Of a stretch of DNA of 64,000 bases, positions 1 through 64,000 are shown in pieces. The stretch's first letter is position 1, and the number at the start of each line of letters is the position of its first letter. The notes beneath the pieces are model-generated. The model had not been told where the DNA came from, made no database searches, and saw only the letters and a program-made list of their open reading frames with translations. Made by a program: the position numbers and the translations under genes. Source of the stretch: Lusitaniella coriacea LEGE 07157 (GTDB lineage Bacteria; Cyanobacteriota; Cyanobacteriia; Cyanobacteriales; Spirulinaceae); the NCBI RefSeq assembly GCF_015207425.1, contig NZ_JADEWZ010000017.1, positions 1 through 64,000 on the forward strand, given 5' to 3'.

Positions 1-230
1 ATTTGGTTGGCATCGAGTCCGAATTGAGTGAAGGAGTGGAAGAGGTTTGTTCCGTCACCAGAGAGGGTTCCGCCGTTGATGTTGTATTGATTGCCGTTGA
101 TGGTGAGGGTGGTTCCGGTTCCATCGGCTGCGGGGGTGATGGTTTGGGCTAAAGTGAGGGGGGGATTTAAGAAAAGGGTAGATGCGTACAGAATTGGAAG
201 ATAGAACGCTGGGCGTTGAAGGGGCAGCAT
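1..230 (-). CDS. TpsA-type exoprotein, N-terminal part (filamentous haemagglutinin domain), cut by window edge
   Basis: Reading the minus strand from the ATG at 228-230 gives an open frame of 76 codons that runs off the left edge. It begins with a signal peptide: a short basic start, a hydrophobic run and Leu-Ala-Gln at about residues 27-29. It continues into a Gly/Asn/Thr-rich beta-strand segment ([20 protein letters not shown], then HSFTQFGL). That is the typical start of a two-partner-secretion (FhaB-type) domain, which directs the protein through an outer-membrane TpsB pore. A TpsB-like gene lies in this window at 24342-26180, but the two are not adjacent, so partnership is only a possibility. 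The effector part lies outside the window. Confidence 0.85.
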
Positions 231-475
231 AGATATTTTTCCACAATTCAAGTAGCTTCATTTTATCAGTACGTTTGCGGGCGCGATCGCGCGTAAGGTG
301 ACAATAGAACTAAAAACCCGCGTGCGCTGAGACATCACATTAACCTTGGACAACCATTCTGATGCGAATTGCTCAAACATCCTAACTTTTAGGATAACCG
401 CGATCGCGCGCCTCCCAAGAGAACTGTTAAATCGAGTATTCCCTCAAGAAAGTTTGAATACGGACAAAATTAAGG

Positions 476-736
476 ATGAACAAACATTTCATTGCCCATA
501 GCGGACATTTTGAGCAAGAAACTCAACCGCAAAATCCCGCGCCGCCATCTCCATCCCCTCAGTCTAACTCGACCCCCCAGACGGTCATTGAGGATACTTC
601 TGTCCCTCCGATAACGACAGTTCCTTCTTCCCCTACCGGAACCTTAGCGCCCGGTTTGGGCGAATCGATCCTGATACTATTGGTTGCAAATCCCTTGCTT
701 CTATCTGCCTTGAAACGGCGGATTCATCAATCCTGA
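476..736 (+). CDS. small Pro/Ser-rich protein with C-terminal membrane segment
   Basis: The 86-residue frame has a low-complexity N-terminal two thirds rich in Pro, Ser, Thr and Gln. A hydrophobic stretch follows at about residues 60-79 (LGESILILLVANPLLLSA), with a basic tail (LKRRIHQS). That layout suggests a single-pass membrane peptide with the basic tail inside. I recognise no family. It lies 26 bp upstream of the PepSY-like gene on the same strand, so the two may be co-transcribed. A small ORF rich in simple residues could also be spurious. Confidence 0.5.
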   Translation: MNKHFIAHSGHFEQETQPQNPAPPSPSPQSNSTPQTVIEDTSVPPITTVPSSPTGTLAPGLGESILILLVANPLLLSALKRRIHQS

Positions 737-762
737 GCAGTTCGGTACTTTCCTCACGTTCT

Positions 763-1083
763 ATGCAGATTTCTAAAACTCGCCTGCGCCAAATCCATTT
801 CACCCTAGCGCCGATTCTCCTGTTTCCCGTGCTACTGTCGCTGATTACGGGTTCGCTATTTCAAATTGCCGTCCTCACCGATAGCGCGAATGATTTTCTG
901 TGGTTATTGGAGCTACACCGAGGAAAGTTTGGTTCGATTAATCTGGAGATGATTTATCCGTTTCTCAATGCTTTTGGGATGCTGATGTTGGCAACAACAG
1001 GGATAATGATGTGGTGGCAGTATCGTCCGCGATCGGCAAACCGAACTTCTTCAAACCCGAAAACCCAAGAACGCGAATTGTAG
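763..1083 (+). CDS. PepSY-associated type small membrane protein
   Basis: The protein has 106 residues and two clear hydrophobic segments, about residues 14-37 (FTLAPILLFPVLLSLITGSLF) and 66-86 (IYPFLNAFGMLMLATTGIMMWW). An ELHRGKFG motif lies between them. The arrangement matches the short cyanobacterial proteins annotated as PepSY-domain or PepSY-associated transmembrane proteins. Their role is not established; PepSY domains generally sit outside the membrane near peptidases or iron reductases. It is followed after 37 bp by the AIM24-family gene. Confidence 0.7.
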   Translation: MQISKTRLRQIHFTLAPILLFPVLLSLITGSLFQIAVLTDSANDFLWLLELHRGKFGSINLEMIYPFLNAFGMLMLATTGIMMWWQYRPRSANRTSSNPKTQEREL

Positions 1084-1120
1084 CTAAAAGCAAACCTTAT
1101 CGCTTAAAAATACATCGATT

Positions 1121-1858
1121 ATGGCAGATGTCATTGACTACAAAATCTATGGTAACGACTTGCAACTGGTTGAAGTCGAACTCGACCCCAGAGAAGGCGT
1201 GCAAGCAGAAGTTGGAACCATGACTTACATGGAACAAGGAATCGAAATGCAAACCGGAATGGGCGGAGGCGGACTCACGGGAGGCTTGTTCGCTGGGTTT
1301 AAGCGAATGCTAACGGGAGAAAGTTTTTTCATCACGACGTTTGCCAATAGCGGAAAACGCAAAGCACGGGTTGGATTTGCTGCAACCTCTCCCGGTCAAA
1401 TTATTCCTTTGGATTTGCCGAGATTGGGAGGCGAATTTTTGTGCCAAAAAGATGCCTTTTTGTGTGCTGCCAATGGAATTGATATCAGCGTTGCCTTCAC
1501 CAAGCGCATTGGAACGGGGTTCTTTGGTGGTGAGGGTTTCATCTTGCAGCGATTGCGCGGCGACGGACTGGCTTTTGTCCAAGCAGGAGGGGCAATTATT
1601 GAGAAGCGTCTTGCTCCTGGAGAAGTGTTGCGCGTCGATACGGGCTGTTTGGTCGCTTTTTCGCCCTCTGTCAATTACGATATCCAATTGGTTGGCGGCA
1701 TCAAAAATATGCTTTTCGGCGGCGAGGGGTTATTTTTAGCGAAGATGACGGGCCCTGGAATCGTTTACATCCAAAGTTTACCGTTCTCGCGCCTGGTCGA
1801 TCGCATTACCTTCCCCCTACAACAACAAATTAGTGCTTTAACAGGCGGACAATCTTAA
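1121..1858 (+). CDS. AIM24 / TIGR00266 family protein
   Basis: The protein has 245 residues, the usual size for this family. It contains the expected succession of Gly-rich beta-strand repeats: MGGGGLTGGLFAGFKRMLTG, then SFFITTFANSG, GGEGFILQRLRGDG and MLFGGEGLFLAKMTGPG. The family is named from yeast mitochondrial Aim24 and is widespread in bacteria as a cytosolic beta-sandwich protein of unknown biochemical role. The ATG at 1121 fits the conserved start (MADVIDYKIYGNDLQLVEVELDP). A repeat element (1899-2007) follows. I am confident of the family and can say nothing firm about function. Confidence 0.9.
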   Translation: MADVIDYKIYGNDLQLVEVELDPREGVQAEVGTMTYMEQGIEMQTGMGGGGLTGGLFAGFKRMLTGESFFITTFANSGKRKARVGFAATSPGQIIPLDLPRLGGEFLCQKDAFLCAANGIDISVAFTKRIGTGFFGGEGFILQRLRGDGLAFVQAGGAIIEKRLAPGEVLRVDTGCLVAFSPSVNYDIQLVGGIKNMLFGGEGLFLAKMTGPGIVYIQSLPFSRLVDRITFPLQQQISALTGGQS

Positions 1859-1898
1859 GGGATGTGACTTTTCAACTGAGGTCGTTGAACCCCTCATG

Positions 1899-2007
1899 TG
1901 AAATCCGGTTGAATGCCCTCAGCGAGGACTGACACGGTGACGCGGTGACGCGGTGACGCGGTGACACGGTGAATTTTCGTTATGGGCACTTTGAAGGATT
2001 TGATATA
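1899..2007. repeat. MITE-like repeat, family TGATAT, copy 1
   Basis: About 110 bp, beginning GAAATCCGGTTGAATGCCC and ending AGGATTTGATATAA. The ends are imperfect inverted repeats of each other (compare TGATATCAAATCC). Three relatives lie at 10155-10259, 42775-42881 and 51064-51151. This copy has an internal expansion of a GGTGACGC(G) unit between about 1934 and 1972. It sits between the convergent AIM24 and hemJ genes. Confidence 0.75.
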
Positions 2008-2106
2008 ACCACAGTCCTGATTTCCCTATTCAATCCTCGTACCCAGTACCACTTTGCATGGAATTCTGACGGCGCGAGGATTGAAGGTTTTAGGGCGATT
2101 TTCTCA

Positions 2107-2697
2107 TTACTGAGCGCCTGAGAGAACTTCCCCTTGTCCAGAAGCCTGTTCCATTTTTTCGCGATCGCGCCGCCGCTTCTTCGCATATAGTTGAATCGCA
2201 GCAGCCATCGCCACAATCATTCCCAAAATCCCAAATGTCGTTAAATTAAAGGGCAAACTTCCTTTAAACACCGCCAACAAAACAATTGCGACCAAAAGCA
2301 CCGTCGGCGCTTCATTTAAAGCCCGAAACTGCTGACCCGTCCACTGACATTCCCCAGCCGCTAACTTCTTCATCAACCGCTTGCAATAGTGATGGTAGCC
2401 AATCAACAGCAACACAAATCCCAGCTTAATATGCAACCATCCCGACTTCAGAATTTCTGGTTCGGTAGAAATTAAAGCAATCGCCATCGCCACCGTTACG
2501 ATCATCCCTGGCGTAGTAATGATGTGGTAGAGGCGTTTCTCCATAATCTCGTACTGTTCTTTGAGAATGGATTGAGCGGGTTCGGGTTTTTCCGAGGCTT
2601 CTGCATGGTAAACAAAGAGACGAACCAAGTAGAATAACCCCGCAAACCACACCACAACCCCAATCAAGTGAAAAGCTTTAAACCACAAATAAGCCAT
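2107..2697 (-). CDS. hemJ: HemJ-type protoporphyrinogen IX oxidase
   Basis: This membrane protein oxidises protoporphyrinogen IX to protoporphyrin IX in haem and chlorophyll synthesis and is the usual enzyme for this step in cyanobacteria. It has four hydrophobic segments and the family hallmarks: WFKAFHLIGVVVWFAGLFYL near the start, with the His implicated in haem binding, then EKRLYHIITTPGM, GWLHIKLGF and FRALNEAPT. The open frame extends seven codons further (to 2718), but the conserved start is MAYLWFKAFH, so I place the start at 2697, giving 196 residues. It is convergent with the AIM24 gene and has a MITE-like repeat upstream. Confidence 0.9.
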   Translation of the reverse strand: MAYLWFKAFHLIGVVVWFAGLFYLVRLFVYHAEASEKPEPAQSILKEQYEIMEKRLYHIITTPGMIVTVAMAIALISTEPEILKSGWLHIKLGFVLLLIGYHHYCKRLMKKLAAGECQWTGQQFRALNEAPTVLLVAIVLLAVFKGSLPFNLTTFGILGMIVAMAAAIQLYAKKRRRDREKMEQASGQGEVLSGAQ

Positions 2698-2784
2698 AAA
2701 AAATAGTTTCTCCAGCACATTCTTATCGCTGAAAGTTTAACGGGTTGAGGGTTCCTCGTGGTGAAAGCTCAATGAAACTTATAA

Positions 2785-2957
2785 AATAACGCTTAATGTG
2801 TATTAGACGCTAAAGCCCTTACTATGCGGTAATTTCTTCTGACTCTTCCCTGTTCCCTGTCTTGCCGAGCGTTCCCTTGCGTCTTTCGCCGACGCGGGGT
2901 CTCGGCGCTATTCCCTTGTCCTAGCAAGGGTTTCAGGGTGTTCACATCAGGCGTAAA
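2785..2957. repeat. MITE-like repeat, family TTTACGCC, copy A
   Basis: About 173 bp bounded by imperfect inverted ends. The left end reads AACGCTTAATGTGTATTAG (about 2787-2806) and the right end reads TTCACATCAGGCGTAAATA (2941-2959), the reverse complement of TTTACGCCTGATGTGAA. The inner parts of the ends (GCTAAAGCCCTTACTA versus CTAGCAAGGGTTTCAGGG) also pair. A longer copy lies at 23882-24129, with single ends at 10103-10126 and 63357-63375. The element fills the hemJ-ada interval. No ORF is seen inside it. Confidence 0.65.
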
Positions 2958-2981
2958 TACGCAATCAGCAAAACAGATTCA

Positions 2982-3827
2982 TTAACAGGCATTGTGGCTG
3001 GCTTCCCAACCTAAAAGCGCCATTTTGCGCTCTGCTCCCCAGCGATAGCCGCCAATTTCCCCAGAACCTCGAATCACTCGATGACACGGGATGAGATAGC
3101 CAATTGGGTTTTTTCCCACTGCATTACCGATTGCTCTGGTTGCAGTTGGACGATTAATCATCTCAGCAACAGTTTGATAAGTGGTGAGTCCCCCAAATGG
3201 GATTTTTAAAAGCGCGCGCCAAACCTGAATTTGGAAATTAGTCCCTTTTACCAAAAGCGTGAGTGGTTTCTGTTCTTTAAAAGTTGCTGAATCAAAAATT
3301 CGATCGCGCAGGATTTGAGTGGCTTTTCGATCGTGAATTATTTCTGCATTGAACCATAAATTTTGTAGAATTTGTTCGGGTGTTTTCTGACTCGCTACAT
3401 CCAAAAAATTAAGATTGCAAACACCACGAGTTGTTTTGGCAATTAGAGCTTGACCAAAGGAAGTTTCATGAACGCCATAATGGATTTTCAATCCTATTCC
3501 AGCCACTTTATATTCACCCGGAGACATTGCTTCTAAGTTCACAAATAGATCGTGTAATCGTCCGGGACTCGATAGCCCAACCTCTAATGTCAGATCTAAT
3601 AAACTTTTTGTCCGATCGATTTTTGATTTTGCATATTCAAGGGTGAGGTACTGCAAAAAACGTTTGGGACTAATGCCCGCCCATTGAGTAAATAGCCTTT
3701 GAAAATGGTATTCGCTCAGTCCGATATGTCGTGCCACAGTTATTAAATCGGGTTGACTTCGGTGATGTTGGCGAATAAACGCGATCGCGCGGGCAATTCT
3801 CTTATAATCTTCGCTCTCCATAGACAC
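2982..3827 (-). CDS. AraC-type regulator fused to O6-methylguanine-DNA methyltransferase (Ada-like)
   Basis: The protein has 281 residues. Residues about 10-105 form an AraC-type helix-turn-helix domain (IRQHHRSQPDLITVARHIG, then SEYHFQRLFTQWAGISPKRF). Residues about 195-278 form the alkyltransferase domain with the acceptor motif IPCHRVIRGSG, Cys248 receiving the alkyl group, preceded by the FGGLTTYQTVAEMI and RAIGNAVGKNP motifs. The N-terminal zinc/phosphotriester domain of classical E. coli Ada is absent. It therefore probably repairs O6-alkylguanine, and it cannot be switched on by the Ada-type zinc-site methylation. A shorter start at the second Met is possible. Confidence 0.88.
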   Translation of the reverse strand: MSMESEDYKRIARAIAFIRQHHRSQPDLITVARHIGLSEYHFQRLFTQWAGISPKRFLQYLTLEYAKSKIDRTKSLLDLTLEVGLSSPGRLHDLFVNLEAMSPGEYKVAGIGLKIHYGVHETSFGQALIAKTTRGVCNLNFLDVASQKTPEQILQNLWFNAEIIHDRKATQILRDRIFDSATFKEQKPLTLLVKGTNFQIQVWRALLKIPFGGLTTYQTVAEMINRPTATRAIGNAVGKNPIGYLIPCHRVIRGSGEIGGYRWGAERKMALLGWEASHNAC

Positions 3828-4032
3828 TCGTATTTAAAATCATTTAGTCAGAAACAGCGATTGTTGTTTAACTCTATCAATGGGAGTCATTCAAAGCCAC
3901 CCGTTTATTGCGATATGAAAGCTGATTTTTATAAACTAAATCTTAAGGCGCTTAAAAAGCTAAGTTTTGGTGGGTTACGGCAAAGACAAAGGTTAACGGG
4001 TCGATATCCACCGAATCATCGCCTAACTCACC

Positions 4033-4683
4033 CTACAGAAACTTTCCAGACAAAAATGGAGTAACAACATTAACAATATTATTTTCTATGTCATATCCAA
4101 AGTAGGAAGGGTAAAAACCATCACCTATTCCAGAAGTAAACGCGATAATATTGACTTCTGTGTAGCGATCTAAAACTGAATTCATCACAGTACAGATAAA
4201 ATTCGTATTTTTTTCTAATGATTCTTCTATTTGATAGAGCAAACTATCTTCATAAGTTTCAGTGTTCCAGATCGAATCAACGATTGCTCTAGCCGCAACT
4301 TTGTCCATAAAACAACCGATCCCCGAATCAACTCCATAACCAAAAACTCTATCGTCAGGAAGTAGATGGATCTCTTCACCCGCTTTAGTTACTAATGCCC
4401 ATCCCACAGGAGGATTTGCACTGACATGAAGCATGGCAAAAGCATTTGTATATTGTCCTGTATTGTAATTATATGCAATACTTAGAATAACTGGATATCG
4501 ATTGGGTGGTAATTTAGCAAAAAAAGGATCTGTGTCTGGAAAAACCAATGGATCGCACGCAACCAATTCTCCAGAAATCAAAAGCAAGTCTCCAATATGA
4601 TAAGGATTTAAAATCATGTTTCCGAGTTTTGAATCGAATTTTTGACCTGATTTAAAAGCTTTTGAAAAATCCTTGATTTTCAT
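4033..4683 (-). CDS. DUF4241 domain protein
   Basis: The 216-residue protein matches the DUF4241 pattern: GDLLLISGELVACDPLVF near residue 30, then RYPVILSIA, a long middle part, GYGVDSGIGCFMD near residue 115, and a C-terminal SGIGDGFYPSYFGYD followed by a late beta strand. The family is common in soil and filamentous bacteria. Its function is unknown. No signal peptide or membrane segment is visible. It lies downstream of the guaB3-like gene on the same strand, separated by a probable terminator, so co-transcription is unlikely. Confidence 0.8.
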   Translation of the reverse strand: MKIKDFSKAFKSGQKFDSKLGNMILNPYHIGDLLLISGELVACDPLVFPDTDPFFAKLPPNRYPVILSIAYNYNTGQYTNAFAMLHVSANPPVGWALVTKAGEEIHLLPDDRVFGYGVDSGIGCFMDKVAARAIVDSIWNTETYEDSLLYQIEESLEKNTNFICTVMNSVLDRYTEVNIIAFTSGIGDGFYPSYFGYDIENNIVNVVTPFLSGKFL

Positions 4684-4740
4684 CTCGTGTAATTAAGCTA
4701 AAAAACATCATTTAGGAAAGGATTAGAGCGCAATAAAATA

Positions 4741-4763
4741 GGGGCATAGCATCACTATACCCC
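4741..4763 (-). terminator. rho-independent terminator after the IMP dehydrogenase gene
   Basis: GGGGCATAG (4741-4749) and CTATACCCC (4755-4763) form a 9-bp stem with one mismatch and a 5-nt loop. On the minus strand the stem is followed by a U-rich run (TATTTTATTG). It lies 22 bp past the stop codon of the minus-strand gene ending at 4785. Confidence 0.65.
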
Positions 4764-4784
4764 CAAGAAATTCAAGAATCGCGC

Positions 4785-5948
4785 TTATTTACCCATACCC
4801 AATTGTTGAGCTTTTTGGTAAACCTTCCCTTCCGTGAGTAGCGATGGTGCGATCACCACCTCCACCTGCTGCATCTCCTTAATATCCTTTGCGCCTAGAG
4901 TTCCCATACTGGTTTTCAGCGCGCCGAGAAGGTTATGGGTTCCGTCATCCAATTTCGCAGGACCAACAAGAATTTCCTTGAGCGTTCCCGTAATGCCCAC
5001 ATTAATGCGCGTGCCGCGCGGGAGAACGGGACTTGGGGTTGCCATGCCCCAATGGTACTCGCTGCCCGGAGCTTCTTCAGCACGAGCAATGGGGGAACCG
5101 ATCATCACCGCATCCGCACCGCAAGCAATGCATTTGCAAATATCGCCTCCGGTGACAATTCCCCCATCAGCAATCACGGGAACATACGTTCCGGTTTCTC
5201 GCTCAAAATCATCCCGCGCGGCAGCGCAATCGGCAACGGCAGTGGCTTGGGGTACGCCAACCCCCAAAACTCCGCGAGAGGTACAAGCCGCACCGGGCCC
5301 AATCCCCACCATCACTGCTGCTGCACCCGCTTTCATTAGATTGAGGGCAACGTCGTAGGTGACGCAATTTCCCAAGGCGACAGGCATGGGCATTTCCTGG
5401 CAAAATTGCGCTAAATCCAAGGGAGTGACCGATTCCGGGGAAAGGTGCGCGGTAGAGACGACGGTTGCTTGAATAAAGAGCAAATCTGCTCCTGCTTCTG
5501 CTACAACCTTGCCGAATTTCACCGCACCCGCAGGAGTTAGACTTACTGCTGCAATCCCGCCTTTGTTTTTGATTTCCGCAATACGCTGTTGAATGAGTTC
5601 CGGTTTGATGGGTTCGGCATAAAGTTCTTGCATTAAGCCCACAAACTCGGTTTTTCCCACGGAGATAATGCGGTCTAAAATCGGTTGCGGATTGGCATAG
5701 CGCGTTTGAATGCCCTCTAGATTGAGTACGCCCATTGCCCCCAATTCAGAGAGCAATGCTGCCATTTGCACGTCAACCACACCATCCATTGCACTGGCAA
5801 TAATTGGAATTTTTCTCTCAATTCCGCCGATTTGCCAGCGCGTTTCTGCCAAGTCCGGGTCTAGGGTTCGCTGTCCCGGTGCCAGGGCAATTTCATCAAA
5901 TCCGTAAGCTCGCCGTGCGGTTTTTCCGCGACCAATTTGAATATCCAC
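4785..5948 (-). CDS. GuaB3-type IMP dehydrogenase family protein
   Basis: IMP dehydrogenase makes XMP from IMP with NAD, the committed step to GTP. The open frame runs to 6125, but cyanobacterial members of this family have 387 residues and begin (M/V)[15 protein letters not shown]. That sequence starts at the GTG at 5948 and gives exactly 387 residues, so I take GTG as the start. The TIM-barrel landmarks are present: [11 protein letters not shown], the flexible Cys loop [25 protein letters not shown] and [18 protein letters not shown]. No CBS pair is inserted in the barrel, unlike canonical GuaB, which agrees with the GuaB3 subgroup. Confidence 0.88.
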
Positions 5949-6229
5949 TGTTCTCGTTGTTGTTCGGTTCCCAAAGATATTTGCATAGGCTAACAAATAT
6001 CCGCGACTCGTTACTAGGGTATGTCGTGAGGTTGACCGTACTTTGGTATCAATTTTTGAGGTTGCGCGGGTTTGAACGGCTGGATTGAGAAGGGATGAGT
6101 GAAGTCTGACTGGGATGCGCCCCATTGCCGATTTTCCAGCGAGTAGAATAGACTCAACGCAATCAAAAATCTATCCGTATCGGGCGTGCAGCCAGTTAAA
6201 ACCTACAGGTCAATGGGGGATCGTCCTGA

Positions 6230-9200
6230 ATGTTGAAACGGATTTTCAAAAAATGCTTCGCTTTGCCTAGAGAACAGGGCGGTCGAATCGTTCATTTATT
6301 GCTGCTTGCTGTCTCGACGATGATGCTGAATGTGGTCGGATTGACAGTTGCGAGTTCTTTGTTTTTGAGTCATGTGGGTGCGGCATATTTGCCGCTTTCT
6401 TATATTTTGATGGGGGTGTTGTCGCTTCCTGCTTATACGTGGTTATCGCAGGTGGTCGATCGTTACAATCGCGTGCGTTTGTGTCAAGGGCTGTTGGGGT
6501 TGGGAATTTCGCTGACGCTGGGTTTGCGCTTGTTGCTCGATTTGGACGCGATCGCGGTTTACTATGCGTTGCATATTGGGTTTTATTTTCAGTGGATTTT
6601 GGTGCCGGAGGTGTTGTTTCCGAGTTTGGTTTCGGATTATTTCACGTCTTTGGATTGGAAGCGTTATGCGCCTTTTATTAAGATGGCGATGGCGTTTGGG
6701 GGATTGCTTGGGGGTGGCGCGATCGCGCTTTGTGCCACGCAGGTTCCACCGCAAGATATGCTGTGGTTTCTCCCGGTTCTGTATGGGGTGGTTTTCGTGC
6801 AGTTGGTTTATTTGGCGCGATCGCAAACACCCTTGGAAACTAACCCTCCAACCCAAGAACGCAGCGCCTTGGAAAGTTTGAAGTCTTTACCCAATTTGCT
6901 CAAACAGTATCCAATTATTTTCTTCCTTGCCAATAGCACTTTTTTCTACATCATTCTCTACAGCATTGCAGAATTTCTCTATCTGGGGATTTACGCGCGA
7001 TCCTTTGCCAATAGCCAAGAATTGACGAGCTTTTTGGGTTTGATGCGCGTGGTCAATAATATACTGCCGCTGATCGTCCTCTACGTTTTCACGCGACCTT
7101 TAATCGGGCGTTGGGGCGTAAGTCGCATGAATTTGGTTTACCCTTTAACAACTCTGGGTAGTTTTCTCGGTTTAACGCTGAATTTCGGCTTGCCTGCGGC
7201 AATTTTCACGAATATCAATACGGATGGATTGGATGACAGTACCAATCAACCGATCCACAATCTCAATTTCAATGCAGTTCCTTACAATATTGTGGGGCAG
7301 GTGCGGACAATTTGTAATGGGTTGATGTATTCGGTAGGTTTGGCGATCGCGGGGACGCTGTTATGGTGTTCTAAATCGCTGCTAACTCCTTTGCAAATTG
7401 CGCAAATGGCAATCGGATTCAGCATTCTCTTTCTAGGGCTGCGCTACTGGATGGGGAAGAGTTATCTCCTGTCTTTGCTGACGATGTTACGGGCGGGATC
7501 GGTGAATTTGGAGGAAATTGGCGAAGGATTGACCCGCTTGCCCAATCGCTATAACAGCCAAGTACGAACGCTTTTGCAAAGCCGCGATCGCCAAGAACAA
7601 ATTTTAGGGCTGGAATTGGCGCAACGCATCGATCGCCCCAGTCAATTTTTATTGGAAGTGGAAACCCTGCTGGGCGAATGTTCTGGGAATCTGGAAAATG
7701 CGATTCGCAAATTTTTCACCCAAAGCCACGATCCCGATCTGACGTTCTACCTGCGCTGTCAACTTAGTACGGAGAATGAAGCAATTCGATTAATTGTTCT
7801 CGAAGCATTAATTGCTCGCAAACAGCCTTTAACGGCACAGGAACTCCATCCCCTGGCGCGCAGTGATAATCCTAAAATCAAAGCCCTTGCCTATATTGCT
7901 CAACAACAGGCAGGGATTGCCGATGCTTCTCTCAAAGCGAGTTACGGGCTTTTTTGGCTGTCTGAGTTGGAACCGGAGGCGGCGAGTTTGGCAATCCGGG
8001 CAATTCGTTCCTGCGGAGATCGTCAATTTATTCCCTTACTCACCAATACAATTGCCGATGCGTCTTCGGAGATCAAGCGTCAAGGATTGGATGTTTTAGC
8101 TTCCCTCGCGCGTCCGGACGATGCTCATTTAGCGGAACTGGCTGCGGCAGAATTGACCGATCTCGATCCCCTAATTCGGGCGGCGGCGTTGAAGTTGTTG
8201 GGGGTGGCGCACAGTAACGATCTCTTGCCGCAAATTGCCAAAGCATTGGAACATCCGAACCTGGCAGTGCGATTGTGGGCGGCTTCTGCCCTAGCAACCT
8301 ACGGAGAGCGTTGTTTGCCTTGGGTTGAGGGGTTGTTGCATTCCCATCGTTTGGAGGTGGTGGAAGCCGCGATCGCGGCGATTGGGAAAGTACAAACTCG
8401 CGCGGCGGAAGAGGTGTTGTTTAACTATCTCAAACCAGACTATCAATTGGTCAATTCCAGCGTGCGCTGGTTGCAACAAATTCCACGCGATTGCGCCCAA
8501 TGGCATCCCTTGCAAATCGCCATTCAAGATTTTCACGATCGCTTGATTCATCGGGTTCTCTACATCCTGTCCAATCTAGATCGCGAGGGAACCTCAAGTT
8601 CGATTCGCCGCATTCTCAATACCAAAGATGTGCGCCTGCGAGCCAATGCCTTAGAAACCCTCGCGTCCTTCCGCTATCGCCGCTTTGTCGTGCCGATTTT
8701 GCCCCTTTTTGAGCCGCCAAGGGACGATTCTGACTCAAACACGCCTCTCGATCTCAAATTGTTACGTAAAAACGCGATCGCGTGCAGCGACCATTGGATT
8801 CGGATTGGTGCAATGCTGATGTACCACAAATATCCTCTCCCCCTTCCCGTTACGACTGACCCCGATCTTCTCTTACAAACAGTCTTGGAGATTCGACCGA
8901 AAACCCCTCACCTCGACGCTGAAATGGGGGAAGACTTTCTCGCGCAAACCCTCTTTCTTAAAACCGTTCCTTTCCTCGAAGCCCTTTTTCTTGACGAACT
9001 CTTGTTGGTCAATCGCGCGTTGCAACGAGAACAATTTTTGACCGAAGAGACAATTTGTACCGAAGGAACCCTCGGACGCGGACTCTATATTCTGTTTGAA
9101 GGCAGCGTCTTATTGAAAGCCCCCGTCCCCGCACTTCTTTCCCCATCCACAGTGTTAGAGGAAACTGCGATTTGTCTCAAACCCGGTCAGTATTTTGGCG

Positions 9201-9355
9201 AAATGAGTTTATTTGACGATGCACCACTGATTAATACCGCGATCGCGCGCGCAGACTGTACGCTATTGATCCTATCTCGCCAAAATTTTGAAGTCTTAAC
9301 CAATCTCTATCCCAGATTGTTAATGAGTTTCTCTCCCCTCACTTGCTTGACGTAA
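6230..9355 (+). CDS. Nucleotide-transporter-like (Npt/ADP-ATP translocase fold) membrane protein fused to HEAT repeats and a cNMP-binding fold
   Basis: The protein has 1041 residues in three parts. Residues about 15-430 hold roughly 10-12 membrane segments resembling the Npt/MFS nucleotide-transporter fold. Residues about 440-880 are alpha-helical HEAT-like repeats (for example DPLIRAAALKLLGVAHSNDL, then NLAVRLWAASALATYG). Residues about 905-1035 are a cyclic-nucleotide-binding fold (LYILFEGSVLLK, then GQYFGEMSLFDDAPLINTAIA). The phosphate-binding Arg expected after PxxxP/PR in the GE(L/M)xL cassette is replaced (APLINTAIA), so classical cAMP binding is doubtful. Related fusions occur in cyanobacteria. 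Substrate and role are unknown; transport of nucleotides in a free-living cell is not assured. Confidence 0.8.
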   Translation: MLKRIFKKCFALPREQGGRIVHLLLLAVSTMMLNVVGLTVASSLFLSHVGAAYLPLSYILMGVLSLPAYTWLSQVVDRYNRVRLCQGLLGLGISLTLGLRLLLDLDAIAVYYALHIGFYFQWILVPEVLFPSLVSDYFTSLDWKRYAPFIKMAMAFGGLLGGGAIALCATQVPPQDMLWFLPVLYGVVFVQLVYLARSQTPLETNPPTQERSALESLKSLPNLLKQYPIIFFLANSTFFYIILYSIAEFLYLGIYARSFANSQELTSFLGLMRVVNNILPLIVLYVFTRPLIGRWGVSRMNLVYPLTTLGSFLGLTLNFGLPAAIFTNINTDGLDDSTNQPIHNLNFNAVPYNIVGQVRTICNGLMYSVGLAIAGTLLWCSKSLLTPLQIAQMAIGFSILFLGLRYWMGKSYLLSLLTMLRAGSVNLEEIGEGLTRLPNRYNSQVRTLLQSRDRQEQILGLELAQRIDRPSQFLLEVETLLGECSGNLENAIRKFFTQSHDPDLTFYLRCQLSTENEAIRLIVLEALIARKQPLTAQELHPLARSDNPKIKALAYIAQQQAGIADASLKASYGLFWLSELEPEAASLAIRAIRSCGDRQFIPLLTNTIADASSEIKRQGLDVLASLARPDDAHLAELAAAELTDLDPLIRAAALKLLGVAHSNDLLPQIAKALEHPNLAVRLWAASALATYGERCLPWVEGLLHSHRLEVVEAAIAAIGKVQTRAAEEVLFNYLKPDYQLVNSSVRWLQQIPRDCAQWHPLQIAIQDFHDRLIHRVLYILSNLDREGTSSSIRRILNTKDVRLRANALETLASFRYRRFVVPILPLFEPPRDDSDSNTPLDLKLLRKNAIACSDHWIRIGAMLMYHKYPLPLPVTTDPDLLLQTVLEIRPKTPHLDAEMGEDFLAQTLFLKTVPFLEALFLDELLLVNRALQREQFLTEETICTEGTLGRGLYILFEGSVLLKAPVPALLSPSTVLEETAICLKPGQYFGEMSLFDDAPLINTAIARADCTLLILSRQNFEVLTNLYPRLLMSFSPLTCLT

Positions 9356-9358
9356 ACG

Positions 9359-9399
9359 AACCTCCTCGTCAGACAATACAAGTATCTATCGAGGAGGTT
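9359..9399 (+). promoter_or_regulatory. perfect hairpin covering the ribosome-binding site of the 79-residue gene
   Basis: AACCTCCTCG (9359-9368) is an exact inverted copy of CGAGGAGGTT (9390-9399), separated by 21 nt. The right arm contains the whole Shine-Dalgarno sequence GAGGAGG, 7-8 bases before the ATG at 9406. When folded, the RNA would hide the ribosome-binding site. The left arm starts four bases after the stop codon of the upstream gene (9355). It could act as a translational switch, a coupling device, or a processing site. Confidence 0.6.
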
Positions 9400-9405
9400 T
9401 ATATC

Positions 9406-9645
9406 ATGCGTTGCGCTATTTCCAGTCGGGCGGGTCAAGTCTTGGCACGGGGGTATCTATATATCCAAAAAGAGGATGACGGAGAACTGCGCCTCAACTT
9501 TGAAAGCGATCGCGGGACTTTAATTGAAGGGGGAATTATCGAACCCGATGGCAACATGAACCGCGCCTCACAAACCTTGATGGATCGCTTCTTTGAGACT
9601 TGGCACATGAGCGATCTAACCCTCACAGCAGGCCCCAGGGTTTGA
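9406..9645 (+). CDS. conserved small hypothetical protein
   Basis: The open frame starts at 9343 inside the previous gene, but the ATG at 9406 has an excellent ribosome-binding site (GAGGAGG at 9391-9397), giving a 79-residue product. The sequence looks like a compact beta-rich protein (VLARGYLYIQKEDDGELRLNF, then GTLIEGGIIEPDG) with a final amphipathic helix (LMDRFFETWHM). There is no signal peptide, membrane segment or motif that I recognise. The ribosome-binding site lies in a perfect hairpin. It is convergent with the VOC-family gene. Confidence 0.7.
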   Translation: MRCAISSRAGQVLARGYLYIQKEDDGELRLNFESDRGTLIEGGIIEPDGNMNRASQTLMDRFFETWHMSDLTLTAGPRV

Positions 9646-9652
9646 GGAAAAA

Positions 9653-10039
9653 CTACATGGGGGTATAGGTAATCATCGAAATTGTCGCCCCTTGCGGGTC
9701 TTGAATGAGGCAAAATCGCCCCGTATCGGGAATATCTGTGGGGGGAACCAGGATTTTCCCCCCTAGTTCCTTAACTAACTTTACCGAAGCATCCACATCC
9801 TCCACCGTGACATAGTTTCCCCAAGCTGGAGATTCCCCTTTAGCCTGGGGAGGGATCGGCATGATTCCACCCACAGATCGCTCTCCCGCTTTAACAACGG
9901 TGTAAGTCATTCCTTCCATCGGCATATCTTCCATCGTCCAACCAAATACTTTCTGGTAAAACTCCTTTGCCGCAGTTGGATCTGTGGTCATAAGTTCGCC
10001 CCAACTAAAGGCACCGTGCTGTTGAAAAAGATTATCCAT
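9653..10039 (-). CDS. VOC-family (glyoxalase/bleomycin-resistance fold) protein
   Basis: The protein has 128 residues, the usual size of a single-module pair VOC protein. It opens with GAFSWGELMTTDPTAAKEFY followed by QKVFGWTMEDM. It ends with the paired module VEDVDASVKLVKELGGKILV, then FCLIQDPQGATISMI. The His/Glu positions typical of metal-binding members can be seen in part (E15, E/Q late), so it may be a metal enzyme or a ligand-binding protein. Its substrate cannot be told from the sequence. It is transcribed alone. Confidence 0.88.
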   Translation of the reverse strand: MDNLFQQHGAFSWGELMTTDPTAAKEFYQKVFGWTMEDMPMEGMTYTVVKAGERSVGGIMPIPPQAKGESPAWGNYVTVEDVDASVKLVKELGGKILVPPTDIPDTGRFCLIQDPQGATISMITYTPM

Positions 10040-10102
10040 CTCTAATTTTCCTCAAGAGACAAGAACTTCTCTGTTATAGTACAAAAGAACTAAATAAGCA
10101 AT

Positions 10103-10126
10103 AAATTTACGCCTAATGTGAATTAG
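10103..10126. repeat. single end of the TTTACGCC MITE-like family
   Basis: AAATTTACGCCTAATGTGAATTAG matches the left end of the copies at 2785 and 23882. No matching right end is found nearby, so this is a solo end or a deletion derivative. It is followed at 10132-10147 by a small palindrome (CCAAATCCAGATTTGG). Confidence 0.55.
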
Positions 10127-10154
10127 AATCGCCAAATCCAGATTTGGGGGCTTC

Positions 10155-10259
10155 TGATATAAAATCCGGTTGAATGCCCTCAGCAAGGACTGATACGGAG
10201 AGGTCGCAAGCCGACCTAGCGGTAAATTTTCATGACGTGCAATTAGAAGATTTGATATG
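10155..10259. repeat. MITE-like repeat, family TGATAT, copy 2
   Basis: This copy runs from TGATATAAAATCCGG to GAAGATTTGATATGA, about 105 bp, and shows the inverted ends of the family clearly. The internal GGTGAC-type run of copy 1 is replaced by a short hairpin (AGGTCGCAAGCCGACCT). It sits in the 314-bp interval between the divergent VOC and MAPEG genes, which otherwise shows nothing recognisable. Confidence 0.75.
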
Positions 10260-10353
10260 ACTGATACGCATCCGCGCGCACTACAATTTGGTCGAGGCAC
10301 TGTGCTAATTTCAGATAGTGATAAGCATTGCTGTGGAGCGAGAATCCTTACCC

Positions 10354-10755
10354 ATGTCTGTACTGCCGAGTTTAATTACTGTTTTGGCGTTAATTCTCTA
10401 TTTTGTCACGATCGTTAATGTGGGTCGAGCAAGGGCGAAGTATCAAATTCAGCCGCCTCAAATGACGGGAAATCCTAATTTTGAGTGTGCGGTTCGGGTA
10501 CAACAAAACACTCTGGAACAATTGATTATTTTTCTTCCCGCGTTTTGGTTATTTTGCCTGTATGTCAGTCCTCTGTGGGGTGCTGGAGTTGGTGCGTTGT
10601 GGGTTGTGGGTCGCGCGCTTTATGCTTGGGGATATTATCAAGCGCCAGAAAAACGCGCTCCTGGGTTTGCAATTGGCTCCCTTAGCATGATGATTCTTGT
10701 GTTGGGGTCTTTGGTGGGGATTATTCTCAAACTGCTCGATTCGGGTCTGTTTTAA
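10354..10755 (+). CDS. MAPEG-family membrane protein
   Basis: The protein has 133 residues from the ATG at 10354; a GTG twelve codons upstream is possible but adds a non-conserved lead. Four hydrophobic segments are evident, with the family motif NPNFECAVRVQQNTLEQ after the first and a GRALYAWGYY motif after the third. MAPEG proteins are microsomal glutathione-transferase-like enzymes that conjugate or isomerise lipophilic substrates using glutathione. The bacterial substrate is unknown. The 3' end overlaps the convergent CBS gene by 29 bp. Confidence 0.88.
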   Translation: MSVLPSLITVLALILYFVTIVNVGRARAKYQIQPPQMTGNPNFECAVRVQQNTLEQLIIFLPAFWLFCLYVSPLWGAGVGALWVVGRALYAWGYYQAPEKRAPGFAIGSLSMMILVLGSLVGIILKLLDSGLF

Positions 10756-11917
10756 GGGAGGGGGTTTGAAGTAATTGTTCTAATTGCGCTAAGTCCGCGA
10801 TCGCGCGCTGGAATTCAACCTGACGTAATTCTGGGGTCAGTTCGGGGGTATTGGCAAGGGTTTTTAAGCACCCTCGAATGGAATTGAGGAGAGAATCCGA
10901 ATCTGCCGACCGCAGAACGCGCCCCTTCAAACTGAGCATTTCTGTCGTCCTCAAAGGATCGCCACTCTGCAATTCTTCAATATTTTCCCCTTTGAGCTGC
11001 TGAATTGTTTTTTGCAAACTCTCCAGCGTCCAATACATCTCCATCGGGTCGAAGGCACGCAACAAGCTACTTTGCGTCACAATTCCCAACCCCCGACCCC
11101 AATTCCAAGAAACCACCAAACGCCGAACGCGGCGCTGTTGCATCGTCTGGTGAGCCGTCCACAAAGAATCCTCCGGACTCAACAGGAAAAGCGGCGTACT
11201 CATCACTTTCTGAGATGGAATTGTTCTCAAATCCAGTTGAAGAAACCGAAATTGTACGATATCTCGTTCTGTAATAATCCCAACGGGTCGTAAGTATCCA
11301 TCCTCATCCTCTTCCACAATCGCAACGCAACTCACTCGTTGTGCTGCCATCAGTTGCGCAATCGTCAAAACTGAAGTCTCCGGAGATGCGCGAATGACCG
11401 TTTTACTCATCACATCTGCAACGCGCCGCATCTTAAGCAGATTGGCAGGTCGCAACACCTGACGGATACTTTCTGGGGAAACCACCCCTGTCAATTGACC
11501 TGAATTGTTCGTCAGGGGAAGGTGGCGAATGCGGTAGCGACGAAATAAAAAGAGTGCAGCGAAAATATCCTTGAAATTATCTTCTGTAATGGTTACGACA
11601 GGGTGCGCCATCACCTCAGAAATTTTGAGCGTTTCTAACGGTTCGTCAATCGCGGTCAGTCGAACGATATCCCGTTCGGTAAAGATGCCAAGAAGCTTTG
11701 CGTCCTGCATGACCAACACGCAACTCGATCGCGCTTCGCTATTCATCGCCATCTCTCCAGAGTCCTCTAAGCTCGGTAGCGAGCAACTTTGACCCCGACT
11801 TTGACTCATGTGCGCGATCGCGTCTAGCACTAATGTATCCGGTGAAACCGTTAAAGGAGCGCGCGCGATCGCCTTCTCCAAATCTGGCACGCTAATGGGG
11901 GAGTCGCTGAGTTCCAT
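10727..11917 (-). CDS. four-CBS-domain protein
   Basis: Taking the ATG at 11917 (MELSDSPISVPDLEKAI) gives 396 residues; the frame stays open to 11974 without a good start. There are two CBS pairs. The first is VSPDTLVLDAIAHM, then LGIFTERDIVRL, and VMAHPVVTI, then LTGVVSPESIRQV. The second is VMSKTVIRASPETSVLTIAQ, then VGIITERDIVQF, and VMSTPLFLLSPEDSL, then LGIVTQSSLLRA. A helical tail follows (about residues 310-390). The same CBS array heads many cyanobacterial sensor kinases, but no kinase domain follows here. It probably senses adenine nucleotides; its partner is unknown. Confidence 0.88.
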   Translation of the reverse strand: MELSDSPISVPDLEKAIARAPLTVSPDTLVLDAIAHMSQSRGQSCSLPSLEDSGEMAMNSEARSSCVLVMQDAKLLGIFTERDIVRLTAIDEPLETLKISEVMAHPVVTITEDNFKDIFAALFLFRRYRIRHLPLTNNSGQLTGVVSPESIRQVLRPANLLKMRRVADVMSKTVIRASPETSVLTIAQLMAAQRVSCVAIVEEDEDGYLRPVGIITERDIVQFRFLQLDLRTIPSQKVMSTPLFLLSPEDSLWTAHQTMQQRRVRRLVVSWNWGRGLGIVTQSSLLRAFDPMEMYWTLESLQKTIQQLKGENIEELQSGDPLRTTEMLSLKGRVLRSADSDSLLNSIRGCLKTLANTPELTPELRQVEFQRAIADLAQLEQLLQTPSLKTDPNRAV

Positions 11918-12138
11918 AGCAGATTGCCCTTTTGCCTCATCAATAAAGAGGGATGTTACGAAGAACCGCCTCAAAGCCGCAAAACATCTTTACATACACC
12001 CTATTGAGATGTACCATAGACAAATGTTACGCAACAGAAGATAGGATCATTGCAGTACATGGCTTTGAGCTTGTTTTAGGTTGTTCGTATCATGTGTGTA
12101 ATGCGTCGCTGTATTGCCAAAGCCCATTAACAGCAGTG

Positions 12139-12486
12139 TTAGGTGCGATTTTTACTCATACCTGACACTCTGGGGGTTTTTCCATAAAATCGATCCAACA
12201 CTCGCTTAACAGATATTCGCTTCCACTGTTGACCCCGCTTGGTGTAATATCCATGCTCATTCAGCCAGTTAGCGATCTGTTGTAGGGACTTACCCGATTT
12301 ATGGTGTCGGCGAATGAGTTCGATGACCTGTCGTTCTTGAGGATTATCTACTAATTTTCCATTGATAGATTGTTGACCAAAAGCAGGCGAACCATAGCCG
12401 ACATAGCCACCTTTAGCCGCTTTCGCTTTTCGACCCCTCTCTAGCCTTTCGTAGGCAGAATATGCTTCCCAATCCTCGGCAACCAT
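12139..12486 (-). CDS. serine-recombinase C-terminal-type fragment
   Basis: From the ATG at 12486 this gives 115 residues (the frame opens with a TTG at 12501). It resembles the recombinase domain that follows the catalytic domain in large serine recombinases: KAKAAKGGYVGYGSPAFGQ, then NPQERQVIELIRRHHKSGKS, then LQQIANWLNEHGYYTKRGQQ and WKRISVKRVLDRFYG. The N-terminal resolvase domain with the catalytic Ser is absent, and an in-frame TGA lies shortly upstream, so it cannot recombine DNA as it stands. It is either a remnant of a mobile element or a stand-alone DNA-binding protein. No attachment sites were seen. Confidence 0.65.
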   Translation of the reverse strand: MVAEDWEAYSAYERLERGRKAKAAKGGYVGYGSPAFGQQSINGKLVDNPQERQVIELIRRHHKSGKSLQQIANWLNEHGYYTKRGQQWKRISVKRVLDRFYGKTPRVSGMSKNRT

Positions 12487-12678
12487 CGACTCTTTTTGCA
12501 AGCAACATTTGCCCTTAGTGTATCAAAAAACATAAAAATCGAAGGTTTCTAAGCCGTTAAACCAGCGCATCCAATACCAAATCCGATTTGCTCAGAGCGA
12601 TCGCGAAGTTTGTGCGGAAGGGGTAAACGAACGAGAAAACCAATGACAATCTAAATTTTGGAGTAGAACAAGCAAAAA

Positions 12679-12978
12679 ATGGCAACCTACAAAGTTCGAC
12701 TAATTAATGAAACAGAAGGACTCGACAAAACCATTGAAGTTGCAGACGACGAGTACATTCTCGATGCAGCCGACGAACAAGATATTGAACTTCCTGTTTC
12801 CTGCCGTTCTGGTTCTTGTTCGAGTTGTGCGGGCAAACTGCAATCGGGAAGCATCGATCAATCGGAGCAAGTCTTCTTAGAAGACGAGCAAATCGAAGCG
12901 GGGTTCGTATTAACCTGTATTGCCTACCCCACCTCCGACTGTACAATTTTGACTCACCAAGAAGAAGCGCTGTTTTAA
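12679..12978 (+). CDS. petF: plant-type [2Fe-2S] ferredoxin
   Basis: The protein has 99 residues, the standard size. The cluster ligands are Cys42, Cys47, Cys50 and Cys80 in the canonical CxxxxCxxCx29C spacing ([14 protein letters not shown], then TCIAYP). The C-terminus [11 protein letters not shown] is typical of photosynthetic ferredoxin I, which carries electrons from photosystem I to FNR, ferredoxin-thioredoxin reductase and other acceptors. It heads a co-directional group: a thioredoxin follows after 24 bp. Confidence 0.93.
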
Positions 12979-13002
12979 ATTTATAAGGATAACCAATTAA
13001 TA

Positions 13003-13320
13003 ATGAGTGCCACCTATATTCAAGATAGTGACTTTGGCGAACTACTTGCCCTCGATCGCCCCGTTGTCGTTGATTGTACTGCCACCTGGTGCGGGCCTTG
13101 CCGCATTATCGCGCCCTTAATCGACCAACTGGCGACAGAATACGAAGATCGCGCCAAAGTCGTCAAACTCGATATCGACAAAAACAAAGAAAACGCCAAA
13201 AAATTCGGAATTAAAAGCATTCCTGCCGTTTTAATTTTTAAAGGTGGCGAACTCGTCGAACACCTCGTCGGTAAAGCGTCCTACGAAACCTTTGCCCAAG
13301 CATTAGACAAACACCTCTAA
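13003..13320 (+). CDS. thioredoxin
   Basis: The protein has 105 residues with the active site WCGPC (Cys30, Cys33) and the cis-Pro segment KSIPAVLIFKGGE. It reduces disulfides in target proteins; in cyanobacteria it is reduced from ferredoxin or NADPH. The residue before the conserved T-A-T-W is Cys (VVDCTATWC), where Phe is usual. A third cysteine near the active site could matter for redox behaviour. Its position directly after ferredoxin and upstream of CBS-CP12 suggests joint expression. Confidence 0.92.
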   Translation: MSATYIQDSDFGELLALDRPVVVDCTATWCGPCRIIAPLIDQLATEYEDRAKVVKLDIDKNKENAKKFGIKSIPAVLIFKGGELVEHLVGKASYETFAQALDKHL

Positions 13321-13364
13321 GCCATTAATCCGATCGATACACTTTGAATAGAAGGAATGCGGCG

Positions 13365-13487
13365 ATGCACCTCACCCAAACAGTTCGGCATCCCAACTGC
13401 GGCAATTTAGCACAACGGCACCACTTGAATTGTCCTGAAAATCGAGCGATTCAAACAGAATGTTCGGCTTGTGACTATTTTATTTAA
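13365..13487 (+). CDS. zinc-ribbon small protein, first half of a split gene
   Basis: The 40-residue frame from the ATG at 13365 has two Cys motifs (HPNCGNLAQRHHL and TECSACDYFI); the first CPxC pair is reduced to a single Cys (HPNC). Cyanobacteria encode an intact small protein of the form CPNCGSxAER-(n)-RTQCPSCDYLMxTC-(n)-GxVIEAYAPGI, often misannotated as a PriA-like protein. Here the frame stops with TAA right after CDYFI. The rest (SGSVIEAYAPGI) continues in the next frame, whose ATG shares a base with the stop (TAATG). This is either a frameshifted gene or a translationally coupled pair. Confidence 0.55.
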   Translation: MHLTQTVRHPNCGNLAQRHHLNCPENRAIQTECSACDYFI

Positions 13488-13663
13488 TGATTACTCGTGC
13501 TGTGAGTGGAAGTGTAATTGAAGCTTACGCACCGGGAATTGCAATGCCAAAGAAGCGTTCGCTGTCTCCAGAAGAAGCTAATCCTTGGGACGTTAGAGGG
13601 TATCAATATCCAGTTGTATCGCCGCCATTCCATCCATTCAATACAAAAATGCTTGCCCGATAA
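13487..13663 (+). CDS. second half of the split zinc-ribbon gene
   Basis: The 58-residue frame starts at the ATG overlapping the previous stop. MITRAVSGSVIEAYAPGIAM is the conserved C-terminal part of the small zinc-ribbon protein that normally continues from CDYLM. It then has a longer, Pro-rich tail (KKRSLSPEEANPWDVRGYQY, then PVVSPPFHPF). It lacks cysteines, so it would not bind zinc alone. The CBS-CP12 gene begins 23 bp later. A sequencing error or programmed frameshifting would also produce this picture. Confidence 0.5.
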   Translation: MITRAVSGSVIEAYAPGIAMPKKRSLSPEEANPWDVRGYQYPVVSPPFHPFNTKMLAR

Positions 13664-13686
13664 AACCATAAATTTAAAAAATACCA

Positions 13687-14304
13687 ATGATGAAAGCAGA
13701 AGACATCATGACCCCAGAGGTTGTGACCATTCAGGGGTCGGCAACGGTAGCTGAAGCTGTCGTTATGATGAAGGAGAGAAAACTGCGCGCATTAGTGGTC
13801 GAACGTCGCAACGACAACGATCCTTACGGCATTGTGAGCGAAACCGATATTGTCTATAAAGTGGCAGCTTTCGGACACGATCCCAAAAAAATGCGGGTCT
13901 ATGAGATTATGACCAAACCTTGCATTACGGTAGCTCCCGATTTGGGGGTGGAGTATGTGGCGCGTTTATTCGCCAATACGCGCATTCACCGCGCGCCAGT
14001 GGTAAGAGAGAAGTTGTTGGGCATTATTTCCGTGAGCGATATTATGCACAAAAGCGATTTTGTTGAAAAACCCCAACAATTATTTATTGAAGATCGATTA
14101 GAGGTTGCACGGGAAGAAGCCAGAGCCATTTGTCAGGAGAAAGGGGAAACTGCGCCGGAGTGTGCCACGGCTTGGGATATTGTCGAGGAACTTCAAGCCA
14201 CAGTAGCAGATCGGCGATCGCGCCAAAAAGAAAATCAAAGTTCTTTCGAAACCTATTGCGACGAGAATCCGAACGCGCCGGAATGTCGGATTTATGAAGA
14301 CTAG
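13687..14304 (+). CDS. CBS-CP12 fusion protein
   Basis: The protein has 205 residues. Two CBS motifs come first (about residues 5-125: EDIMTPEVVTIQGSATVAEA, then GIVSETDIVYK, then IMTKPCITVAPD and LGIISVSDIMH). A complete CP12 domain follows at about 135-205. Both CP12 cysteine pairs are present (CQEKGETAPEC and CDENPNAPEC), as is the core AWDIVEELQA. CP12 binds GAPDH and phosphoribulokinase and switches off the Calvin cycle when oxidised. CBS-CP12 proteins are known in cyanobacteria and are thought to add nucleotide sensing. The ferredoxin and thioredoxin genes just upstream fit control of its disulfides. Confidence 0.92.
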   Translation: MMKAEDIMTPEVVTIQGSATVAEAVVMMKERKLRALVVERRNDNDPYGIVSETDIVYKVAAFGHDPKKMRVYEIMTKPCITVAPDLGVEYVARLFANTRIHRAPVVREKLLGIISVSDIMHKSDFVEKPQQLFIEDRLEVAREEARAICQEKGETAPECATAWDIVEELQATVADRRSRQKENQSSFETYCDENPNAPECRIYED

Positions 14305-14332
14305 TCGCCTCTGAAAACAACAAAAGGCCGGT

Positions 14333-15022
14333 CTAAGTCTCACGAATGCGAAGCATTTGATTGCCATTTCGCTGGAATTCATAGGGAACAGATTCAACCG
14401 TCACTTGATACCCTCTTTCGATGAAGTGATTGATGGCTTTTTCCAGGTGAAGGGACGGTTCTCCAGTGAAGTTTTCTAGTAAAGGAAAAACCCGTACTTC
14501 TGTTGCCACTCGACACATCTCTAAGATTGAGGCAAGATGAAACGCCAAAGGAAATTGCTCGGAGTAAGTAAATAAAAAATGGGAACATAAAGCCAGATCG
14601 AACTGACGCTTTTCAAAAGAAAGATTGGGGAATTCATCGGTTTTATAGCGTCCATTCTGCCGTCCTTTCGGAAAGTCTTCGAGAAACGTTTGCATCGCTA
14701 ACATTCTCGCTTTTCCGAGATGTTCGGGAGATTTCATTTCCTGCCAAACAAATTTCTCTGGGGTTGCTTTGAGTCCTTTGAGAATAATGGGATAGGTGGC
14801 ATGAATCCGGCTGTGGATATCCCTTGCGCTAAACTGGTAGATTGGATCGCAGGAAATAACGCTTCCCCCTAAACGAGTCATTTCTGCGTTGAAGCTAGAA
14901 GGTCCTCCCGCACAATCGAGGATGCTTTTCTGGCGATCGGTTTCGCTGAGGTCGAACATTTTGATGTATTCTTCGAGAGAACGTCCCCAGGGAACGACCT
15001 TTTCGAGTTTGAAACTCGCCAT
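14333..15022 (-). CDS. SAM-dependent methyltransferase-like protein
   Basis: Starting at the ATG at 15022 (MASFKLEKVVPWGRSLEEY) gives 229 residues. Motif I appears as KSILDCAGGPSSFNAEM near residue 35, and the acidic second-strand end as GGSVISCDPIYQF. A later LALCSHFLF motif holds the position of motif IV. The family is frequent in cyanobacteria. Its substrate is not known, and GxGxG is altered to AGGPSS. It is convergent with CBS-CP12 (28 bp apart), so it is not part of that operon. Confidence 0.75.
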   Translation of the reverse strand: MASFKLEKVVPWGRSLEEYIKMFDLSETDRQKSILDCAGGPSSFNAEMTRLGGSVISCDPIYQFSARDIHSRIHATYPIILKGLKATPEKFVWQEMKSPEHLGKARMLAMQTFLEDFPKGRQNGRYKTDEFPNLSFEKRQFDLALCSHFLFTYSEQFPLAFHLASILEMCRVATEVRVFPLLENFTGEPSLHLEKAINHFIERGYQVTVESVPYEFQRNGNQMLRIRET

Positions 15023-15199
15023 CTTTTTTTCCTCTATCAAAATTCCTCCACCGCTATCCTACGACATTCCCCGAATCCAACTTCCTCGATCCTAGCTTAG
15101 GATATTTGGGTTCGCGCGATCGCGGTTTCTCTCCCCCATCTCCCGTACCATTCGAGCTAAGATAGCTTGAGTTCAATCTATGTGTGAATCGAGTTTGCC

Positions 15200-16330
15200 A
15201 TGAATTACGGGTCAGATGTCCTTGGTGCTAATATCGATCTGCCAGAGGCGCTTAGGGCAAGCACGGCATTATTACTCGGTACGATTACTTTTTTAAGTTT
15301 TTTACTGGTTACGGGTCTTTCTTATCTCCAATTCCCTAAAATTGCTCGCTTATTTTCGACTTCCCTCTCTTCAACGGAAGTACAAGGCATTTATCAAATT
15401 GTAGTTTCGCCTTATCAAGGATGGTTGAATTGGATCGTTGTTGTGACCATTACCGACATCATTTTGTTGAATGTACCGCTTCCGATTTGGCTGAGATTAT
15501 TTGAGTTTTTAATTAGCTTTCTCATCGCACTCAATGTCAGCTTCTTAGGATTCAAATTAATAACCAAAGTGTTCGATAGCTATTTACTGGGAGTTGCTCT
15601 TGAAAATAAGGATAAAATCAATAGCGAATTGCTCGTTCTTGCCAAGTTCATCTGTAATGCTTTAGTCGTTCTCATTGTTATCTTTATTTTTGCTCAAACC
15701 CATCAAATTAATGTACTTGGTTTAATTGCCAGCTTAGGAGTGGGTGGTGTAGCAATCGCTTTTGCTTCCCAGAAAGTTTTAGAACAAATATTATGGAGTA
15801 TCGTTCTTTATATCGATCGACCTTTCACCGTTGATGACTACATTCATTTACCCGACAGCACCCTAGGAAGAGTAGAATCAATTGGATGGCGCTCGACTAA
15901 AATCCGCCTATCAGGAAAAAATACCCTAGTGATCGTTCCTAATAGTCAAATTGCACAATCCAGTATTGAAAATTTAACGCGCGCAAGGCGAGTAATTTCC
16001 ATCGTCAATTTGACCTTTTTTCGGTCGATGTCTGAAGAAGAAAAAGCCTTAATCGAACAGCTTATTCTCGACAGCACTAAAGATATCCTAGGCATCGACC
16101 ATCGCTTGACACAAATTCGTTTTGAAGACTTAACAGATGCCTCAAAGCAAGATTACGTTCAAACTCAACTGATTTTTTACATCTTAGGAGCAGCAGAAAG
16201 CTCGATGGAATTACGACAAAATCTCTTGGAAATTGCAAGGGAAAATATTATCGAACGATTGCAAGACTATGGGCTAGACTTCAACTTTGAAGAAAAGACC
16301 CTTGAAATTGCACAGCCTATGAATATTTAA
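15200..16330 (+). CDS. MscS-family mechanosensitive channel (first of tandem pair)
   Basis: The protein has 376 residues with four or five membrane segments in the first 190. The pore-lining third helix of MscS is recognisable as VLGLIASLGVGGVAIAFASQ (about residues 171-190). It is followed by the beta domain (RPFTVDDYIHLPDSTLGRVE, SIGWRSTKIRL and VIVPNSQIAQS). Such channels open under membrane tension to release solutes on osmotic downshock. A second member follows after 15 bp, so the two probably form an operon and may make mixed channels. Confidence 0.9.
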   Translation: MNYGSDVLGANIDLPEALRASTALLLGTITFLSFLLVTGLSYLQFPKIARLFSTSLSSTEVQGIYQIVVSPYQGWLNWIVVVTITDIILLNVPLPIWLRLFEFLISFLIALNVSFLGFKLITKVFDSYLLGVALENKDKINSELLVLAKFICNALVVLIVIFIFAQTHQINVLGLIASLGVGGVAIAFASQKVLEQILWSIVLYIDRPFTVDDYIHLPDSTLGRVESIGWRSTKIRLSGKNTLVIVPNSQIAQSSIENLTRARRVISIVNLTFFRSMSEEEKALIEQLILDSTKDILGIDHRLTQIRFEDLTDASKQDYVQTQLIFYILGAAESSMELRQNLLEIARENIIERLQDYGLDFNFEEKTLEIAQPMNI

Positions 16331-16345
16331 ACGTTTGTAAAATCT

Positions 16346-17485
16346 ATGTTGGGGTTTGATTTAGGATCGTTACAACTGAATGAGGAGATGCGAAAGTTTC
16401 TTCTCGAACTCAGTATCAGATTGGGACTTTTCATTATTGGTACGACGCTATCGCCACTATTTGGGAGGACATTACCTTTTGTTTTTTGGTGGCTTCTTCG
16501 GCTTGCTCGGCGATTTGTTTCTATCGATATTGCGAGCGTTTATAGTGACTTTGTTAGACCCGTCAGAAATGCACTCGTCACCGTGGGAACGTTGATTTTC
16601 ATAACGCTTTGCTTGAACGTACTAGAAAAATATAGTAGACTCTATCAATTTTTAGGCTTCTTTATTTATTTGGCATTAGCGGTTAGTATTGCTTGGTTCG
16701 CATCGCGCGTTGCCCAAAGAGTCATTCGCCTTTATGCTGTCGATCTCGTTCAAAAATCTGGCGGACAGGTAAACGAAATAGCGTTGGTTTTTGAAACCTT
16801 AACGAATGTCGTTATTGTTTTATTTGCGATTGTTGTTTTTGCTCAAGGATTGCAATTGAATTTGGTTGCCCTGTCTGCGAGTATTGGGATTGGTGGGGTT
16901 GCCGTTGCCTTTGCCGCGCGACAAGCGCTAGAACGTTTAGTGGGAACAATAGAACTCTTTTTAGACCGACCCTATCAACCCGGAGAATATATTCAAGTAA
17001 ATTTCAATCCTTATAGCGAAGATGTGTACGGTCGCGTGGAATCAATTGGTTTGCGATCGACTAAAATTCGCACTGCCGGTCGTAACACATTAGTTATTGT
17101 TCCCAATTCAATTATGGCAGGAAAACATATTGAAAATATCAGTCGGGGAAAGAAAGTTGTTGCAATGCTTTATTTGGATTTTTCTCGACCTTTAGAAGAG
17201 GCTGAAAAAGCATTAGTCAAAAGGGTTGTTATCGAGAGTACGAGTGCATTTTGGGGAATTGAAAAAGCGAACACGAGAATTCGGTTTTCCCCCTTGGAAA
17301 ATGGCATCGGAACCCGCGTGCGGATCAATTTTTTCCTGACAAGTTCGGGGGAAGATTCCCTCAATTTACGCAAACGATTGGTTGAATTAGCCGATCGCGA
17401 GATCGCACGACAACTTTCAACCTATAATTTAAACTTCTCAACCCCAGAACCAATGGTCTATATCGATTCGCCAATGACCATTTAA
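16346..17485 (+). CDS. MscS-family mechanosensitive channel (second of tandem pair)
   Basis: The protein has 379 residues. It has the same architecture as its upstream neighbour but is clearly diverged. The pore helix reads NLVALSASIGIGGVAVAFAA, followed by RPYQPGEYIQVNFNPYSEDV, then YGRVESIGLRSTKIRTAGRN and VIVPNSIMAGK. A short insert (NFNPYSED) lengthens the loop after the pore relative to the first copy. The pair looks like an old tandem duplication kept for two versions of the channel. A weak CCCC/GGGG hairpin and A-rich run follow the stop codon. Confidence 0.9.
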   Translation: MLGFDLGSLQLNEEMRKFLLELSIRLGLFIIGTTLSPLFGRTLPFVFWWLLRLARRFVSIDIASVYSDFVRPVRNALVTVGTLIFITLCLNVLEKYSRLYQFLGFFIYLALAVSIAWFASRVAQRVIRLYAVDLVQKSGGQVNEIALVFETLTNVVIVLFAIVVFAQGLQLNLVALSASIGIGGVAVAFAARQALERLVGTIELFLDRPYQPGEYIQVNFNPYSEDVYGRVESIGLRSTKIRTAGRNTLVIVPNSIMAGKHIENISRGKKVVAMLYLDFSRPLEEAEKALVKRVVIESTSAFWGIEKANTRIRFSPLENGIGTRVRINFFLTSSGEDSLNLRKRLVELADREIARQLSTYNLNFSTPEPMVYIDSPMTI

Positions 17486-17630
17486 CCGACCCCAAAAAGG
17501 GGATAAAAAAAGATAACCGATACCAAGTTACCAACTTGAGGCGATAGTCACTGAATAACTGACGACTGAAATAAACCTTGCATTAAGAACGCGCGATCGC
17601 GCATACTAGGTCAGATGTCAGAGGTTTATC

Positions 17631-19178
17631 GTGAAACTAGCCGCCATCGACATTGGCACTAATTCCATCCACGCGATCGTTGCAGAAGCTAACCGCGATC
17701 TCAGTTTTGAGATTATCGAACGCGAAAAAGAAATGGCAAAATTGGGAGTCGGCGTGTTTGCCACAAAGCGATTGAGCGATCGCGCGTTCGATCTCGGTTT
17801 GGACACCATTCGCCGCCAAGTTCAACTCGCCGACCGACTCGGCGTAGATGACATTATTACCGCCGCAACCAGCGCCATCCGAGAAGCACGCAACGGAGAA
17901 GCATTTTTAGATCGCGTTTTTCAAGAAACGGGAATTACCCCCAGGATTATTTCCGGTAAAGAAGAAGCGCGTTTAATCTTCCTTGCCGTTCGCCACGCGA
18001 TCGCGCTAGAAAATGACAATGCTCTCGTCATCGATATTGGCGGTGGAAGCACCGAACTCGTGGTAGGCAATCGCCAGGACGTACTATTCGGTAGCAGCAC
18101 CAAACTCGGCGTTCTGCGTCTGCTGGATATGTTCGAGGACGAAGGCGCAGTCAGTAAAGAAGCACGCGGCGTACTCGAAGCACACATTCGTTTCATCGCA
18201 CAGAATACCATCAAACAAGCGCTCGACATCGGTTTTGACCGGGTTATCGGCACCTCCGGAACTATCCGCACAATCGGCGAAGCCGCACACTTAGCCTCCG
18301 GTGGCGAATCCTTGCGTTCGGTCAACGCAGAAGTCGTCCAGCTTGAAGATATTGAGAAACTAACCCAGCGTTTGTTGAGCCTAAAAAAAGAAAAGCGCGC
18401 CAAAGTCGAGGGAATTAGCGAAAAACGCGCCGATGCTATCCATTTAGGCGGATTTCTCCTCGTTCAGTTGCTTAAAATGGCCGGTGTAAAAGAAATAACC
18501 CTCTGCGATGCTTCCCTACGAGAAGGGATGGTCCTCAACTATCTCGAACGACATCCCCAAGACGTTGTGGCATTTACCGAACAAAAAGACTTGCGATCGC
18601 GCAAAGCCAGACAACTCATCCAGAGGTATGATTCCGATTGGCAGGCAAACCGCCATATTGCCGACCTGGCATTGCAACTCTTCGATCGAACCAAAACACT
18701 TCACGAACTTGGCAAGTTTGAGCGGGATCTTTTGGAATACGCCGCACTGCTCCACGATATTGGAGAGTATATCCGTTTTCAACGACATCACAAACACTCG
18801 CGCTATTTGGTCAAACACGGCGACTTGCGCGGGTTCAACGACAAAGAAATTCTCCTCATTCAAACCATCGTTCGCTATCATTGCAAAGCGACACCGACCA
18901 AGAAACACAAAAAATTCAAACGACTCTCGAAACCTCACCGCCACATCGTGCGCATTCTCTCCGGTATTTTGAGAATTGCAGTGGGACTCGATAAGACCAA
19001 AAATCAAGCTGTCGAACGGGTTAGTTGCCAAGTGTGCGATAAAAAACTAATTATTGATGTATTCGGTGCAGAAGAGATTAATCTAGAAGTTTGGGCAGCA
19101 CGGCGCGATCGCGCGGTATTAGCCGAAGCACTACACTGCGAAATTCAAATTCAAGAACAGTCTGGCACTCAAACATAA
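17631..19178 (+). CDS. ppx: Ppx/GppA-type exopolyphosphatase
   Basis: The protein has 515 residues from a GTG start at 17631. The phosphatase half carries the ASKHA motifs AAIDIGTNSIHAIVAE (phosphate 1) and VIDIGGGSTELVVG (phosphate 2), with a GTSGTIRT segment between helices. The C-terminal part (about residues 320-500) is an HD-like helical domain (LLEYAALLHDIGEYI, then HSRYLVKHGDL). It removes terminal phosphate from polyphosphate and may also act on pppGpp. The DHFR-like gene starts 15 bp downstream and is probably co-transcribed. Confidence 0.92.
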   Translation: MKLAAIDIGTNSIHAIVAEANRDLSFEIIEREKEMAKLGVGVFATKRLSDRAFDLGLDTIRRQVQLADRLGVDDIITAATSAIREARNGEAFLDRVFQETGITPRIISGKEEARLIFLAVRHAIALENDNALVIDIGGGSTELVVGNRQDVLFGSSTKLGVLRLLDMFEDEGAVSKEARGVLEAHIRFIAQNTIKQALDIGFDRVIGTSGTIRTIGEAAHLASGGESLRSVNAEVVQLEDIEKLTQRLLSLKKEKRAKVEGISEKRADAIHLGGFLLVQLLKMAGVKEITLCDASLREGMVLNYLERHPQDVVAFTEQKDLRSRKARQLIQRYDSDWQANRHIADLALQLFDRTKTLHELGKFERDLLEYAALLHDIGEYIRFQRHHKHSRYLVKHGDLRGFNDKEILLIQTIVRYHCKATPTKKHKKFKRLSKPHRHIVRILSGILRIAVGLDKTKNQAVERVSCQVCDKKLIIDVFGAEEINLEVWAARRDRAVLAEALHCEIQIQEQSGTQT

Positions 19179-19193
19179 TATCGAGGAAAGCTA

Positions 19194-19718
19194 ATGCGAA
19201 AACTCAAATATTACGTTGCTTGTAGCCTTGATGGATTCATTGCTCATCAAGACGGTTCATTCGACGGCTTTTTGATGGAAGGCGAAGCCGTAACCGACTA
19301 TATCGAATCTCTAAAAAACTTCGATGTCGTTCTTATGGGACGCAAAACCTACGAGACGGGTTTAAAAGAAGGGAAAACAAACCCATATCCAATGATGAAA
19401 AGTTACGTTTTCTCGCAGACCATGAAAGAAAGTCCAGATGAAAAAGTTGAGCTGGTTTCAGAGAATGCAGGCAAATTAGTTCGACGCTTGAAACAAGAAA
19501 CGGGTCGAGATATTTATCTTTGTGGCGGTGGGAATTTAGCAACAACGCTATTTGCAGAAAACTTGATTGACGAAATCATCCTTAAAATCAATCCCTTTCT
19601 TATGGGTTCGGGAATTCCACTTTTTGCTGATGTTATTCCACAAACGGCTTTAGAACTTACAAACAGCAGGATTTACGATAGCGGAATCGTCTGGCTGAAC
19701 TACGAAGCGAAACATTGA
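19194..19718 (+). CDS. dihydrofolate-reductase-family (RibD C-terminal fold) protein
   Basis: The protein has 174 residues. The motifs of the DHFR/RibD-C fold appear in order: YYVACSLDGFIAHQDGSFD at the start, VVLMGRKTYETG near residue 48, YVFSQTM, IYLCGGGNLATTLF (the nucleotide-binding Gly-rich turn) near residue 105, and EIILKINPFLMGSGIPLF. It is a probable NAD(P)H-dependent reductase of unknown substrate. It is neither the folate-pathway DHFR nor full-length RibD. A small gene starts one base after its stop. Confidence 0.88.
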   Translation: MRKLKYYVACSLDGFIAHQDGSFDGFLMEGEAVTDYIESLKNFDVVLMGRKTYETGLKEGKTNPYPMMKSYVFSQTMKESPDEKVELVSENAGKLVRRLKQETGRDIYLCGGGNLATTLFAENLIDEIILKINPFLMGSGIPLFADVIPQTALELTNSRIYDSGIVWLNYEAKH

Positions 19719-19719
19719 C

Positions 19720-19911
19720 GTGCTACACTTGGATCTAAATAGATCTCATCCGAAGGACTACAGCACTCAAAAAACTCAAATTCAACTTGTCACTCCTGCT
19801 GACGTGAAAGAATGGATACAAAGAGCAATCGAGCAAGGTTGGCAACCTAAAACACCGGGTTCAACTTTTAAAGTGAGTGTTGAAAGCGATTGCTTCATTG
19901 CAGCAATTTAA
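19720..19911 (+). CDS. small conserved hypothetical protein
   Basis: The 63-residue frame has a GTG start one base after the previous stop codon, which suggests translational coupling. The segment VTPADVKEWIQRAIEQGWQP looks like a helix typical of a conserved short family, followed by a strand (GSTFKVSVESDCFIAAI). No cysteine motif or membrane segment is present. I do not recognise a function. Confidence 0.6.
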   Translation: MLHLDLNRSHPKDYSTQKTQIQLVTPADVKEWIQRAIEQGWQPKTPGSTFKVSVESDCFIAAI

Positions 19912-19937
19912 ATTGCACTTCCGACAAAAACAAAATC

Positions 19938-20519
19938 ATGTCCACCTATTGTTACTTTCAGCAGATATCTCCGAAAGTCATAATAAAGCTGCAAATCCAT
20001 CCTAGTGTTGTCGATCTTTTTCAGGATGCTCATACGTTAAAGGAGTATTCAGATAATTACTGGAGTGGCATAGAATCTCTTCAAGAAGATTGGGAATTTG
20101 TAGATGAAGATTTGGGAGAACAAGAACGAATTACTCCTGAGATTTACGAGCAAATTAGCTCGGATATTCCTGAAATTATTGAAGCGGGATTAGTCGAAGA
20201 TTGTTGGATTGGGAGTACCGACTCTTTTGATTGGCTTGAGAATGAAGGATTAGTCGGTGCTGATATTGGTAATGATGGGTATTACAGCTATCTTTCTTAT
20301 CTCACACCCAAACAAGTCGAAATAATGACAGAAAAACTACAAAAATTTCAACAGCAGAATTATATCAAGGTATATAAGATTTTATACCCCAGATCTTATG
20401 AACCCGAACAAAATGAGGAGGATGAAGCGGATTTTTGGAAGCATTTTGATACAATATCAAGCTACTGTCAGGAAGCAGTAAAAAGTGGCAATGGAATGTT
20501 ATTGTCCTACAGTGGTTAG
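19938..20519 (+). CDS. YfbM-like DUF1877 protein
   Basis: Using the ATG at 19938 (MSTYCYFQQISPKVI) gives 193 residues. The sequence follows the DUF1877/YfbM pattern: an N-terminal CYFQQISP motif, the acidic middle, GVGADIGNDGYYSYL-like segment (here GADIGNDGYYSYLSYLTPKQ) and the late YFW-type helix (EADFWKHFDTISSYCQEAVK). YfbM of E. coli has a solved structure but no assigned function. The preceding reading frame overlaps the upstream gene only if the 19890 start is used, so the internal ATG is preferred. Confidence 0.7.
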   Translation: MSTYCYFQQISPKVIIKLQIHPSVVDLFQDAHTLKEYSDNYWSGIESLQEDWEFVDEDLGEQERITPEIYEQISSDIPEIIEAGLVEDCWIGSTDSFDWLENEGLVGADIGNDGYYSYLSYLTPKQVEIMTEKLQKFQQQNYIKVYKILYPRSYEPEQNEEDEADFWKHFDTISSYCQEAVKSGNGMLLSYSG

Positions 20520-20599
20520 TAATCGGGCTAACAGGTGAGTTGCCTCGGTATAGAGATTGAGAAGCGCGATCGCGCCATCTCCAATCCCCACTCTATATT

Positions 20600-20929
20600 T
20601 TAAAGATAAACAACCGCTATACTTTCTTCAGAAGATTTATCTTGAATAACCACCGTATTGTAAGGCATTGTATTCGTTCCAAAAGGAACCGGCATCTTGA
20701 ACGTTCCGCTACTTTGCTTGAGTTCGCCAAGGCAAAGACTTCTTTCTAAATCTGCGTCAGCCGCAAGATAAACAGTAGACTCCGAGGCATCGTCTATTTG
20801 CAAATTTTTGAAATGAACGGCTTCACCGCCATCCGGATCGATCCCTAAAACGATCGTTCCTCTTACCCTTTGTTCTTCCTGGCTTTCGAGTTTGCCCATT
20901 TTGATCTTTTCGGGATCTTGATTGCTCAT
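20600..20929 (-). CDS. hypothetical protein with DM13-like C-terminal half
   Basis: The 109-residue protein has no signal peptide. The C-terminal half (ASESTVYLAADADLERSLCL, then GELKQSSGTFKMPVP, then NTMPYNTVVIQDK) resembles the end of a DM13 domain, a small beta-sandwich with a conserved Cys sometimes linked to redox roles. Here one Cys is present (SLCLGEL). The N-terminal half is charged and may be disordered. The similarity is by eye only, so this is a tentative call. Confidence 0.45.
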   Translation of the reverse strand: MSNQDPEKIKMGKLESQEEQRVRGTIVLGIDPDGGEAVHFKNLQIDDASESTVYLAADADLERSLCLGELKQSSGTFKMPVPFGTNTMPYNTVVIQDKSSEESIAVVYL

Positions 20930-21072
20930 CTATACTTTCCTCTCGTTCGGCTAGATTTATCTAGCTAAATAGTAAAAAAATCCCACACAAGGTTCTAGAC
21001 TCTGAGGATAGAGATTTCCGCGATCGCGCTCTATCTAAAGAGTGAATTTTAAATCGCCCCATTCCAAAAATA

Positions 21073-22110
21073 CTAAGATTGCTGTGGCGCTGTTGTGTCC
21101 TCCCTCGACCGATATTCGGCAATCTCTCTGACCCGATAAATAGGTCTACCTTGAGATTCATGGTAAGTGCGCATCAGCAATTCTCCCAGCAAACCGATAC
21201 TAAAAAGCTGAATTCCAGTTAACAACAGAAGAATCGTTAAAATTAAGAGCGGGCGACCTTCAAGACTTTCTCCAAGAGCGAACTTGGCAAAGGTTAAATA
21301 CAATCCCAAGAGAACCCCTACAACCCAGGAAAGCAAGCCAACATAGCCAAAAATATGCATGGGGCGCGTCAGGAACTTTTTCATAAAAAAGACCGTAAAC
21401 AAGTCCATCGCAACCCGGAAAGTGCGTCCCAAACCATACTTGCTTTCCCCATAGCGGCGAGCGTGGTGACCGACGGGCATTTCAGTAATTCTTGCCCCTT
21501 CAATAAACGCAAGAGCGGGTAAAAAGCGGTGCAATTCGCCGTAAAGATTCATATCCGCCAGCAATTCCGAACGATAGGCTTTGAGAGAACAACCATAATC
21601 GTGAATCTTAACCCCCGTAATCTTGCCAATGAGCCAGTTCGCGATTTTGGAGGGAAGCAATCGAGTCAGAGCAGCATCTTGGCGTTTTTCACGCCATCCG
21701 CTCACCAAATCGTACCCTTCATCGAGTTTTGCCAGAAGTCGGGGAATATCTGCCGGATCGTTTTGCAAATCCCCATCGAGGGACACAATGACTTGACCTC
21801 GCGCGTAGTGAAATCCGGCAGCCATTGCTGGGGTTTGACCGTAATTACGGCGCAGCAAAATGGCGCGCAACTGCGGAATGGTTTGAGTTTGTTCTTTAAG
21901 CTGTTCGGCGGAACCGTCGCGGGAACCGTCGTCGATGCAAATAATTTCGTAGCTGAGTCCCGTATCCTGGAGACTATTTTGGATCGCTTCTAGCAATTGA
22001 GGAATGCTATCCACTTCGTTATAAATCGGGACAACGACAGACAAATCGAGACGTATGGGTAAAGAAGGGAGCGATCCTTCAGTTTGTTGGGGAAAGAATG
22101 AGCTGTTCAT
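21073..22110 (-). CDS. family 2 glycosyltransferase, polyprenyl-phosphate type (GtrB/ArnC-like)
   Basis: The protein has 345 residues. The GT-A domain shows VVVPIYNEVDSIPQLL, IICIDDGSRDGS, then LRRNYGQTPAMAAGFHYARG and the metal-binding VSLDGDLQNDP. Two membrane helices follow at about residues 245-270 and 285-315. This is the layout of enzymes that transfer a sugar from a nucleotide sugar to a polyprenyl phosphate at the cytoplasmic face. The upstream gene (LPG-synthase/flippase-like) ends 20 bp before it on the same strand, so the two probably work in one glycolipid or cell-surface pathway. Confidence 0.9.
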   Translation of the reverse strand: MNSSFFPQQTEGSLPSLPIRLDLSVVVPIYNEVDSIPQLLEAIQNSLQDTGLSYEIICIDDGSRDGSAEQLKEQTQTIPQLRAILLRRNYGQTPAMAAGFHYARGQVIVSLDGDLQNDPADIPRLLAKLDEGYDLVSGWREKRQDAALTRLLPSKIANWLIGKITGVKIHDYGCSLKAYRSELLADMNLYGELHRFLPALAFIEGARITEMPVGHHARRYGESKYGLGRTFRVAMDLFTVFFMKKFLTRPMHIFGYVGLLSWVVGVLLGLYLTFAKFALGESLEGRPLLILTILLLLTGIQLFSIGLLGELLMRTYHESQGRPIYRVREIAEYRSREDTTAPQQS

Positions 22111-22130
22111 TTAAATTCATTCACAATGGT

Positions 22131-23102
22131 TCACGTGTCTAGATCTTTGAAAGAGTGGGTTGCCGACCGCGCGCGGGAAACAAGCCAACGTTCGTTCAAC
22201 CACGCCAATCCAGCACCAAGGGCTTCAGCTAACGTACCGATCAGGCGATATAAAATTACAATGCTAATAATAAGCCCTGAAGATAATGTTCCTTCCAAGA
22301 GCGCGATCGCGGTCGCTTCAAAAACCCCAATTCCTCCAGGCGCGCCGGGAACCACCAACCCCAACAACCAGGCAATACAAAATGCACTCAGAACCGCGGG
22401 AATCTGCTCGATGCTGAGGGAATGGAGCGCAAACACCACAAATAAAAATCCCGTTCCCCGCAAACCCACAAACCCAATTTCCCCCAACAAAGGAATCAGG
22501 GGATAGCGCTTGACTCGCTGCGTCTGCGGTTCGGAAGAATTTTTTCCCTTCTTTTTCCCTTTCACCTTTGCTAAATAGTTGAGGATGGGATTCAAAATGC
22601 GCGGATGGAATGCCACCAAAAGCCCGCAGAGAAAGGGCAGGCGAATCCCAATATTTCCCTGGGGAGCGCAGATTAAAGCAACCGCTAAAGCAGCAGCAGC
22701 CATCAGCAAGGGTTCGAGCAAGACGCTGACCGTTGCGATTCCAAAAGATGCACCAACATCTTGCGCGGCTTTAATTCGACCGTAATAGTGCCAAACATTT
22801 CCCGGTAGATACTTGGCAATATTGGTTTTGAGATATGTGCGAATGCTCCATAACAATTTTGCGGGTTGGTTGAATTCCCGAAGAATCCACCCCCACACGC
22901 ACCCCGACCACATATGAGCAATCAAGGTAAAACCAAACGCAATTGCCAAAAGCATCCAACCCGAATGATCGATCCGAATCGCGATCGCGTCCTGCCAGCG
23001 ATCTTTAATCGTTTTAACTAAGAAAAATAAAATTCCGCCCAAAACCAACCATCGCAAATAAGGTTTTATACGAGTGAAAGCTTGGCGGAGGAAAGTGTTC
23101 AT
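22131..23102 (-). CDS. lysylphosphatidylglycerol-synthase-like (UPF0104/AglD-type) membrane protein
   Basis: The 323-residue protein is strongly hydrophobic, with about eight membrane segments. Family motifs are NIAKYLPGNVWHYYGRI near residue 95 and WLLGLVVPGAPGGIGVFEAT near residue 250. This is the membrane domain of MprF without the lysyl-transferase part. Stand-alone versions are usually found beside glycosyltransferases, and flippase-like or anchoring roles have been proposed. The downstream GT2 gene fits that pattern. No enzymatic function can be assigned from the sequence. Confidence 0.85.
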   Translation of the reverse strand: MNTFLRQAFTRIKPYLRWLVLGGILFFLVKTIKDRWQDAIAIRIDHSGWMLLAIAFGFTLIAHMWSGCVWGWILREFNQPAKLLWSIRTYLKTNIAKYLPGNVWHYYGRIKAAQDVGASFGIATVSVLLEPLLMAAAALAVALICAPQGNIGIRLPFLCGLLVAFHPRILNPILNYLAKVKGKKKGKNSSEPQTQRVKRYPLIPLLGEIGFVGLRGTGFLFVVFALHSLSIEQIPAVLSAFCIAWLLGLVVPGAPGGIGVFEATAIALLEGTLSSGLIISIVILYRLIGTLAEALGAGLAWLNERWLVSRARSATHSFKDLDT

Positions 23103-23451
23103 GAGGAAATCGGCAACGCTCTCCTTTTATTATCTGTTACATCCTACACTTCAAACACCGTTTCTTGTGATCTGGATCGCTGCAACATCCTACAGGGATC
23201 GCATTATTTTTGTGTTACGGATCGCCTTTCGAGCCGATGAAACTCACCCATCGGTTAAGGACTCAATCACCTGCTCCAACAGAAAAATGGGTGATAGTAG
23301 TTGCATTGGATTATTCCATTCAAATTACTGCTTCTTCCATAACCATAATCTTAAGGTTATTTTAATTTTTTTCTTCAAGTTCGCGCATTTACTTAAAGAA
23401 GCAAGAAGTTCAAAAAAAGTCAAATAGTTTTCGGAATCAGGGAAAGAACGC
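23103..23451. other. intergenic region, nothing recognised
   Basis: This is a 349-bp AT-rich interval between the divergent flippase-like gene and the DUF2949 gene. A 42-codon ATG frame begins near 23238, but it has no support. I see no repeat or clear promoter. Confidence 0.5.
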
Positions 23452-23691
23452 TTGAAGTTAGAACCTATCACAATACAAATTCTAAAAAAAGCTGTGAAAA
23501 CTTCAATTCTAAATCAATTTATCAACTTTCTTCAGGAAGAACTGGCACTTCCTTCTGAATCCATCAAAACTGCCCTCCGTCAGTGCGAAGAGAATATCGG
23601 AATCGGTCATTTACCGATGGTTCTTTGGCAGTATGGTTTAGTTAACCTCAAGCAATTGGATTTGATTTTTGAGTGGCTAGAAACCGCTTAG
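23452..23691 (+). CDS. DUF2949 family protein
   Basis: The 79-residue protein starts with TTG at 23452 (cgcTTGaag). It contains the family core FLQEELALPSESIKTALRQC and the end pattern LPMVLWQYGLVNLKQLDLIF. DUF2949 proteins are small, helical and nearly confined to cyanobacteria. Their function is unknown. An inverted repeat that could terminate transcription lies about 120 bp downstream. Confidence 0.82.
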   Translation: MKLEPITIQILKKAVKTSILNQFINFLQEELALPSESIKTALRQCEENIGIGHLPMVLWQYGLVNLKQLDLIFEWLETA

Positions 23692-23808
23692 GGGGAAATT
23701 TAGAAGTCTAAGGAATATTCGTTTAGAATCCGATTTTAACTCAAATAATTCGTTTATCGTTCCTGACCTATTTTTCCACCTAAAAATTTATGCCCTCAAA
23801 AGAAAATA

Positions 23809-23838
23809 GAAACCTGGTTTTCCCCAAAGCCAGGTTTC
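23809..23838 (+). terminator. terminator-like inverted repeat
   Basis: GAAACCTGG (23809-23817) pairs exactly with CCAGGTTTC (23830-23838) around a 12-nt loop, followed by TTGTTG. Palindromes of this type (AGAAACC-GGTTTCT) are common after cyanobacterial genes. It is placed to end transcription from the DUF2949 gene. Confidence 0.6.
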
Positions 23839-23881
23839 TTGTTGTATAGCAGTAAGCACTCAGCGATCGGTCATCAGCTTT

Positions 23882-24129
23882 AAATTTACGCCTAGTGTAG
23901 ATTAGGCGCTCAAACACCTATCCTATCGCTGTTTCTTCTTACTAAGCTAAAACACATTCAAGTTGGGTATTGGGCGCTCTGTATCAAAGCCGTCAATCTC
24001 TCACCGCGTCACCGTATCACCGTTTCTCCGCGTCACCCCAAGTCACAATTTAAATGCATAACAGCTTATTTCCTATTCCCTGTTCCCTCACCCTAGCAAG
24101 GGTTTTAGGGTGTTCGCATTAGGCGTAAT
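23882..24129. repeat. MITE-like repeat, family TTTACGCC, copy B
   Basis: About 250 bp. The left end is AATTTACGCCTAGTGTAGA and the right end TGTTCGCATTAGGCGTAATT, its near-perfect inverted partner. The inner right end (CCCTAGCAAGGGTTTTAGGG) matches copy A at 2919-2940. The middle is longer than in copy A and contains CACCG-rich runs (near 24002-24035) and the sequence AATTTAAATGCATAACAGC, which recurs near 36992. It fills most of the interval before the TpsB gene. No ORF is seen. Confidence 0.65.
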
Positions 24130-24341
24130 TCCGAGAAATTGGCTTTGAAATTGGTCTTAAGACAGCATATTCTGGACATGGATCGCGATCGAAGAACAGA
24201 ATTACCATTCCAAATCGATCGTTTTCCATGAAGTTCAGTGCATCCAAGATAAATTATTATCAGTCTCAATCTGGCTGCGGGCATTGCAGTTAGATTGAAG
24301 AGATCAACACTCAATCAATTGCTTCGGAGTTATCGATTCTT

Positions 24342-26180
24342 ATGGTGTTTGACAAATTACGCGCGTGCCGTACTTCGGCAGATCCCGCCCAGATCGCGCC
24401 CTTTCCCACTGCACTCCTGCTTCAATCCTTACTCTGTTTGGGCATCATTTCCTTCGTATCGCCAGAAGCACGAGCGATTGATTTGCTCCTCGCCCCTCAA
24501 GCAAAACCCCCCAACCCAACAACGTCAAACACCGAAACAGACTCAATTGCCCAAATTCCCGACCTCAACGAAGACCGCTTTATTCAACCCGATACCGAAC
24601 CTCCCGAACCTCTCGCACCCGAAGAACCCGCCCCCGAACCGCAAGAACCAGAAACTCCCCCGCAACCCATCCCCTCCGAACCACTTCCCGGCAACATTCA
24701 AGTCAACAGCATTACTCTGGTTGGGAGTACGATCTTTTCTCGTGACGACTTTGCCGAAGAAATCGCACGGCTTGAAGGCAAAAAAGTTGCCCAAGAAGCA
24801 CTTGAAGAATTAACCGATCGCGTGACCGAACGTTACTTAGAAGCAGGCTATATCACCTCCAGAGCGATCTTAGACGAAAAATCCCTCGCGAGCGGTGATA
24901 TTCAAGTCCAAGTCCTTGAAGGTCGCGTAGAAGAGATTGAAGTTGAAGGCACAGACCGCTTAGGAAACTACGTGCGATCGCGCGTCGGATTGGGAACCAC
25001 CACCCCCATCAACACCGCTGCATTAGAAAATCAACTGCGACTCTTGCGCTCAGACCCCCTCTTCGAAAACGTTGAAGCCAGTTTGCGCACGGGAAGCGAA
25101 CCGGGAAGTAGTATTGTTGTCGTTCGAGTTACCGAAACTCGCCCTTTCAGAGGCAGCGCTAGTGTAGACAACTACTCACCGCCCAGCGTCGGTTCGGAAC
25201 GCATTAGCTTCAATGCCAGTTACCGCAACCTCACGGGATTGGGAGATGAAGTTGCCGCCTCTTTTAGAACTACTGCCCAAGGCGGATCTCGCACTGTTGA
25301 TGTCCTTTATCGCGTTCCCCTCAATCCGATGAATGGCACGCTGCAACTGAGAACTTCCTTGAATTGGAACGACGTGGTACAAGGAATCGGTCAAGTTTTG
25401 GATATTAGCGGAAACTCCCAACTCTACGACATTAGTTTCCGGCAACCCCTGGTGAGAACGCCCAGCGAGGAATTAGCGCTCTCTGTGGGTTTTACCCATC
25501 AAACCGGTCAAACCTTTACCTTTGCGGGACCCTTTCCCTTTGGATTTGGGCCCGATGCAGAGGGACGAAGTACCACCAGCGTGTTTAAGTTCGGACAGGA
25601 CTACGTACTGCGAGAAGTATCCGGGGCGTGGGCATTGCGCTCGCAGTTCAATATTGGGACGGGTTTGTTCGACGCAACCAGCAACGAAAGTCCGGTTCCC
25701 GACAGTCACTTTTTTAGTTGGTTGGGACAGGTGCAGCGCGTGCAAGTGTTGAATGAAAATAACTTTTTGATTATTTCTGCGGATTTGCAACTATCGAGTG
25801 CGGGGTTATTACCTTCCCAGCAATTTGTGATTGGGGGCGGTCAATCGGTACGGGGCTATCGGCAAAATGTGCGGGCGGCAGATAATGGGTTTCGCTTCTC
25901 GATTGAAGATCGCATCACCCTACAACGGGACGAAGCCGGGGTTGCTCGATTTTTGTTTATTCCCTTTTTCGAGACGGGTTTGGTGTGGAATCGGTCGAAT
26001 AACCCCAATACGCTGCAAGATCAGCGCTTTATCGCAGGATTGGGGGCGGGTTTCATTTGGCAGCCCATCGAACCGTTGACCATTAAACTCGATTATGGCG
26101 TTCCTTTAGTTAATTTGAGCGATCGCGGGGAAAATGCCCAAGATGATGGCTTTTACTTCAGCGTCATTTATCAGTTTTAA
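24342..26180 (+). CDS. ShlB/FhaC-type two-partner-secretion transporter (TpsB)
   Basis: The protein has 612 residues. A long signal peptide (about residues 1-44, ending PEARA) is followed by a Pro/Glu-rich linker. A POTRA domain (about 125-200: IQVNSITLVGSTIFSRDDFA, then YLEAGYITSRAIL) and a second POTRA-like part (VQVLEGRVEEIEVEGTDR to about 270) come next. A 16-stranded-barrel region then runs to the C-terminal Phe (FYFSVIYQF). The conserved VIGGGQSVRGYRQN motif near residue 500 is the loop that enters the pore. It exports a TpsA protein across the outer membrane. No TpsA gene is adjacent; the one at the left edge of the window is a candidate. Confidence 0.9.
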   Translation: MVFDKLRACRTSADPAQIAPFPTALLLQSLLCLGIISFVSPEARAIDLLLAPQAKPPNPTTSNTETDSIAQIPDLNEDRFIQPDTEPPEPLAPEEPAPEPQEPETPPQPIPSEPLPGNIQVNSITLVGSTIFSRDDFAEEIARLEGKKVAQEALEELTDRVTERYLEAGYITSRAILDEKSLASGDIQVQVLEGRVEEIEVEGTDRLGNYVRSRVGLGTTTPINTAALENQLRLLRSDPLFENVEASLRTGSEPGSSIVVVRVTETRPFRGSASVDNYSPPSVGSERISFNASYRNLTGLGDEVAASFRTTAQGGSRTVDVLYRVPLNPMNGTLQLRTSLNWNDVVQGIGQVLDISGNSQLYDISFRQPLVRTPSEELALSVGFTHQTGQTFTFAGPFPFGFGPDAEGRSTTSVFKFGQDYVLREVSGAWALRSQFNIGTGLFDATSNESPVPDSHFFSWLGQVQRVQVLNENNFLIISADLQLSSAGLLPSQQFVIGGGQSVRGYRQNVRAADNGFRFSIEDRITLQRDEAGVARFLFIPFFETGLVWNRSNNPNTLQDQRFIAGLGAGFIWQPIEPLTIKLDYGVPLVNLSDRGENAQDDGFYFSVIYQF

Positions 26181-26254
26181 AGCTGATAGGAGAAAGGGTA
26201 TAGTTGAATTAAGCGCGATCGCGAAAGTTTAATTTCTTTTTTTTTGAAACAACT

Positions 26255-26365
26255 ATGACACTCATTGACTCTAATGCTTGGCATCACTGGGTCGATCAAT
26301 TCTGTACCGTTCTGTTTTTCGGAACCGTCGTTGGAGCTTTTTGGTTTGCCTCGCGAATGGATTAA
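26255..26365 (+). CDS. 36-residue single-pass membrane peptide
   Basis: An ATG frame codes for MTLIDSNAWHHWVDQFCTVL and then FFGTVVGAFWFASRMD. The hydrophobic run (about residues 18-33) is bordered by an amphipathic Trp/His-rich head and an Arg near the end. Size and layout resemble the many small subunits of cyanobacterial membrane complexes, but I cannot match it to a known Psb, Pet, Psa or Ndh subunit. A poly-T/A tract and a HIP1 site lie just upstream. Coding status is uncertain because of the length. Confidence 0.5.
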   Translation: MTLIDSNAWHHWVDQFCTVLFFGTVVGAFWFASRMD

Positions 26366-26592
26366 TTTAAAGCTCTTTAGGGAGCAAATTTTAAATTCTT
26401 CTTCAGGAAGACTCTTTTATATCTGCTTTTCTCCGATGCATTAGCAGAAAAATCATTCGCAAATCCACTAAACTCGTTTTACTTCAGCCTCATCGATCGG
26501 TTTTAAAGCTTATAGTTGAAGTAAGCGCGATCGCGTAATGAAGTTGACTGCCTCTTTAGTAGAACGTTCCTTAAGTTCGCAAACTAATTTTA

Positions 26593-26721
26593 ATGCTTGA
26601 CTGGATTACTAACACAATTACTTCCCTGGGATACTGGGGAATTGCCCTTTTGATGTTTCTTGAAAATGTCTTTCCTCCCATTCCCTCGGAGGTATGGTCA
26701 AGCGCAAACAAAAAAAAATAG
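26593..26721 (+). pseudogene. DedA-family membrane protein, truncated after 42 residues
   Basis: The frame starts MLDWITNTITSLGYWGIALL and continues MFLENVFPPIPSE, which is exactly the conserved start of DedA (SNARE-associated) proteins. It then breaks off into VWSSANKKK and a stop. Normal members have about 200 residues, so everything after the PPIPSE motif is gone. The downstream sequence to 26817 shows no further DedA-like reading frame. It is a recent-looking truncation, because the remaining part is intact. Confidence 0.8.
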
Positions 26722-26817
26722 ATTCGGTTGCATCTATCAAAAGTGGTATTTTATTAAATAAAAATCTGTAAATATATAACTATATTGGGATGCTAAGTTC
26801 CTCGAATCTTGTTTTAA

Positions 26818-28035
26818 ATGGATTACGATGAATTTGATTTAGCGATTTATATGGATTTAATTTCCCAAGTAGAGATCGAAGATTTAGCAAAAATTGAGCA
26901 ACAACCTTGTGTCTCGATCTATATCCCGACAGTGATGGCAGGGCCAGAGACTCGTCAAAATTCAATTCGCTACAAAAACGCAATTACAGAAGCAGAAGAA
27001 CATTTAGAAAAGCGAGGAAGTAGCGATACCCAAGTTCAGGAAATTTTAAAACCCGCTCGATTGTTGATAGAAGATTATGACTTTTGGCAGAACCAAAGCG
27101 AAGGTTTAGCGGTGTTTATTGCTGCCGATTTCCTGCGTTATTATCGCTTACCCCATTGTTTTACTCAATCATCTGTCGTTAGCAGCCGCTTCCAGCTTAA
27201 GCCTTTGCTGCCCTGGTTCGCCAGAGATAGGAAGTTTTATCTTCTTGCACTTTCGCAGAACGAGCTAAAACTGTTTTTATGCGATCGATATGGAATTCAA
27301 GAGGTTGAAGATTTGCCTGATGAGGTACCGCAAAGTTTAGCAGAAGCATTGCGATACGACGATCCCCAAAAACAACTCCAGCATCATAGCGGCGATGGTT
27401 CCGGTAGTGCTGCCGTTTACCACGGTCAAGGTGTCGGTACGACCGATAATAAGGAGAAAATTAAAGAGTATTGCCAAAAAATCGACAGTGGCTTGCAGTC
27501 ATTATTCAACAAAGAATCATTTCCTCTTGTGTTAGCGGGTGTTGAGTATGTCGTCTCGATTTATCAGCAAGCTAATTCTTACGCGCATCTCCTGTCTGAA
27601 GGGGTGATTGGTAATCCCGAAAATATTCAGCATCAGGAATTGCACCAGCAAGCGTTGCAAGTCATAGAACCCCGTTGGCAAGCTGAGGAACAGCAAGCAA
27701 TTGCTACTTATCAAGAATCAATCCAATTAGCTGACACGACAGAGAAAGCGAGTTCGCAACTTGAAAGGATTGTACCTGCTGCTTACAACGGTCAGGTGGA
27801 TACTCTCTTGATTGCAGAGGACTGGGAAGCTTGGGGGAAATTTGACCCGCAGGCGAATAAAGTCGAGAGACAAACTTCACCGCAAACGCAGGATATCGAC
27901 CTCATTGATTTTGCTGCGGTGCATACTTTTCTGAAGGGAGGTTATATCTACAGTATGCCGATGGAGAAGATGCCAACGACCGACAAACCGATTGCTGCTA
28001 TTTTCCGCTATCCAGTAGCTGCGGTAACGGTCTAA
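26818..28035 (+). CDS. bacterial archaeo-eukaryotic release-factor-like (baeRF) protein
   Basis: The 405-residue protein shows the pattern of the baeRF families: an N-terminal strand-helix domain (PCVSIYIPT, then RYKNAITEAEEHL), FYLLALSQNELKLFLCDRYG, a His/Gly-rich stretch (QLQHHSGDGSGSAAVYHGQG), and PLVLAGVEYVVSIYQQ. The C-terminal domain has VDTLLIAEDWEAWG. These proteins are related to eRF1 domains and the Vms1/ANKZF1 group and are presumed to act on ribosome-bound peptidyl-tRNA or RNA. Whether it is catalytic is not clear. The two-ORF neighbourhood gives no clue. Confidence 0.82.
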   Translation: MDYDEFDLAIYMDLISQVEIEDLAKIEQQPCVSIYIPTVMAGPETRQNSIRYKNAITEAEEHLEKRGSSDTQVQEILKPARLLIEDYDFWQNQSEGLAVFIAADFLRYYRLPHCFTQSSVVSSRFQLKPLLPWFARDRKFYLLALSQNELKLFLCDRYGIQEVEDLPDEVPQSLAEALRYDDPQKQLQHHSGDGSGSAAVYHGQGVGTTDNKEKIKEYCQKIDSGLQSLFNKESFPLVLAGVEYVVSIYQQANSYAHLLSEGVIGNPENIQHQELHQQALQVIEPRWQAEEQQAIATYQESIQLADTTEKASSQLERIVPAAYNGQVDTLLIAEDWEAWGKFDPQANKVERQTSPQTQDIDLIDFAAVHTFLKGGYIYSMPMEKMPTTDKPIAAIFRYPVAAVTV

Positions 28036-28141
28036 ATATAGCTCATTGAAAGATTTTGATGTCAGCCATCAGCTTGATATATCGAGTAAACCCTATTATT
28101 TTTGGTAAAACAGATATTAGACTCCCTATTTCGATGGTGGT

Positions 28142-29929
28142 ATGACGAATTTTTTTCAGTGGTTTGCAGGTATGGGTCGGCGCGGCTTAAGGGTATGCTC
28201 GATCTTAGTTTGCGCGATCGCGCTCTCAAGTTGTACCGGGCTTTTAGCAACTTCTGGCGAACCCGTTTCCCAGATGGTGACCAGCACCCTGAGCGATCCC
28301 AAAACCTTTAATTATGCTTTCAATCAAGAGTTTCCCCATGTATTTCTGCGTACGGCAGAGGGATTGGTGTCAGAAAACTCTGAAACGGCTGAAATTGAGC
28401 CTAACCTTGCGGAGTCCTGGGAAATTTCGGAAGACCGGTTGCGCATCATTTTCACGCTGCGCGACGGGTTAAAGTGGTCGGATGGGGAACCCCTAACGGT
28501 TGATGATGTCATCTTCACCTATAACGATATCTATCTCAACGAAGCGATTCCCACCGATACAAGAGATATTTTGCGAGTGGGAGAAAGCAAACAACTCCCC
28601 ACGGTTCGCAAGCTAGATGAGAGACGGGTTGAATTTATCGTTCCCGAACCCTTTGCACCGTTTCTCGCTACGACGGGTCTGCCGCTTTTACCCGCTCACG
28701 CATTGCGCGAGTCGGTGGAAACCAAAACCCCCGATGGAAAGCTGAAATTTTTAACGAAATGGGGCGTTGATACTCCCCCAGACGAAATTATTGTTAACGG
28801 GCCCTATAAAATCAAAAGTTACGCCACTGGCGAGCGCGTGGTCTTCGAGCGCAATCCTCACTATTGGCGCAAGGACGAAGCGGGTCAGCAACTCCCGTAT
28901 TTAGATGAGTTGGTTTGGCAAATTGTGGAGAGCCAAGATACTTCCCTCTTGCAGTTTCGTTCTGGGGGATTGGATGCGGTGGGGACTTCGCCGGATTTTT
29001 TCTCTTTGCTCAAACGGGAGGAAAAACGGGGCAAATTTACGATTTATAATGCGGGTCCGGCATATGGAACCACGTTTATTTCTTTCAATCTCAATAAAGG
29101 AAAACGGAATGGTAAACCGTTAGTCGATCCTGTTAAATCCCGTTGGTTCAACACGCTCGAATTTCGTCAAGCGGTTGCTTACGCGATCGATCGCCAGACA
29201 ATGATTAATAATACTTTTCACGGATTAGGCGTTCTACAAAACTCTCCCATCTCCATTCAATCGCCCTTTTATTTCCCACCGGAGAAGGGGTTAAAAACCT
29301 ACGATTACAACCTCGAAAAAGCGAAAGAGCTACTTCTTAGTGCGGGGTTTAAATATAACAACAAAGAACAACTTCTTGATGCGGAAGGCAATCGCGTTCG
29401 TTTCGTTGCAATTACCAATGCAGAGAATAAAATTCGGGTGGCAATGCTCGCTCAAATCAAACAGGATCTGAGTAAAATTGGCATTGAAGTTCAACTCAAT
29501 CCGATTTCTTTTAGTATTCTTGTAGATAAACTCTCCGATTCTCTCGATTGGGAGTGCTATTTACTTGGGTTTACGGGGGGAAATGAACCCAATAGCGGTG
29601 CTAATATTTGGTCGGTTGATGGAGGGTTACACAGTTTCAATCAAAAACCCCCAGCGGGTCAACCTGCCCTTGAAGGACGAGAAGTTTACGATTGGGAGCA
29701 GGAAATCAGCGATCTTTATATCCAGGGCGCGCGAGAGTTGGACTTGGAGAAACGGAAGGAAATTTATGGAGAAACGCAACGCCTGACACAGGAGTATTTA
29801 CCTGCCATTCATCTGGTCAATCCTCTCTCGTTAGGGGCAGTGCGCGATCGTTTTCAGAATATAAAATACGTGGCACTCCCCGATAAGTTTTGGAATATTC
29901 ACGAAATCAAAATGAGCGAAGAAGATTGA
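28142..29929 (+). CDS. solute-binding lipoprotein, peptide/nickel ABC type (SBP_bac_5)
   Basis: The protein has 595 residues. The signal peptide ends in a lipobox (ALSSC, about residues 27-31), so it is a lipoprotein at the outer face of the inner membrane. Family motifs are LAESWEISEDRLRIIFTLRD, then GLKWSDGEPLTVDDV, then GPYKIKSYATGERVVFERNP, and FRQAVAYAIDRQTMI. It captures peptides or similar solutes for an ABC importer. No permease or ATPase gene is adjacent, so it must work with one encoded elsewhere. An overlapping frame from 28102 is not supported. Confidence 0.9.
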   Translation: MTNFFQWFAGMGRRGLRVCSILVCAIALSSCTGLLATSGEPVSQMVTSTLSDPKTFNYAFNQEFPHVFLRTAEGLVSENSETAEIEPNLAESWEISEDRLRIIFTLRDGLKWSDGEPLTVDDVIFTYNDIYLNEAIPTDTRDILRVGESKQLPTVRKLDERRVEFIVPEPFAPFLATTGLPLLPAHALRESVETKTPDGKLKFLTKWGVDTPPDEIIVNGPYKIKSYATGERVVFERNPHYWRKDEAGQQLPYLDELVWQIVESQDTSLLQFRSGGLDAVGTSPDFFSLLKREEKRGKFTIYNAGPAYGTTFISFNLNKGKRNGKPLVDPVKSRWFNTLEFRQAVAYAIDRQTMINNTFHGLGVLQNSPISIQSPFYFPPEKGLKTYDYNLEKAKELLLSAGFKYNNKEQLLDAEGNRVRFVAITNAENKIRVAMLAQIKQDLSKIGIEVQLNPISFSILVDKLSDSLDWECYLLGFTGGNEPNSGANIWSVDGGLHSFNQKPPAGQPALEGREVYDWEQEISDLYIQGARELDLEKRKEIYGETQRLTQEYLPAIHLVNPLSLGAVRDRFQNIKYVALPDKFWNIHEIKMSEED

Positions 29930-29938
29930 AAACGAAAC

Positions 29939-30520
29939 TTAATTTGCCGTGGGTAAATATTTAACATCTGCGAGTGCAGATCTCGATTCGCTATTAAACT
30001 TCGGAATAACACTAAAACTTCCATCTGTTTCGAGGACAACAGCTTCTACCTCTTCAATTGCCGCAATTCCACTGGAACGAATGGCAGCTAAAACTTCTCC
30101 CTTGGCAACTCGTTCGCGCTTGAGGATAGAATGTTGTAATTGTCCTTGATAAAGGAGTAATGAGGGTTCTGCTTTTAACAATTTTTGCATTACGTTTGAA
30201 CGAACCGAAATCCAGGTAATTGCATACTGGAAAAAGACCAATAATCCAACGGCTAAAGCACCCTGGAGCAAAGAAGTGTCTTTCGATAAGAGTAGCGTTG
30301 ACAAGATCGACCCAAAGGCGATTGTGACAACAAAGTCAAAAGCATTCCATTTTGATAGGGTTCGTTTCCCAGAGATGCGGAGTAGGAAGATGATAACTAA
30401 ATATGCAGGAGCGCCAATGATGAGCGTATCGAGTAGAGCGTTAGGGTTATTAAACAAATTAATTCTCCGGGAGTGTTTGAATTCGCAAATTTCTATCGCC
30501 AGCTCCCTTCCAAAAGCCAA
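29939..30520 (-). CDS. DUF421 (YetF-like) membrane protein
   Basis: The 193-residue protein has about three membrane segments (about residues 32-53, 62-80, 86-105). A cytosolic alpha/beta domain follows with the family signature RISGKRTLSKWNAFDFVVTI and, later, ILKRERVAKGEVLAAIRSSG followed by VEAVVLETDGSFSVI. In Bacillus, YetF-like proteins act in spore germination; in other bacteria the role is unknown. It is convergent with the solute-binding protein gene (10-bp gap). The start could lie downstream at a later Met, since the first 25 residues are not clearly conserved. Confidence 0.85.
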   Translation of the reverse strand: MAFGRELAIEICEFKHSRRINLFNNPNALLDTLIIGAPAYLVIIFLLRISGKRTLSKWNAFDFVVTIAFGSILSTLLLSKDTSLLQGALAVGLLVFFQYAITWISVRSNVMQKLLKAEPSLLLYQGQLQHSILKRERVAKGEVLAAIRSSGIAAIEEVEAVVLETDGSFSVIPKFNSESRSALADVKYLPTAN

Positions 30521-30624
30521 AACGTTACTTTCAAAAGGGAGCTAATTGCTTAGGGTATTACATTGATTTAGCCAATTTCATCTAGTCGATTAGACTGTTA
30601 GTGAAATTGGGTATTTGACTAGGA

Positions 30625-31077
30625 TTAGGATTCTGTAGCGGGGACAACTTTAACGTCCATGTTGACTTCTTTGACCCCCAAAATTTCCTTCGCTAAAGGT
30701 TCGATTGTATCGTATTCCTCTTGGTCGGTAACGGTTCCAACTATACCCACTACCCCTTCTTCTGCATCGACGGTCAGTTTGGCGCGAGGAATATTTGCTT
30801 CTAGCTTCGCGCGAACTTCGCTTTCAAGATCGGAATCGTTTCTTTCGGTTTGATCCCCTGCGATATCGTTTCGTTGCTCCCGCGCTCGAATATCAGAATC
30901 GAGTTGCTCTTGGCGTATTTCGCTGGAGGCATCTTCTCTTGTTTCTTCAACGTCTTGTGGATCTTCAACTTCTCCATCTACGGAAGAAGGCGCATCTGCA
31001 CTGGTTCTGGCGGTGTCACAAGCAACAGCACCCGTCAGCAACAGACTTCCTAGCAAAAATGCGGTCAGTTTATTCAT
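30625..31077 (-). CDS. BON-domain lipoprotein
   Basis: From the ATG at 31077 (MNKLTAFLLGSLLLTGAVAC) the protein has 150 residues. The signal peptide ends in a lipobox (GAVAC). A long acidic linker (EVEDPQDVEETREDASSEIR) follows, then a BON domain in the last 70 residues (LESEVRAKLEANIPRAKLTV, then GIVGTVTDQEEYDTIEPLA). BON domains bind phospholipid and are common in envelope-stress proteins. The next gene upstream on the same strand is a 17M-like stress protein, and pairs of these two are often found together in cyanobacteria. Confidence 0.88.
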   Translation of the reverse strand: MNKLTAFLLGSLLLTGAVACDTARTSADAPSSVDGEVEDPQDVEETREDASSEIRQEQLDSDIRAREQRNDIAGDQTERNDSDLESEVRAKLEANIPRAKLTVDAEEGVVGIVGTVTDQEEYDTIEPLAKEILGVKEVNMDVKVVPATES

Positions 31078-31135
31078 AGTTCTTTTACGGTAATTCATCA
31101 ATGGGATTGAGATTTGTTAGAATTCAGTGTCTTAT

Positions 31136-31717
31136 CTAACGGGTTGTAGAAGTGCGATCTACGGGAATAAGCGCGTCGTAGATTCCCAATTCTTCAACGC
31201 CGTGGAGACGCATGAGCGCTTCTATTTGCTGAATTTCAGCTTCTGTTCCATTCGCCATAACGAGGTAACTGCCATTGGCAACGCGATCGCTGTATAGTTT
31301 CGCTCTTTCTTCAGGAATTCCCAGTCCCACCAGAGCGCCGACTAATCCCCCAGCAGCAGCACCGATTGCACCACCGGCTAAAGTTGTCGCGATCGCGGTT
31401 GCTTCTGCTCCTGCAAGTAAAATGGGTCCGATCCCCGGAATCGCCAAGGTTCCCAAACCAACCAATAAACCAGTGATGCCGCCTAATGCTCCGCCTGTGA
31501 CGGCTCCAGTCGCAGCGCCTTCGTCTGCTTTATTTCCAACTTCTTCGGTTGTTTCGATTCCCTCTACTCGATCTGCATCCTTAGCAATGACAGAAACTCT
31601 ATCCATATCAAAGCTGCTATTTTTTAATTCGCGAATGACAGCTTCTGCCTCATCATGGCTGTAGAATAAGCCAGTCACGCGCTTGTAGGGAACATTCGTG
31701 GTGGGATGTATTGTCAT
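31136..31717 (-). CDS. general-stress-protein-17M-like protein with glycine-zipper membrane region
   Basis: The start is the ATG at 31717 (MTIHPTTNVPYKRVTGLF), preceded by AAAGGAGAC; the frame extends 32 codons upstream without support. The protein has 193 residues. An N-terminal GlsB/YsnF-like 17M domain (GLFYSHDEAEAVIRELKNSS) comes first. A Gly/Ala-rich zipper of two hydrophobic hairpins follows (about residues 65-135: GAVTGGALGGITGLLVGLGT). A C-terminal strand-helix module ends in GSYLVMANGTEAEIQQIEAL. Such proteins are stress-induced and membrane-associated. It probably forms a transcription unit with the downstream BON lipoprotein. Confidence 0.85.
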   Translation of the reverse strand: MTIHPTTNVPYKRVTGLFYSHDEAEAVIRELKNSSFDMDRVSVIAKDADRVEGIETTEEVGNKADEGAATGAVTGGALGGITGLLVGLGTLAIPGIGPILLAGAEATAIATTLAGGAIGAAAGGLVGALVGLGIPEERAKLYSDRVANGSYLVMANGTEAEIQQIEALMRLHGVEELGIYDALIPVDRTSTTR

Positions 31718-32290
31718 CTGTTTTTTGTCTCCTTTAAAAATAAAGTAGTGACTCGCGCAGCCGTTAAAAGTTTCTATTTGCCTTTTGCGCTTGTCTTTCC
31801 GAACGGAAGTCAAGTGTTAAAGCTCCTTCCTTATTAAGATTGCCAGACTTTTTGAGAAAGCATATCTATCTAAGGAAGAATGATTGACTCATCGAAAGAA
31901 AGAGCGAGAAAATGTATTTTTAAATTGTTCTCCGCCAATGGGTATAGGAAAAAAGGAGTTTTTAAGATTGCGAGTTGATTTTGCCAATGAAAATAAGTTG
32001 CGAAGTTCAAATATCTTTAGCAAAAATGGAAAAAGTGTACGCCGTAACACTTCTGGGTAGAGACGCTCTCTATCCTTTGTCTTAATTGAAGACCCTGATT
32101 GACCTTGACATCTATCATTAGGCTCATTATCCCCTAAAATAAAGCTACATAGAGCAGTTCTTGATGAGCGACATACGCTTTTATTTTCCCCGGAGAACAC
32201 TCAGTAGAAGACAAGAAGGGTCAAACCGAGAAAGTCTGTATCTCAATCCAACACAAGAAACGCTATGTCAAATCTCAGACCTATATTCTT
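31718..32290. other. intergenic region, nothing firm
   Basis: This 573-bp interval lies between the divergent stress gene and the histidine kinase gene. It is AT-rich with no coding signal. A TTGACA hexamer occurs at 32105-32110, upstream of the kinase, but no well-spaced -10 hexamer accompanies it, so I do not call a promoter. Confidence 0.5.
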
Positions 32291-33469
32291 ATGAAAGATA
32301 TCGGAAAAGCATTAATCTCTAGAACTGATGTCATTATAGAAGAATGGATTAAAGTTGTTCGCCAAAATGAAGACATAGAGAGTGCAAAAAAGCTTGCTTA
32401 TAAGTCTGTGCGCAATAGTCTCCCTTACGTTCTTGAGTATCTTGCATCCCTTCTTAGCGAACAACTGGATGACCAGTCATGCAAACTAGAACAGAAAAGT
32501 TTGAAGCACGGTCTCGTCAGAGCCGAACAAGGATACGACTCGATGGAAATTGTTCGAGAGTATGCTTTATTACGACAAGTTTTGTTTTCAGTTTTAGAAC
32601 CCGATCTTCTATCTGGTACGGCAACGGAAGTCTTGAAATATGCAAATACAATCAATCAACTACTCGATGAAATTATTGCAATTTCTCTAGAACGATATAT
32701 TGAAGCGCGACTGCAAGAACTCGAAAAACTCCAGGATCAATTAATTCTAACAAACCAGGAACTAAATCGATTAGTTGGGATGCAAAAAGAGGAGCTTTCA
32801 CACCTCGCTCACGAACTCAAAAACCCACTCAATTCAATTATTGGATTCTCAACATTACTTCTACAACAACAGCGCTCTCAAACACAAAATTCGTCTCTCA
32901 ATATCCAAGTAATAGAGCGAATGTTGAATAGCGGACAGCAACTTCTTCGTCTCATTAATAACACGTTAGAGATTTCGCGATACGAAGCTGGAAAAGTTGA
33001 GTTGAATTTGGAACCTGTTGATGTCCGCGCTCTTGTTTCTAATGTCACAGAGATCGTAACATCTTCAGTTCGCGGCAAAGATATCGAGGTTGTTCTCGAC
33101 TGCTCGACCGCGCCAGAACGGGTGTTAACAGATTCGTTAAGGTTACAGCAAATTTTAACTAATTTGACGAGTAATGCGCTGCGTTATACAGAATCAGGGA
33201 CAATTCGGATAATTTGTCAGTCCCGCGACCGCGGACAGTGGATGCTCGCGGTTTCTGATACGGGAAAGGGAATTAGTCCAGAAGTGCAAGAAAAAATATT
33301 CGAGCCATATTTTCGAGTCGGTTCTCAGGGAAACTATTTGCCCCAAAGTACGGGGTTGGGGTTAGCAATTGTTGCTAAGTTGGTAAAACTTTTAGGGGGT
33401 GAAATTCAATTAGAGTCAAAGCTTGGAGAAGGTTCAACTTTTACTGTTACTTTTCCTTTGGAAATTTGA
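32291..33469 (+). CDS. soluble sensor histidine kinase with RsbRD-like N-terminal domain
   Basis: The protein has 392 residues and no membrane segment. Residues about 1-140 form a helical RsbRD_N-like sensor (VIIEEWIKVV, then SLPYVLEYLASLLS, then VREYALLRQVLFSVL). A coiled-coil linker leads to the HisKA domain with the phosphoacceptor His174 (SHLAHELKNPLNSIIGFSTL). The HATPase domain has the N box LTNLTSNALRY, G1 DTGKGI and G2 GLGLAI. No response-regulator gene is adjacent. The N-terminal domain suggests input from stressosome-like or small-molecule signals. Confidence 0.88.
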   Translation: MKDIGKALISRTDVIIEEWIKVVRQNEDIESAKKLAYKSVRNSLPYVLEYLASLLSEQLDDQSCKLEQKSLKHGLVRAEQGYDSMEIVREYALLRQVLFSVLEPDLLSGTATEVLKYANTINQLLDEIIAISLERYIEARLQELEKLQDQLILTNQELNRLVGMQKEELSHLAHELKNPLNSIIGFSTLLLQQQRSQTQNSSLNIQVIERMLNSGQQLLRLINNTLEISRYEAGKVELNLEPVDVRALVSNVTEIVTSSVRGKDIEVVLDCSTAPERVLTDSLRLQQILTNLTSNALRYTESGTIRIICQSRDRGQWMLAVSDTGKGISPEVQEKIFEPYFRVGSQGNYLPQSTGLGLAIVAKLVKLLGGEIQLESKLGEGSTFTVTFPLEI

Positions 33470-34004
33470 AGATTGTTAGCAATACTCCTCAAATCGAAGT
33501 AAGAGATGAAGCTCACACAATACGATCGATACTTACGCATTAGCTAACGAAAATAATCAAGCGTTCTTCCCCTGTTTAATGAAATATATAGCGTTTTTCA
33601 GGGTCATGAGAGATCGACTTTTCCCCTTTACCCCGCAGCCGAGAAAAGGCGTACCTCATCACTGCGAGAAGTGCTATAGTCCGATCGAAGGAGTGCCAAA
33701 AGCTAGTTCTCCAAAAACTTTCCCCAAGTTCGATCGATCGAGATTGAAATCGATAAACAGCGATCGCGCGTACCGAAATATCTGAATAATTAAGCAATAA
33801 ATTTCGATAAACTAATTTTCAAAAAGCCGATCTAACCTTTTCCAAAAAGCCAAGGAAGCGCAAAGATGAGCGTGCAGCCGAGGACAGATCTTTTCAGGAT
33901 CGTGCAACAGCTTACAGGTTAGGTGTGATTTAGCTCAAATCGTTATTGCAAAGCCAAGCGGTATAATAGCCACCTGGCGATCGCGCACACAGGGGTAATA
34001 GACA
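33470..34004. promoter_or_regulatory. intergenic region with a possible promoter of the metalloprotease gene
   Basis: The 535-bp interval has no supported gene. A perfect -10 hexamer TATAAT lies at 33962-33967, 37 bp upstream of the metalloprotease ATG. No convincing -35 hexamer is at the right spacing. A HIP1 site falls between the hexamer and the start codon. The rest is AT-rich and carries HIP1 sites only. Confidence 0.4.
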
Positions 34005-36803
34005 ATGAAAAAAAAACAGTTTTGGATATTATTAATCGTAGGAGTTTGTCTGTGGAGCCTTCTTTTCCTAATAAAACAAAGTTTCCCAACCCAGGCAAAA
34101 CTGAAAAATGACGCAGCAATTATTCACCCTAATTCTTTGTCTGAGAACCGACCGATCTCGTCACCCTTAAGAGCAAAGAAAAAAACAAAATCTTTTGATG
34201 AGATCGCGAAAAATACGGAAAAAATTTCAGGATTGTTTACGCTTTACCGAGACAAAGACAAAAATAAACTTTACTTAGAAATTCAACCCGAACAACTTAA
34301 CAAAAATTACCTGTGCATCATCACCCTTTCTCGTGGGATTGGGGATGGATTTTTGCTGAATGGGTTATCCCTGGATAATTTTTTGTTCCACTTCCGCCGC
34401 GTAGGAGATAAAGTTCACTTTGTTCTCCCCAATCTCAACTTTCGTGTGCGTTCTGACGAACCTTTGGGGAAACTACCGGAAAACTCCTTTAGCGATTCAG
34501 TTCTTTACGCACTCGATATTGTTAGCATTCATCCCACTCGAAAAACACTACTCATCGACCTCAGCGATTTATTTTTAGCACGCGACGATCTTCCCGGACT
34601 CAACCAACGTTTACCCTTTCTCCTCGGCGCGCCCTATACCCTAGATTCAGACAAGTCTTATTTTGGCGATGCGCGAGCCTTTCCCTTCAATCTAGAAATC
34701 GAGACAATTTATGGGTTCTCAGCCAAAGGAGAAGAAGCCTTTTTCAACTACCTACCCACTGTCCCTGACAGCCGTGCCTTTAATCTCTCTGTCCACTACA
34801 GCATTTCCGAACTATCCGCCAATAGCGATTATATTCCTCGTTTAGCGGACGATCGCGTGGGCTATTTTGTCACCACCTACAAAGACCTCTCTGATAATCG
34901 CCGCCGCGATGCCTTTGTGCGCTACATCAATCGCTGGAAATTGGAACCCTTAAACCCGCAAGAAGCCCTCTCTCCCCCCAAAAATCCCATTATTTTTTGG
35001 ATTGAAAATACCGTTCCTAAAGAATATCGCGCGGCGATCCGCGAAGGCATTCTCATCTGGAATTCTGCTTTTGAGCAGGCGGGATTTAAAAACGCCATTG
35101 AAGTTCGGCAAATGCCCGATAATGCCCCCTGGAACCCCGCAGACGTGCGCTACAACACCATTCGCTGGTCGAATTCCTTAGAAGCTGCATTTCTCGGTAT
35201 TGGTCCGTCTCACGTCAATCCCTTAACGGGACAAATTCTAGATGCAGATATTGTGATTGATGCCAATGTCGTGCGTTCTATTAAGGATGAGTACCGCAAT
35301 TTATCGAGTTTGAACGAGTCTACTCCTTCCCTCGCTGCTCGCAGTGCGAATTGGTGCGAAGGCGATTCACTATCCCCCATTTCAGTTGGGACAAAACTGC
35401 CACCATTTTTCCGCCAGTGGATGGAAGAACAAGATCTTTGTTTGAATTTGGCAGCACAACAGGAACTGACTGTCGGTCCCCTTGCTCTCTCCCTGCTGAA
35501 GGGGATTACTCCCACGAGTGCAACGATGGGAGAATACGTGCATCAATTTTTGCGTCACCTTGTTGCTCACGAAGTCGGACATACATTGGGTTTGAGGCAT
35601 AATTTCCACGGGAGTACGATGCTTGCACCCCACACCTTGAACGATACGAGTATTACGCATCAGGTGGGATTGGTCAGTTCGGTTATGGATTATGTCGGCG
35701 TTAACTTAGCACCCCAAGGAGTCGAACAGGGAGACTACTATCCTGTGATCGTGGGACCTTACGATCGATGGGCAATTGAGTACGGTTATAAATTTAGCGG
35801 AGAACGGTTCCCAACAATGGAGCGCCGTTTTTTGGAGCAAATTGCTCGCAGAGCGCAAGAGGAAGAGCTGGCTTATGCAACAGATGAAGATTTACGCGGT
35901 TTTCTCGACCCTGACGTGAATACCTTCGATTTGAGTAATAACGTACTGCTTTATGCCCAGTGGCAAATGGATAATGCGCGTCGGATGTGGGAGCGTTTGG
36001 AGAAGCGGTATCCCCAACAGGGATCGACCTATAGCGATATTCGCGCTCAGTTTAATACGGTCTTTTTCTATTATTTCCGACAGGCTCGTTTGGTGACAAA
36101 CTATATTGGTGGAAGTTCGTTTAACCGAGGTCATCCTAGCGATCCCAACGGACGCTTGCCTTTTGAACCCATTTCGGTGGAAAAGCAGCGCGAAGCACTA
36201 GAAGTATTGCAGAAGTACGTGTTTGCACCTGATTCTTTCATCTTTTCCCCAGACTTGCTCAATCAATTAGCGCCGTCTCGTTGGAATGATTTTGGATTGC
36301 AAGCGCGTTCTGGACTGGATTATCCGATTTTGGATAATATTTTGGCACTGCAAAAGCGCGTGTTGCGATCGCTTTTGTCTAATGCTCGTCTCAATCAATT
36401 GCGTAACTTGGAGTTGAAAACACAACCCGATCGCGCGCTGACCCTTCCAGAACTGTTTAACACCCTACAGGAGGGGATTTGGACGGAGGTGTTGCACCCC
36501 AATCGCGAAACCTTGAATATTTCCAGTATCCGCCGCGCGCTTCAGCGCGAATACCTTGATTTGTTGACTAAGATGGTGCTGCGACGTTCTGAGGTTCCTG
36601 AAGATGCGCGCACTCTCGCTTGGTATCAATTAAACCAGTTGGAAGGGAGTTTGGAGGAGGTGTTAGATCGCGCCGGAGATCGTTTGGATGGTTATACTCA
36701 AGCACATTTGTTTGAGACGCGCGATCGAATTCTCAAAGCACTCAATGCGCCGCTTCAATCCAAGCAGCAGTTGGGGAAGCAGGGAATAGGGAACAGGAAA
36801 TAG
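34005..36803 (+). CDS. large secreted or membrane-anchored zinc metalloprotease (DUF5117/DUF4953 type)
   Basis: The protein has 932 residues. Residues 1-27 form a signal peptide or signal anchor (FWILLIVGVCLWSLLFLI). The catalytic zinc site is HEVGHTLGLRH (His522, Glu523, His526, His532), an HExxHxxGxxH motif, followed by the Met-turn SSVMDYVG. The long N-terminal beta domain (about 60-330) and the C-terminal helical part (about 640-920) fit the zinc-dependent metalloprotease family with DUF5117 and DUF4953 regions. It should act outside the cytoplasm. The last residues (KQGIGNRK) are translated from a heptanucleotide repeat, so the C-terminus may be a recent extension. Confidence 0.88.
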   Translation: MKKKQFWILLIVGVCLWSLLFLIKQSFPTQAKLKNDAAIIHPNSLSENRPISSPLRAKKKTKSFDEIAKNTEKISGLFTLYRDKDKNKLYLEIQPEQLNKNYLCIITLSRGIGDGFLLNGLSLDNFLFHFRRVGDKVHFVLPNLNFRVRSDEPLGKLPENSFSDSVLYALDIVSIHPTRKTLLIDLSDLFLARDDLPGLNQRLPFLLGAPYTLDSDKSYFGDARAFPFNLEIETIYGFSAKGEEAFFNYLPTVPDSRAFNLSVHYSISELSANSDYIPRLADDRVGYFVTTYKDLSDNRRRDAFVRYINRWKLEPLNPQEALSPPKNPIIFWIENTVPKEYRAAIREGILIWNSAFEQAGFKNAIEVRQMPDNAPWNPADVRYNTIRWSNSLEAAFLGIGPSHVNPLTGQILDADIVIDANVVRSIKDEYRNLSSLNESTPSLAARSANWCEGDSLSPISVGTKLPPFFRQWMEEQDLCLNLAAQQELTVGPLALSLLKGITPTSATMGEYVHQFLRHLVAHEVGHTLGLRHNFHGSTMLAPHTLNDTSITHQVGLVSSVMDYVGVNLAPQGVEQGDYYPVIVGPYDRWAIEYGYKFSGERFPTMERRFLEQIARRAQEEELAYATDEDLRGFLDPDVNTFDLSNNVLLYAQWQMDNARRMWERLEKRYPQQGSTYSDIRAQFNTVFFYYFRQARLVTNYIGGSSFNRGHPSDPNGRLPFEPISVEKQREALEVLQKYVFAPDSFIFSPDLLNQLAPSRWNDFGLQARSGLDYPILDNILALQKRVLRSLLSNARLNQLRNLELKTQPDRALTLPELFNTLQEGIWTEVLHPNRETLNISSIRRALQREYLDLLTKMVLRRSEVPEDARTLAWYQLNQLEGSLEEVLDRAGDRLDGYTQAHLFETRDRILKALNAPLQSKQQLGKQGIGNRK

Positions 36804-36858
36804 GGAATAGGGAACAGCGCCTGACAGCAAGGCAGAGGGCAGAGGGCAGGTGGCAGAA
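36780..36858. repeat. STRR-like heptanucleotide repeats (GGGAAYA, then GGCAGAG)
   Basis: Imperfect copies of GGGAATA/GGGAACA run from about 36782 to 36818, followed by GGCAGAGGGCAGAGGGCAG at about 36831-36849. The first part overlaps the last codons and stop of the metalloprotease gene. The same unit forms a nine-copy tract at 57459-57521. Short tandem heptamers are a known feature of filamentous cyanobacteria. Confidence 0.75.
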
Positions 36859-37016
36859 GGTTTCTCAATCTCCCCGTCTTCCCAATTGGTAATTGGTAAT
36901 TGCGAATTGAGGTCGAGGGATGCTGAGGTTTCCTCAGCATATCCAATCGACCTGTTGCGAATTGTTACCCCGTCTTCGTATCAGTCTCATTCACAATTTA
37001 AATGCATAGCAGCTTA

Positions 37017-37934
37017 TCACCGGGACTTTGTTTGAAATTCAGCTAGGGTTTGCGCTAAAGATTGAGAATGGGACCAACCGACAAAGCCGCTATACAAGCA
37101 ATCTCCGGTAGCATTGGCGAGGAAAATATGCTCGATTCCCATTCCATTTTTCCAGGTTCGTAGAGTAAGTCCATTATTTAGCGCGATCGCGCGTTTTGCT
37201 TTGGAAAAATGCCGGGGATGCGCGTCAGTCATACCGGGAATGGCGCGGAGTCTTTCAATGATTGGGCTGGCGACATCGGGAGGCGCAGCAGGTGTAAGGA
37301 CGGGATTTTCCCAAAAATTGCGAATCAGGGGAACGAGTTGCGGCGAATTTTTGAGTTGGGGATGAGAGACTCCTTCTAGGCGAATAAATTGGGTTCGCGC
37401 GCATTGAGTACTACCCAGGGAAATCGTACCATCGCTGCCATTGTCAATATCCCCTGCAATAACGAGAGTGGGAATTTCTGCGGCGATGGATTCCGCGATC
37501 GCGCGGCGATTCGTTCCCAAGTCCCTCGCAATGCCAATTCCCCATCGAAAGGGATCGATAATGCGAGCGAGATCCGCACCGCCAACAGGAGAAGCCACTA
37601 AAATCAGAGAGTGAACGCGCGATCGCCATTCCGGATGACGATGCAACAATTCCAACCAAATTAACCCTCCCATTGAATGACCGATAATTCTCAGAGGGGT
37701 TTGGGGATATTCAATTAACGTCTGTTTGACCTGTCCTTCGAGGTTTTGAATTAACGGTTCGATCCTCAACCAGGTTTTGAACCATCCTAAATCCGGCACA
37801 ATCGCCTTGGTTCTTGGGGTTGCGAGAGAATGGGTTAGGGACGCGATCGCGATCGCGTTATCCGCCCATCCGTGTTGGGCGTATAAAATAAAATCTGGAG
37901 CATTTTTGACAGTTGTGGTTTGGAATGCGCTCAT
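37017..37934 (-). CDS. alpha/beta hydrolase
   Basis: The protein has 305 residues. The nucleophile elbow is GHSMGG near residue 95, the oxyanion region HGWADNAI lies near residue 20, and a late GVSHPQL supplies the likely catalytic His near residue 190. The C-terminal 100 residues (from about 205) are an extra domain not usual in the core fold (PIIERLRAIPGMTDAHPRHF, then KRAIALNNGLTLRTWKNGMG). The substrate is unknown; a lipase or esterase is possible. It is divergent from the NUDIX gene. Confidence 0.85.
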   Translation of the reverse strand: MSAFQTTTVKNAPDFILYAQHGWADNAIAIASLTHSLATPRTKAIVPDLGWFKTWLRIEPLIQNLEGQVKQTLIEYPQTPLRIIGHSMGGLIWLELLHRHPEWRSRVHSLILVASPVGGADLARIIDPFRWGIGIARDLGTNRRAIAESIAAEIPTLVIAGDIDNGSDGTISLGSTQCARTQFIRLEGVSHPQLKNSPQLVPLIRNFWENPVLTPAAPPDVASPIIERLRAIPGMTDAHPRHFSKAKRAIALNNGLTLRTWKNGMGIEHIFLANATGDCLYSGFVGWSHSQSLAQTLAEFQTKSR

Positions 37935-37986
37935 CTCACCAATTGCTTAAACTTGCTCCAAGTATAAAAATATGTGAGGGAATAAA

Positions 37987-38457
37987 TTGATGATCGATGA
38001 CAGTTGGTATCAGCGTCCACCTCAACTTTCGGAATCCATTTCAGCCGGTGGTGTAGTCGTTCGTAAAGAAGCGGATCGAATTTATATTGCTGTTGTGAAG
38101 GAAGCCAATCGACCAGAATATGTCCTTCCCAAAGGTCACGTCGAACCAGGAGAAACCATTGAGGAGGCGGCACATCGAGAAATTGAAGAAGAAGCGGGAT
38201 TAACGGATTTAAAATTACTTGCCAAGCTTGGCATTCTCGAACGTCTCAGTTTTAAGAAAAGAGACTGGAAAATCATTCACTATTTCCTTTTTACCACCGA
38301 TCGCGCCGATGGAAAACCCACCGATCCTCACATCAACTATCAATTAGGCTGGTTCCCCTTAGACGAGTTGCCACCCTTCTTTTGGCCAGAGCAAAAAAAA
38401 CTCGTAGAAGATAATCTAGAATTAATTCATCAATCAATCAGCGATAGTTCCTCATGA
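37987..38457 (+). CDS. NUDIX hydrolase
   Basis: The 156-residue protein has the complete Nudix box GHVEPGETIEEAAHREIEEE followed by AGL (about residues 54-76). It hydrolyses a nucleoside diphosphate linked to another group; the substrate is not predictable. The DUF2358 gene begins inside the stop codon (ATGA overlap at 38454-38457), so the two are translationally coupled. Confidence 0.92.
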   Translation: MMIDDSWYQRPPQLSESISAGGVVVRKEADRIYIAVVKEANRPEYVLPKGHVEPGETIEEAAHREIEEEAGLTDLKLLAKLGILERLSFKKRDWKIIHYFLFTTDRADGKPTDPHINYQLGWFPLDELPPFFWPEQKKLVEDNLELIHQSISDSSS

Positions 38458-38918
38458 AAACTAGCACTACAGCAACCTTAAATGAAGCGGACTATCAAAC
38501 GCAAGTTCGGCAAGTTATTACAACCCTTCAAGCCGATTTACCCACATTGTTTGAACGGGATATTTCCTACGCTATTTACACCCAAGATATTGCTTTTTCC
38601 GATCCCATCAGTGCTTTCAAAGGGAAGTTGAATTATCGGATTATTTTCTGGACGTTGCGATTTCACGCTCGTTTATTTTTTGAGTCAATTTATTTTGACG
38701 TTCATTCGATTCAACAAACCGAAAAAGAGATTATTCAAGTGCATTGGACGGTGCGCGGAAAATTACGTCTTCCTTGGCAAGCCAATCTATTATTCAATGG
38801 CGACTCAACCTATCGTCTCAATAGGGAAGGGTTAATTTACGATCATTGCGATCGGTGGGATCGAAAACCCACTGAAATTTTAAAGCAATTTTTACCCGCG
38901 CGATCGCGCGAGAATTAA
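38454..38918 (+). CDS. DUF2358 family protein
   Basis: The protein has 154 residues. The pattern LPTLFERDISYAIYTQDIAF, then DPISAFKGKLNYRIIFWTLR, then RFHARLFFESIYFDVHSIQQ, and TYRLNREGLIYDHCDRWDRK is characteristic of DUF2358, a family of cyanobacteria and chloroplasts with an NTF2-like fold. Function is unknown. Its tight coupling to the NUDIX gene suggests a shared role. Confidence 0.85.
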   Translation: MKTSTTATLNEADYQTQVRQVITTLQADLPTLFERDISYAIYTQDIAFSDPISAFKGKLNYRIIFWTLRFHARLFFESIYFDVHSIQQTEKEIIQVHWTVRGKLRLPWQANLLFNGDSTYRLNREGLIYDHCDRWDRKPTEILKQFLPARSREN

Positions 38919-39002
38919 GGATTGAAAACCTTTGCTAAAGATCGCGCTCACTTTCAATCCGATCTCTAAACCCTACGCGCCTTCTAAAATACTCGGTTTT
39001 TT

Positions 39003-39329
39003 TCATTCGCGAACCCAAACCTGTCGTACCAAAATGCTCATCACCTCGCCTTCATTTGTCGTTGGAATTAAAGGACTCCACGCACCCACTTCCGCATAAC
39101 CCAAGACGTGTAGCGCGTGAATCGCACCTCTGACGGTTTTGGGAGAACCAATGAGTAAATGTTTCAGGGGTTCCCTGTGGGGGATTTCCGGTTGGCGTAG
39201 CGGACAGCAGGGAGAAGCTTCTGTTGATGTTGTGCTGGGATTGGCGAGAAAACTTTGTGCCATTGGGTTTGAAATTACTTTAGCTAGCGAAAGTTTTTGG
39301 GGAGGTTCGGTTACAACGTTCTTAGACAT
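39003..39329 (-). CDS. small conserved cyanobacterial protein
   Basis: The protein has 108 residues. The C-terminal half (LKHLLIGSPKTVRGAIHALH, then VLGYAEVGAWSPLIPTTNEG and VMSILVRQVWVR) is a well-formed strand-helix-strand pattern typical of a short family seen across cyanobacteria. The N-terminal half is low-complexity. No function is known. It is divergent from the XRE regulator gene, with 118 bp between them, so regulation by that protein is possible but unproven. Confidence 0.65.
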   Translation of the reverse strand: MSKNVVTEPPQKLSLAKVISNPMAQSFLANPSTTSTEASPCCPLRQPEIPHREPLKHLLIGSPKTVRGAIHALHVLGYAEVGAWSPLIPTTNEGEVMSILVRQVWVRE

Positions 39330-39447
39330 GGGTTTTACTCAATGAACGTAATCCTATTAGGTCACATTATGCCATAAATGCGATCCATTAGGCATACATT
39401 TACTTTGTTTAACGCCTCTGACACGATGGTTTCGAGGGAAACGCTGT

Positions 39448-39708
39448 ATGGACAGAGGTATGGGGAAGGCAGGGGAAGCGCTCAAACAAGTTCTGAAGAC
39501 TTACGGTATTAGTCAAAACAAACTTGCAGTTGCACTGGGAATCGAGCGAGGTAGTGTTTATCGCTGGGTTCACGAAATTCGAGATCCAACCGCAGAAACA
39601 GTTCGAGAAATTGTCACGGCACTCGGGAAACTCGAACCCTCAGCAGCCGGGAAGTTTATCGAGTTATATTTGGGAGATTTGGTGGAAGAGGAGGAGGAAG
39701 GATCTTAA
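39448..39708 (+). CDS. XRE-family helix-turn-helix regulator
   Basis: The 86-residue protein has the HTH at about residues 18-45 (YGISQNKLAVALGIERGSVY, then RWVHEIRDP). The remainder (ETVREIVTALGKLEPSAAGK, then FIELYLG) matches the compact cyanobacterial XRE family, whose members normally begin near MGKAGEALKQVL; a start at 39460 is therefore also possible. A perfect 28-bp palindrome lies 13 bp after its stop. The HEAT-NACHT gene begins 281 bp downstream on the same strand. Confidence 0.88.
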   Translation: MDRGMGKAGEALKQVLKTYGISQNKLAVALGIERGSVYRWVHEIRDPTAETVREIVTALGKLEPSAAGKFIELYLGDLVEEEEEGS

Positions 39709-39720
39709 TGAAATCTATCT

Positions 39721-39748
39721 CCCCTTCTCCCAAATTTGGGAGAAGGGG
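39721..39748 (+). terminator. perfect 28-bp palindrome, probable terminator and REP-like element
   Basis: CCCCTTCTCCCAAA is followed at once by its exact reverse complement TTTGGGAGAAGGGG, forming a 14-bp stem with no spare loop bases. Sequences of this form, followed by GCTGGGGGATGAGGG as here, recur in many cyanobacterial genomes. The position 13 bp after the XRE stop codon fits a terminator or mRNA-end structure. Confidence 0.7.
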
Positions 39749-39989
39749 CTGGGGGATGAGGGCGAGGTTTCAGTGCCTATCACGCCACTGCTATTGAAAT
39801 CGTGGACTAAATTTCGATGCAATCCCTTGTTTCTGGCGGAAAATGCTCTCCAGACAAGTATGGGGCAGATAAACTTTGTTTGAGAATTCAGACGTGAATC
39901 CGTAAACAACGGAGTGCAACTGTATAACCTAAAGTAGGCGCGCTTAAAAGTGCGAACGGGCTGCCAATTGCTGTGCTTTCCCCAGAAAA

Positions 39990-42767
39990 ATGCTTAGAAC
40001 GCTCCGCCAAACCCTCAACAAGTCTCGCTTTCTCCTTTTTTCCCTAACCCTGCTGCTCACTCTCCTCCTGGCTCTCCCTTGGGTGAGCGCCCAAGAACCG
40101 CCCAAACCCAAACCCTGGCAGATTAACGGCATCCTTGCCGCCCTCGATGATGGTTATCTTGAGGTGCGGGGATATGCTTTGCGGAAGTTAGCTGAATATG
40201 AAACCGAAGACTTGCTACCGTTGCTGGAGCAACCGGAGGAGATTGCACAAAAAGCTGCCACCCTCCTCAAGGATGAAAGCGTTGACTCAAATATTCGCAG
40301 CAGTGCAGCGAGGGTTTTGGGCGATTTAGGGGAAGCCGGAGCCAAATACGCTCCCGATATTCTCAACTTCCTCAAAGATGAAAGCGTTGACTCAAATATT
40401 CGCAGCAGTGCAGCGAGGGTTTTGGGCGATTTAGGGGAAGCCGGAGCCAAATACGCTCCCGATATTCTCAACTTCCTCAAAGATGAAAGCGTTGACTCAA
40501 ATATTCGCAGCAGAGCAGCGTGGGCTTTCGGCAATTTAGGGGAAGCTAGAGCCAAATACGCTCCCGATATTCTCAACTTCCTCAAGGATGAAAGCGTTGA
40601 CTCAAATGTTCGCGGCAGTGCAGCGTGGGCTTTGGGCAATTTAGGGGAAGCTGGAGCCAAATACGCTCCCGATATTCTCAACTTCCTCAAGGATGAAAGC
40701 GTTGACTCAAATGTTCGCGGCAGTGCAGCGTTGGCTTTCGGCAATTTAGGGGAAGCTGGAGCCAAATACGCTCCCGATATTCTCAACTTCCTCAAGGATG
40801 AAAGCGTTGACTCAAATGTTCGCGGCAGTGCAGCGTTGGCTTTCGGCAATTTAGGGGAAGCTGGAGCCAAATACGCTCCCGATATTCTCAACTTCCTCAA
40901 AGATGAAAGCGTTGACTCAAATATTCGCAGCAGTGCAGCGGGGGCTTTGGGTAAAATCGCACAACTACAACTGGATGAAGTTGTTATCGTCCTCGATTTC
41001 CTTTACGACGAGGGTAAATCAGGAGTTGCACAGTGGCGCTTCCAAACCTATTTCCTCGGAGGCGGCACGGAAGAGGTGAAAGCGCTGCTAACCTGGCTGG
41101 GCGAACCCAAAACAGTTCCCGAAAAACTCAACCACGAGGACGGCGTTAAAACCCTGAAAGTTTTCAAACGCGCTTGGAAAGCCAGCCCAGACTTAGAAGG
41201 AGTGAGAGACGACTTAGCCCAAAAAATTGCTACCGTCGCCGCCTATAAAAAAGTCTCCTGGCAACCTAAAGATATTGTCTTGCTGCAAACCCACTACAAC
41301 AACCTCAAAGCAACTCATCCCAACTCTGCTAATTCGGTATTGCGAGTTATCGAAAATCTGGAGTTTTGGAAGTGGTTTTTCCGCGCCCGCAATCTTATCC
41401 TGGCTCACGCCTTCCTCTGGTTGCTGCTCATCTTCGCCTACCCCAAATATCCCCAAATCCAGGCAATCTTCTTCTGGAACCCGTGGGTGCGGAAGTTTTT
41501 GGGCTTTGGTTATGTGGGTTTTCTCCTCGCCTGGGTTCCCTTCCTCCGCCGCAAATTGTTTGAACCCTTCAAACCCTCCCTTCTCGCTGATGCCAAATTG
41601 GACGATTTTGAGTCCCGTGCCTACTTCCCCGAATCCAAGGTTGCATTTAAGGGAGAAATTCAACCCATCACCCAAGTCCTGCCCAAAATTGAAGGACAAA
41701 TTATCCTTGTGGGCGATTCCGGCTTGGGAAAATCGATGTTTCTGCGTCATCTGGCAAACACTGCGCCGCGCATCGCCGTCTATTTACCCGCCCGCAAGTG
41801 CGAAAATGGCGTAATCGCAGCAATTCAAGCCAAGCTGCACGGACAAGCCCAGGATGAGGCATTTCTCAAAAACTTGATTTATAGCGGCGCGATTGATATT
41901 TGCATTGACGGACTCAACGAAGTCACCGCCGACACGCGGGCGAAAATCTCTCAGTTTGTCGAAAGCTATTTTCGCGGCAATATCATTATGACCACGCAAC
42001 CCCTCGAATGGATTCCGCCTTCCACTGCAAAGACTTATACTTTGCAATCCCTGCAACCCCAACAAATCGAGCAGTTTTTACGCTCTCGTTCCCAACTCCT
42101 TCCTCAAAATGCCCCCGTTCGAGATGCAGCCTACGAACGAGCGTGTAAGACTTATCTTTCCAAAATGCTCGATCCCCAACAATCCCCCGAAGAACTCGCC
42201 GCCGCGCAACATATCCTCTCCAATCCGATGGATTTAACTCTAGTGGCGCAAATGCTCTCCCAAGGCAAAAGTCCCGATCTTTTCCACCTGCAAGAACAGC
42301 AATATACACTCATGGCGGCAGAGTTTCACGAAGAACGCGGCTATGATTTTCCTTTGAAAAAGTTCTCCCAAGCCGTCTACGAAATGCGCCTCAAGGATGA
42401 AAATACGCTCCCGGCGGAGGAGTTTTACCCCGAACTGAAAAGCCTTGAAGATGAGAAGTACAAAATGGTCATCAGCCGCCAGTGGCAAAATACTGAAGGG
42501 GAACCGCATCAAGAATGGTATTTCCGCCACGACAAAATTATGGACTTTTTTCTCGTGCAAAATTTCCTCGGCGATGGCAATGAGGTTGAAGCCCGTTTGG
42601 TGGACTGCATGGGAGATCCTCGCTTTCGCGGCGCGTACTTTTTACTCGCCTTGTTGTTGGAGTTAGATGCAGCGAAGGATTTACGCGAAAAGTTGATTCA
42701 ATACGCTGCCGATACGAAGGATCATACGGTGAGCGATACGTTTGTGCAGTTGTTACGAACCCGATAA
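39990..42767 (+). CDS. membrane-anchored HEAT-repeat NACHT-type NTPase
   Basis: The protein has 925 residues. An N-terminal hydrophobic segment (about 14-34, ending in a likely signal cleavage site VSAQ) precedes HEAT-type helical repeats. Six complete units of 35 residues (98-307) and a partial seventh are almost identical at DNA level. Two hydrophobic segments follow at about 468-486 and 503-520. The NTPase domain has Walker A GDSGLGKS (575-582) and Walker B IDICIDGLNEV (about 633-643), followed by a helical region to the end. This is a STAND/NACHT-like design, in which the repeats sense and the NTPase oligomerises. Such proteins include defence and signalling factors; the function here is unknown. 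An XRE gene lies upstream. Confidence 0.82.
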   Translation: MLRTLRQTLNKSRFLLFSLTLLLTLLLALPWVSAQEPPKPKPWQINGILAALDDGYLEVRGYALRKLAEYETEDLLPLLEQPEEIAQKAATLLKDESVDSNIRSSAARVLGDLGEAGAKYAPDILNFLKDESVDSNIRSSAARVLGDLGEAGAKYAPDILNFLKDESVDSNIRSRAAWAFGNLGEARAKYAPDILNFLKDESVDSNVRGSAAWALGNLGEAGAKYAPDILNFLKDESVDSNVRGSAALAFGNLGEAGAKYAPDILNFLKDESVDSNVRGSAALAFGNLGEAGAKYAPDILNFLKDESVDSNIRSSAAGALGKIAQLQLDEVVIVLDFLYDEGKSGVAQWRFQTYFLGGGTEEVKALLTWLGEPKTVPEKLNHEDGVKTLKVFKRAWKASPDLEGVRDDLAQKIATVAAYKKVSWQPKDIVLLQTHYNNLKATHPNSANSVLRVIENLEFWKWFFRARNLILAHAFLWLLLIFAYPKYPQIQAIFFWNPWVRKFLGFGYVGFLLAWVPFLRRKLFEPFKPSLLADAKLDDFESRAYFPESKVAFKGEIQPITQVLPKIEGQIILVGDSGLGKSMFLRHLANTAPRIAVYLPARKCENGVIAAIQAKLHGQAQDEAFLKNLIYSGAIDICIDGLNEVTADTRAKISQFVESYFRGNIIMTTQPLEWIPPSTAKTYTLQSLQPQQIEQFLRSRSQLLPQNAPVRDAAYERACKTYLSKMLDPQQSPEELAAAQHILSNPMDLTLVAQMLSQGKSPDLFHLQEQQYTLMAAEFHEERGYDFPLKKFSQAVYEMRLKDENTLPAEEFYPELKSLEDEKYKMVISRQWQNTEGEPHQEWYFRHDKIMDFFLVQNFLGDGNEVEARLVDCMGDPRFRGAYFLLALLLELDAAKDLREKLIQYAADTKDHTVSDTFVQLLRTR
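40281..40946 (+). repeat. six near-identical 105-bp tandem repeats in the HEAT region
   Basis: Units begin GTTGACTCAAAT at 40281, 40386, 40491, 40596, 40701 and 40806, and a partial seventh begins at 40911. Each encodes VDSN(I/V)R(S/G)SAAxxxGxLGE, then A(G/R)AKYAPDILNFLKDES. Neighbouring units differ at only a few bases, mostly in the variable residues after SAA. That points to recent unequal crossing-over or gene conversion. Confidence 0.95.
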
Positions 42768-42774
42768 TAAGCCG

Positions 42775-42881
42775 TCATATAAAACCCGGTTGAATGCGCT
42801 CAGTGAGGACTGACACGGAGACGGGGTGACACGGAGACACGGTGAATTTTTATGATGTGCAATCAGGAGGATTTGATATCA
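42775..42881. repeat. MITE-like repeat, family TGATAT, copy 3
   Basis: This copy runs from CATATAAAACCCGGTTGAAT to AGGAGGATTTGATATCA, about 107 bp, with the inverted ends of the family. The core contains the ACACGGAGAC-type runs seen in copy 1. It starts 7 bp after the stop of the NACHT gene and lies in the 226-bp interval before folD. Confidence 0.75.
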
Positions 42882-42993
42882 CTCATCAACAAGCAACCAA
42901 CCGCGAACTTGCCATTCACGCTCGCCTCCCATAAGCTGTGAAACGGAATGTTTTGCCTTCAACCCTAATTCCCTTCTCCACACAACTAACCCC

Positions 42994-43860
42994 ATGACCG
43001 CACAAATCCTAGACGGAAAAGCACTCGCGCAAAAAATTCAACAGGAACTCAAAGCGCGAATTCAGACCCTTGAACCCCAAAAAGGTCGTCCCCCCGGACT
43101 TGCCGTTTTGATGGTGGGAGATAACCCTGCCAGTGCCGCTTATGTTCGCAATAAGGAGCGCGCCTGCGAGAGAGTGGGGATTGCCTCATTTGGAAAGCAT
43201 TTCCCCACAGAAACTACGCAAGAAGAGTTAGAACAAGCGATTCATGCTTGCAACCAAGACGAATGCATTGATGGGATTCTCGTTCAACTTCCCCTCCCCC
43301 AACATTTAGACGCGGTAACTCTCCTTCAACAAATTCACCCCGATAAAGATGCGGATGGGTTGCACCCCACGAACTTAGGGCGATTGGTGCGAGGCGAACC
43401 GGGATTGCGCAGTTGTACTCCTGCCGGGGTAATGCGATTGCTGGAAGAGTACGAGATTGATGTTGTGGGAAAACAGGCGGTTATCATTGGACGAAGTATT
43501 TTAGTGGGGAAACCCTTGGCATTAATGCTATTGGCTGCCAATGCAACGGTGACGATTGCCCATTCCAAGACCCAAAATTTAACGGAAGTTGTCCGCAATG
43601 CAGACATTGTGGTTGCTGCGACGGGGAAACCCCGCTTTATCAATGCGGAGGCGATTAAACCCGGTGCGGTGGTTGTGGATGTGGGAATTAATCGCGTAGA
43701 GGATGAGACGGGGAAAGCGCGTTTGGTGGGAGATGTGGATTTTGATTCGGTGGCGAATGTTGCCGGATTTTTAACGCCTGTCCCTGGCGGTGTGGGACCA
43801 ATGACGGTTGCAATGTTGTTGCACAATACTGTCCTAAGTTATAGCCAAACCCTTTGTTGA
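42994..43860 (+). CDS. folD: FolD bifunctional methylene-THF dehydrogenase/cyclohydrolase
   Basis: The protein has 288 residues, the standard length. Landmarks are [13 protein letters not shown] with the catalytic Lys, [26 protein letters not shown] and the terminal [13 protein letters not shown]. It interconverts methylene-, methenyl- and formyl-tetrahydrofolate in one-carbon metabolism. The RuBisCO-like gene begins only 6 bp after the stop, so the two are almost certainly in one transcript, which is an unusual partnership. Confidence 0.95.
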
Positions 43861-43866
43861 GGAATC

Positions 43867-44952
43867 ATGACGATTGAAGTAGATTACCAATTTCCGCCCG
43901 GTGTCGATGCAGAACGTCAGGCAAAAGTCATTGCTGTCGGACAAACCGCCGGGACTTGGGACGAACGTTTTGCCCATCGAGAGGCGAGGTTAAAGTCTCA
44001 CTTGGCGGAAGTCGTTCGGGTGGAAACCCAGGAAACGGGAAGCCTTGCAACGATTCATTTTCCGGAGGCAAATGTGGAGGGGGACATTGCCAGCTTGCTC
44101 GTTGCCATTTTTGGGAAGTATTCGATGGCGGGGGCGGCAAAGGTAATGGCAGTGCGCCTTGGGGAAGATTACGGATCGCGTCCCAAACTGGGAATAACGG
44201 GGATTAGAGAGCGATTAGGCGTATTTGACCGCCCCCTCGTCATGTCGATTTTTAAGCCTGCCCTGGGGCTAACAGCCGCCGATCATGGGACGATTTTTGC
44301 CCAGGTTGCCCATGCAGGGCTGGATATCATCAAAGATGACGAAATCATGGGAAATTTGCCCGCCGCACCGACTCTAGAACGCCTTGCGGCTTGTCGCAAA
44401 GTGATTGATGAGGTGAAGGAAAAAACCGGGCGAACGGTGCTGTATGCGGTGAATGTGACGGGACGGGCGGATCGATTAATTGAAAATGCTCGCGAGTTGG
44501 TACGTAATGGTGCAAATGCTTTGTTGCTCAATGTTTTAGCCTATGGATTTTCTGTTTTAGAAACTTTAGCGCGCGATCGCGCGATCGATGTCCCCATTTT
44601 TGCCCATCCTGCCTTTGCCGGGGCGATGTGTGCCTCTCCCGATACAGGTTTAGCCTACTCTGTCGTTTTGGGAACCCTCATGGCTCATGCAGGGGCAGAT
44701 GCAGTGCTGTATCCCGCCCATTACGGGAGTTTGCCCTTCGATCCCCTCCAAGAAGCCAAGATTCGCGACAGTTTGCGCCAGCGCAATGTTTTTCCTGTCC
44801 CTTCTGCGGGAATTCGCGCCGAAATTGTCCCTCAAATTCTCACAGACTACGGTTCGGATGTGATCCTCAATGCGGGAACCGGAATTATGGACAGTCCCGG
44901 CGGTGCGGCGGCTGGCGTGAGAGCCTTTTTCAATGCTTTAGAATGTGCGTGA
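43867..44952 (+). CDS. RuBisCO-like protein, 2,3-diketo-5-methylthiopentyl-1-phosphate enolase type
   Basis: The 361-residue protein has the RuBisCO large-chain fold. The metal-binding cluster is kept as Lys156-Asp157-Asp158-Glu159 (GLDIIKDDEIMGN), with a carbamate-forming Lys expected at 156. The first active-site Lys130 is present (SIFKPALGL), but the KPK second Lys is Ala. Loop 6 with its catalytic Lys is absent, and the segment LYPAHYGSLPF stands in its place, as in YkrW/MtnW-like members. The likely role is the enolase step of methionine salvage, not carbon fixation. A few cyanobacteria encode such a protein. No other salvage gene is in view. Confidence 0.88.
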   Translation: MTIEVDYQFPPGVDAERQAKVIAVGQTAGTWDERFAHREARLKSHLAEVVRVETQETGSLATIHFPEANVEGDIASLLVAIFGKYSMAGAAKVMAVRLGEDYGSRPKLGITGIRERLGVFDRPLVMSIFKPALGLTAADHGTIFAQVAHAGLDIIKDDEIMGNLPAAPTLERLAACRKVIDEVKEKTGRTVLYAVNVTGRADRLIENARELVRNGANALLLNVLAYGFSVLETLARDRAIDVPIFAHPAFAGAMCASPDTGLAYSVVLGTLMAHAGADAVLYPAHYGSLPFDPLQEAKIRDSLRQRNVFPVPSAGIRAEIVPQILTDYGSDVILNAGTGIMDSPGGAAAGVRAFFNALECA

Positions 44953-44978
44953 GTTGTTCGCATTGGAGAAATTGCTAT

Positions 44979-45731
44979 ATGTGTATCTTCTCTTCCAATA
45001 TTCGATCTGTTTCTGCAACTCGGATATTCGCTAGACGTTCGGAGAATGGCGGGCAATTTTTAGCCTACAGCATGACCTATACCGCCGATCGCGAACTGGC
45101 AATGATTCTACCTCTTCCCGTCCCGGCATCTTCCCCCGACGATGCAATTCGATTCATCGATTTATCGGATTATTCAGACTTTTTTGACGATCTCTATTGC
45201 GGTTTTCCTCCGATGCGATCGATCGCGCCCACTCAAGGTAATCTGTTAAAAGTCTATGAAGTGGGCAGTTTTGAAGCCTCTTTCGTTCCCAGTAGAAATC
45301 ATTTTATTCGCTTGGACAGTCGATTTCGTTTGCCAGACAATGTTTGGGATCGATTGCCCCAATACAATGATTACGGGTTTGCGGTATTTAAACTGAAAGC
45401 GGGAGAAAAAAACGTTCACCCAATGGCATTTGAATTTCCCAGACGCGATCGCGCAACGTTATTTTTCCCAACCCTGCACGTCCATCGCAAAGAAGTTGAG
45501 CCGACGGCTGAATTTAATCATATTCTCTACAAGCAATCCCAGCACAAACCGAAGCTCAGTGCAGATTGGGAGATTTCTTCAAGCTCGTATCCATCTAGAG
45601 TGCTGGCTGCGAAAGAGTTTGTTGATATTCCCAAGACTCAAGGCATTATCGAGCCGGAGATGCCAATTGAGAAGGGCGTTCTCGATGGTGTTTATGTCAA
45701 TCAGGATGTTGTGGTGCGCGATGTGAATTAA
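44979..45731 (+). CDS. conserved hypothetical protein downstream of the RuBisCO-like gene
   Basis: Taking the ATG at 44979 gives 250 residues; the long upstream extension overlaps the RuBisCO-like gene in another frame and is spurious. The start MCIFSSNIRSVSATRIFAR is characteristic of a conserved family. Other segments are LAYSMTYTADRELAMILPLP, then SDYSDFFDDLYCGFPPM, then HPMAFEFPRRDRATLFFPTL and HVHRKEVEPTAEF. There is no signal peptide or membrane segment. I do not recognise a function; His and Asp residues in the late motifs could bind a metal. The gene follows the RuBisCO-like gene by 26 bp on the same strand. Confidence 0.75.
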   Translation: MCIFSSNIRSVSATRIFARRSENGGQFLAYSMTYTADRELAMILPLPVPASSPDDAIRFIDLSDYSDFFDDLYCGFPPMRSIAPTQGNLLKVYEVGSFEASFVPSRNHFIRLDSRFRLPDNVWDRLPQYNDYGFAVFKLKAGEKNVHPMAFEFPRRDRATLFFPTLHVHRKEVEPTAEFNHILYKQSQHKPKLSADWEISSSSYPSRVLAAKEFVDIPKTQGIIEPEMPIEKGVLDGVYVNQDVVVRDVN

Positions 45732-45924
45732 AATTGTCGCGCGATCGCGTCCGGGAAAATAAATTGTATAGCTGTAGCCATAATAGTTAGGATAATCCGA
45801 ACTCACAGTACCTCTCTCCTTCAGTTTCCCCAACTCGCCTTCACCAATGTCCTAATACTCCTGACTATTGTGATAGAAGTCGTTAAGGTTAGGTGGGGGA
45901 GAATGGTAATTCCACAACACCCCA

Positions 45925-47730
45925 ATGGTTTATTGCCTCAATCCCACTTGCACTCAGCCTCACAGTCCCCTCGATAGCCAATTTTGTCAAACCTGCGGCA
46001 CGAGATTACTGCTGGGAAACCGCTATCATCCCCTCAAACTCATCGGTCAAGGCGGTTTTGGGCGCACCTACCTCGCTGAAGATTTACAAAAACCTTCACA
46101 ACCTCATTGTGTCATCAAGCAATTTTATCCCGCAGGACTAAATAATGCCCAAAAAGCGGAAGAACTCTTTGAACTCGAAGCGCTTCGCCTGGAACAGTTG
46201 GGTTCGCATTCCCAAATTCCCATCCTCTACGCGCACTTAGAACAGGACAATCGTAAGTATATCGTCCAAGAGTTTATCGACGGGAAAGATTTAGCCCAAG
46301 AACTCAAAGAACGCGGAAAGTTCGACGAAGCTGAGATTAGAAGTCTATTGCAGGATTTGCTTCCCGTTCTGCAATTTCTCCACCAAGGGGAAGTCATTCA
46401 TCGGGATATCAAGCCTGAAAATATTATTCGTCGCCGCCATAACAAAAAACTGGTGTTAGTGGATTTTGGTGCGGCAAAATACGCCACCACAACGGCTTTA
46501 GCTCAAACGGGAACGTTAATTGGCAGTGTAGAATATGTCGCTCCCGAACAGCTTAAAGGTAGAGCTGTTTTCGCCAGCGATTTGTATAGTTTAGGCGTAA
46601 CTTGCCTACACCTACTCGTGCAAATATCCCCTTTCGATTTGTTCGACCCTTATGAAAATACCTGGATATGGCGACAGTACCTCGTTGATAATCCCGTGAG
46701 CGAGGAGTTGGGGCAAATTTTGGATAAGATGGTGCAAAATGCATTGCGCGATCGTTGGCGAACAGCAGAGGAAGTACTGACTGCGCTGAATTCCTCAAAC
46801 CCCGTGAAATTCGCAAATCAAGCAGTCGCTCAATCTAAACAGCACATTCAACCCCAAACGCCGACTCTACAAATCTTTGAGTTTGAGGTCGTAACGATAT
46901 CTCTGAACCAGAGATGGTTTCGCAAAAAAAGAGAATGGCATCGTCGTCTTGAACAAGCTGAATATTTTGCAGATAACTTAGGAAGCAATGTCTTCCTGGA
47001 AATGGTTGATCTTCCTGGTGGCTGGTTTGTTATGGGTTCGCCAGAGAGGGAAGGGAGTAACAACGAAAAGCCTCAACATCAAGTTACCGTTCGACCCTTT
47101 TTTCTAGGCAAATATCCCATTACTCAGGAACAGTGGCAAGCTGTAGTCGGATTGCCTAAAGTAAAACGCACGCTCGATCGCAACCCATCTCAGTTTAAAG
47201 GATTTAAATGGTTAAAGCGCCCGGTAGAGAATGTTTCTTGGCTCGATGCGGTGGAATTCTGCGAGAGATTATCCAGGCGTACAGGACGCAAATATCGACT
47301 TCCCAGCGAGGCGGAGTGGGAGTATGCTTGTCGCGCGGGGACGACAACACCCTTTCATTTTGGCGAGACAATAACGACGGATTTGGCAAATTACGATGGG
47401 AATTATGCCGATGCCAATGTGCCGAAAGGAAAATATCGCCAAGAAACAACAGCAGTAGGAAGTTTTTTCCCCAATGGCTTTGGTCTGTACGATATGCACG
47501 GGAATGTCTGGGAATGGTGCGCCGACCATTGGCACAAGAATTATGAGGGAGCGCCAAATGATGGAACGATATGGCTGAGTCGCTATCGAGGCTCTCAACG
47601 GCTGCTGCGGGGGGGTTCCTGGTACGATGTTCCTGGGGATTGTCGCTCTGCGTATCGCACTAGGAATATTCCAGGCAAACGCTCTGCCTGTTTTGGGTTT
47701 CGGGTTGCGTGTGCGGCGGCGGGGACTTAA
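45925..47730 (+). CDS. Ser/Thr protein kinase with zinc-ribbon head and C-terminal FGE-sulfatase-like domain
   Basis: The protein has 601 residues. A Cys4 ribbon comes first (CLNPTC, then CQTC). The kinase domain has the Gly loop GQGGFGRTYLAED near residue 41, the catalytic loop HRDIKPENI (His159, Arg160, Asp161) and DFGAAK. From about residue 365 a formylglycine-generating-enzyme-like domain follows (GGWFVMGSPEREGSNNEKPQ, then YRLPSEAEWEYACRAG, then NVWEWCADHWHKN and GFRVAC). In true FGE two cysteines catalyse oxidation (CxxxxC); here the second position reads Arg (CRSAYR). It is probably a binding module and not an FGE. The likely role is signalling. Confidence 0.9.
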   Translation: MVYCLNPTCTQPHSPLDSQFCQTCGTRLLLGNRYHPLKLIGQGGFGRTYLAEDLQKPSQPHCVIKQFYPAGLNNAQKAEELFELEALRLEQLGSHSQIPILYAHLEQDNRKYIVQEFIDGKDLAQELKERGKFDEAEIRSLLQDLLPVLQFLHQGEVIHRDIKPENIIRRRHNKKLVLVDFGAAKYATTTALAQTGTLIGSVEYVAPEQLKGRAVFASDLYSLGVTCLHLLVQISPFDLFDPYENTWIWRQYLVDNPVSEELGQILDKMVQNALRDRWRTAEEVLTALNSSNPVKFANQAVAQSKQHIQPQTPTLQIFEFEVVTISLNQRWFRKKREWHRRLEQAEYFADNLGSNVFLEMVDLPGGWFVMGSPEREGSNNEKPQHQVTVRPFFLGKYPITQEQWQAVVGLPKVKRTLDRNPSQFKGFKWLKRPVENVSWLDAVEFCERLSRRTGRKYRLPSEAEWEYACRAGTTTPFHFGETITTDLANYDGNYADANVPKGKYRQETTAVGSFFPNGFGLYDMHGNVWEWCADHWHKNYEGAPNDGTIWLSRYRGSQRLLRGGSWYDVPGDCRSAYRTRNIPGKRSACFGFRVACAAAGT

Positions 47731-47865
47731 TTTTCCTTGTTTCTTTATTGTTTGAATTGGGTGCGATCGCGCTTTCGCAGATTCAACGGTAAAATATACG
47801 CGGCCAGAGAGTTTATAGCGTTTCCCCTCGAAGGTGCTTGCGAAAGGAGGTGGAACCGACTCATT

Positions 47866-48444
47866 CTAATCTTGAGCCATACCCCGCCTGAATTCCCTCA
47901 CTGCATCGGTTAAGTCTGCGCTTACAACACACCGCGTTAACAACGCAAAGTCCAATCCCGATGCGAATTCGCTCTGGGTTATCCGTTCGTATCCAGACTC
48001 GCGTAAATGATACAGCGCAAACACCCCATCTTCCCAAAACCAGACTTCCGGTACGCCTAATGCTTGGTAGCGTTCGAGCTTGCTTTCGCCGCCGCTAGAA
48101 AATACGATTTCGATGGAAAGATCGGGAATGGGTTTGGATTCTCCAAAACAGTAAGATTCATCCGCTTGAACCGATGCTACGGCTTCCCGTTCTTGTGTCA
48201 TTGAGCCAGTAGGAATAATTCTCATCCCTTGTTCGAGGAAGAATGTTTCTACGAGATAACCGATGATTGATTTGAAAATTTCGCGTTCTGGACTGGTTGA
48301 CGCGAGTTCTAGGGTTCCTTGGTAATAAAACAGCCTAATACTGGGGAAGCCAGAAAAACCCGATTGGATGGACTTAAACTGTTTCCAACTTAGTCCAGAA
48401 TGGACAAACCGCCGATCTTTTGGCTTATCGATTATCTGAGTCAT
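47866..48444 (-). CDS. Uma2-family (DUF820) putative nuclease-fold protein
   Basis: The protein has 192 residues. The PD-(D/E)xK-like core reads IPDLSIEIVFSSGGESKLER, then YQALGVPEVWFWEDGVFAL. Uma2 proteins are very numerous in cyanobacteria, and their substrates are unknown. It lies on the same strand as, and 115 bp downstream of, the methyltransferase gene, so co-transcription with the Thg1 group is possible but not strong. A second copy of this family is at 62750. Confidence 0.85.
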   Translation of the reverse strand: MTQIIDKPKDRRFVHSGLSWKQFKSIQSGFSGFPSIRLFYYQGTLELASTSPEREIFKSIIGYLVETFFLEQGMRIIPTGSMTQEREAVASVQADESYCFGESKPIPDLSIEIVFSSGGESKLERYQALGVPEVWFWEDGVFALYHLRESGYERITQSEFASGLDFALLTRCVVSADLTDAVREFRRGMAQD

Positions 48445-48559
48445 TCTCGTGCTGCCTTTGCGGTGATGTTATTTTAATTTAACAGCGTTGATAATTGGTT
48501 CGCGATCGCGGATAACTTAACTCCCTTATATCCATTCTCAGACTCAATCAATTAATAAA

Positions 48560-49297
48560 CTACGATTGAGAATCGCTAGGTTTCTTCGCAATCAACGCTA
48601 CTCTTGCTTTTGGCAATGCAAATTCGCCATAATTTCCCATTACTTCCACTTGAAAACCAATGCGTTCTAACTCCCCAGCCAGTTCAGCCGCGCGATACAA
48701 CTGCTGGCGATGCACTTCCTCGCTTCGCCGATAAAATTCTCCCACCTTTCGAAACGTAATGATGCGGCGCGTCAAAATGTCTCCTGCTTCAACTTTATCC
48801 ACAAGAACAACCCAGTCTTTCCCTTCTGTAAACCGTTGTTCCGTCCCCGAATCCATTTGTCCGGGTTCGACAATATCGAAGATTAATAATCCTCCCGGCA
48901 TTAAAGCATTGTAGATGTGCTGGAAGAGTTCCATGAGCCGAACGGCATTATTTTCCGCATCGAACAGGTAGTTGAAACACTCTCCCACAGAGATAACCGC
49001 ACTACAAGGGGGAATCTCCGCAGAAAAGAGCGATCGCGCTTGAAATTCTGCTTCTGGAACTCTGGTTTGGGCAATTTCGATCAGAGATTCTGAAATATCA
49101 ATACCCAGCACTCGATACTCTTTGCTCGTAAGGACTTCCGCTAATAATCCACTCCCGCACCCTAACTCTACAATTAACCCTTCTCGTATCCGATCGCGCT
49201 CTAAAATAGCCAAAATACCCGGTGCAGATTTAAGGGTGTAGTTACTAAATCCGACATCTTGAATATAGGCTAAATCTTCTCGATACCAATTGTTCAT
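48560..49297 (-). CDS. class I SAM-dependent methyltransferase
   Basis: The protein has 245 residues. Motif I is VELGCGSGLLAEVL near residue 43, then VLGIDISESLIEIAQ, CSAVISVGECFNYLF and LMPGGLLIFDIVEPG. The substrate is not predictable, and no RNA-binding addition is obvious. It starts 26 bp after the stop of the Thg1-like gene on the same strand, so the three genes (kinase, Thg1-like, methyltransferase) probably form one transcript. Confidence 0.88.
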   Translation of the reverse strand: MNNWYREDLAYIQDVGFSNYTLKSAPGILAILERDRIREGLIVELGCGSGLLAEVLTSKEYRVLGIDISESLIEIAQTRVPEAEFQARSLFSAEIPPCSAVISVGECFNYLFDAENNAVRLMELFQHIYNALMPGGLLIFDIVEPGQMDSGTEQRFTEGKDWVVLVDKVEAGDILTRRIITFRKVGEFYRRSEEVHRQQLYRAAELAGELERIGFQVEVMGNYGEFALPKARVALIAKKPSDSQS

Positions 49298-49323
49298 TAT
49301 TTTGGGAATCTAGCGATAAATAC

Positions 49324-50112
49324 TTATTCTACAAGTTCCATATCGGGATGTTCTCGAAGTACTAAGTCTCGAATAAATGCACTGTAACTATCTTTCATTG
49401 GCAGTTCTATATCGATCTTAATTTGCCTTCTCATTGCAAAAACTTTTTCCCCTGTTACCGGATTTATCGCTTCTTTTTGATAAGATTCCCAATACAAACC
49501 AACACCGCGCTTGTGCCAGTTCGGTAAGTCATTAAAATTCATTCCCGCTTGCCGATACAGCAATTCATTTTTATCGCTAACTGATAACCGTTCTAATTTT
49601 TTTGTTGCTCCTCTTGCACTGTCCCCACTTCTGCGTAGCATCCAATAGCAGTGAGCATTCAAGGCATTACGATGAGCATCTTGACTGCGCCAACGGAAAT
49701 AGTCAACGACGAAATCGAGAGTCGGAAGTTGAGAAATTCGACAATCGAAGGCAGCAAGATTGCCAAGTAACAACGAGAATTTTGCACTTGCTTCTGCTGC
49801 AAAGATGGAATTTAGTTTTCGCAATTTTCGACTAAAAGTTTCTTCCTCGCGGTGCAGCAAAAGTGAGATTTCGTCACTTTGCGTGTAACCATAAACAATT
49901 CGGAATCCACAATTCATCAAATGTTCCGTCGTAGACACCATATAATCTCGAAACCGAGCATCAAAGGGAGACTCAAACGGATGTACTTCTTTTGTTAAGC
50001 GCGTAAAATTGCGTCCGTCAATCCGCGCTACGATGAAAATCCCTGGGAGTACGCACAGATCGTGAGTTGTCTCAAAAACTCTCAGTTTTGCATCTAATTC
50101 TTTAAATTTCAT
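49324..50112 (-). CDS. Thg1-like 3'-5' RNA polymerase (tRNA-His guanylyltransferase family)
   Basis: The protein has 262 residues. The metal-binding residues of the family are visible: Asp32 and Gly33 (RIDGRNFTRL), then Asp80 and Glu81 (YTQSDEISLL). The RKLRKLNSIFAAEASAKFS and RSGDSARGATKKL segments are typical helices. Eukaryotic Thg1 adds G-1 to tRNA-His; bacterial homologues (TLPs) mostly extend or repair 5'-truncated tRNAs from the 3' side of the template, using a 5'-triphosphate or 5'-phosphate activated by ATP. Its gene overlaps the P-loop kinase gene by 11 bp. Confidence 0.9.
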   Translation of the reverse strand: MKFKELDAKLRVFETTHDLCVLPGIFIVARIDGRNFTRLTKEVHPFESPFDARFRDYMVSTTEHLMNCGFRIVYGYTQSDEISLLLHREEETFSRKLRKLNSIFAAEASAKFSLLLGNLAAFDCRISQLPTLDFVVDYFRWRSQDAHRNALNAHCYWMLRRSGDSARGATKKLERLSVSDKNELLYRQAGMNFNDLPNWHKRGVGLYWESYQKEAINPVTGEKVFAMRRQIKIDIELPMKDSYSAFIRDLVLREHPDMELVE

Positions 50113-50551
50113 TCACCCAATTCTCAACAATAAAACCATTTTCTGGTGACAATCGAACGTAATAGAGTTCGTCAAAACCTTCTTCGTATTTGGGAATGAC
50201 CAATCGTGTGTGCGTCCCTCGAATTCCTTTTTCTGGAATTTGCCGTTCTAAACTGCGATTTTGATTGCGTTGGATCGAATCGGCAATCTTTGATTCAAAA
50301 TAATACCCAATAATGTGAGTTTTTTTGTTTTTTGCTGGATCGATGTAGCGCTTTCGCTCTTCAGGCGTTGGGTTTGTATTATCAACAACAAAGGATTGAG
50401 TAATCTCAAGGCACGTTTCGAGGAGTCGTTTTTCTCGATGTCTGGTTTTAAGCATATCCAGATTAATACGAATGTGCGTATGAAAGAAATATCGATCGTA
50501 AAATGTTGATTTGCCACTTGCTTGAATTCCCACAAAAATAATAGCTTGCAC
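50102..50551 (-). CDS. P-loop polynucleotide-kinase-like ATPase
   Basis: The 149-residue protein is one small P-loop domain. Walker A is GIQASGKST (residues 8-16). A later INLDMLKTRHREKRLLETCL and VVDNTNPTPEERKRYIDPAK segment resembles the 5'-kinase half of Pnkp. It overlaps the Thg1-like start by 11 bp, so the two are translated from one message. A kinase that supplies a 5'-phosphate end next to a 3'-5' polymerase fits RNA end-repair. The target is unknown; the activity is inferred only from the fold and from context. Confidence 0.82.
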   Translation of the reverse strand: MQAIIFVGIQASGKSTFYDRYFFHTHIRINLDMLKTRHREKRLLETCLEITQSFVVDNTNPTPEERKRYIDPAKNKKTHIIGYYFESKIADSIQRNQNRSLERQIPEKGIRGTHTRLVIPKYEEGFDELYYVRLSPENGFIVENWVNEI

Positions 50552-51183
50552 TGAATATTTTCTCCTGTTTTCATTTTGCTCTCGATCGCGAGCCGTCTAA
50601 CAGTTGAATATGAGATAATGGGCGGTCAGCAGCAGGAGAGTTAGATCGTTCATTTCTTTTGGCTGGATTGGTAAAACTTTCGGGTGGCGATAATTGCTGA
50701 ATTGGACTAGCAGCGTTGTCCCGATACGCGATCGCGCAAACCCCGCCAACAATAGGGTTTAGCACTTTTTCGAAAATTAATCCATCGACGCGCCTAATTT
50801 TTCTTAAGGAGTGACTGAATTTCAACGAAAAAATAAGGGTTTGAGTGCCATTAAATTAAAATTGCACGCACCTAACACCCAATACATTAAGTATTTACAT
50901 ACTAAAATGGGAGATTTTCTCTGTCAAGGAGGTTTTCAGCCGTTATGAAAAATGGGTAATTGAGGTCGAAGTTTGCTCGCCCTCTCCAATAATTGTCACT
51001 GCATCAATCTCAACGTACAAGATCGAACTTGACACACCATTAGCGCGATCGCGCCCATCAATGCGATATCCGGTTGAATCGCCACAGTTATGATTGACAC
51101 ACCAGACACGGAGAAGTTTTTACAATGGACAATTAAGAGGATTTGATATCACCGAATCAGCACGTCGAAACCCTTTATACTAA
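50552..51183. other. 632-bp intergenic region with HIP1 sites and a repeat copy
   Basis: The part from 50552 to about 51060 shows no supported gene; an 84-codon minus frame at 50571-50825 has no recognisable sequence and is probably chance. A TGATAT-family repeat (copy 4) occupies 51064-51151. The region carries HIP1 sites. It is the divergent interval between the kinase/Thg1 operon and the debranching-enzyme gene, so promoters of both must lie here. Confidence 0.5.
51064..51151. repeat. MITE-like repeat, family TGATAT, copy 4
   Basis: This copy runs from CGATATCCGGTTGAAT to AAGAGGATTTGATATCAC, about 88 bp. The central part is shorter and more diverged than in the other three. Its end lies 44 bp upstream of the debranching-enzyme ATG, within the likely promoter region. 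Confidence 0.6.
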
Positions 51184-51195
51184 ATGTTTTTAGCA

Positions 51196-53247
51196 ATGAC
51201 GATTCATTTAGGGCGCGACATCTGCGGTAACTTGGAACAAGCCGAATCGCGGGAATGGTTGGTCGCGAATGGCATTGGCGGATTTGCCTCCGGAACGATA
51301 TCGGGGTTGCTAACGCGACGCTATCACGGGTTATTGATTGCAGCACTCAAACCGCCTTTGGGACGCACGTTGCTGCTCAATCAGTTAGATGAAATGGTGG
51401 AATATAATAGCCAATTCTACCCTTTATACACGAATCGTTGGGCGGATGGAGCCGTTGCACCAAGAGGCTTCCAGGATATTGAAAGTTTCCACCTCGAAGA
51501 TGCGATTCCCCGATGGACGTTTGCCTGCGGAGATGCGTTACTCGATAAGCGGGTGTGGATGCAACAGGGGGAAAATACAACCTATGTGCGCTATACAGTG
51601 CGTCGCGCTAGTAGTCCCCTCGTGCTGAGTTTGAAGGTGTTGGTTAATTATCGAGACTATCACGGCGAAACCCAAGAGGCGAATTGGCAGACAGCGGTGA
51701 ATGGACTCAAACAGGGAATTTGTATTCGTGCATTTCCCGATGCGGTTCCTTTTTATATTTTCGCTGATGTAGAGCGCGATCGCACTTCCCAAAAACAAAG
51801 ACTCGGTATTGAAGAACCCCGATGGATGCTGGCGAATAATTGGTATAGGGGATTCGATCTCGCACAAGAACGATATCGGGGATTGCGCGATCGCGAGGAT
51901 CGCCTTTATATTGCGAATTTAGAATTAATGCTCAAACCAGGGGATTCCCTAACAATAGTTGCTAGTACGGAATCTAATCCTAATTTAACTGGGAAAGTTG
52001 CCCTACAAGAGCGCCAAACTTACGAAGAATCTTTAATACAACGCTGGCACGAAAGGGTTAATTTACCCGCAAAAATAGCGCCTCAATGGATCGAACAGTT
52101 AGTTCTCGCAGCAGATCGATTTATCGTCAATCGCACGCTTCCCGACGAACCCAATGGGAAAACCATTATTGCTGGCTATCCTTGGTTTGGGGATTGGGGA
52201 CGGGACACGATGATTAGTCTACCGGGTTTAACCCTCGCTACAGGTCGCCCGGAGATTGCCCGCACGATTCTGCGCACCTTTTCCTACTATTTAGATCGGG
52301 GAATGTTGCCCAACCTTTTCCCAGAGGCAGGGGATACCCCTATGTACAATACAGTAGACGCGACGCTGTGGTATTTTGAGGCAATTCGCGCCTACCACGC
52401 CGCAACCGCAGACAAATCGCTGCTAGAGGAATTATTTCCCAAGCTGGCAGAAATTATTGATTGGCACTGTCGCGGCACGCGCCACAATATTTGCTGGGAT
52501 TCAAGGGATGGTTTGCTCTACGCAGGGGAAGAAGGCGTGCAACTGACTTGGATGGATGCAAAGGTGGGAAATTGGGTGGTTACGCCGCGCATTGGCAAAC
52601 CCGTTGAGGTGAATGCCCTTTGGTACAATGCCCTGTTAATTATGGCTGATTTTGCTCGAAAACTCGGTAAATCGGATCGCGCCTACATTCAACTCGCAGA
52701 ACAAACCCGTCAGGGATTTCAGCGTTTTTGGCAAGCAAAAGCAGGCTATTGCTACGATGTGTTGGACAGTCCCACAGGGGATGATGCGGCGTTGCGTCCC
52801 AATCAAATTTTTGCGGTTTCTCTCCCCACGCGACGAACTCCGAATTTTCCCCCTTTATTAACGCCAACCAAACAGCGCCGTATGGTTGCAAGGATCGCGC
52901 GATCTCTACTCACCTCCTACGGATTGCGTTCCCTCTCTCCCAACGATCCCAATTATCAAGGAACTTACGGGGGAAATCCCGTAGAGCGCGATCGCGCGTA
53001 TCATCAAGGAACGGTTTGGGGGTGGTTGTTGGGTCATTTCGTGCAAGCACACCAACACGCCTACAACGATCGCGCAATGGCAAAGGAATTTCTCGAACCG
53101 ATGAAACTCCACCTCAATGCCGCTTGTGTGGGAAATCTCAGCGAAATTTTTGATGGAAATTCTCCCATGACTCCGCGTGGCGCGATCGCGCAAGCTTGGA
53201 CTGTGGCGGAAGTATTGCGGGTGTGGCTGTTATTGAATGAGGATTGA
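51196..53247 (+). CDS. glycogen debranching enzyme (amylo-alpha-1,6-glucosidase type)
   Basis: From the ATG at 51196 (MTIHLGRDICGNLEQAESRE) the protein has 683 residues; a start four codons earlier is possible. The N-terminal GDE domain shows WLVANGIGGFASGTISGLLT, then RRYHGLLIAALKPPLGRTLL. The (alpha/alpha)6-barrel domain has GYPWFGDWGRDTMISLPGL near residue 328, then WMDAKVGNWVVTPRIGKPVE and YHQGTVWGWLLGHFV. It removes the remaining alpha-1,6-linked glucose at branch points in glycogen breakdown. The two-domain form is typical of bacteria and lacks the transferase part of the eukaryotic enzyme. It is transcribed alone. Confidence 0.9.
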   Translation: MTIHLGRDICGNLEQAESREWLVANGIGGFASGTISGLLTRRYHGLLIAALKPPLGRTLLLNQLDEMVEYNSQFYPLYTNRWADGAVAPRGFQDIESFHLEDAIPRWTFACGDALLDKRVWMQQGENTTYVRYTVRRASSPLVLSLKVLVNYRDYHGETQEANWQTAVNGLKQGICIRAFPDAVPFYIFADVERDRTSQKQRLGIEEPRWMLANNWYRGFDLAQERYRGLRDREDRLYIANLELMLKPGDSLTIVASTESNPNLTGKVALQERQTYEESLIQRWHERVNLPAKIAPQWIEQLVLAADRFIVNRTLPDEPNGKTIIAGYPWFGDWGRDTMISLPGLTLATGRPEIARTILRTFSYYLDRGMLPNLFPEAGDTPMYNTVDATLWYFEAIRAYHAATADKSLLEELFPKLAEIIDWHCRGTRHNICWDSRDGLLYAGEEGVQLTWMDAKVGNWVVTPRIGKPVEVNALWYNALLIMADFARKLGKSDRAYIQLAEQTRQGFQRFWQAKAGYCYDVLDSPTGDDAALRPNQIFAVSLPTRRTPNFPPLLTPTKQRRMVARIARSLLTSYGLRSLSPNDPNYQGTYGGNPVERDRAYHQGTVWGWLLGHFVQAHQHAYNDRAMAKEFLEPMKLHLNAACVGNLSEIFDGNSPMTPRGAIAQAWTVAEVLRVWLLLNED

Positions 53248-53347
53248 GATTGGCGCGCGATCGCGAAAAAGTTAACTCAAAATTAGTCTATTTACATTAA
53301 AATCAACTACGGCGTTCAAAATTGTAACAATCGTTAACTTTTAATCC

Positions 53348-53842
53348 ATGAAATCTTGGCAAACCCCCCTCGTTCTTATCCTTTTCCTCATTCTTTTGAT
53401 TTTCCCCCTTCCCGCACAAGCCGGAAGTTCTGCCGCAATTCGCTCCTACGACGATGTTAAAGTTGAGAGCAAGGATTTTGCTGGAAAAAATCTCCAAGCA
53501 GCAGAGTTTGCTCAGGTTAAATTAGAAGGCGCAAATTTCAGTCAAGCGGATCTTCGCGGTGCGGTTTTTAATGGCGTTAACCTCACCGATGCCGATTGGC
53601 ACGATGCCGATTTTACCAACGGCATTGCCTATTTATCCAACTTCAAAGGAGCCGATCTCAAAAATGTCATCTTTTCTGAAGCGATGATGCTGCGTTCGAC
53701 GTTTGATAATGCAGATATTACCGGCGCTGATTTTAGTTTAGCGGTATTGGACAATCTGCAAGTGAAAAAACTCTGCGATCGCGCTTCGGGTAAAAATCCC
53801 GTAACTGGCGTTGCAACTCGTTCCTCCTTGGGGTGTGACTAA
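53348..53842 (+). CDS. secreted pentapeptide-repeat protein (lumenal type)
   Basis: The 164-residue protein has a signal peptide ending near residue 26 (PLPAQA). It then carries a pentapeptide array A(D/N)Lxx ([20 protein letters not shown], then [20 protein letters not shown], then GADLKNVIF and [10 protein letters not shown]). The tail [20 protein letters not shown] followed by GC is characteristic of thylakoid-lumen members of this family. The right-handed quadrilateral helix is probable; the biochemical role is unknown. A degenerate second copy of its tail lies at 54421-54492. Confidence 0.88.
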
Positions 53843-53943
53843 TCGGGTTGCTTCCATGATGCCCAACATTGCCCGACGCAATGCTTGGGCTTTATCCATT
53901 AAGTCGCAAAGATATTTAGATAAAAAGATTTAGAGTTTGTACG

Positions 53944-54210
53944 ATGTCAACACCCAAACCCGAACCGCAACTTTCATCGCACCCTCTCCCTTATGACGAT
54001 TCGAAGCTGCGCGCGATCGCCTATAGCCTAGATACTCTAATTCCTGGATTGTACCTTTGGCTAGGAGCGCTCAAAATCCGCATTGGGGGTAGTTTGCCCG
54101 AAGAAAGTTATCCAGGGAAAATCCACAGTTCAGCAGGCATGGCTCTCGTTCTTCCAGGCTACCGCATCTACAGCACATATAAAGGTAGCTATGACCCTCG
54201 ATCGACATAA
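53944..54210 (+). CDS. small hypothetical protein
   Basis: The 88-residue frame has a Pro-rich start, then SKLRAIAYSLDTLIPGLYLW, LGALKIRIGGSLPE and GMALVLPGYRIYSTYKGSYD. It has one weak hydrophobic segment (about residues 35-55). I recognise no family. It lies between the pentapeptide gene and degenerate sequence, so it may be a partly decayed gene, but the frame is intact. Confidence 0.5.
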   Translation: MSTPKPEPQLSSHPLPYDDSKLRAIAYSLDTLIPGLYLWLGALKIRIGGSLPEESYPGKIHSSAGMALVLPGYRIYSTYKGSYDPRST

Positions 54211-54389
54211 GCTCGATACCCACAACAGAATTTGAGAAACTCTTATTAGAAGCAGGCTACAGTAAACTTGGAACGGCTCCCGCTCGCGGCAATCGTCTTA
54301 AAGTTTGGTGGACTCATTCAACATTTAGACGCATCGAAGCAATTTACAATTTTGACGGAACGGTAGCAATTACGGCTTACCATGTTTAG
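54200..54389 (+). pseudogene. open frame without a start codon
   Basis: The frame ending at the TAG 54387-54389 reads ISSIPTTEFEKLLLEAGYSK, then LGTAPARGNRLKVWWTHSTF, then RRIEAIYNFDGTVAITAYHV. That looks like real protein sequence: a compact helix followed by a strand-rich half. There is no ATG, GTG or TTG between the upstream in-frame TGA (near 54191) and this segment. It is either a gene that has lost its 5' end or one that uses an unusual start. No family is recognised. Confidence 0.45.
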
Positions 54390-54420
54390 GGTTTGGAGGG
54401 ATATGCCAAGTTCTCTGGCT

Positions 54421-54492
54421 TGCGATCGCGCTTCCGGGAAAAATCTCGTTACAGGCGTTGCAACTCGTAATGGGAAACTACTTGAAATTTGA
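54421..54492 (+). pseudogene. degenerate copy of the pentapeptide-protein tail
   Basis: TGC GAT CGC GCT at 54421 begins a frame coding [17 protein letters not shown], almost the same as [17 protein letters not shown] at the C-terminus of the pentapeptide gene (53774-53824). Only the end of the gene is left, and the following codons (GKLLEI, then TGA) are unrelated. It overlaps the end of the convergent arsR-like gene by a few bases. Confidence 0.6.
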
Positions 54493-54831
54493 AGCATTGA
54501 AGTGGCGAAAATGTTGAGCTTGTTGTTCGATGCGCATGGCGATGCGGTTACACACCAAACTACATAGCTCAAAAATCAAGGGATCTTCGATTCGATAGTA
54601 AGCGGAGGTTCCTTCACTGCGTCGGCTGAGAATCCCCGCTTGCAACATGACTTTAAGATGTTTGGATACGTTGGCTTGACTCGTTTGAGTCGCATCAACT
54701 AATTCTTGAACGCACTGTTCTCGATCGCGCAGGAGGTTTAAGAGTCGCAGTCGAGTGGGTTCGCTAAGAACGCTGAAATATTCAGCGATGTGTTGAACGA
54801 CTTCCTGGGATGCTGGGTTTGCGAGTTGCAT
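54478..54831 (-). CDS. ArsR-family transcriptional regulator
   Basis: The 117-residue protein has a winged helix-turn-helix (VLSEPTRLRLLNLLRDREQC, then VQELVDATQTSQANVSKHLK and GILSRRSEGTSAYYRIEDP). The sensor cysteine pair of the ArsR box ELCVCDL is absent; Cys occurs at EQCVQEL and at ELCSLVCNR near the C-terminus, so a different metal or redox site is possible. It probably represses a gene outside the window, since no transporter or metal-resistance gene is adjacent. Confidence 0.88.
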   Translation of the reverse strand: MQLANPASQEVVQHIAEYFSVLSEPTRLRLLNLLRDREQCVQELVDATQTSQANVSKHLKVMLQAGILSRRSEGTSAYYRIEDPLIFELCSLVCNRIAMRIEQQAQHFRHFNASNFK

Positions 54832-54966
54832 AAAACTATGCCAAGTGAGCGATCCCCAGATTCTACCAGCCTATATTGTTCGAGCGCAATCAGAGTAGGG
54901 ACGTTTCAGAAAAAGTCCCGACAGAGTTCAAATTTCAGAGTGATGCCTTAAGGACATCTCCGCGTT

Positions 54967-55455
54967 TCAATCGGATTTAACGATCATTAAGGGTTGTCCG
55001 TATTCCACGGGTTGACCATTCTCCACCAAAATTTCGAGAATTTGCCCGGACACTTCCGCCTCAATCTCGTTCATTAATTTCATCGCTTCGATAATACAAA
55101 CGGTTTGCCCGTTACGAACATTCGTCCCCACTTCCACAAAAGGCGGTTCATCGGGCGCTGGCGAGCGATAAAAGGTACCAACCATCGGAGAGGTTATTTC
55201 TACTCCTTTAGGGTCTGACGAGGGCGGTGGGGTAGACTCAACCATCGACGTAGGTTGAGCCACTGGGGACGATGGGGGCGAGGGAAATGGCGCAGAGATG
55301 AATGTGGTTTCGCTCGCAGTCACAGGGGAGGAGGTTGGCGCGATACCTCTGCGCACGGTCAATTCAAACTCCTCGCTTTTTAAGGTCAGCTCCGCAATGT
55401 CAGTGTGCGCGATCGCGCTTAACAGTTCTCGTAGCTGATTGATATCTATCGGCAC
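54967..55455 (-). CDS. accB: biotin carboxyl carrier protein of acetyl-CoA carboxylase
   Basis: The protein has 162 residues. The biotin-acceptor motif [10 protein letters not shown] carries Lys126. A Pro/Ser/Thr-rich linker (about residues 40-85) separates the N-terminal helix from the biotinyl domain. It carries carboxyl groups between biotin carboxylase and carboxyltransferase in the first step of fatty-acid synthesis. It lies 58 bp downstream of efp on the same strand, a pairing seen in many cyanobacteria. Confidence 0.94.
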
Positions 55456-55513
55456 AAATCCTCTATCCCGTTGATTCGGTGGTCAATATGTTGAATACTT
55501 TGTTCGAGGCGAG

Positions 55514-56071
55514 TCACTCCCGACCCAAGTAGCTATCATTGCGGGTATCGATTTTAATCCGCTCGCCCACAGAAATAAACAGCGGTACCATGACTTGCGC
55601 TCCTGTTTCAACAATAGCGGGTTTTGTGCCGCCTGTTGCAGTATCGCCTTTGACACCGGGATCGGTTTGGGTAACCTCAAGGGTAACGGAGTTGGGTAAT
55701 TCAACCTCTAAGATTTGCTCTCCCCAAAAGATAACATTTGCTTCCATCCCTTCTTTGAGGTACTTGACGCGATCGCCAATTTGCCCCTCGGCGAGACGAC
55801 TTTCTTCAAAACTTTCCATATCCATGAAGACGAATTGTTCGCCTTCTTTATAGGTGTATTGCATGACGCGCTTTTCCAAGTTCGCCTGGGGAACCGTTTC
55901 CCCCGCGCGAAAAGTACGCTCGACCACACTCCCATTTTGGACATTCTTCAATTTTGTACGCACGAACGCCGAGCCTTTTCCGGGTTTGACGTGGAGAAAT
56001 TCAACCACTCGCCAAACCGATCTGTCTAACTCAATCGTGACACCAGTTCTAAAATCATTACTAGAAATCAT
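55514..56071 (-). CDS. efp: elongation factor P
   Basis: From the ATG at 56071 ([20 protein letters not shown]) it has 185 residues, the usual length; a GTG three codons upstream is possible. Landmarks are [20 protein letters not shown] with Lys32 at the tip of the loop that reaches the peptidyl-transferase centre, then [20 protein letters not shown] and [20 protein letters not shown]. It relieves ribosome stalling at poly-proline stretches. It forms an operon with the downstream accB. Confidence 0.94.
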
Positions 56072-56288
56072 GAAGCTCACACGCAGGCAAGAACAAACAG
56101 GAATATTTTACATCTGATGGTTCCCTCTCTCTTTTCCAATCTGAAAAAGCTTTAGGGTTGAGTGGCTGCAATCAAGTTTAAATGGCTGCGGTATGGCAAG
56201 ATAAAAAAGGCAGTTTTTGGGCTGAAAACTCGCTCGACCAAATCTTTGAGCCAGTTTAGAAGAACGAGATGTAAAGTAAATATTTTTT

Positions 56289-57416
56289 ATGGAAACGACA
56301 AGCAAATTTTTCCAAAATTGGGGCAAACGGTTTTTCAAAGCAACGTTAATTGTGCTGCTGATTGTTCCGTTTTACCTGGGTTTGAGTGGTATTAACAGTC
56401 GTGCTTATGCCGCGCCGCGCAAAAGCCAACTCGCCAAAGGCAATGCTATTACCGATCCTGCTGCAATTCTGCGTTATTCTCTACCGATTGATAACGATGC
56501 AGTACGACAATTGCAAGGGGATATTGAAGATATTTCTAATCAACTGCGGAGTAAGCGTTGGAATTCTGTTAAGCAGGATGTTAGCAGTGCGATAAAGATT
56601 GCCAATCGCAAAAAGGAGCGGTTGCTAGCGGGAATTCCCGACGAACGCCAAGCGGAAGCGGAGAAACTTGTTGCTGCGATTGATACCGAACTCACTCAAC
56701 TCCAGGAAGCGGTTGAGGCGCGGGATAAGGATCGCGTGACAACGCAGCGACGGGAATTGCTCGATCGCGTGACAACATTAGAAGAGTTAATGGTTACGGC
56801 GTTTCCTTTTGAGGTTCCCGAAGAATATAGCAATTTGCCACAACTCAAGGGTCGCGCGACAGTAGAGATGAAAACGAGTAAGGGCGCGATCGCGATTATT
56901 GCAGATGGCTACAGCGCGCCGATTAATGCGGGGAATTTTGTAGATTTAGTACAGCGCGGATTTTACGACGGTTTAGAGTTTATTCCCGGACAAGATTTTG
57001 TGCGACAAGTCGGCGATCCTCCGGGGAAAGAAGAAGGATTTATCGATCCAAAAACGAAGGAATATCGCGCAATTCCTTTGGAAGTTTTGATTCAAGGAGA
57101 AGAAGAACCCCTTTACGAGATTACCCTTGAAGATGCTGGCTATTATTTGGAACCTCTCGCGCTCCCATTTTCTGCTTACGGTGCAGTTGCTCTGGCGCGT
57201 CCCGGCGACGATCCCAATGGCGGTTCTTCTCAAATCTTTTTCTTCCTGTTCGATACGGAATTAACCCCACCTGGATTTAATCTATTGGATGGGCGCTATT
57301 CTGTATTCGGCTATGTAGTTGAAGGGAAAGAGGTTCTCGATAAGCTCAAAGCAGGAGATAAGGTCATCTCGGCGAAGGTTGTTCGAGGTTCTGAGAATTT
57401 GGTACAACCAAGTTAA
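56289..57416 (+). CDS. cyclophilin-type peptidyl-prolyl isomerase, lumenal TLP40-like
   Basis: The protein has 375 residues. A signal sequence (about residues 1-42, ending AYA) suggests export to the lumen or periplasm. A helical N-terminal part (about 60-175, LQGDIEDISNQLRSK, then RQAEAEKLVAAIDTELTQLQ) is followed by a cyclophilin domain (about 190-370) with NAGNFVDLVQRGFYDGLEFI, then GGSSQIFFFLF and LDGRYSVFGYVVEGKEVLDK. The architecture matches TLP40-like proteins of thylakoid lumen. It isomerises prolines and may act as a folding helper. It is divergent from efp. Confidence 0.9.
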   Translation: METTSKFFQNWGKRFFKATLIVLLIVPFYLGLSGINSRAYAAPRKSQLAKGNAITDPAAILRYSLPIDNDAVRQLQGDIEDISNQLRSKRWNSVKQDVSSAIKIANRKKERLLAGIPDERQAEAEKLVAAIDTELTQLQEAVEARDKDRVTTQRRELLDRVTTLEELMVTAFPFEVPEEYSNLPQLKGRATVEMKTSKGAIAIIADGYSAPINAGNFVDLVQRGFYDGLEFIPGQDFVRQVGDPPGKEEGFIDPKTKEYRAIPLEVLIQGEEEPLYEITLEDAGYYLEPLALPFSAYGAVALARPGDDPNGGSSQIFFFLFDTELTPPGFNLLDGRYSVFGYVVEGKEVLDKLKAGDKVISAKVVRGSENLVQPS

Positions 57417-57458
57417 CGTGAGCATTTAGCTTACGAGATAATTTTAGTCATCAGTTGG

Positions 57459-57521
57459 GGGAATAGGGAATAGGGAATAGGGAACAGGGAACAGGGAACA
57501 GGGAACAGGGAATAGGGAACA
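57459..57521. repeat. nine tandem heptanucleotides GGGAA(T/C)A (STRR)
   Basis: Nine exact heptamers run without a break: three GGGAATA, four GGGAACA, one GGGAATA and one GGGAACA. It is the cleanest STRR tract in the window and lies in the 248-bp gap between the convergent cyclophilin and peroxidase genes. The rest of that gap holds runs such as CTCCGTGTCTCCC. Confidence 0.9.
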
Positions 57522-57664
57522 GTCATTAGCCGTCTCCGTGTCATCCAAAAACTCCCCCTGCTTCCCCAGCTTCCTCTGCTCCCCCCTCTCCGTGTCTCCC
57601 GGTCACTGAGCGTGTCGAAGTGCCGTGTCATCGAGAGCGTCACCTCAACCCTATGCCCAACAGC

Positions 57665-58705
57665 TTACTCCTCCTCGTACTCCCCTGTAAGGGCGATCAG
57701 GAAGCGAAGAATGAGGTCAACGTCCTCATCTGAAAGTTTGCGACCCAATTGATATTGACCCATAATACGGATTGCTTCAGCGAGGGTTTCAACCGAACCA
57801 TCGTGGAAATAGGGGGAAGTGAGGACGATATTGCGCAAACTCGGAACTTTAAAAACGTAGCGATCGCGCTCCTTCTTCGTCACATTGTAGCGCCCCCAAT
57901 CGGCTGGGGAAATCTTACCGCGATCCTCGAAATAATTGCCAAACACTCCCAACCCCTGAAACATATTCCCCCCTACATTCACCCCTTGGTGACAAGCCAC
58001 GCAGCCATAGGCTTTAAAACGCTGGTAACCCATCTTTTCTTCCTGATTCAGCGCTTTTTTGTCCCCTTGCAGAAATTTATCGAAGCGAGCATTGGGCGTA
58101 ATTAAAGAACGTTCAAAAACCGCGATCGCGTCCTTAATATTTTTGCTCGTAATGCCATCCTCGTACAGCGCTTTAAAATCTTTCATATAGTCCGGAGACT
58201 GCTGGAGTTTATTAATAATTTCCTTCCATCCAGAAGCACCCATTTCGTGGTCTGAATGAATCGGACTATCAATTTGCTCCTCCAAGGATTCCGCACGCCC
58301 ATCCCAAAACTGCTTAAAATTGAACGCACTGTTAAAAACCGTTGGCGCGTTCATCGTTCCTTTTTTTCTTCCAATTCCAACAGAAACTGGCAAACCATCA
58401 ACTCCCCCGCGATTGAGGTTGTGGCAACTCGCACAGGAAATTGTATTATCCCCAGACAATTGAGGATCGTGGAAGAGTTTTTTCCCTAATCTCACCTTCT
58501 GTTTGTTGAGTCTTAAGGTCAAAGGAATTGGATGAATGGGTTCGTCCACTCGTTGCACAAAAGCCAAGGGAGTGATTTCCGGGACAACATTCGACGGCTG
58601 TTTCATCTGCCCATACTGCCACGATCCCACAACAACGAAGCTAAAAAGCAAAATGGGGAATAGCCAAAACTTTTTGAGGACTTTGAAAAAAATAGGACGA
58701 GTCAT
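57665..58705 (-). CDS. di-haem cytochrome-c peroxidase family protein
   Basis: From the ATG at 58705 (MTRPIFFKVLKKFWLFPILL) the protein has 346 residues. The N-terminal hydrophobic segment anchors it at the outer face of the inner membrane. Two CxxCH haem sites are present: CASCHNLNRGGVDG (about residue 92) and CVACHQGVNVGGNM (about residue 235). The RDRYVFKVPSLRNIVLTSPY motif and a late helix (GQYQLGRKLSDEDVDLILRF) match the CcpA/MauG superfamily. It reduces hydrogen peroxide or oxidises a partner. It is 24 bp downstream of the histidine kinase gene, probably in its operon. Confidence 0.9.
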   Translation of the reverse strand: MTRPIFFKVLKKFWLFPILLFSFVVVGSWQYGQMKQPSNVVPEITPLAFVQRVDEPIHPIPLTLRLNKQKVRLGKKLFHDPQLSGDNTISCASCHNLNRGGVDGLPVSVGIGRKKGTMNAPTVFNSAFNFKQFWDGRAESLEEQIDSPIHSDHEMGASGWKEIINKLQQSPDYMKDFKALYEDGITSKNIKDAIAVFERSLITPNARFDKFLQGDKKALNQEEKMGYQRFKAYGCVACHQGVNVGGNMFQGLGVFGNYFEDRGKISPADWGRYNVTKKERDRYVFKVPSLRNIVLTSPYFHDGSVETLAEAIRIMGQYQLGRKLSDEDVDLILRFLIALTGEYEEE

Positions 58706-58729
58706 GATTGGGGATAAGCTAAAACACAC

Positions 58730-60691
58730 TCAAGACTTTAACTTTCGAGCCTCTTTAAAAAACATCTGTACGATTGAAGATTTAGAATCCACTGTTTCAG
58801 AATCGCGGTCAAGCAAGAGTTTGCGCGATGAGATTTCACCCTGTTTCGGTTCTGAATTTCTTCGCTTCCCCGGATGAAGAGGAATTTCAATCCGAAAGGT
58901 CGTCCCTTCCTCCGGTGTTGAAATACACTTGAGGACACCTTGATGTTTTTCCACCACAATCTGATAGCTAACCGACAGTCCTAAACCCGTTCCTTCTCCA
59001 ATGGGTTTTGTTGTAAAAAATGGCTCAAAAATGCGATCCTGCAACTTTTTTGGAATCCCTAATCCTGTATCTTGAATGCAAATTGCCACAACATCTCCAT
59101 GCACTTCTTGGGAATTGTCGTTTTCCTCAAAAGGTATCTCTGTAAGAGTGGGGAATTTCTGCGGCGTGCGACGAATTATTTCTGTAGTAATAGTCAGGGT
59201 TCGCTCGTATATTTCCTCCGCGTGCAACGCATCAATGGCATTACTGAGAATGTTAACAAACACCTGATTGAGTTGACCGGGGAAGCAGGTAATTAAGGGT
59301 AAATCGCCATAGTTTTTCACCACTTGAATTGTCGATTGCGTGCGATTGTGCGTCAGACGTTCGTTCAAAAACACTAAAGCGCTGTCGATTCCTTCGTGAA
59401 TATTCACTGTCTTGAGTTCTGATTCGTCGAAGCGAGAGAAATTGCGCAAACTCAGTACAATGGTGCGGATGCGTTCGGCTCCAGTGTTCATTGAACCGAG
59501 AAGTTTGAGAAAATCTGTTCTAACAAAATCAAGATCGATCGCATCTTGCACGTCTTCAATTCGATCGTTGCGTTGAGGATATTCTTGTTGATAAACTTCA
59601 ATTAATTCCAACAAATCTTGCAAGTATTGTTGAGCGGGTGTCAGGTTGCTGTAAATAAAACTAACGGGATTATTGATTTCGTGAGCAACTCCTGCTACCA
59701 CTTGACCCAATCCTGCCATTTTTTCGGTTTGAATAAGTTTTGCTTGGGTTTCTTTGAGCTTTTTAAGAGTTGCTTCTAAGCGAAGATTGCTTCGCCTAAC
59801 GCGATAATTTGCTTCTGATAAATTTTTAATGATTCGATAGGCAATCCAGCTTAAAATAAGCAATAGAAAAAGGTACGCGATCGCGCGATATATTGTCAAT
59901 CGCCGAACGGCTTTTTGATATGCACCCAAATAAGCTTCCTGTAGCTCTTTTGTTAGGGTTATATCTGAATGTCGCAGTAATTCTTCGGTTAATTGATTGA
60001 CCTGGGGTTGTAAGTTGAGAACAATTTCTGTATGGCGAAGCACCAAATCGAGTAGTGATTCCGCACGAGCAAAATCATTTTCTGCTTTGATTTTCTCAAT
60101 TTGATTTTGAGTTTCCTGGATTTTGTTTGCAAGATCGCGATCGGCATTTAAATTATAGAGTAAAATTTGTTCTTGTAATTGATTTAGCGCCTTCACTAAC
60201 GCTAAGTTTTCCTGGGTTGATGTTTCGCGATTGACCAACTCGGATTTTAGTTCCGGTAAATATTTTAAAGAGTTTTTGAGTAATGCGTTTTTAGATTTGA
60301 ATTCCTCGATCTCAATTTCTAATTTCTGAAAAGTTTTGAATTTTGTTTGGAGAATTTGCGAAATCGCGGACTGTTCTCTACCGCCAATAAATCCAGGAAT
60401 CTCTGACAGCATACCTTGATTTGTCTCGAACCATTCTAGGGATTCAACCAAAAGATCGTAATCTTCTAACTCTTGATACCGAATCCTAAGAATATTTTTA
60501 GTTAAATAATTTTCTCTTGCTTCCTGTTGCGCGATCGCGCGAATATAGCGTTGATGCTCCTTGTTATTAATCGAGGTACTTTGAAGCGCCATCCCTCCCA
60601 AAATAAAAACACCACTCACCACGCTCAAGGTTAATAATCCTCGAACGTATTTTCTTTTCACATTTTTGAGAATAAAAGAAAGAATTTTCAT
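58730..60691 (-). CDS. membrane sensor histidine kinase
   Basis: The protein has 653 residues. A first membrane segment lies at about 18-37 and a second at about 268-290. Between them is a long helical, probably coiled-coil, outer or periplasmic sensor region without a known domain. After the second segment comes a further coil (LRLEATLKKLKETQAKLIQT), then HisKA with His337 (VAGVAHEINNPVSFIYSNL) and a HATPase with N box VNILSNAIDAL, then DTGLGIPKKL and GEGTGLGLSVSYQIV. No response regulator is adjacent. The di-haem peroxidase gene follows, suggesting a redox or peroxide signal. Confidence 0.9.
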   Translation of the reverse strand: MKILSFILKNVKRKYVRGLLTLSVVSGVFILGGMALQSTSINNKEHQRYIRAIAQQEARENYLTKNILRIRYQELEDYDLLVESLEWFETNQGMLSEIPGFIGGREQSAISQILQTKFKTFQKLEIEIEEFKSKNALLKNSLKYLPELKSELVNRETSTQENLALVKALNQLQEQILLYNLNADRDLANKIQETQNQIEKIKAENDFARAESLLDLVLRHTEIVLNLQPQVNQLTEELLRHSDITLTKELQEAYLGAYQKAVRRLTIYRAIAYLFLLLILSWIAYRIIKNLSEANYRVRRSNLRLEATLKKLKETQAKLIQTEKMAGLGQVVAGVAHEINNPVSFIYSNLTPAQQYLQDLLELIEVYQQEYPQRNDRIEDVQDAIDLDFVRTDFLKLLGSMNTGAERIRTIVLSLRNFSRFDESELKTVNIHEGIDSALVFLNERLTHNRTQSTIQVVKNYGDLPLITCFPGQLNQVFVNILSNAIDALHAEEIYERTLTITTEIIRRTPQKFPTLTEIPFEENDNSQEVHGDVVAICIQDTGLGIPKKLQDRIFEPFFTTKPIGEGTGLGLSVSYQIVVEKHQGVLKCISTPEEGTTFRIEIPLHPGKRRNSEPKQGEISSRKLLLDRDSETVDSKSSIVQMFFKEARKLKS

Positions 60692-61244
60692 TATTTAGAA
60701 TAACAGGCGCTTTATAAGCTTTTATGCATTTAAATAGATATGTTTTAGCTTAATAGTCTACTCATTTGATTTAACTCATATTTCCGATCGAATCAAAAAT
60801 TCAAAAGAATACAATTCTATTCGATCTGCATTGAATTTGCAAACAAAGTATTTTCGCGCGCAATGATTCTGAAATGTTCTATAGTTTGGAAATGCAAAAA
60901 AGGTTCAACAATATTGTGCTTTGATTGCCTATTCTCCTAAAGATCAAAAAAGATTGAAACACGCACGCTTTCTGTTTTAGAGTGTCCCAATCGGTTAAGT
61001 TTCCTACATTGCTAAGGTAATGCTCAAACCCTATTCAAGATAGCCTCTTTTCGCCATATACTTATGGAATAACTTTTCTCTAGACTACTTCTACCTTAAA
61101 CGCTATAACAAGGATTCGCCAACCGAAAATCTCTAGAAGACAACTTGCGTGAATTTCCCTTTCCACCTTCGGTGAGAACAAGGTTACCGATCCTATAGCA
61201 TTTTCCTATTCTCAAAAATATTGCCAGTATTGAGGAATTTAAAC
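60692..61244. other. 553-bp AT-rich intergenic region, nothing recognised
   Basis: It lies between purB (ending at 61245) and the start of the histidine kinase (60691), both on the minus strand. There is no open frame with a recognisable product. It must hold the kinase promoter and the purB terminator, but no clear hairpin or hexamer pair was found by eye. Confidence 0.5.
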
Positions 61245-62540
61245 TTAAATCCCCAGACGCTGATACACATCATCCAAATGCTTTAAATGCTGTTGCGGAC
61301 TGAAACAGACTTCAATCTCTTGAGAAGAAAGATATTGATTTACCGTTGCATCCTTGCAAATCAAATTGTAGAAATCTCCCCCTTCCGTATTCCAAGCTTG
61401 GTGCGCGCAACTTTGAACGGTTTTATAGGCTTCTTCGCGAACCATTCCCTTTTCCACTAACGCCAACAAAACTCCCTGACTGAAAATCACTCCGCCGTAC
61501 ACATTCATATTCCGCTTCATATTGTCGGGATACACCAGCAACTTTTTCACCAATCCGGAAATTTCTTTGAGCATAAAATGCGTCAAAATACAAGAGTCGG
61601 GCATAATCACCCGCTCCACCGAACTGTGAGAAATATCCCGTTCGTGCCACAGTGCGACATTTTCCAGAGCGGCAACGGCATTCCCCCGGACAATACGAGC
61701 CATTCCCGTAAGGCGTTCGGAACGGATGGGGTTACGCTTGTGGGGCATGGCAGAAGAGCCTTTTTGCCCCTTAGCGAAGAATTCTTCCACCTCAAGAACG
61801 TCGGTGCGTTGCAGGTTGCGAATTTCCACCGCAAAGCGTTCGATGGTGGCGGTGAGGAGTGCCAGGTGTTGAATAAAATTGGCGTGGCGATCGCGCGAAA
61901 TGACTTGAGTTGAAGCGGTATCCGGTTCGAGTCCGAGTTTCTGGCAAGCGAGAGCTTCCACTTTTGGGTCGATGTTGGCGTAGGTTCCCACCGCACCGGA
62001 AATTTGTCCGACGGAAATTTCTTGACGCAGGCGCACGAGGCGATCGCGGTTGCGCAGAACTTCTGCCAGCCATCCGGCGAGTTTGAACCCAAAAGTCATG
62101 GGTTCGGCATGAATGCCGTGAGAGCGCCCGACCATAACCGTATTGCGGTGTTGCTGTGCTTGATAGCGCAGGGCTTGTACCAATTCTTCGAGCTTGTCTA
62201 AAATCAGGTTTAAACTGGCGACCATTTGCAGTGCCAATCCCGTATCCAACACGTCGGAACTGGTTAATCCCAGGTGAATGTAGCGTCCCGCGTCGCCAAC
62301 GTGTTCGTTAACATTGGTGAGGAAGGCGATGACATCGTGGCGAACTTCCGCTTCAATTTCCAAAACTCTCGCGCGATCGAACTTTGCCTTTGCCTTAATT
62401 TCCTCAACTGCGTCCTGGGGAATATAACCCAGTTCTGCCTGTGCTTCGCAAACTGCAATTTCAACTTGCAGCCAAGTTTGCAATTTGTATTCGTCAGTCC
62501 ACAATGCACCCATTTCGGGCAAGGTATAGCGTTCGATCAT
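61245..62540 (-). CDS. purB: adenylosuccinate lyase
   Basis: The protein has 431 residues, the normal length. The family signature is GSSAMPHKRNPIRSERLTGM (about residues 261-280). Other motifs are LGLTSSDVLDTGLALQM, GRSHGIHAEPMTFGFKLAG and EISVGQISGAVGTYANID. It catalyses two steps of purine synthesis: fumarate release from SAICAR and from adenylosuccinate. No signal or extension is present. It is transcribed alone on the minus strand. Confidence 0.95.
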   Translation of the reverse strand: MIERYTLPEMGALWTDEYKLQTWLQVEIAVCEAQAELGYIPQDAVEEIKAKAKFDRARVLEIEAEVRHDVIAFLTNVNEHVGDAGRYIHLGLTSSDVLDTGLALQMVASLNLILDKLEELVQALRYQAQQHRNTVMVGRSHGIHAEPMTFGFKLAGWLAEVLRNRDRLVRLRQEISVGQISGAVGTYANIDPKVEALACQKLGLEPDTASTQVISRDRHANFIQHLALLTATIERFAVEIRNLQRTDVLEVEEFFAKGQKGSSAMPHKRNPIRSERLTGMARIVRGNAVAALENVALWHERDISHSSVERVIMPDSCILTHFMLKEISGLVKKLLVYPDNMKRNMNVYGGVIFSQGVLLALVEKGMVREEAYKTVQSCAHQAWNTEGGDFYNLICKDATVNQYLSSQEIEVCFSPQQHLKHLDDVYQRLGI

Positions 62541-62555
62541 TTCGGATTATGGGAT

Positions 62556-62605
62556 AGCGCGCGTGCCGCGAAGCGGATCCCTGCGGAACCGCGGTCTGCG
62601 CCAGA
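62556..62605. other. GC-rich palindromic stretch upstream of purB
   Basis: The sequence contains GCGCGCGTGCCGCGAAGCGG and then GATCCCTGCGGAACCGCGG, which show several short inverted repeats around GGATCCCTGCGG. Related dispersed palindromes (for example near 39190 in an ORF and near 2885) occur elsewhere in the window. It lies 16 bp before the purB start and may influence its leader. Confidence 0.4.
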
Positions 62606-62749
62606 AAAACAACCGTCCTATTGTACATCCTTCAGTGCGGTCGGCAACGCGAAGAAGAGATAGGTTAGACCCTCTTTAACGAATGCAAAGAATGGTATGG
62701 GGAGAACTATTTTGAATCTGCCTCTTTATTAGGCATTGCCGAGCGAAAT

Positions 62750-63340
62750 CTAGGAAATCGGAGGAAGTATAGAAGTGAGCGATAGAGCCAGATTGGGAAA
62801 GGCGAGAGGGACTGCCTGATTGGGTTCTGTGAGTATCAGATGGCGGGTGTAGCCCGTTGGGGTTGGCTCGCGAAAGATATGGAGTTGGCGATTTTTGATA
62901 TCCAACACCCAATAGTCAGCAATCCCTGCTTGGGCATAGAGCTTATCTTTCGTTTCGCAGTCCTGTTTCAGCGTCGAGTCTGCCACCTCCACAACGAGGG
63001 CTACATTGCTAGGGTGGGGATGATGTTCGGCGTAATCCAAGACCGTTCCTTGAATTACGGCTAAATCCGGTTCGGGTTCTGAGAAATCATCCAGTTGAAT
63101 GGGGTCTTGGGTACTCACGAAAACAGGCAGATCCCCAAGCAACGCATCTAATACCGTTGCTAGTAACCGGAGGGTTGTAACATGGGCGGTTCCTTTAGCA
63201 GCCATGAGTGTAATTTGTCCAGCAATCAGTTCGGTACGCTCGTTGGGGTCGAGAATTCCGAAATCGCTCATGCGATGGTAATCTTGCACCGTCCAGTGCT
63301 TGAGCGATCTGGGTTCTAAACTGACTTTTAAGGGAGCCAT
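62750..63340 (-). CDS. Uma2-family (DUF820) putative nuclease-fold protein
   Basis: The start MAPLKVSLEPRSLKHWTVQD at 63340 gives 196 residues; seven more codons upstream are formed from a repeat end and are unlikely to be used. The core motif is EPDLAVIQGTVLDYA, then NVALVVEVADSTLKQDCETK, then DKLYAQAGIADYWVLDIKNR, a good PD-(D/E)xK fit. This is the second Uma2 protein in the window (the first is at 47866). Function is unknown. Confidence 0.85.
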   Translation of the reverse strand: MAPLKVSLEPRSLKHWTVQDYHRMSDFGILDPNERTELIAGQITLMAAKGTAHVTTLRLLATVLDALLGDLPVFVSTQDPIQLDDFSEPEPDLAVIQGTVLDYAEHHPHPSNVALVVEVADSTLKQDCETKDKLYAQAGIADYWVLDIKNRQLHIFREPTPTGYTRHLILTEPNQAVPLAFPNLALSLTSILPPIS

Positions 63341-63356
63341 CAAAAAACCTCCTGAA

Positions 63357-63375
63357 TTCACATCAGGCGTAAATT
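63357..63375. repeat. single end of the TTTACGCC MITE-like family
   Basis: TTCACATCAGGCGTAAATT is identical to the right end of copy A (2941-2957) apart from the last bases. No left end is found nearby. It has supplied the upstream codons of the Uma2 frame (the CAT at 63359-63361 region), and may have altered its leader. Confidence 0.55.
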
Positions 63376-63379
63376 TTCT

Positions 63380-63799
63380 TCAACGTCGGCGCGATTGAAC
63401 TGGAGTAGACATGGGTTGGCTGAGTTGCCCCAAACTCCAATCCGGACGTAAATCTTTGGCTTGCCCTAAATAAACATGAATCATCTCCCGTTGGGGATGG
63501 GGAGTGTTGACGTGGATCAGAACGCGAACGCAGCGCTCTAGGCTATTCTCAACGTGCATTTGCTGTACGTCAAGGAGGGGAACGCCATCCCAATTGGATC
63601 GTTCGCGCGCGATCGCGGCGGGAAAAATCGCATCGAGATCGCGGGTGACAGAAAAAATTGCGCTGACAATTTCTTCTGGATCGAGTTGATTGCGCTGTTC
63701 TAGCTCGTCGATGAGTTCTTTTACAGCGATGCGAATCGCCTCAACCGTATTCTCTGAAGCGGTTGTCGCTCCACGAATTGCCCGCACTTTCCAATCCAC
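63380..63799 (-). CDS. aroH: AroH-type chorismate mutase
   Basis: The conserved start is (M/V)xWKVRAIRGATT, which here is the GTG at 63799 (VDWKVRAIRGATTASENTVE); an ATG six codons upstream also opens the frame. The protein has 139 residues. Active-site features of the monofunctional AroH trimer are Arg8 (RAIRGATT), EEIVSAIFSVTRDLDAIFPA with its Arg and Asp, and RVLIHVNTPHPQREMIHVYL. It converts chorismate to prephenate for Phe and Tyr. The C-terminal tail after RPDWS is species-specific. Confidence 0.9.
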   Translation of the reverse strand: MDWKVRAIRGATTASENTVEAIRIAVKELIDELEQRNQLDPEEIVSAIFSVTRDLDAIFPAAIARERSNWDGVPLLDVQQMHVENSLERCVRVLIHVNTPHPQREMIHVYLGQAKDLRPDWSLGQLSQPMSTPVQSRRR

Positions 63800-63824
63800 T
63801 GCACAAATCCTCCGCACATTACAT

Positions 63825-64000
63825 TTAGGGTCGATATAACCATAATGGTTGACCGTTTGTTGCTAGTTCAAATTCTAACCAATCGAGGGTAACTCCCAAT
63901 CGAGTTTTCTGTTTAAACTTGCCAGACACTAAACGCATGAGCAGAGATTTTTTCTCTTCAATCGTGTGGCATTTGGTTTTGTCCGGGTCGAGTCCCGCCA
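63825..64000 (-). CDS. C-terminal end of an unidentified protein, cut by window edge
   Basis: The minus strand from the right edge is open for 58 codons and ends at the stop 63825-63827. The sequence reads AGLDPDKTKCHTIEEKKSLL, then MRLVSGKFKQKTRLGVTLDW, then LEFELATNGQPLWLYRP. Codon use and HIP1-free but coherent composition suggest real coding sequence. The family cannot be named from the tail. It lies upstream of aroH on the same strand, with 25 bp between its stop and the GTG start of aroH, so the two could be in one operon. Confidence 0.6.
   Translation of the reverse strand, partial: AGLDPDKTKCHTIEEKKSLLMRLVSGKFKQKTRLGVTLDWLEFELATNGQPLWLYRP

Follow-up and report, generated by a model that had tools for sequence, protein, structure and literature searches.

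The HEAT-NACHT locus and its surroundings

Within the 64,000-nucleotide stretch of Lusitaniella coriacea DNA analysed here (the window), the interval 39448-42767 holds a gene for an XRE protein, a palindrome and a gene for a HEAT-NACHT protein (Table 1). A sequence-only reading had treated this interval as one feature; both of its elements are real, but the span comprises two genes with a gap between them. The longer ORF does join in one protein, as that reading proposed, a signal-type N-terminus, six 35-residue HEAT units, two hydrophobic segments and a NACHT-like NTPase. The XRE gene and the strong palindrome, both upstream of this ORF, are likewise present, as separate features.

Table 1. 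Features of the XRE and HEAT-NACHT genes (positions in the window; aa, residues of the HEAT-NACHT protein)
Feature	Position	Strand	Residues and remarks
XRE ORF, 86 aa, HTH_3	39448-39708	+	281 bp upstream of HEAT-NACHT ORF, same strand
Perfect 28-bp palindrome	39721-39748		between XRE ORF and HEAT-NACHT ORF
Whole gene: signal peptide, HEAT array, linker, TM, NACHT	39990-42767	+	925 aa, ATG start, stop included in coordinates; >80 homologous loci
Sec-type signal peptide	39990-40091	+	aa 1-34; predicted cleavage between PWVSA and QE
N-terminal solenoid cap (WQINGILAALDD...), with partial first repeat	40092-40295	+	aa 35-102
Six complete 35-aa HEAT units	40296-40925	+	aa 103-312; hypervariable codons 2, 3, 6, 33, 34 per unit
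Partial last repeat and C-terminal array cap	40926-41000	+	aa 313-337
Helical linker domain	41001-41318	+	aa 338-443; missing in L108/L112 subfamily
43-residue helix: stalk and single predicted TM segment (about aa 467-486)	41319-41447	+	aa 444-486; hydropathy, conservation, AF2
Conserved juxtamembrane element (FFWNPWVRKFLGFGYVGFLLAWVPFLRRKLFEPF); helices short and broken, basic residues on either side	41448-41594	+	aa 487-535
NACHT NBD-HD1-WHD and C-terminal helices	41685-42764	+	aa 566-925; predicted structure, homologue conservation
Walker A GDSGLGKS	41712-41735	+	aa 575-582; G575, G578, G580, K581 invariant in 55 homologues
Walker B ICIDGLNE	41898-41921	+	aa 637-644; aa 639-644 (IDGLNE) invariant in 55 homologues

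The homologous genes form a family of patchy occurrence (more than 80 loci; 45 of 391 genomes), whose hosts are mostly multicellular, often filamentous cyanobacteria, with further homologues in Rhizobiaceae and Bacteroidia. No relative was found among the viral contigs searched, and only four plasmid records contain one (Calothrix, Mesorhizobium, Rhizobium), so that the family is not chiefly plasmid-borne. The expected clustering with defence genes is not borne out: the genes flanking 40 homologues belong mostly to housekeeping or unrelated functions, PADLOC matches among 147 proteins encoded next to about 40 loci were sporadic (no more than three per model) and formed no defence island, and no conserved partner gene emerged from the neighbourhoods (about 80 loci for XRE, about 40 for neighbour proteins). 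The supposed link between the XRE and HEAT-NACHT genes is not supported either, as no XRE relative lies beside any of about 80 homologues and the genome contains eight dispersed XRE matches, of which the XRE gene of the window is one. Similar palindromes occur elsewhere in that genome, and a role of the 28-bp palindrome as a specific operator was therefore rejected.

At the two family loci examined, the DUF2358 gene adjoins neither XRE nor NACHT and has other neighbours instead, so that no clean empty site can be read. The gene adjoining the homologue L076 has sub-threshold HTH and nSTAND2 matches only, and the second P-loop region of L076 yielded nothing significant in Pfam or NCBIfam. The distant members L111 and L117 carry a C-terminal module common to pentapeptide-repeat and Band_7 proteins.

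The NACHT module and the HEAT array

The full-length predicted model matched only generic HEAT solenoids in Foldseek; the core was therefore folded alone. In this model the NTPase fold is clearly that of a NACHT protein: the first 27 structure matches are all NLR-family NACHT proteins, including NLRC4 (Z 21.4 over 363 residues, rmsd 4.3), NLRP3 (Z 19.3) and NOD2 (Z 17.9), and structure prediction agrees with the NACHT-like NTPase suggested earlier. The acidic Walker B matches DG-x-[DN]-E, and the residues of the NTPase and WHD motifs show no or almost no variation among 55 homologues. The Pfam NACHT model scores 18.2 bits, under its cut-off of 26.7. PADLOC returned no STAND model, only weak matches to HEAT-ARM_XIII (24.5 bits) and tm_HEPN (E 0.035), and NCBIfam EruA reached only 15 bits against a cut-off of 1000. 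The protein ends after the WHD and C-terminal helices, and domain, defence-model and structure searches found no effector domain.

The single HEAT array (40264-40951; period 105, 6.6 copies, 96% matches, score 1201 in Tandem Repeats Finder) is by far the strongest tandem array of the window. Its six full units, a count from a draft assembly of 114 contigs that repeat collapse could affect, are 93-100% identical in DNA and are flanked by partial units at both ends. Identity between its units is 87.6% in amino acids and 94.5% in DNA, above the 85% criterion of fungal-type high-internal-conservation NLRs. In fold (Z 16-20) and strongly in sequence (E 7e-56) the array resembles the alphaRep binders, in which positions 18, 19, 22, 23, 26 (30) are randomised (PMC3754942). 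By residue alignment, the five most variable unit positions of our family, 34, 6, 3, 2 and 33, are the alphaRep positions 19, 26, 23, 22 and 18, that is, five of the six; position 30 is conserved here. The probability that this coincidence arises by chance is 3e-6 to 2e-5.

Across homologous arrays, compared between species, the number of units ranges from 1 to 14, and units are 87% identical within arrays versus 71% between them. Arrays differ by unit turnover even among relatives with 94-96% identical cores. Since the low-coverage assemblies L042 and L053 may have collapsed repeats, differences in unit number were also judged on better assemblies (8 vs 13 in L034/L035, 10 vs 7 in L093/L100) and on unit turnover, which is seen between L045 and L052. 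To judge from these comparisons the arrays are evolving in concert; the subfamily L108-L113 lacks near-identical repeats. The earlier proposals of recombination-prone repeats and of a varying sensor surface are both upheld, the variation being focused on fixed positions of each unit. The sequence-only reading treated the array as variable in length only, and diversifying change at fixed positions of the putative binding face is the more telling feature.

Competing explanations

On balance we lean towards regarding the protein as a single-pass membrane receptor of NLR/STAND type with an inverted order of domains, in which a diversifying extracytoplasmic binding solenoid sits on a cytoplasmic NACHT switch and recognises foreign or non-self molecules. 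One alternative is recognition of kin or partners instead of phage: in cyanobacteria that grow as filaments or mats, the arrays would mark the identity of a strain and govern compatibility, aggregation or symbiosis. The multicellular hosts, the arrays that differ between very close relatives and the lack of a defence-island context fit this explanation, and fungal high-internal-conservation NLRs (HET-E/HET-D) work in this way (PMC4986451). However, the patchy occurrence of the family suits defence equally and the comparisons here are between species, so that kin recognition is a serious, if rather unlikely, candidate.

Alternatively, the protein could be a membrane-anchored cytoplasmic NLR, with a non-working signal peptide or a hydrophobic hairpin, and with array and NTPase both facing intracellular ligands; characterised bacterial NACHT and Avs proteins do detect phage products in the cytoplasm (PMC10907252). 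The array is followed by two hydrophobic segments, each about 17-18 residues long (aa ~469-486 and ~503-519), and conserved basic residues stand on both sides of the second and at both ends of the pair. If both segments span the membrane, the NTPase and the array lie on the same side. In AF2, however, aa 444-486 form one continuous helix, whereas the second segment yields a helix of eight residues (508-515) that Pro517 interrupts, so that only the first looks like a true TM helix in the model. At the other end of the protein, the N-terminal hydrophobic segment ends in ...LPWVSA before QE, and the signal-peptide motif (-3/-1 cleavage) is kept in 41 of the 45 homologues with a complete N-terminus, which makes export of the HEAT array likely; homologues from Rhizobiaceae and Bacteroidia have different, yet signal-peptide-like N-termini. 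The array side is poor in cysteine (0.09% vs 0.90% in the NTPase). Motif conservation and AF2 agree on a single-pass layout, but there is a second hydrophobic segment; we consider the membrane-anchored cytoplasmic arrangement unlikely. The membrane layout, called unusual in the earlier reading, is real and conserved family-wide. The juxtamembrane element was also considered as the most conserved region, which was ruled out, its conservation (0.776) being equal to that of the NBD (0.784).

Neutral concerted evolution, in which slippage and gene conversion act on an envelope scaffold or a housekeeping ATPase without any selection for recognition, is improbable. Slippage alone can yield near-identical repeats, and the gene is solitary among housekeeping neighbours. 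The nonsynonymous excess on one helical face argues against it: pN at the five positions relative to pS is 2.1 (95% 1.8-2.5), a pattern present in 31 of 33 arrays, compared with about 0.5 at the remaining unit positions. The ratio is 1.5 if pS is taken at the same hypervariable codons (0.279), and arrays of 31-aa units give a like pattern. Between near-identical units, nonsynonymous and synonymous codon changes stand at 62:1 at the five positions vs 46:32 elsewhere, pair counts that are non-independent because unit pairs share ancestry. The conserved NLR-type switch motifs likewise speak against neutrality. Diversifying selection on five surface positions per unit is thereby shown statistically from the codon comparisons. 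Variation at the alphaRep positions is general among natural alphaRep-like HEAT repeats, and the five-position pattern therefore proves a binding-type surface, not immunity; that the array serves recognition is well supported.

That the XRE protein, encoded 281 bp upstream in the same orientation, regulates the HEAT-NACHT gene in a two-gene defence module is very improbable, since the absence of XRE relatives from the homologous neighbourhoods contradicts such control as a family property, seven further XRE matches exist in the genome and the palindrome separates the two genes. Diversification of the array by a diversity-generating retroelement (DGR), as known for NACHT sensors of multicellular bacteria (PMC10907252), is scarcely credible: the genome has two reverse-transcriptase genes, but both are on other contigs, a genome-wide search found no further copy of the HEAT unit that could be a template, and 55 unit pairs differ by 1-4 bases only, with base changes of all types.

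Proposed mechanism and comparison with known systems

In the single-pass receptor that we favour, the signal peptide would export the N-terminal alphaRep-like HEAT solenoid to the extracytoplasmic side, and one TM helix (aa ~467-486), set in either the plasma or the thylakoid membrane, would relay the signal to the juxtamembrane element and the cytoplasmic NACHT switch. The solenoid would provide a modular binding surface; recombination, as the comparison of arrays shows, duplicates and deletes its units, homogenises them and replaces them with others. By analogy with NLR/STAND proteins, ligand binding may free the NACHT module for ATP binding and oligomerisation at the membrane. Since the searches revealed no effector domain, the output would be either an action of the juxtamembrane element on the membrane (permeabilisation, cell death) or the recruitment of partners. 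The most likely use would be recognition of changing non-self molecules, be they surface proteins of phage, predators or competitors, or non-kin cells, and we infer a role in immunity or defence. Tentatively, we go further and suggest a bacterial cell-surface NLR, whose extracytoplasmic HEAT solenoid would be a natural counterpart of the alphaRep library, constantly re-assembled and diversified at its binding face into a lineage-specific surface, in other words an inside-out fungal non-self NLR.

To our knowledge, NLR-type receptors are regarded as intracellular, and a cell-surface version of such a recognition receptor may exist in bacteria. If this is true, the family combines an NLR switch inside the membrane with a repeat sensor that evolves outside it, which is a new receptor layout; the concerted and diversifying evolution of NLR repeats, a pattern of fungi, extends to bacteria; and the family is a natural library of alphaRep-like binders. 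The receptor reading is open to direct testing, given a near-cysteine-free predicted ectodomain, defined candidate binding positions and an easily inactivated NTPase.

Among known systems, the conflict systems of multicellular prokaryotes (Kaur et al. 2020, 2021; PMC7159879, PMC8195603) share STAND NTPases with superstructure-forming repeats and an occurrence in multicellular cyanobacteria; the C-terminal module of L111 and L117 is a further point of resemblance. In contrast to these, no MoxR, vWA, TRADD-N or effector-adaptor components were detected in or beside the window gene, and a term search of the two texts did not find the signal peptide-HEAT-TM-NACHT architecture. The anti-phage bNACHT/Avs proteins are likewise bacterial STAND NTPases of NACHT type that carry a repeat sensor, but they are cytoplasmic with an N-terminal effector and a C-terminal sensor, whereas here the sensor array is N-terminal and no effector was found. 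The DGR-diversified NACHT-CLec sensors (PMC10907252) also place a diversified sensor on a NACHT module in multicellular bacteria, and some CLec sensors are predicted to face the periplasm; their C-type lectin is diversified by reverse transcription, in contrast to the unit turnover and point change of our array, which has no template repeat. Animal NLRs (NLRC4, NLRP3, NOD2) share the NBD-HD1-WHD fold over about 350 residues (Z 18-21) at 9-13% identity, and the window protein differs from them in having its sensor N-terminal, beyond a membrane segment, and in having neither CARD/PYD nor LRR. The alphaRep binders and natural thermostable HEAT-like repeats (PMC3754942) agree with the array in repeat fold, sequence and variable positions 18, 19, 22, 23 and 26; alphaReps, however, are engineered from 31-aa units with random positions, whereas our family has natural 35- or 31-aa units within a receptor-like protein. 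Fungal high-internal-conservation NLRs (Podospora HNWD, HET-E/HET-D/HET-R; PMC4986451) are intracellular and carry WD40, ANK or TPR repeats C-terminal to NACHT and an effector at the N-terminus, whereas the window protein has no recognised effector, an N-terminal HEAT array behind a signal peptide and a TM segment between array and NACHT. Nevertheless, the two share a NACHT switch with near-identical tandem repeats, concerted evolution, polymorphism of repeat number (here between species) and diversifying selection at a few fixed codons per unit.

The HEAT-NACHT gene and its NTPase core

The array in the HEAT-NACHT gene, with six full 35-residue HEAT units, is the strongest tandem repeat anywhere in the window. 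Pfam scores the HEAT repeats strongly and the NACHT part at only 18.2 bits. The non-repeat core, modelled by itself with 55 homologues (mean pLDDT 82.5), resembles NLRC4 (Z 21.4, 363 residues, rmsd 4.3), NLRP3 (Z 19.3) and NOD2 (Z 17.9) in structure comparison, and its top 27 matches are NLR NACHT proteins. In the homologue alignment the residues of Walker A, Walker B and the SNPMDL and FRHDK motifs are invariant or nearly so. Because of these modelled fold matches and conserved residues, we regard membership of the NACHT-type STAND proteins as settled despite the weak Pfam score. No region of the protein resembles an effector; its C-terminal end consists of helices.

The upstream XRE gene matches seven other loci of its own genome, six of them at 56-62% identity and one at 41% (contigs C3, C5, C6, C14 and C15). 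Relatives of the window palindrome (C3:20121 and 21285) flank the copy at G000:C3:20913-21131, hinting that XRE gene and palindrome may form a small mobile or dispersed unit.

Features of the HEAT-NACHT locus and of other parts of the window
Feature	Position	Strand	Description
HEAT-NACHT ORF	39990-42767	+	925 aa encoded
Tandem array within HEAT-NACHT ORF	40264-40951	+	period 105, 6.6 copies, 96% matches
XRE ORF	39448-39708		separate gene from HEAT-NACHT
Palindrome	39721-39748		between XRE and HEAT-NACHT genes
Heptanucleotide tandem repeats (GGGAACA-type)	57459-57522 and 36774-36814		between genes
601-aa ORF	45925-47730		zinc-ribbon-like N-terminus, Ser/Thr protein kinase, formylglycine-generating-enzyme-like C-terminus (translation read by eye)

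A variable face and the turnover of arrays

Across 33 arrays of 35-residue units, the positions varying most within arrays are 34, 6, 3, 2 and 33, all of which map to helix A in the model. By residue alignment they equal positions 19, 26, 23, 22 and 18 of alphaRep, artificial HEAT-like binders whose designers randomised six positions after studying natural repeats (PMC3754942). The five are thus five of those six, an agreement with a chance of 3e-6 (all five same) to 2e-5 (five within six). At these positions pN is 0.422 against an array-wide pS of 0.200 (ratio 2.1, bootstrap 1.8-2.5), and 0.105 outside them; 31 of the 33 arrays show this pattern, 31-residue arrays behave alike, and split-half choice of the positions gives a ratio of 2.2. 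For the window array alone, pS is 0.048 and pN is 0.164 within the five positions, against 0.037 outside them. Among 55 unit pairs only 1-4 bases apart, which are not independent, the five codons carry 62 nonsynonymous changes and one synonymous, the other codons 46 and 32. Taken together, the alphaRep agreement, the pN/pS excess and the near-identical pairs give the signature of a recognition surface under diversification. The array is very unlikely to be the target of a diversity-generating retroelement: a search of the genome gave no template copy of the unit, and the two reverse-transcriptase genes are on other contigs.

Arrays hold 1 to 14 units (median 9 in 43 complete homologues), although assembly collapse may have lowered some counts. 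Unit DNA identity is 87% within arrays against 71% between them. Homologues L045 and L052, with 11 units each, have cores 95.5% identical; for most of these units another unit of the same array is 92-95% identical, and no unit of the other array exceeds 88%. The sequence comparisons show arrays in concerted evolution. Whole arrays are also replaced, since L051 and L061 have cores 94% identical over 1398 bases, yet 35- and 31-residue units, and in the tree the 31-residue L057 is sister to the 35-residue L048.

Membrane topology and proposed mode of action

A [PSA]WV[NS]A cleavage motif follows the first hydrophobic stretch in 41 of 45 complete homologues; homologues of two other phyla have different, still signal-peptide-like, N-termini. 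On the array side, cysteine occurs at one tenth of its frequency in the NTPase. Since an ATP-using domain has to lie in the cytoplasm, the number of membrane crossings must be odd. A membrane-spanning hairpin of both hydrophobic segments after the array is possible. In the models, a single 43-residue helix (aa 444-486) contains the first segment, and the second forms an 8-residue helix (508-515) that stops at Pro517, with R501-K502 on one side and R520-R521-K522 on the other; this juxtamembrane element is as conserved (0.776) as the nucleotide-binding domain (0.784). From the models we infer one TM helix followed by an in-plane juxtamembrane element on the cytoplasmic side.

The analysis establishes the architecture, the NACHT fold, the conserved NTPase motifs, the concerted evolution of the arrays and the diversification of one face. 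In the proposed mode of action the array would be exported across the membrane, which the protein would cross by a single TM, and would bind a ligand; the NACHT part might then oligomerise in an ATP-dependent manner, with output via the juxtamembrane element or partners, and the role may be non-self recognition. The homologous neighbourhoods revealed no conserved partner gene beside the single-NACHT type, and the genes around some 40 homologues have for the most part housekeeping or unrelated functions; self-sufficiency of the gene is therefore probable.

Family distribution and comparison with known systems

A genome collection scanned with the C-terminal region outside the repeats gave 106 related stretches, of which 80 were kept. 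Members belong nearly all to Nostocales and other filamentous cyanobacteria (53-74% identity). Occurrence is patchy, the family being present in 45 of 391 sampled genomes of the window's order and the gene in none of 12 others of the organism's own family. Elsewhere, one Rhizobiaceae and one Bacteroidia genome have members (L103, L097) of the same architecture, with two genes on one Bacteroidia contig. Four plasmids carry relatives; those on Rhizobium and Mesorhizobium plasmids (H2-H4) are relatives of the NTPase core.

In most full-length members the parts run signal peptide, HEAT array, (linker), TM, NACHT. The subfamily L108, L110, L112 and L113 has degenerate repeats and no linker. In L076, L078, L080, L081, L086 and L090 a second P-loop region is fused after NACHT, and the adjacent downstream gene has weak HTH and STAND-like matches; in L076 (4390-6974) the end of that region overlaps the adjacent P-loop gene (weak HTH and nSTAND2 matches). 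L111 and L117 carry a helical C-terminal module (ELLDNPYVNV...EGW) without a Pfam model, also found in pentapeptide-repeat proteins and one Band_7 protein. An ectodomain-only paralogue in the window's own genome (L105, C5, 3648-6011) has the linker too, behind a signal peptide and a degenerate HEAT array, but lacks TM-NACHT; it adjoins a Ser/Thr kinase-WD40 gene.

The literature searched, drawn largely from outside the subscription journals, describes no protein of the signal peptide-HEAT-TM-NACHT type. Tests of architecture and neighbourhood separate the protein from the bacterial anti-phage bNACHT/Avs proteins. In its working it would come closest to the fungal NLRs whose repeats are highly conserved within one array; these are reported to evolve in concert, to vary in length and to be under selection at few codons per unit (PMC4986451). 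Its domain order and topology differ from theirs.

What the first reader, a model, noticed from the sequence alone, without database searches (positions are those of the whole stretch)
48560..50551. Polynucleotide-kinase-like, Thg1-like and methyltransferase genes in one operon
Three genes lie on the same strand with an 11-bp overlap (kinase/Thg1-like) and a 26-bp gap (Thg1-like/methyltransferase). Thg1-like proteins in bacteria repair RNA 5' ends by adding nucleotides in the 3'-5' direction, and they need an activatable 5' end. A 5'-kinase of the Pnkp type next to it would provide one. A methyltransferase could modify the product. Together they look like an RNA-end repair module. The overlap is seen; the joint function is inferred.
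Basis: partly seen in the sequence, partly recalled or inferred. Interest (0 to 1): 0.7.

Follow-up and report, generated by a model that had tools for sequence, protein, structure and literature searches.

The report
Kinase–Thg1 gene pair for RNA repair
A cyanobacterium carries a known two-gene pair, an RNA 5'-end kinase and a backwards-growing RNA polymerase that probably mend broken RNA ends; the methyltransferase beside it looks like a chance neighbour, and distant relatives of the pair sit inside histidine-synthesis operons, which hints at histidine tRNA as a target.

Summary
In detail: three minus-strand genes, an 11-bp kinase/Thg1 overlap and a 26-bp gap to a methyltransferase. The kinase is a PNKP/Pnkp-type polynucleotide kinase by sequence and predicted fold; the second gene is a Thg1-like 3'-5' polymerase with its motifs. 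The pair is widely conserved: a kinase accompanies Thg1 in 105 of 115 loci examined, 68 with the same 11-bp overlap; in 386 cyanobacterial genomes each gene occurs in 13, both in 12. The methyltransferase is not part of it: 0 of 114 other loci hold a homologue. The Thg1-kinase linkage and its RNA-repair reading were published in 2010 (PMC2904730). What I did not find in print: in Hymenobacteraceae the pair is inserted between hisC and hisB (11 of 18 loci; 10 of 10 Thg1-less relatives with hisD have an uninterrupted operon), in Tenacibaculum between hisD and hisC, and in two Nostoc it lies 18 bp behind the histidyl-tRNA synthetase gene. Elsewhere it travels with RlaP, Hen1, Pnkp or RtcB. tRNA-His genes of 18 of 18 carriers checked already encode G-1, so repair, not first synthesis, is likely. 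No activity was tested.

The parts
50102..50551 (-). PNKP/Pnkp-type polynucleotide 5'-kinase (149 aa, GTG start)
   Evidence: AAA_33, PNK models; profile of 73 relatives finds PNKP in PDB at 1.9e-21; AF2 model pLDDT 95.4 matches mammalian PNKP kinase domain at Z 18.9, rmsd 1.6 over 138 residues; invariant K14, D32, D57, N60, R66, R99, E124 in 73 aligned kinases
49324..50112 (-). Thg1-like protein (TLP), 3'-5' RNA polymerase (262 aa)
   Evidence: Pfam Thg1 2.8e-32 and Thg1C 2.8e-17; best PDB relative 5axk E 4.9e-27; RIDGRxF and SDE motifs intact
50102..50112 (-). 11-bp overlap of kinase stop and Thg1 start (probable translational coupling)
   Evidence: sequence; exactly the same overlap in 68 of 105 kinase-bearing loci
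48560..49297 (-). class I SAM methyltransferase (245 aa); adjacent, possibly co-transcribed, but not a conserved member of the module
   Evidence: Methyltransf_25 1.1e-10; 0 of 114 other loci hold a homologue; not Hen1

Best explanation
The kinase and the Thg1-like protein form an overlapping-gene, horizontally spread two-enzyme module that mends RNA 5' ends, most likely of tRNAs. The kinase puts a phosphate on a 5'-OH left by an RNase or toxin; the Thg1-like protein activates that 5'-phosphate with ATP or GTP and adds the missing nucleotides in the 3'-5' direction, copying the opposite strand of the acceptor stem. The methyltransferase is an unrelated neighbour. Shown here: gene order, families, motifs, fold, conservation. 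Known from earlier work on other Thg1-like proteins: activation of a 5'-monophosphate and templated repair of 5'-truncated tRNA in vitro. Inferred: that this kinase feeds this polymerase, and that tRNA is the substrate.
For: Kinase beside Thg1 in 105 of 115 loci from many phyla, 68 with an identical 11-bp overlap. Both genes in 12 of 386 cyanobacterial genomes, each in 13 (Fisher p 9e-21 with phylogeny ignored). Kinase fold and motifs nearest to PNKP and C. thermocellum Pnkp. Thg1 family with its motifs. Other RNA-repair genes at the module elsewhere: RlaP next to or near Thg1 (L013, L015, L021, L198; plasmid L260), Hen1 and RlaP on a Deinococcus plasmid, full Pnkp (L029), DUF2828 Ro60-like protein and RtcB in Oscillospiraceae. 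Carrier tRNA-His genes already encode G-1 in 18 of 18 checked, so first synthesis of G-1 is not needed. Templated repair of 5'-truncated tRNA by bacterial and archaeal TLPs is reported in PMC6471195 (passages); 5'-monophosphate activation in PMC3701042 (passages).
Against: No activity was tested. Ten of 115 loci have Thg1 without a detectable kinase; one cyanobacterium (G174) has Thg1 alone and one (G229) the kinase alone. The 80 loci were found by Thg1 similarity, so they are not a random sample. The kinase fold is shared with small-molecule kinases and zeta-type toxins (Z 13-14). Nothing in the window itself names the RNA.
Confidence: 0.74

Rival explanations
1. The module is dedicated to histidine tRNA: it restores the G-1 end (and further acceptor-stem bases if lost) of damaged tRNA-His so that HisRS can charge it, which is why it repeatedly entered histidine operons.
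For: hisG-hisD-hisC-kinase-Thg1-hisB in 11 of 18 Hymenobacteraceae Thg1 loci, with uninterrupted hisG-hisD-hisC-hisB in 10 of 10 Thg1-less relatives that had hisD (12 asked); hisG-hisD-kinase-Thg1-hisC in 4 of 4 Tenacibaculum loci, hisB seen in 3 (L036 ends in hisC); Thg1 alone before hisC in one Prevotella MAG, L050; histidyl-tRNA synthetase gene 18 bp upstream of the kinase in two Nostoc. The his label needs 3 changes on the Thg1 tree.
Against: 16 of 115 loci only, in few lineages, none in the 12 cyanobacterial loci. Strongly supported branches force only one origin. The Prevotella Thg1 has lost the RIDGRxF motif. The Nostoc HisRS is the ordinary HisRS of its family with or without Thg1, so it shows adjacency only. 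Insertion into a well-expressed operon could have nothing to do with histidine. No T-box in 29 loci of Bacillota, Treponema and others; no tRNA-His gene near the module in 60 others.
Confidence: 0.3
2. The kinase acts on a small molecule or on a protein-bound nucleotide, and its link with Thg1 is regulatory rather than a supply of 5'-phosphate RNA.
For: The fold also resembles PSTK (Z 15.2), zeta toxin (14.3) and PFKFB (13.7); kinase without Thg1 exists (G229).
Against: Nearest by sequence and fold are polynucleotide kinases; PNK-like motifs invariant in 73 relatives; neighbours such as Hen1, RlaP, Pnkp and RtcB act on RNA ends.
Confidence: 0.1
3. All three genes, methyltransferase included, form one RNA-end repair and marking operon.
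For: Same strand, 26-bp gap; a different RNA-repair methyltransferase, Hen1, does accompany the pair on a Deinococcus plasmid.
Against: No homologue of this methyltransferase at 114 other loci; only weak, generic class I matches; Hen1 model 16.9 bits vs 340.
Confidence: 0.08

Closest known systems
Bacterial Thg1-polynucleotide kinase neighbourhood (Anantharaman, Iyer, Aravind 2010, PMC2904730)
   Same: The same two gene families side by side and the same proposed logic: the kinase makes the 5'-phosphate that Thg1 uses; RNA-repair role proposed
   Different: That paper names MACRO-domain and RNA-ligase neighbours; the passages read name no his operon or HisRS link; here a non-conserved methyltransferase follows
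Bacillus thuringiensis and archaeal Thg1-like proteins (PMC3701042, PMC6471195)
   Same: Thg1 family of TLP type; templated 3'-5' addition to 5'-truncated tRNA is the expected chemistry
   Different: No kinase partner is discussed in the passages read; sequence is far from BtTLP (4kgk, E 3.2e-19)
Kinase domain of C. thermocellum Pnkp (Pnkp/Hen1 RNA-repair system) and of mammalian PNKP
   Same: Fold (Z 18.1 and 18.9) and P-loop, Asp and lid-Arg motifs
   Different: Stand-alone 149-aa kinase without phosphatase or ligase domains
rsr-yrlBA-rtcBA RNA-repair operon (PMC7790460)
   Same: The Oscillospiraceae relatives of the pair share their locus with RtcB, a Ro60-like DUF2828 protein and tRNA-like RNAs
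   Different: No RtcA or RtcR was seen there, WYL genes instead, and several RNAs in an array; none of this is in the window

Membership tests
Thg1 superfamily, TLP branch | Thg1 catalytic and C-terminal domains above cut-off | tested here: met
   PF04446 111.8 bits vs 29.2; PF14413 63.5 vs 26.3
Thg1 superfamily, TLP branch | catalytic carboxylates (RIDGRxF Asp, SDE Asp/Glu; identities recalled) | tested here: met
   D32, D80, E81 present in the window protein; SDE invariant in 12 aligned relatives, D32 in 11 of 12
Thg1 superfamily, TLP branch | 3'-5' templated nucleotide addition | not testable with these tools
   needs an enzyme assay
PNKP/Pnkp-type polynucleotide kinase | P-loop kinase fold nearest to PNKP/Pnkp | tested here: met
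   Z 18.9, rmsd 1.6 over 138 residues to 1yj5; Z 18.1 to 4gp6
PNKP/Pnkp-type polynucleotide kinase | conserved Walker Lys, catalytic Asp and lid Arg | tested here: met
   K14, D32, R99 invariant in 73 aligned kinases; roles assigned from recall of PNK structures
PNKP/Pnkp-type polynucleotide kinase | 5'-OH RNA phosphorylation | not testable with these tools
   needs an enzyme assay
Thg1-PNK module of 2010 | kinase gene next to Thg1 across lineages | tested here: met
   105 of 115 loci; 12 of 13 Thg1-bearing cyanobacterial genomes
Hen1 RNA-repair methyltransferase (for the window methyltransferase) | TIGR04074 above cut-off | tested here: not met
   16.9 bits vs 340
Three-gene operon with methyltransferase | methyltransferase conserved beside the pair | tested here: not met
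   0 of 114 other loci
His-operon-linked kinase-Thg1 | his biosynthesis genes or HisRS flank the pair | tested here: not met
   the window pair is flanked by the methyltransferase, Uma2 and a glycogen debranching enzyme; the two PF13393 proteins lie on contigs C7 and C43, the window on C17

The most novel reading that the evidence does not exclude
The kinase-Thg1 pair is a portable quality-control device for histidine tRNA: it re-phosphorylates and rebuilds the G-1 end of nicked or over-trimmed tRNA-His. It has entered his operons at least twice at different positions (between hisC and hisB, and between hisD and hisC), and once the place right behind the HisRS gene, so that tRNA-His repair is expressed together with histidine supply or charging. 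That would give bacterial Thg1-like proteins, whose physiological substrate is open, a defined job.
Probability: 0.27. Interest if true: 0.66.

Novelty: new member of a known kind. Interest (0 to 1): 0.42.

Why it matters
What Thg1-like proteins do in bacteria is an open question, since the carriers' tRNA-His genes already encode G-1 (18 of 18 checked). A kinase partner with an identical overlap across phyla, plus insertion into histidine operons in two lineages with the empty site shown in one, turns that into direct experiments in Hymenobacter, Tenacibaculum or Nostoc.

Tried and rejected
Methyltransferase as a partner: rejected, no homologue at 114 other loci (several loci end at a contig end soon after Thg1). 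HisRS type as a correlate of Thg1 in cyanobacteria: rejected, the divergent HisRS of L002 is the HisRS of family f6 whether Thg1 is present (G024, G091, G174, G338, G340) or absent (G019, G022, G030, G042, G048, G051, G064). Loss of encoded G-1 as the reason for Thg1: rejected, G-1 and C73 encoded in 18 of 18; in a nineteenth genome, G391, the pattern gave no tRNA-His to check. T-box regulation: no Rfam match in 29 loci. tRNA-His gene near the module: none in 60 loci. Close viral relatives: none confirmed; distant Thg1 in 117 phage records, all under 60% identity. PADLOC: nothing for Thg1, only weak hits for the other two genes. Promoter and terminator scans gave no more than shuffles.

Limits of the counts: the 80 loci were chosen by Thg1 similarity and are the best 80 of 114. 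Hymenobacteraceae and the family of Tenacibaculum were sampled because L033 and L023 had shown his genes, so 16 of 115 his-linked loci is not a frequency in nature. Neighbour genes were called by a simple longest-ORF rule that picked the wrong strand in parts of L059 and L072; only about 45 of 953 called genes were scanned with Pfam. The tree dropped L049, L233 and L235 by length. The kinase alignment holds 73 of 105 kinases. The Poisson estimate (0.25 his or HisRS adjacencies expected in an assumed 45 independent contexts) rests on assumed numbers and is not used as evidence.

Full report
What is there. On the minus strand lie a GTG-started 149-aa ORF (50102-50551), a 262-aa ORF (49324-50112) and a 245-aa ORF (48560-49297); the first two overlap by 11 bp and 26 bp part the second from the third. 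The window lies in genome G000, which has one Thg1 gene; its Thg1 groups with cyanobacterial ones. Downstream is a Uma2 gene, upstream a divergent glycogen debranching enzyme gene.

The kinase. It matches AAA_33 and, far under their cut-offs, the PNK and Pnkp models. A profile of 73 relatives finds PNKP chains at 1.9e-21 and C. thermocellum Pnkp (4gp6) at 2.5e-12. The predicted model (pLDDT 95.4) fits the PNKP kinase domain at Z 18.9, rmsd 1.6 over 138 residues, and Pnkp at Z 18.1; O-phosphoseryl-tRNA(Sec) kinase follows at 15.2, zeta toxin at 14.3, T4 Pnk and PFKFB at 13.7. A polynucleotide kinase is thus the best reading, not a proven one.

The polymerase. Thg1 and Thg1C domains are well above cut-off; the best solved relative is the Thg1-like protein 5axk; RIDGRxF and SDE motifs are intact.

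Conservation of the pair. In 115 loci (80 from named genomes, 12 cyanobacterial, 22 from the Bacteroidota searches, and the window) a kinase on the same strand accompanies Thg1 in 105; the overlap is exactly 11 bp in 68 and 4 bp in 10. In a set of 386 cyanobacterial genomes not chosen for Thg1, Thg1 is in 13, the kinase at E below 1e-30 in 13, and both in 12; two weaker kinase hits (G053, G062) were not counted. The patchy spread, with relatives in other phyla still about 55-73% identical, points to horizontal transfer. The nearest relative, L098, has the pair without the methyltransferase.

The methyltransferase. It is a generic class I enzyme with no homologue at 114 other loci. It is not Hen1, the methyltransferase that does accompany the pair on a Deinococcus plasmid.

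Other company of the pair. RlaP lies directly behind Thg1 in L013, L015 and on a Thiodictyon plasmid, and nearby in L021, L198 and on the Deinococcus plasmid; a complete Pnkp lies behind it in L029; ADP-ribosylglycohydrolases lie behind it in L014 and L018. RlaP, Hen1 and Pnkp are RNA-repair genes and support the general function.

Histidine link. In Hymenobacteraceae 18 of 150 genomes have Thg1, all 18 with the kinase; in 11 the order is hisG-hisD-hisC-kinase-Thg1-hisB, in 7 no his gene was seen. Of 12 Thg1-less relatives asked, 10 had hisD, and all 10 show hisG-hisD-hisC-hisB uninterrupted. In four Tenacibaculum loci the pair lies between hisD and hisC. A Prevotella MAG has Thg1 without kinase before hisC, but it has lost the RIDGRxF motif. 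Five further Bacteroidota loci (L196-L198, L236, L237) have the pair with no his gene. On the Thg1 tree the his label needs three changes, though strongly supported branches force only one; the different positions in the operon argue for at least two entries. In two Nostoc the kinase ORF lies 18 bp behind a HisRS gene; each of these genomes has just one further PF13393 protein, which I read as HisZ. Against over-reading: this HisRS is normal for its family with or without Thg1, and nothing histidine-related is near the window's pair. tRNA-His genes in 18 of 18 carriers checked encode G-1 and C73.

Mechanism. Best supported: 5'-OH RNA is phosphorylated by the kinase, then activated and extended 3'-5' by the Thg1-like protein. 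The last two steps are reported for other Thg1-like proteins (PMC3701042 and PMC6471195, passages); the kinase step and the hand-over are inferred, as they were in PMC2904730 (passages).

Novelty. The pair and its reading have been in print since 2010. The his-operon insertion I did not find in print: a search for 'Thg1' with 'histidine biosynthesis' returned one paper, where the phrase is the title of a reference; searches on Thg1-like proteins in bacteria gave four papers, of which I read passages of two. The library is open-access only, and a 2016 survey of RNA repair that I recall was not held, so it may well touch on some of this.

A by-product. In four Oscillospiraceae loci (L059, L061, L072, L078) the pair shares its neighbourhood with two WYL-type genes (the second of the L078 pair has no Pfam hit; the L059 and L072 pairs are partly read by position and cluster) followed by an array of small structured RNAs; in L059 and L072 a DUF2828/DUF7788 Ro60-like gene and RtcB follow, with Pfam run on one of each. 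Each RNA has a 7-9 bp outer helix and an ACAGCAA-like motif; some carry tRNA-like domains. Hairpins with a 5-bp stem and a 7-base loop with T33 and a purine at 37 number 12 in 22 units, four of them T-arms, against a mean of 0.46 and a maximum of 3 in 500 sets of shuffles. Units were chosen by their helix, so the helix itself is not independent evidence; the scan of all loci showed such clusters only in these four. A search of papers for such arrays gave nothing of the kind in its listing.

Noticed in passing
L059:9036-9676, L061:4952-6084, L072:9040-9645, L078:11266-12209: Arrays of small RNAs (outer helix starting AAR, ACAGCAA-like motif, tRNA-like or anticodon-stem-loop-like inserts with different anticodons) near kinase-Thg1 and behind WYL-type genes; in L059 and L072 followed by a DUF2828/DUF7788 Ro60-like gene and RtcB. 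Possibly a decoy or sensor array for anticodon nucleases; no Rfam family other than tRNA matched in L059, L061 and L072.
   Followed up: partly
L033 and L219-L228: Kinase-Thg1 inserted between hisC and hisB of the his operon in 11 Hymenobacteraceae loci; in L219 the kinase is split between two frames.
   Followed up: yes
L259:3525-8732: Deinococcus taeanensis plasmid cluster kinase-Thg1-hypothetical-DUF705-Hen1-RlaP: an RNA-repair cluster on a plasmid typed as mobilizable.
   Followed up: partly
L013:2402-4083, L015:5212-6521, L260:4016-5774: Thg1 directly followed by RlaP; no kinase was found in L013 and L015, and none is annotated upstream of Thg1 in L260.
   Followed up: no
L014:6779-7714, L018:2846-3814: ADP-ribosylglycohydrolase gene directly behind kinase-Thg1 in two Bacillota MAGs.
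   Followed up: no
L050:6001-6741: Thg1 inside a Prevotella his operon without a kinase and with the RIDGRxF motif lost: probably decaying.
   Followed up: partly
window 45925-47730: Protein kinase domain fused to a sulfatase-modifying-factor (FGE) domain.
   Followed up: no
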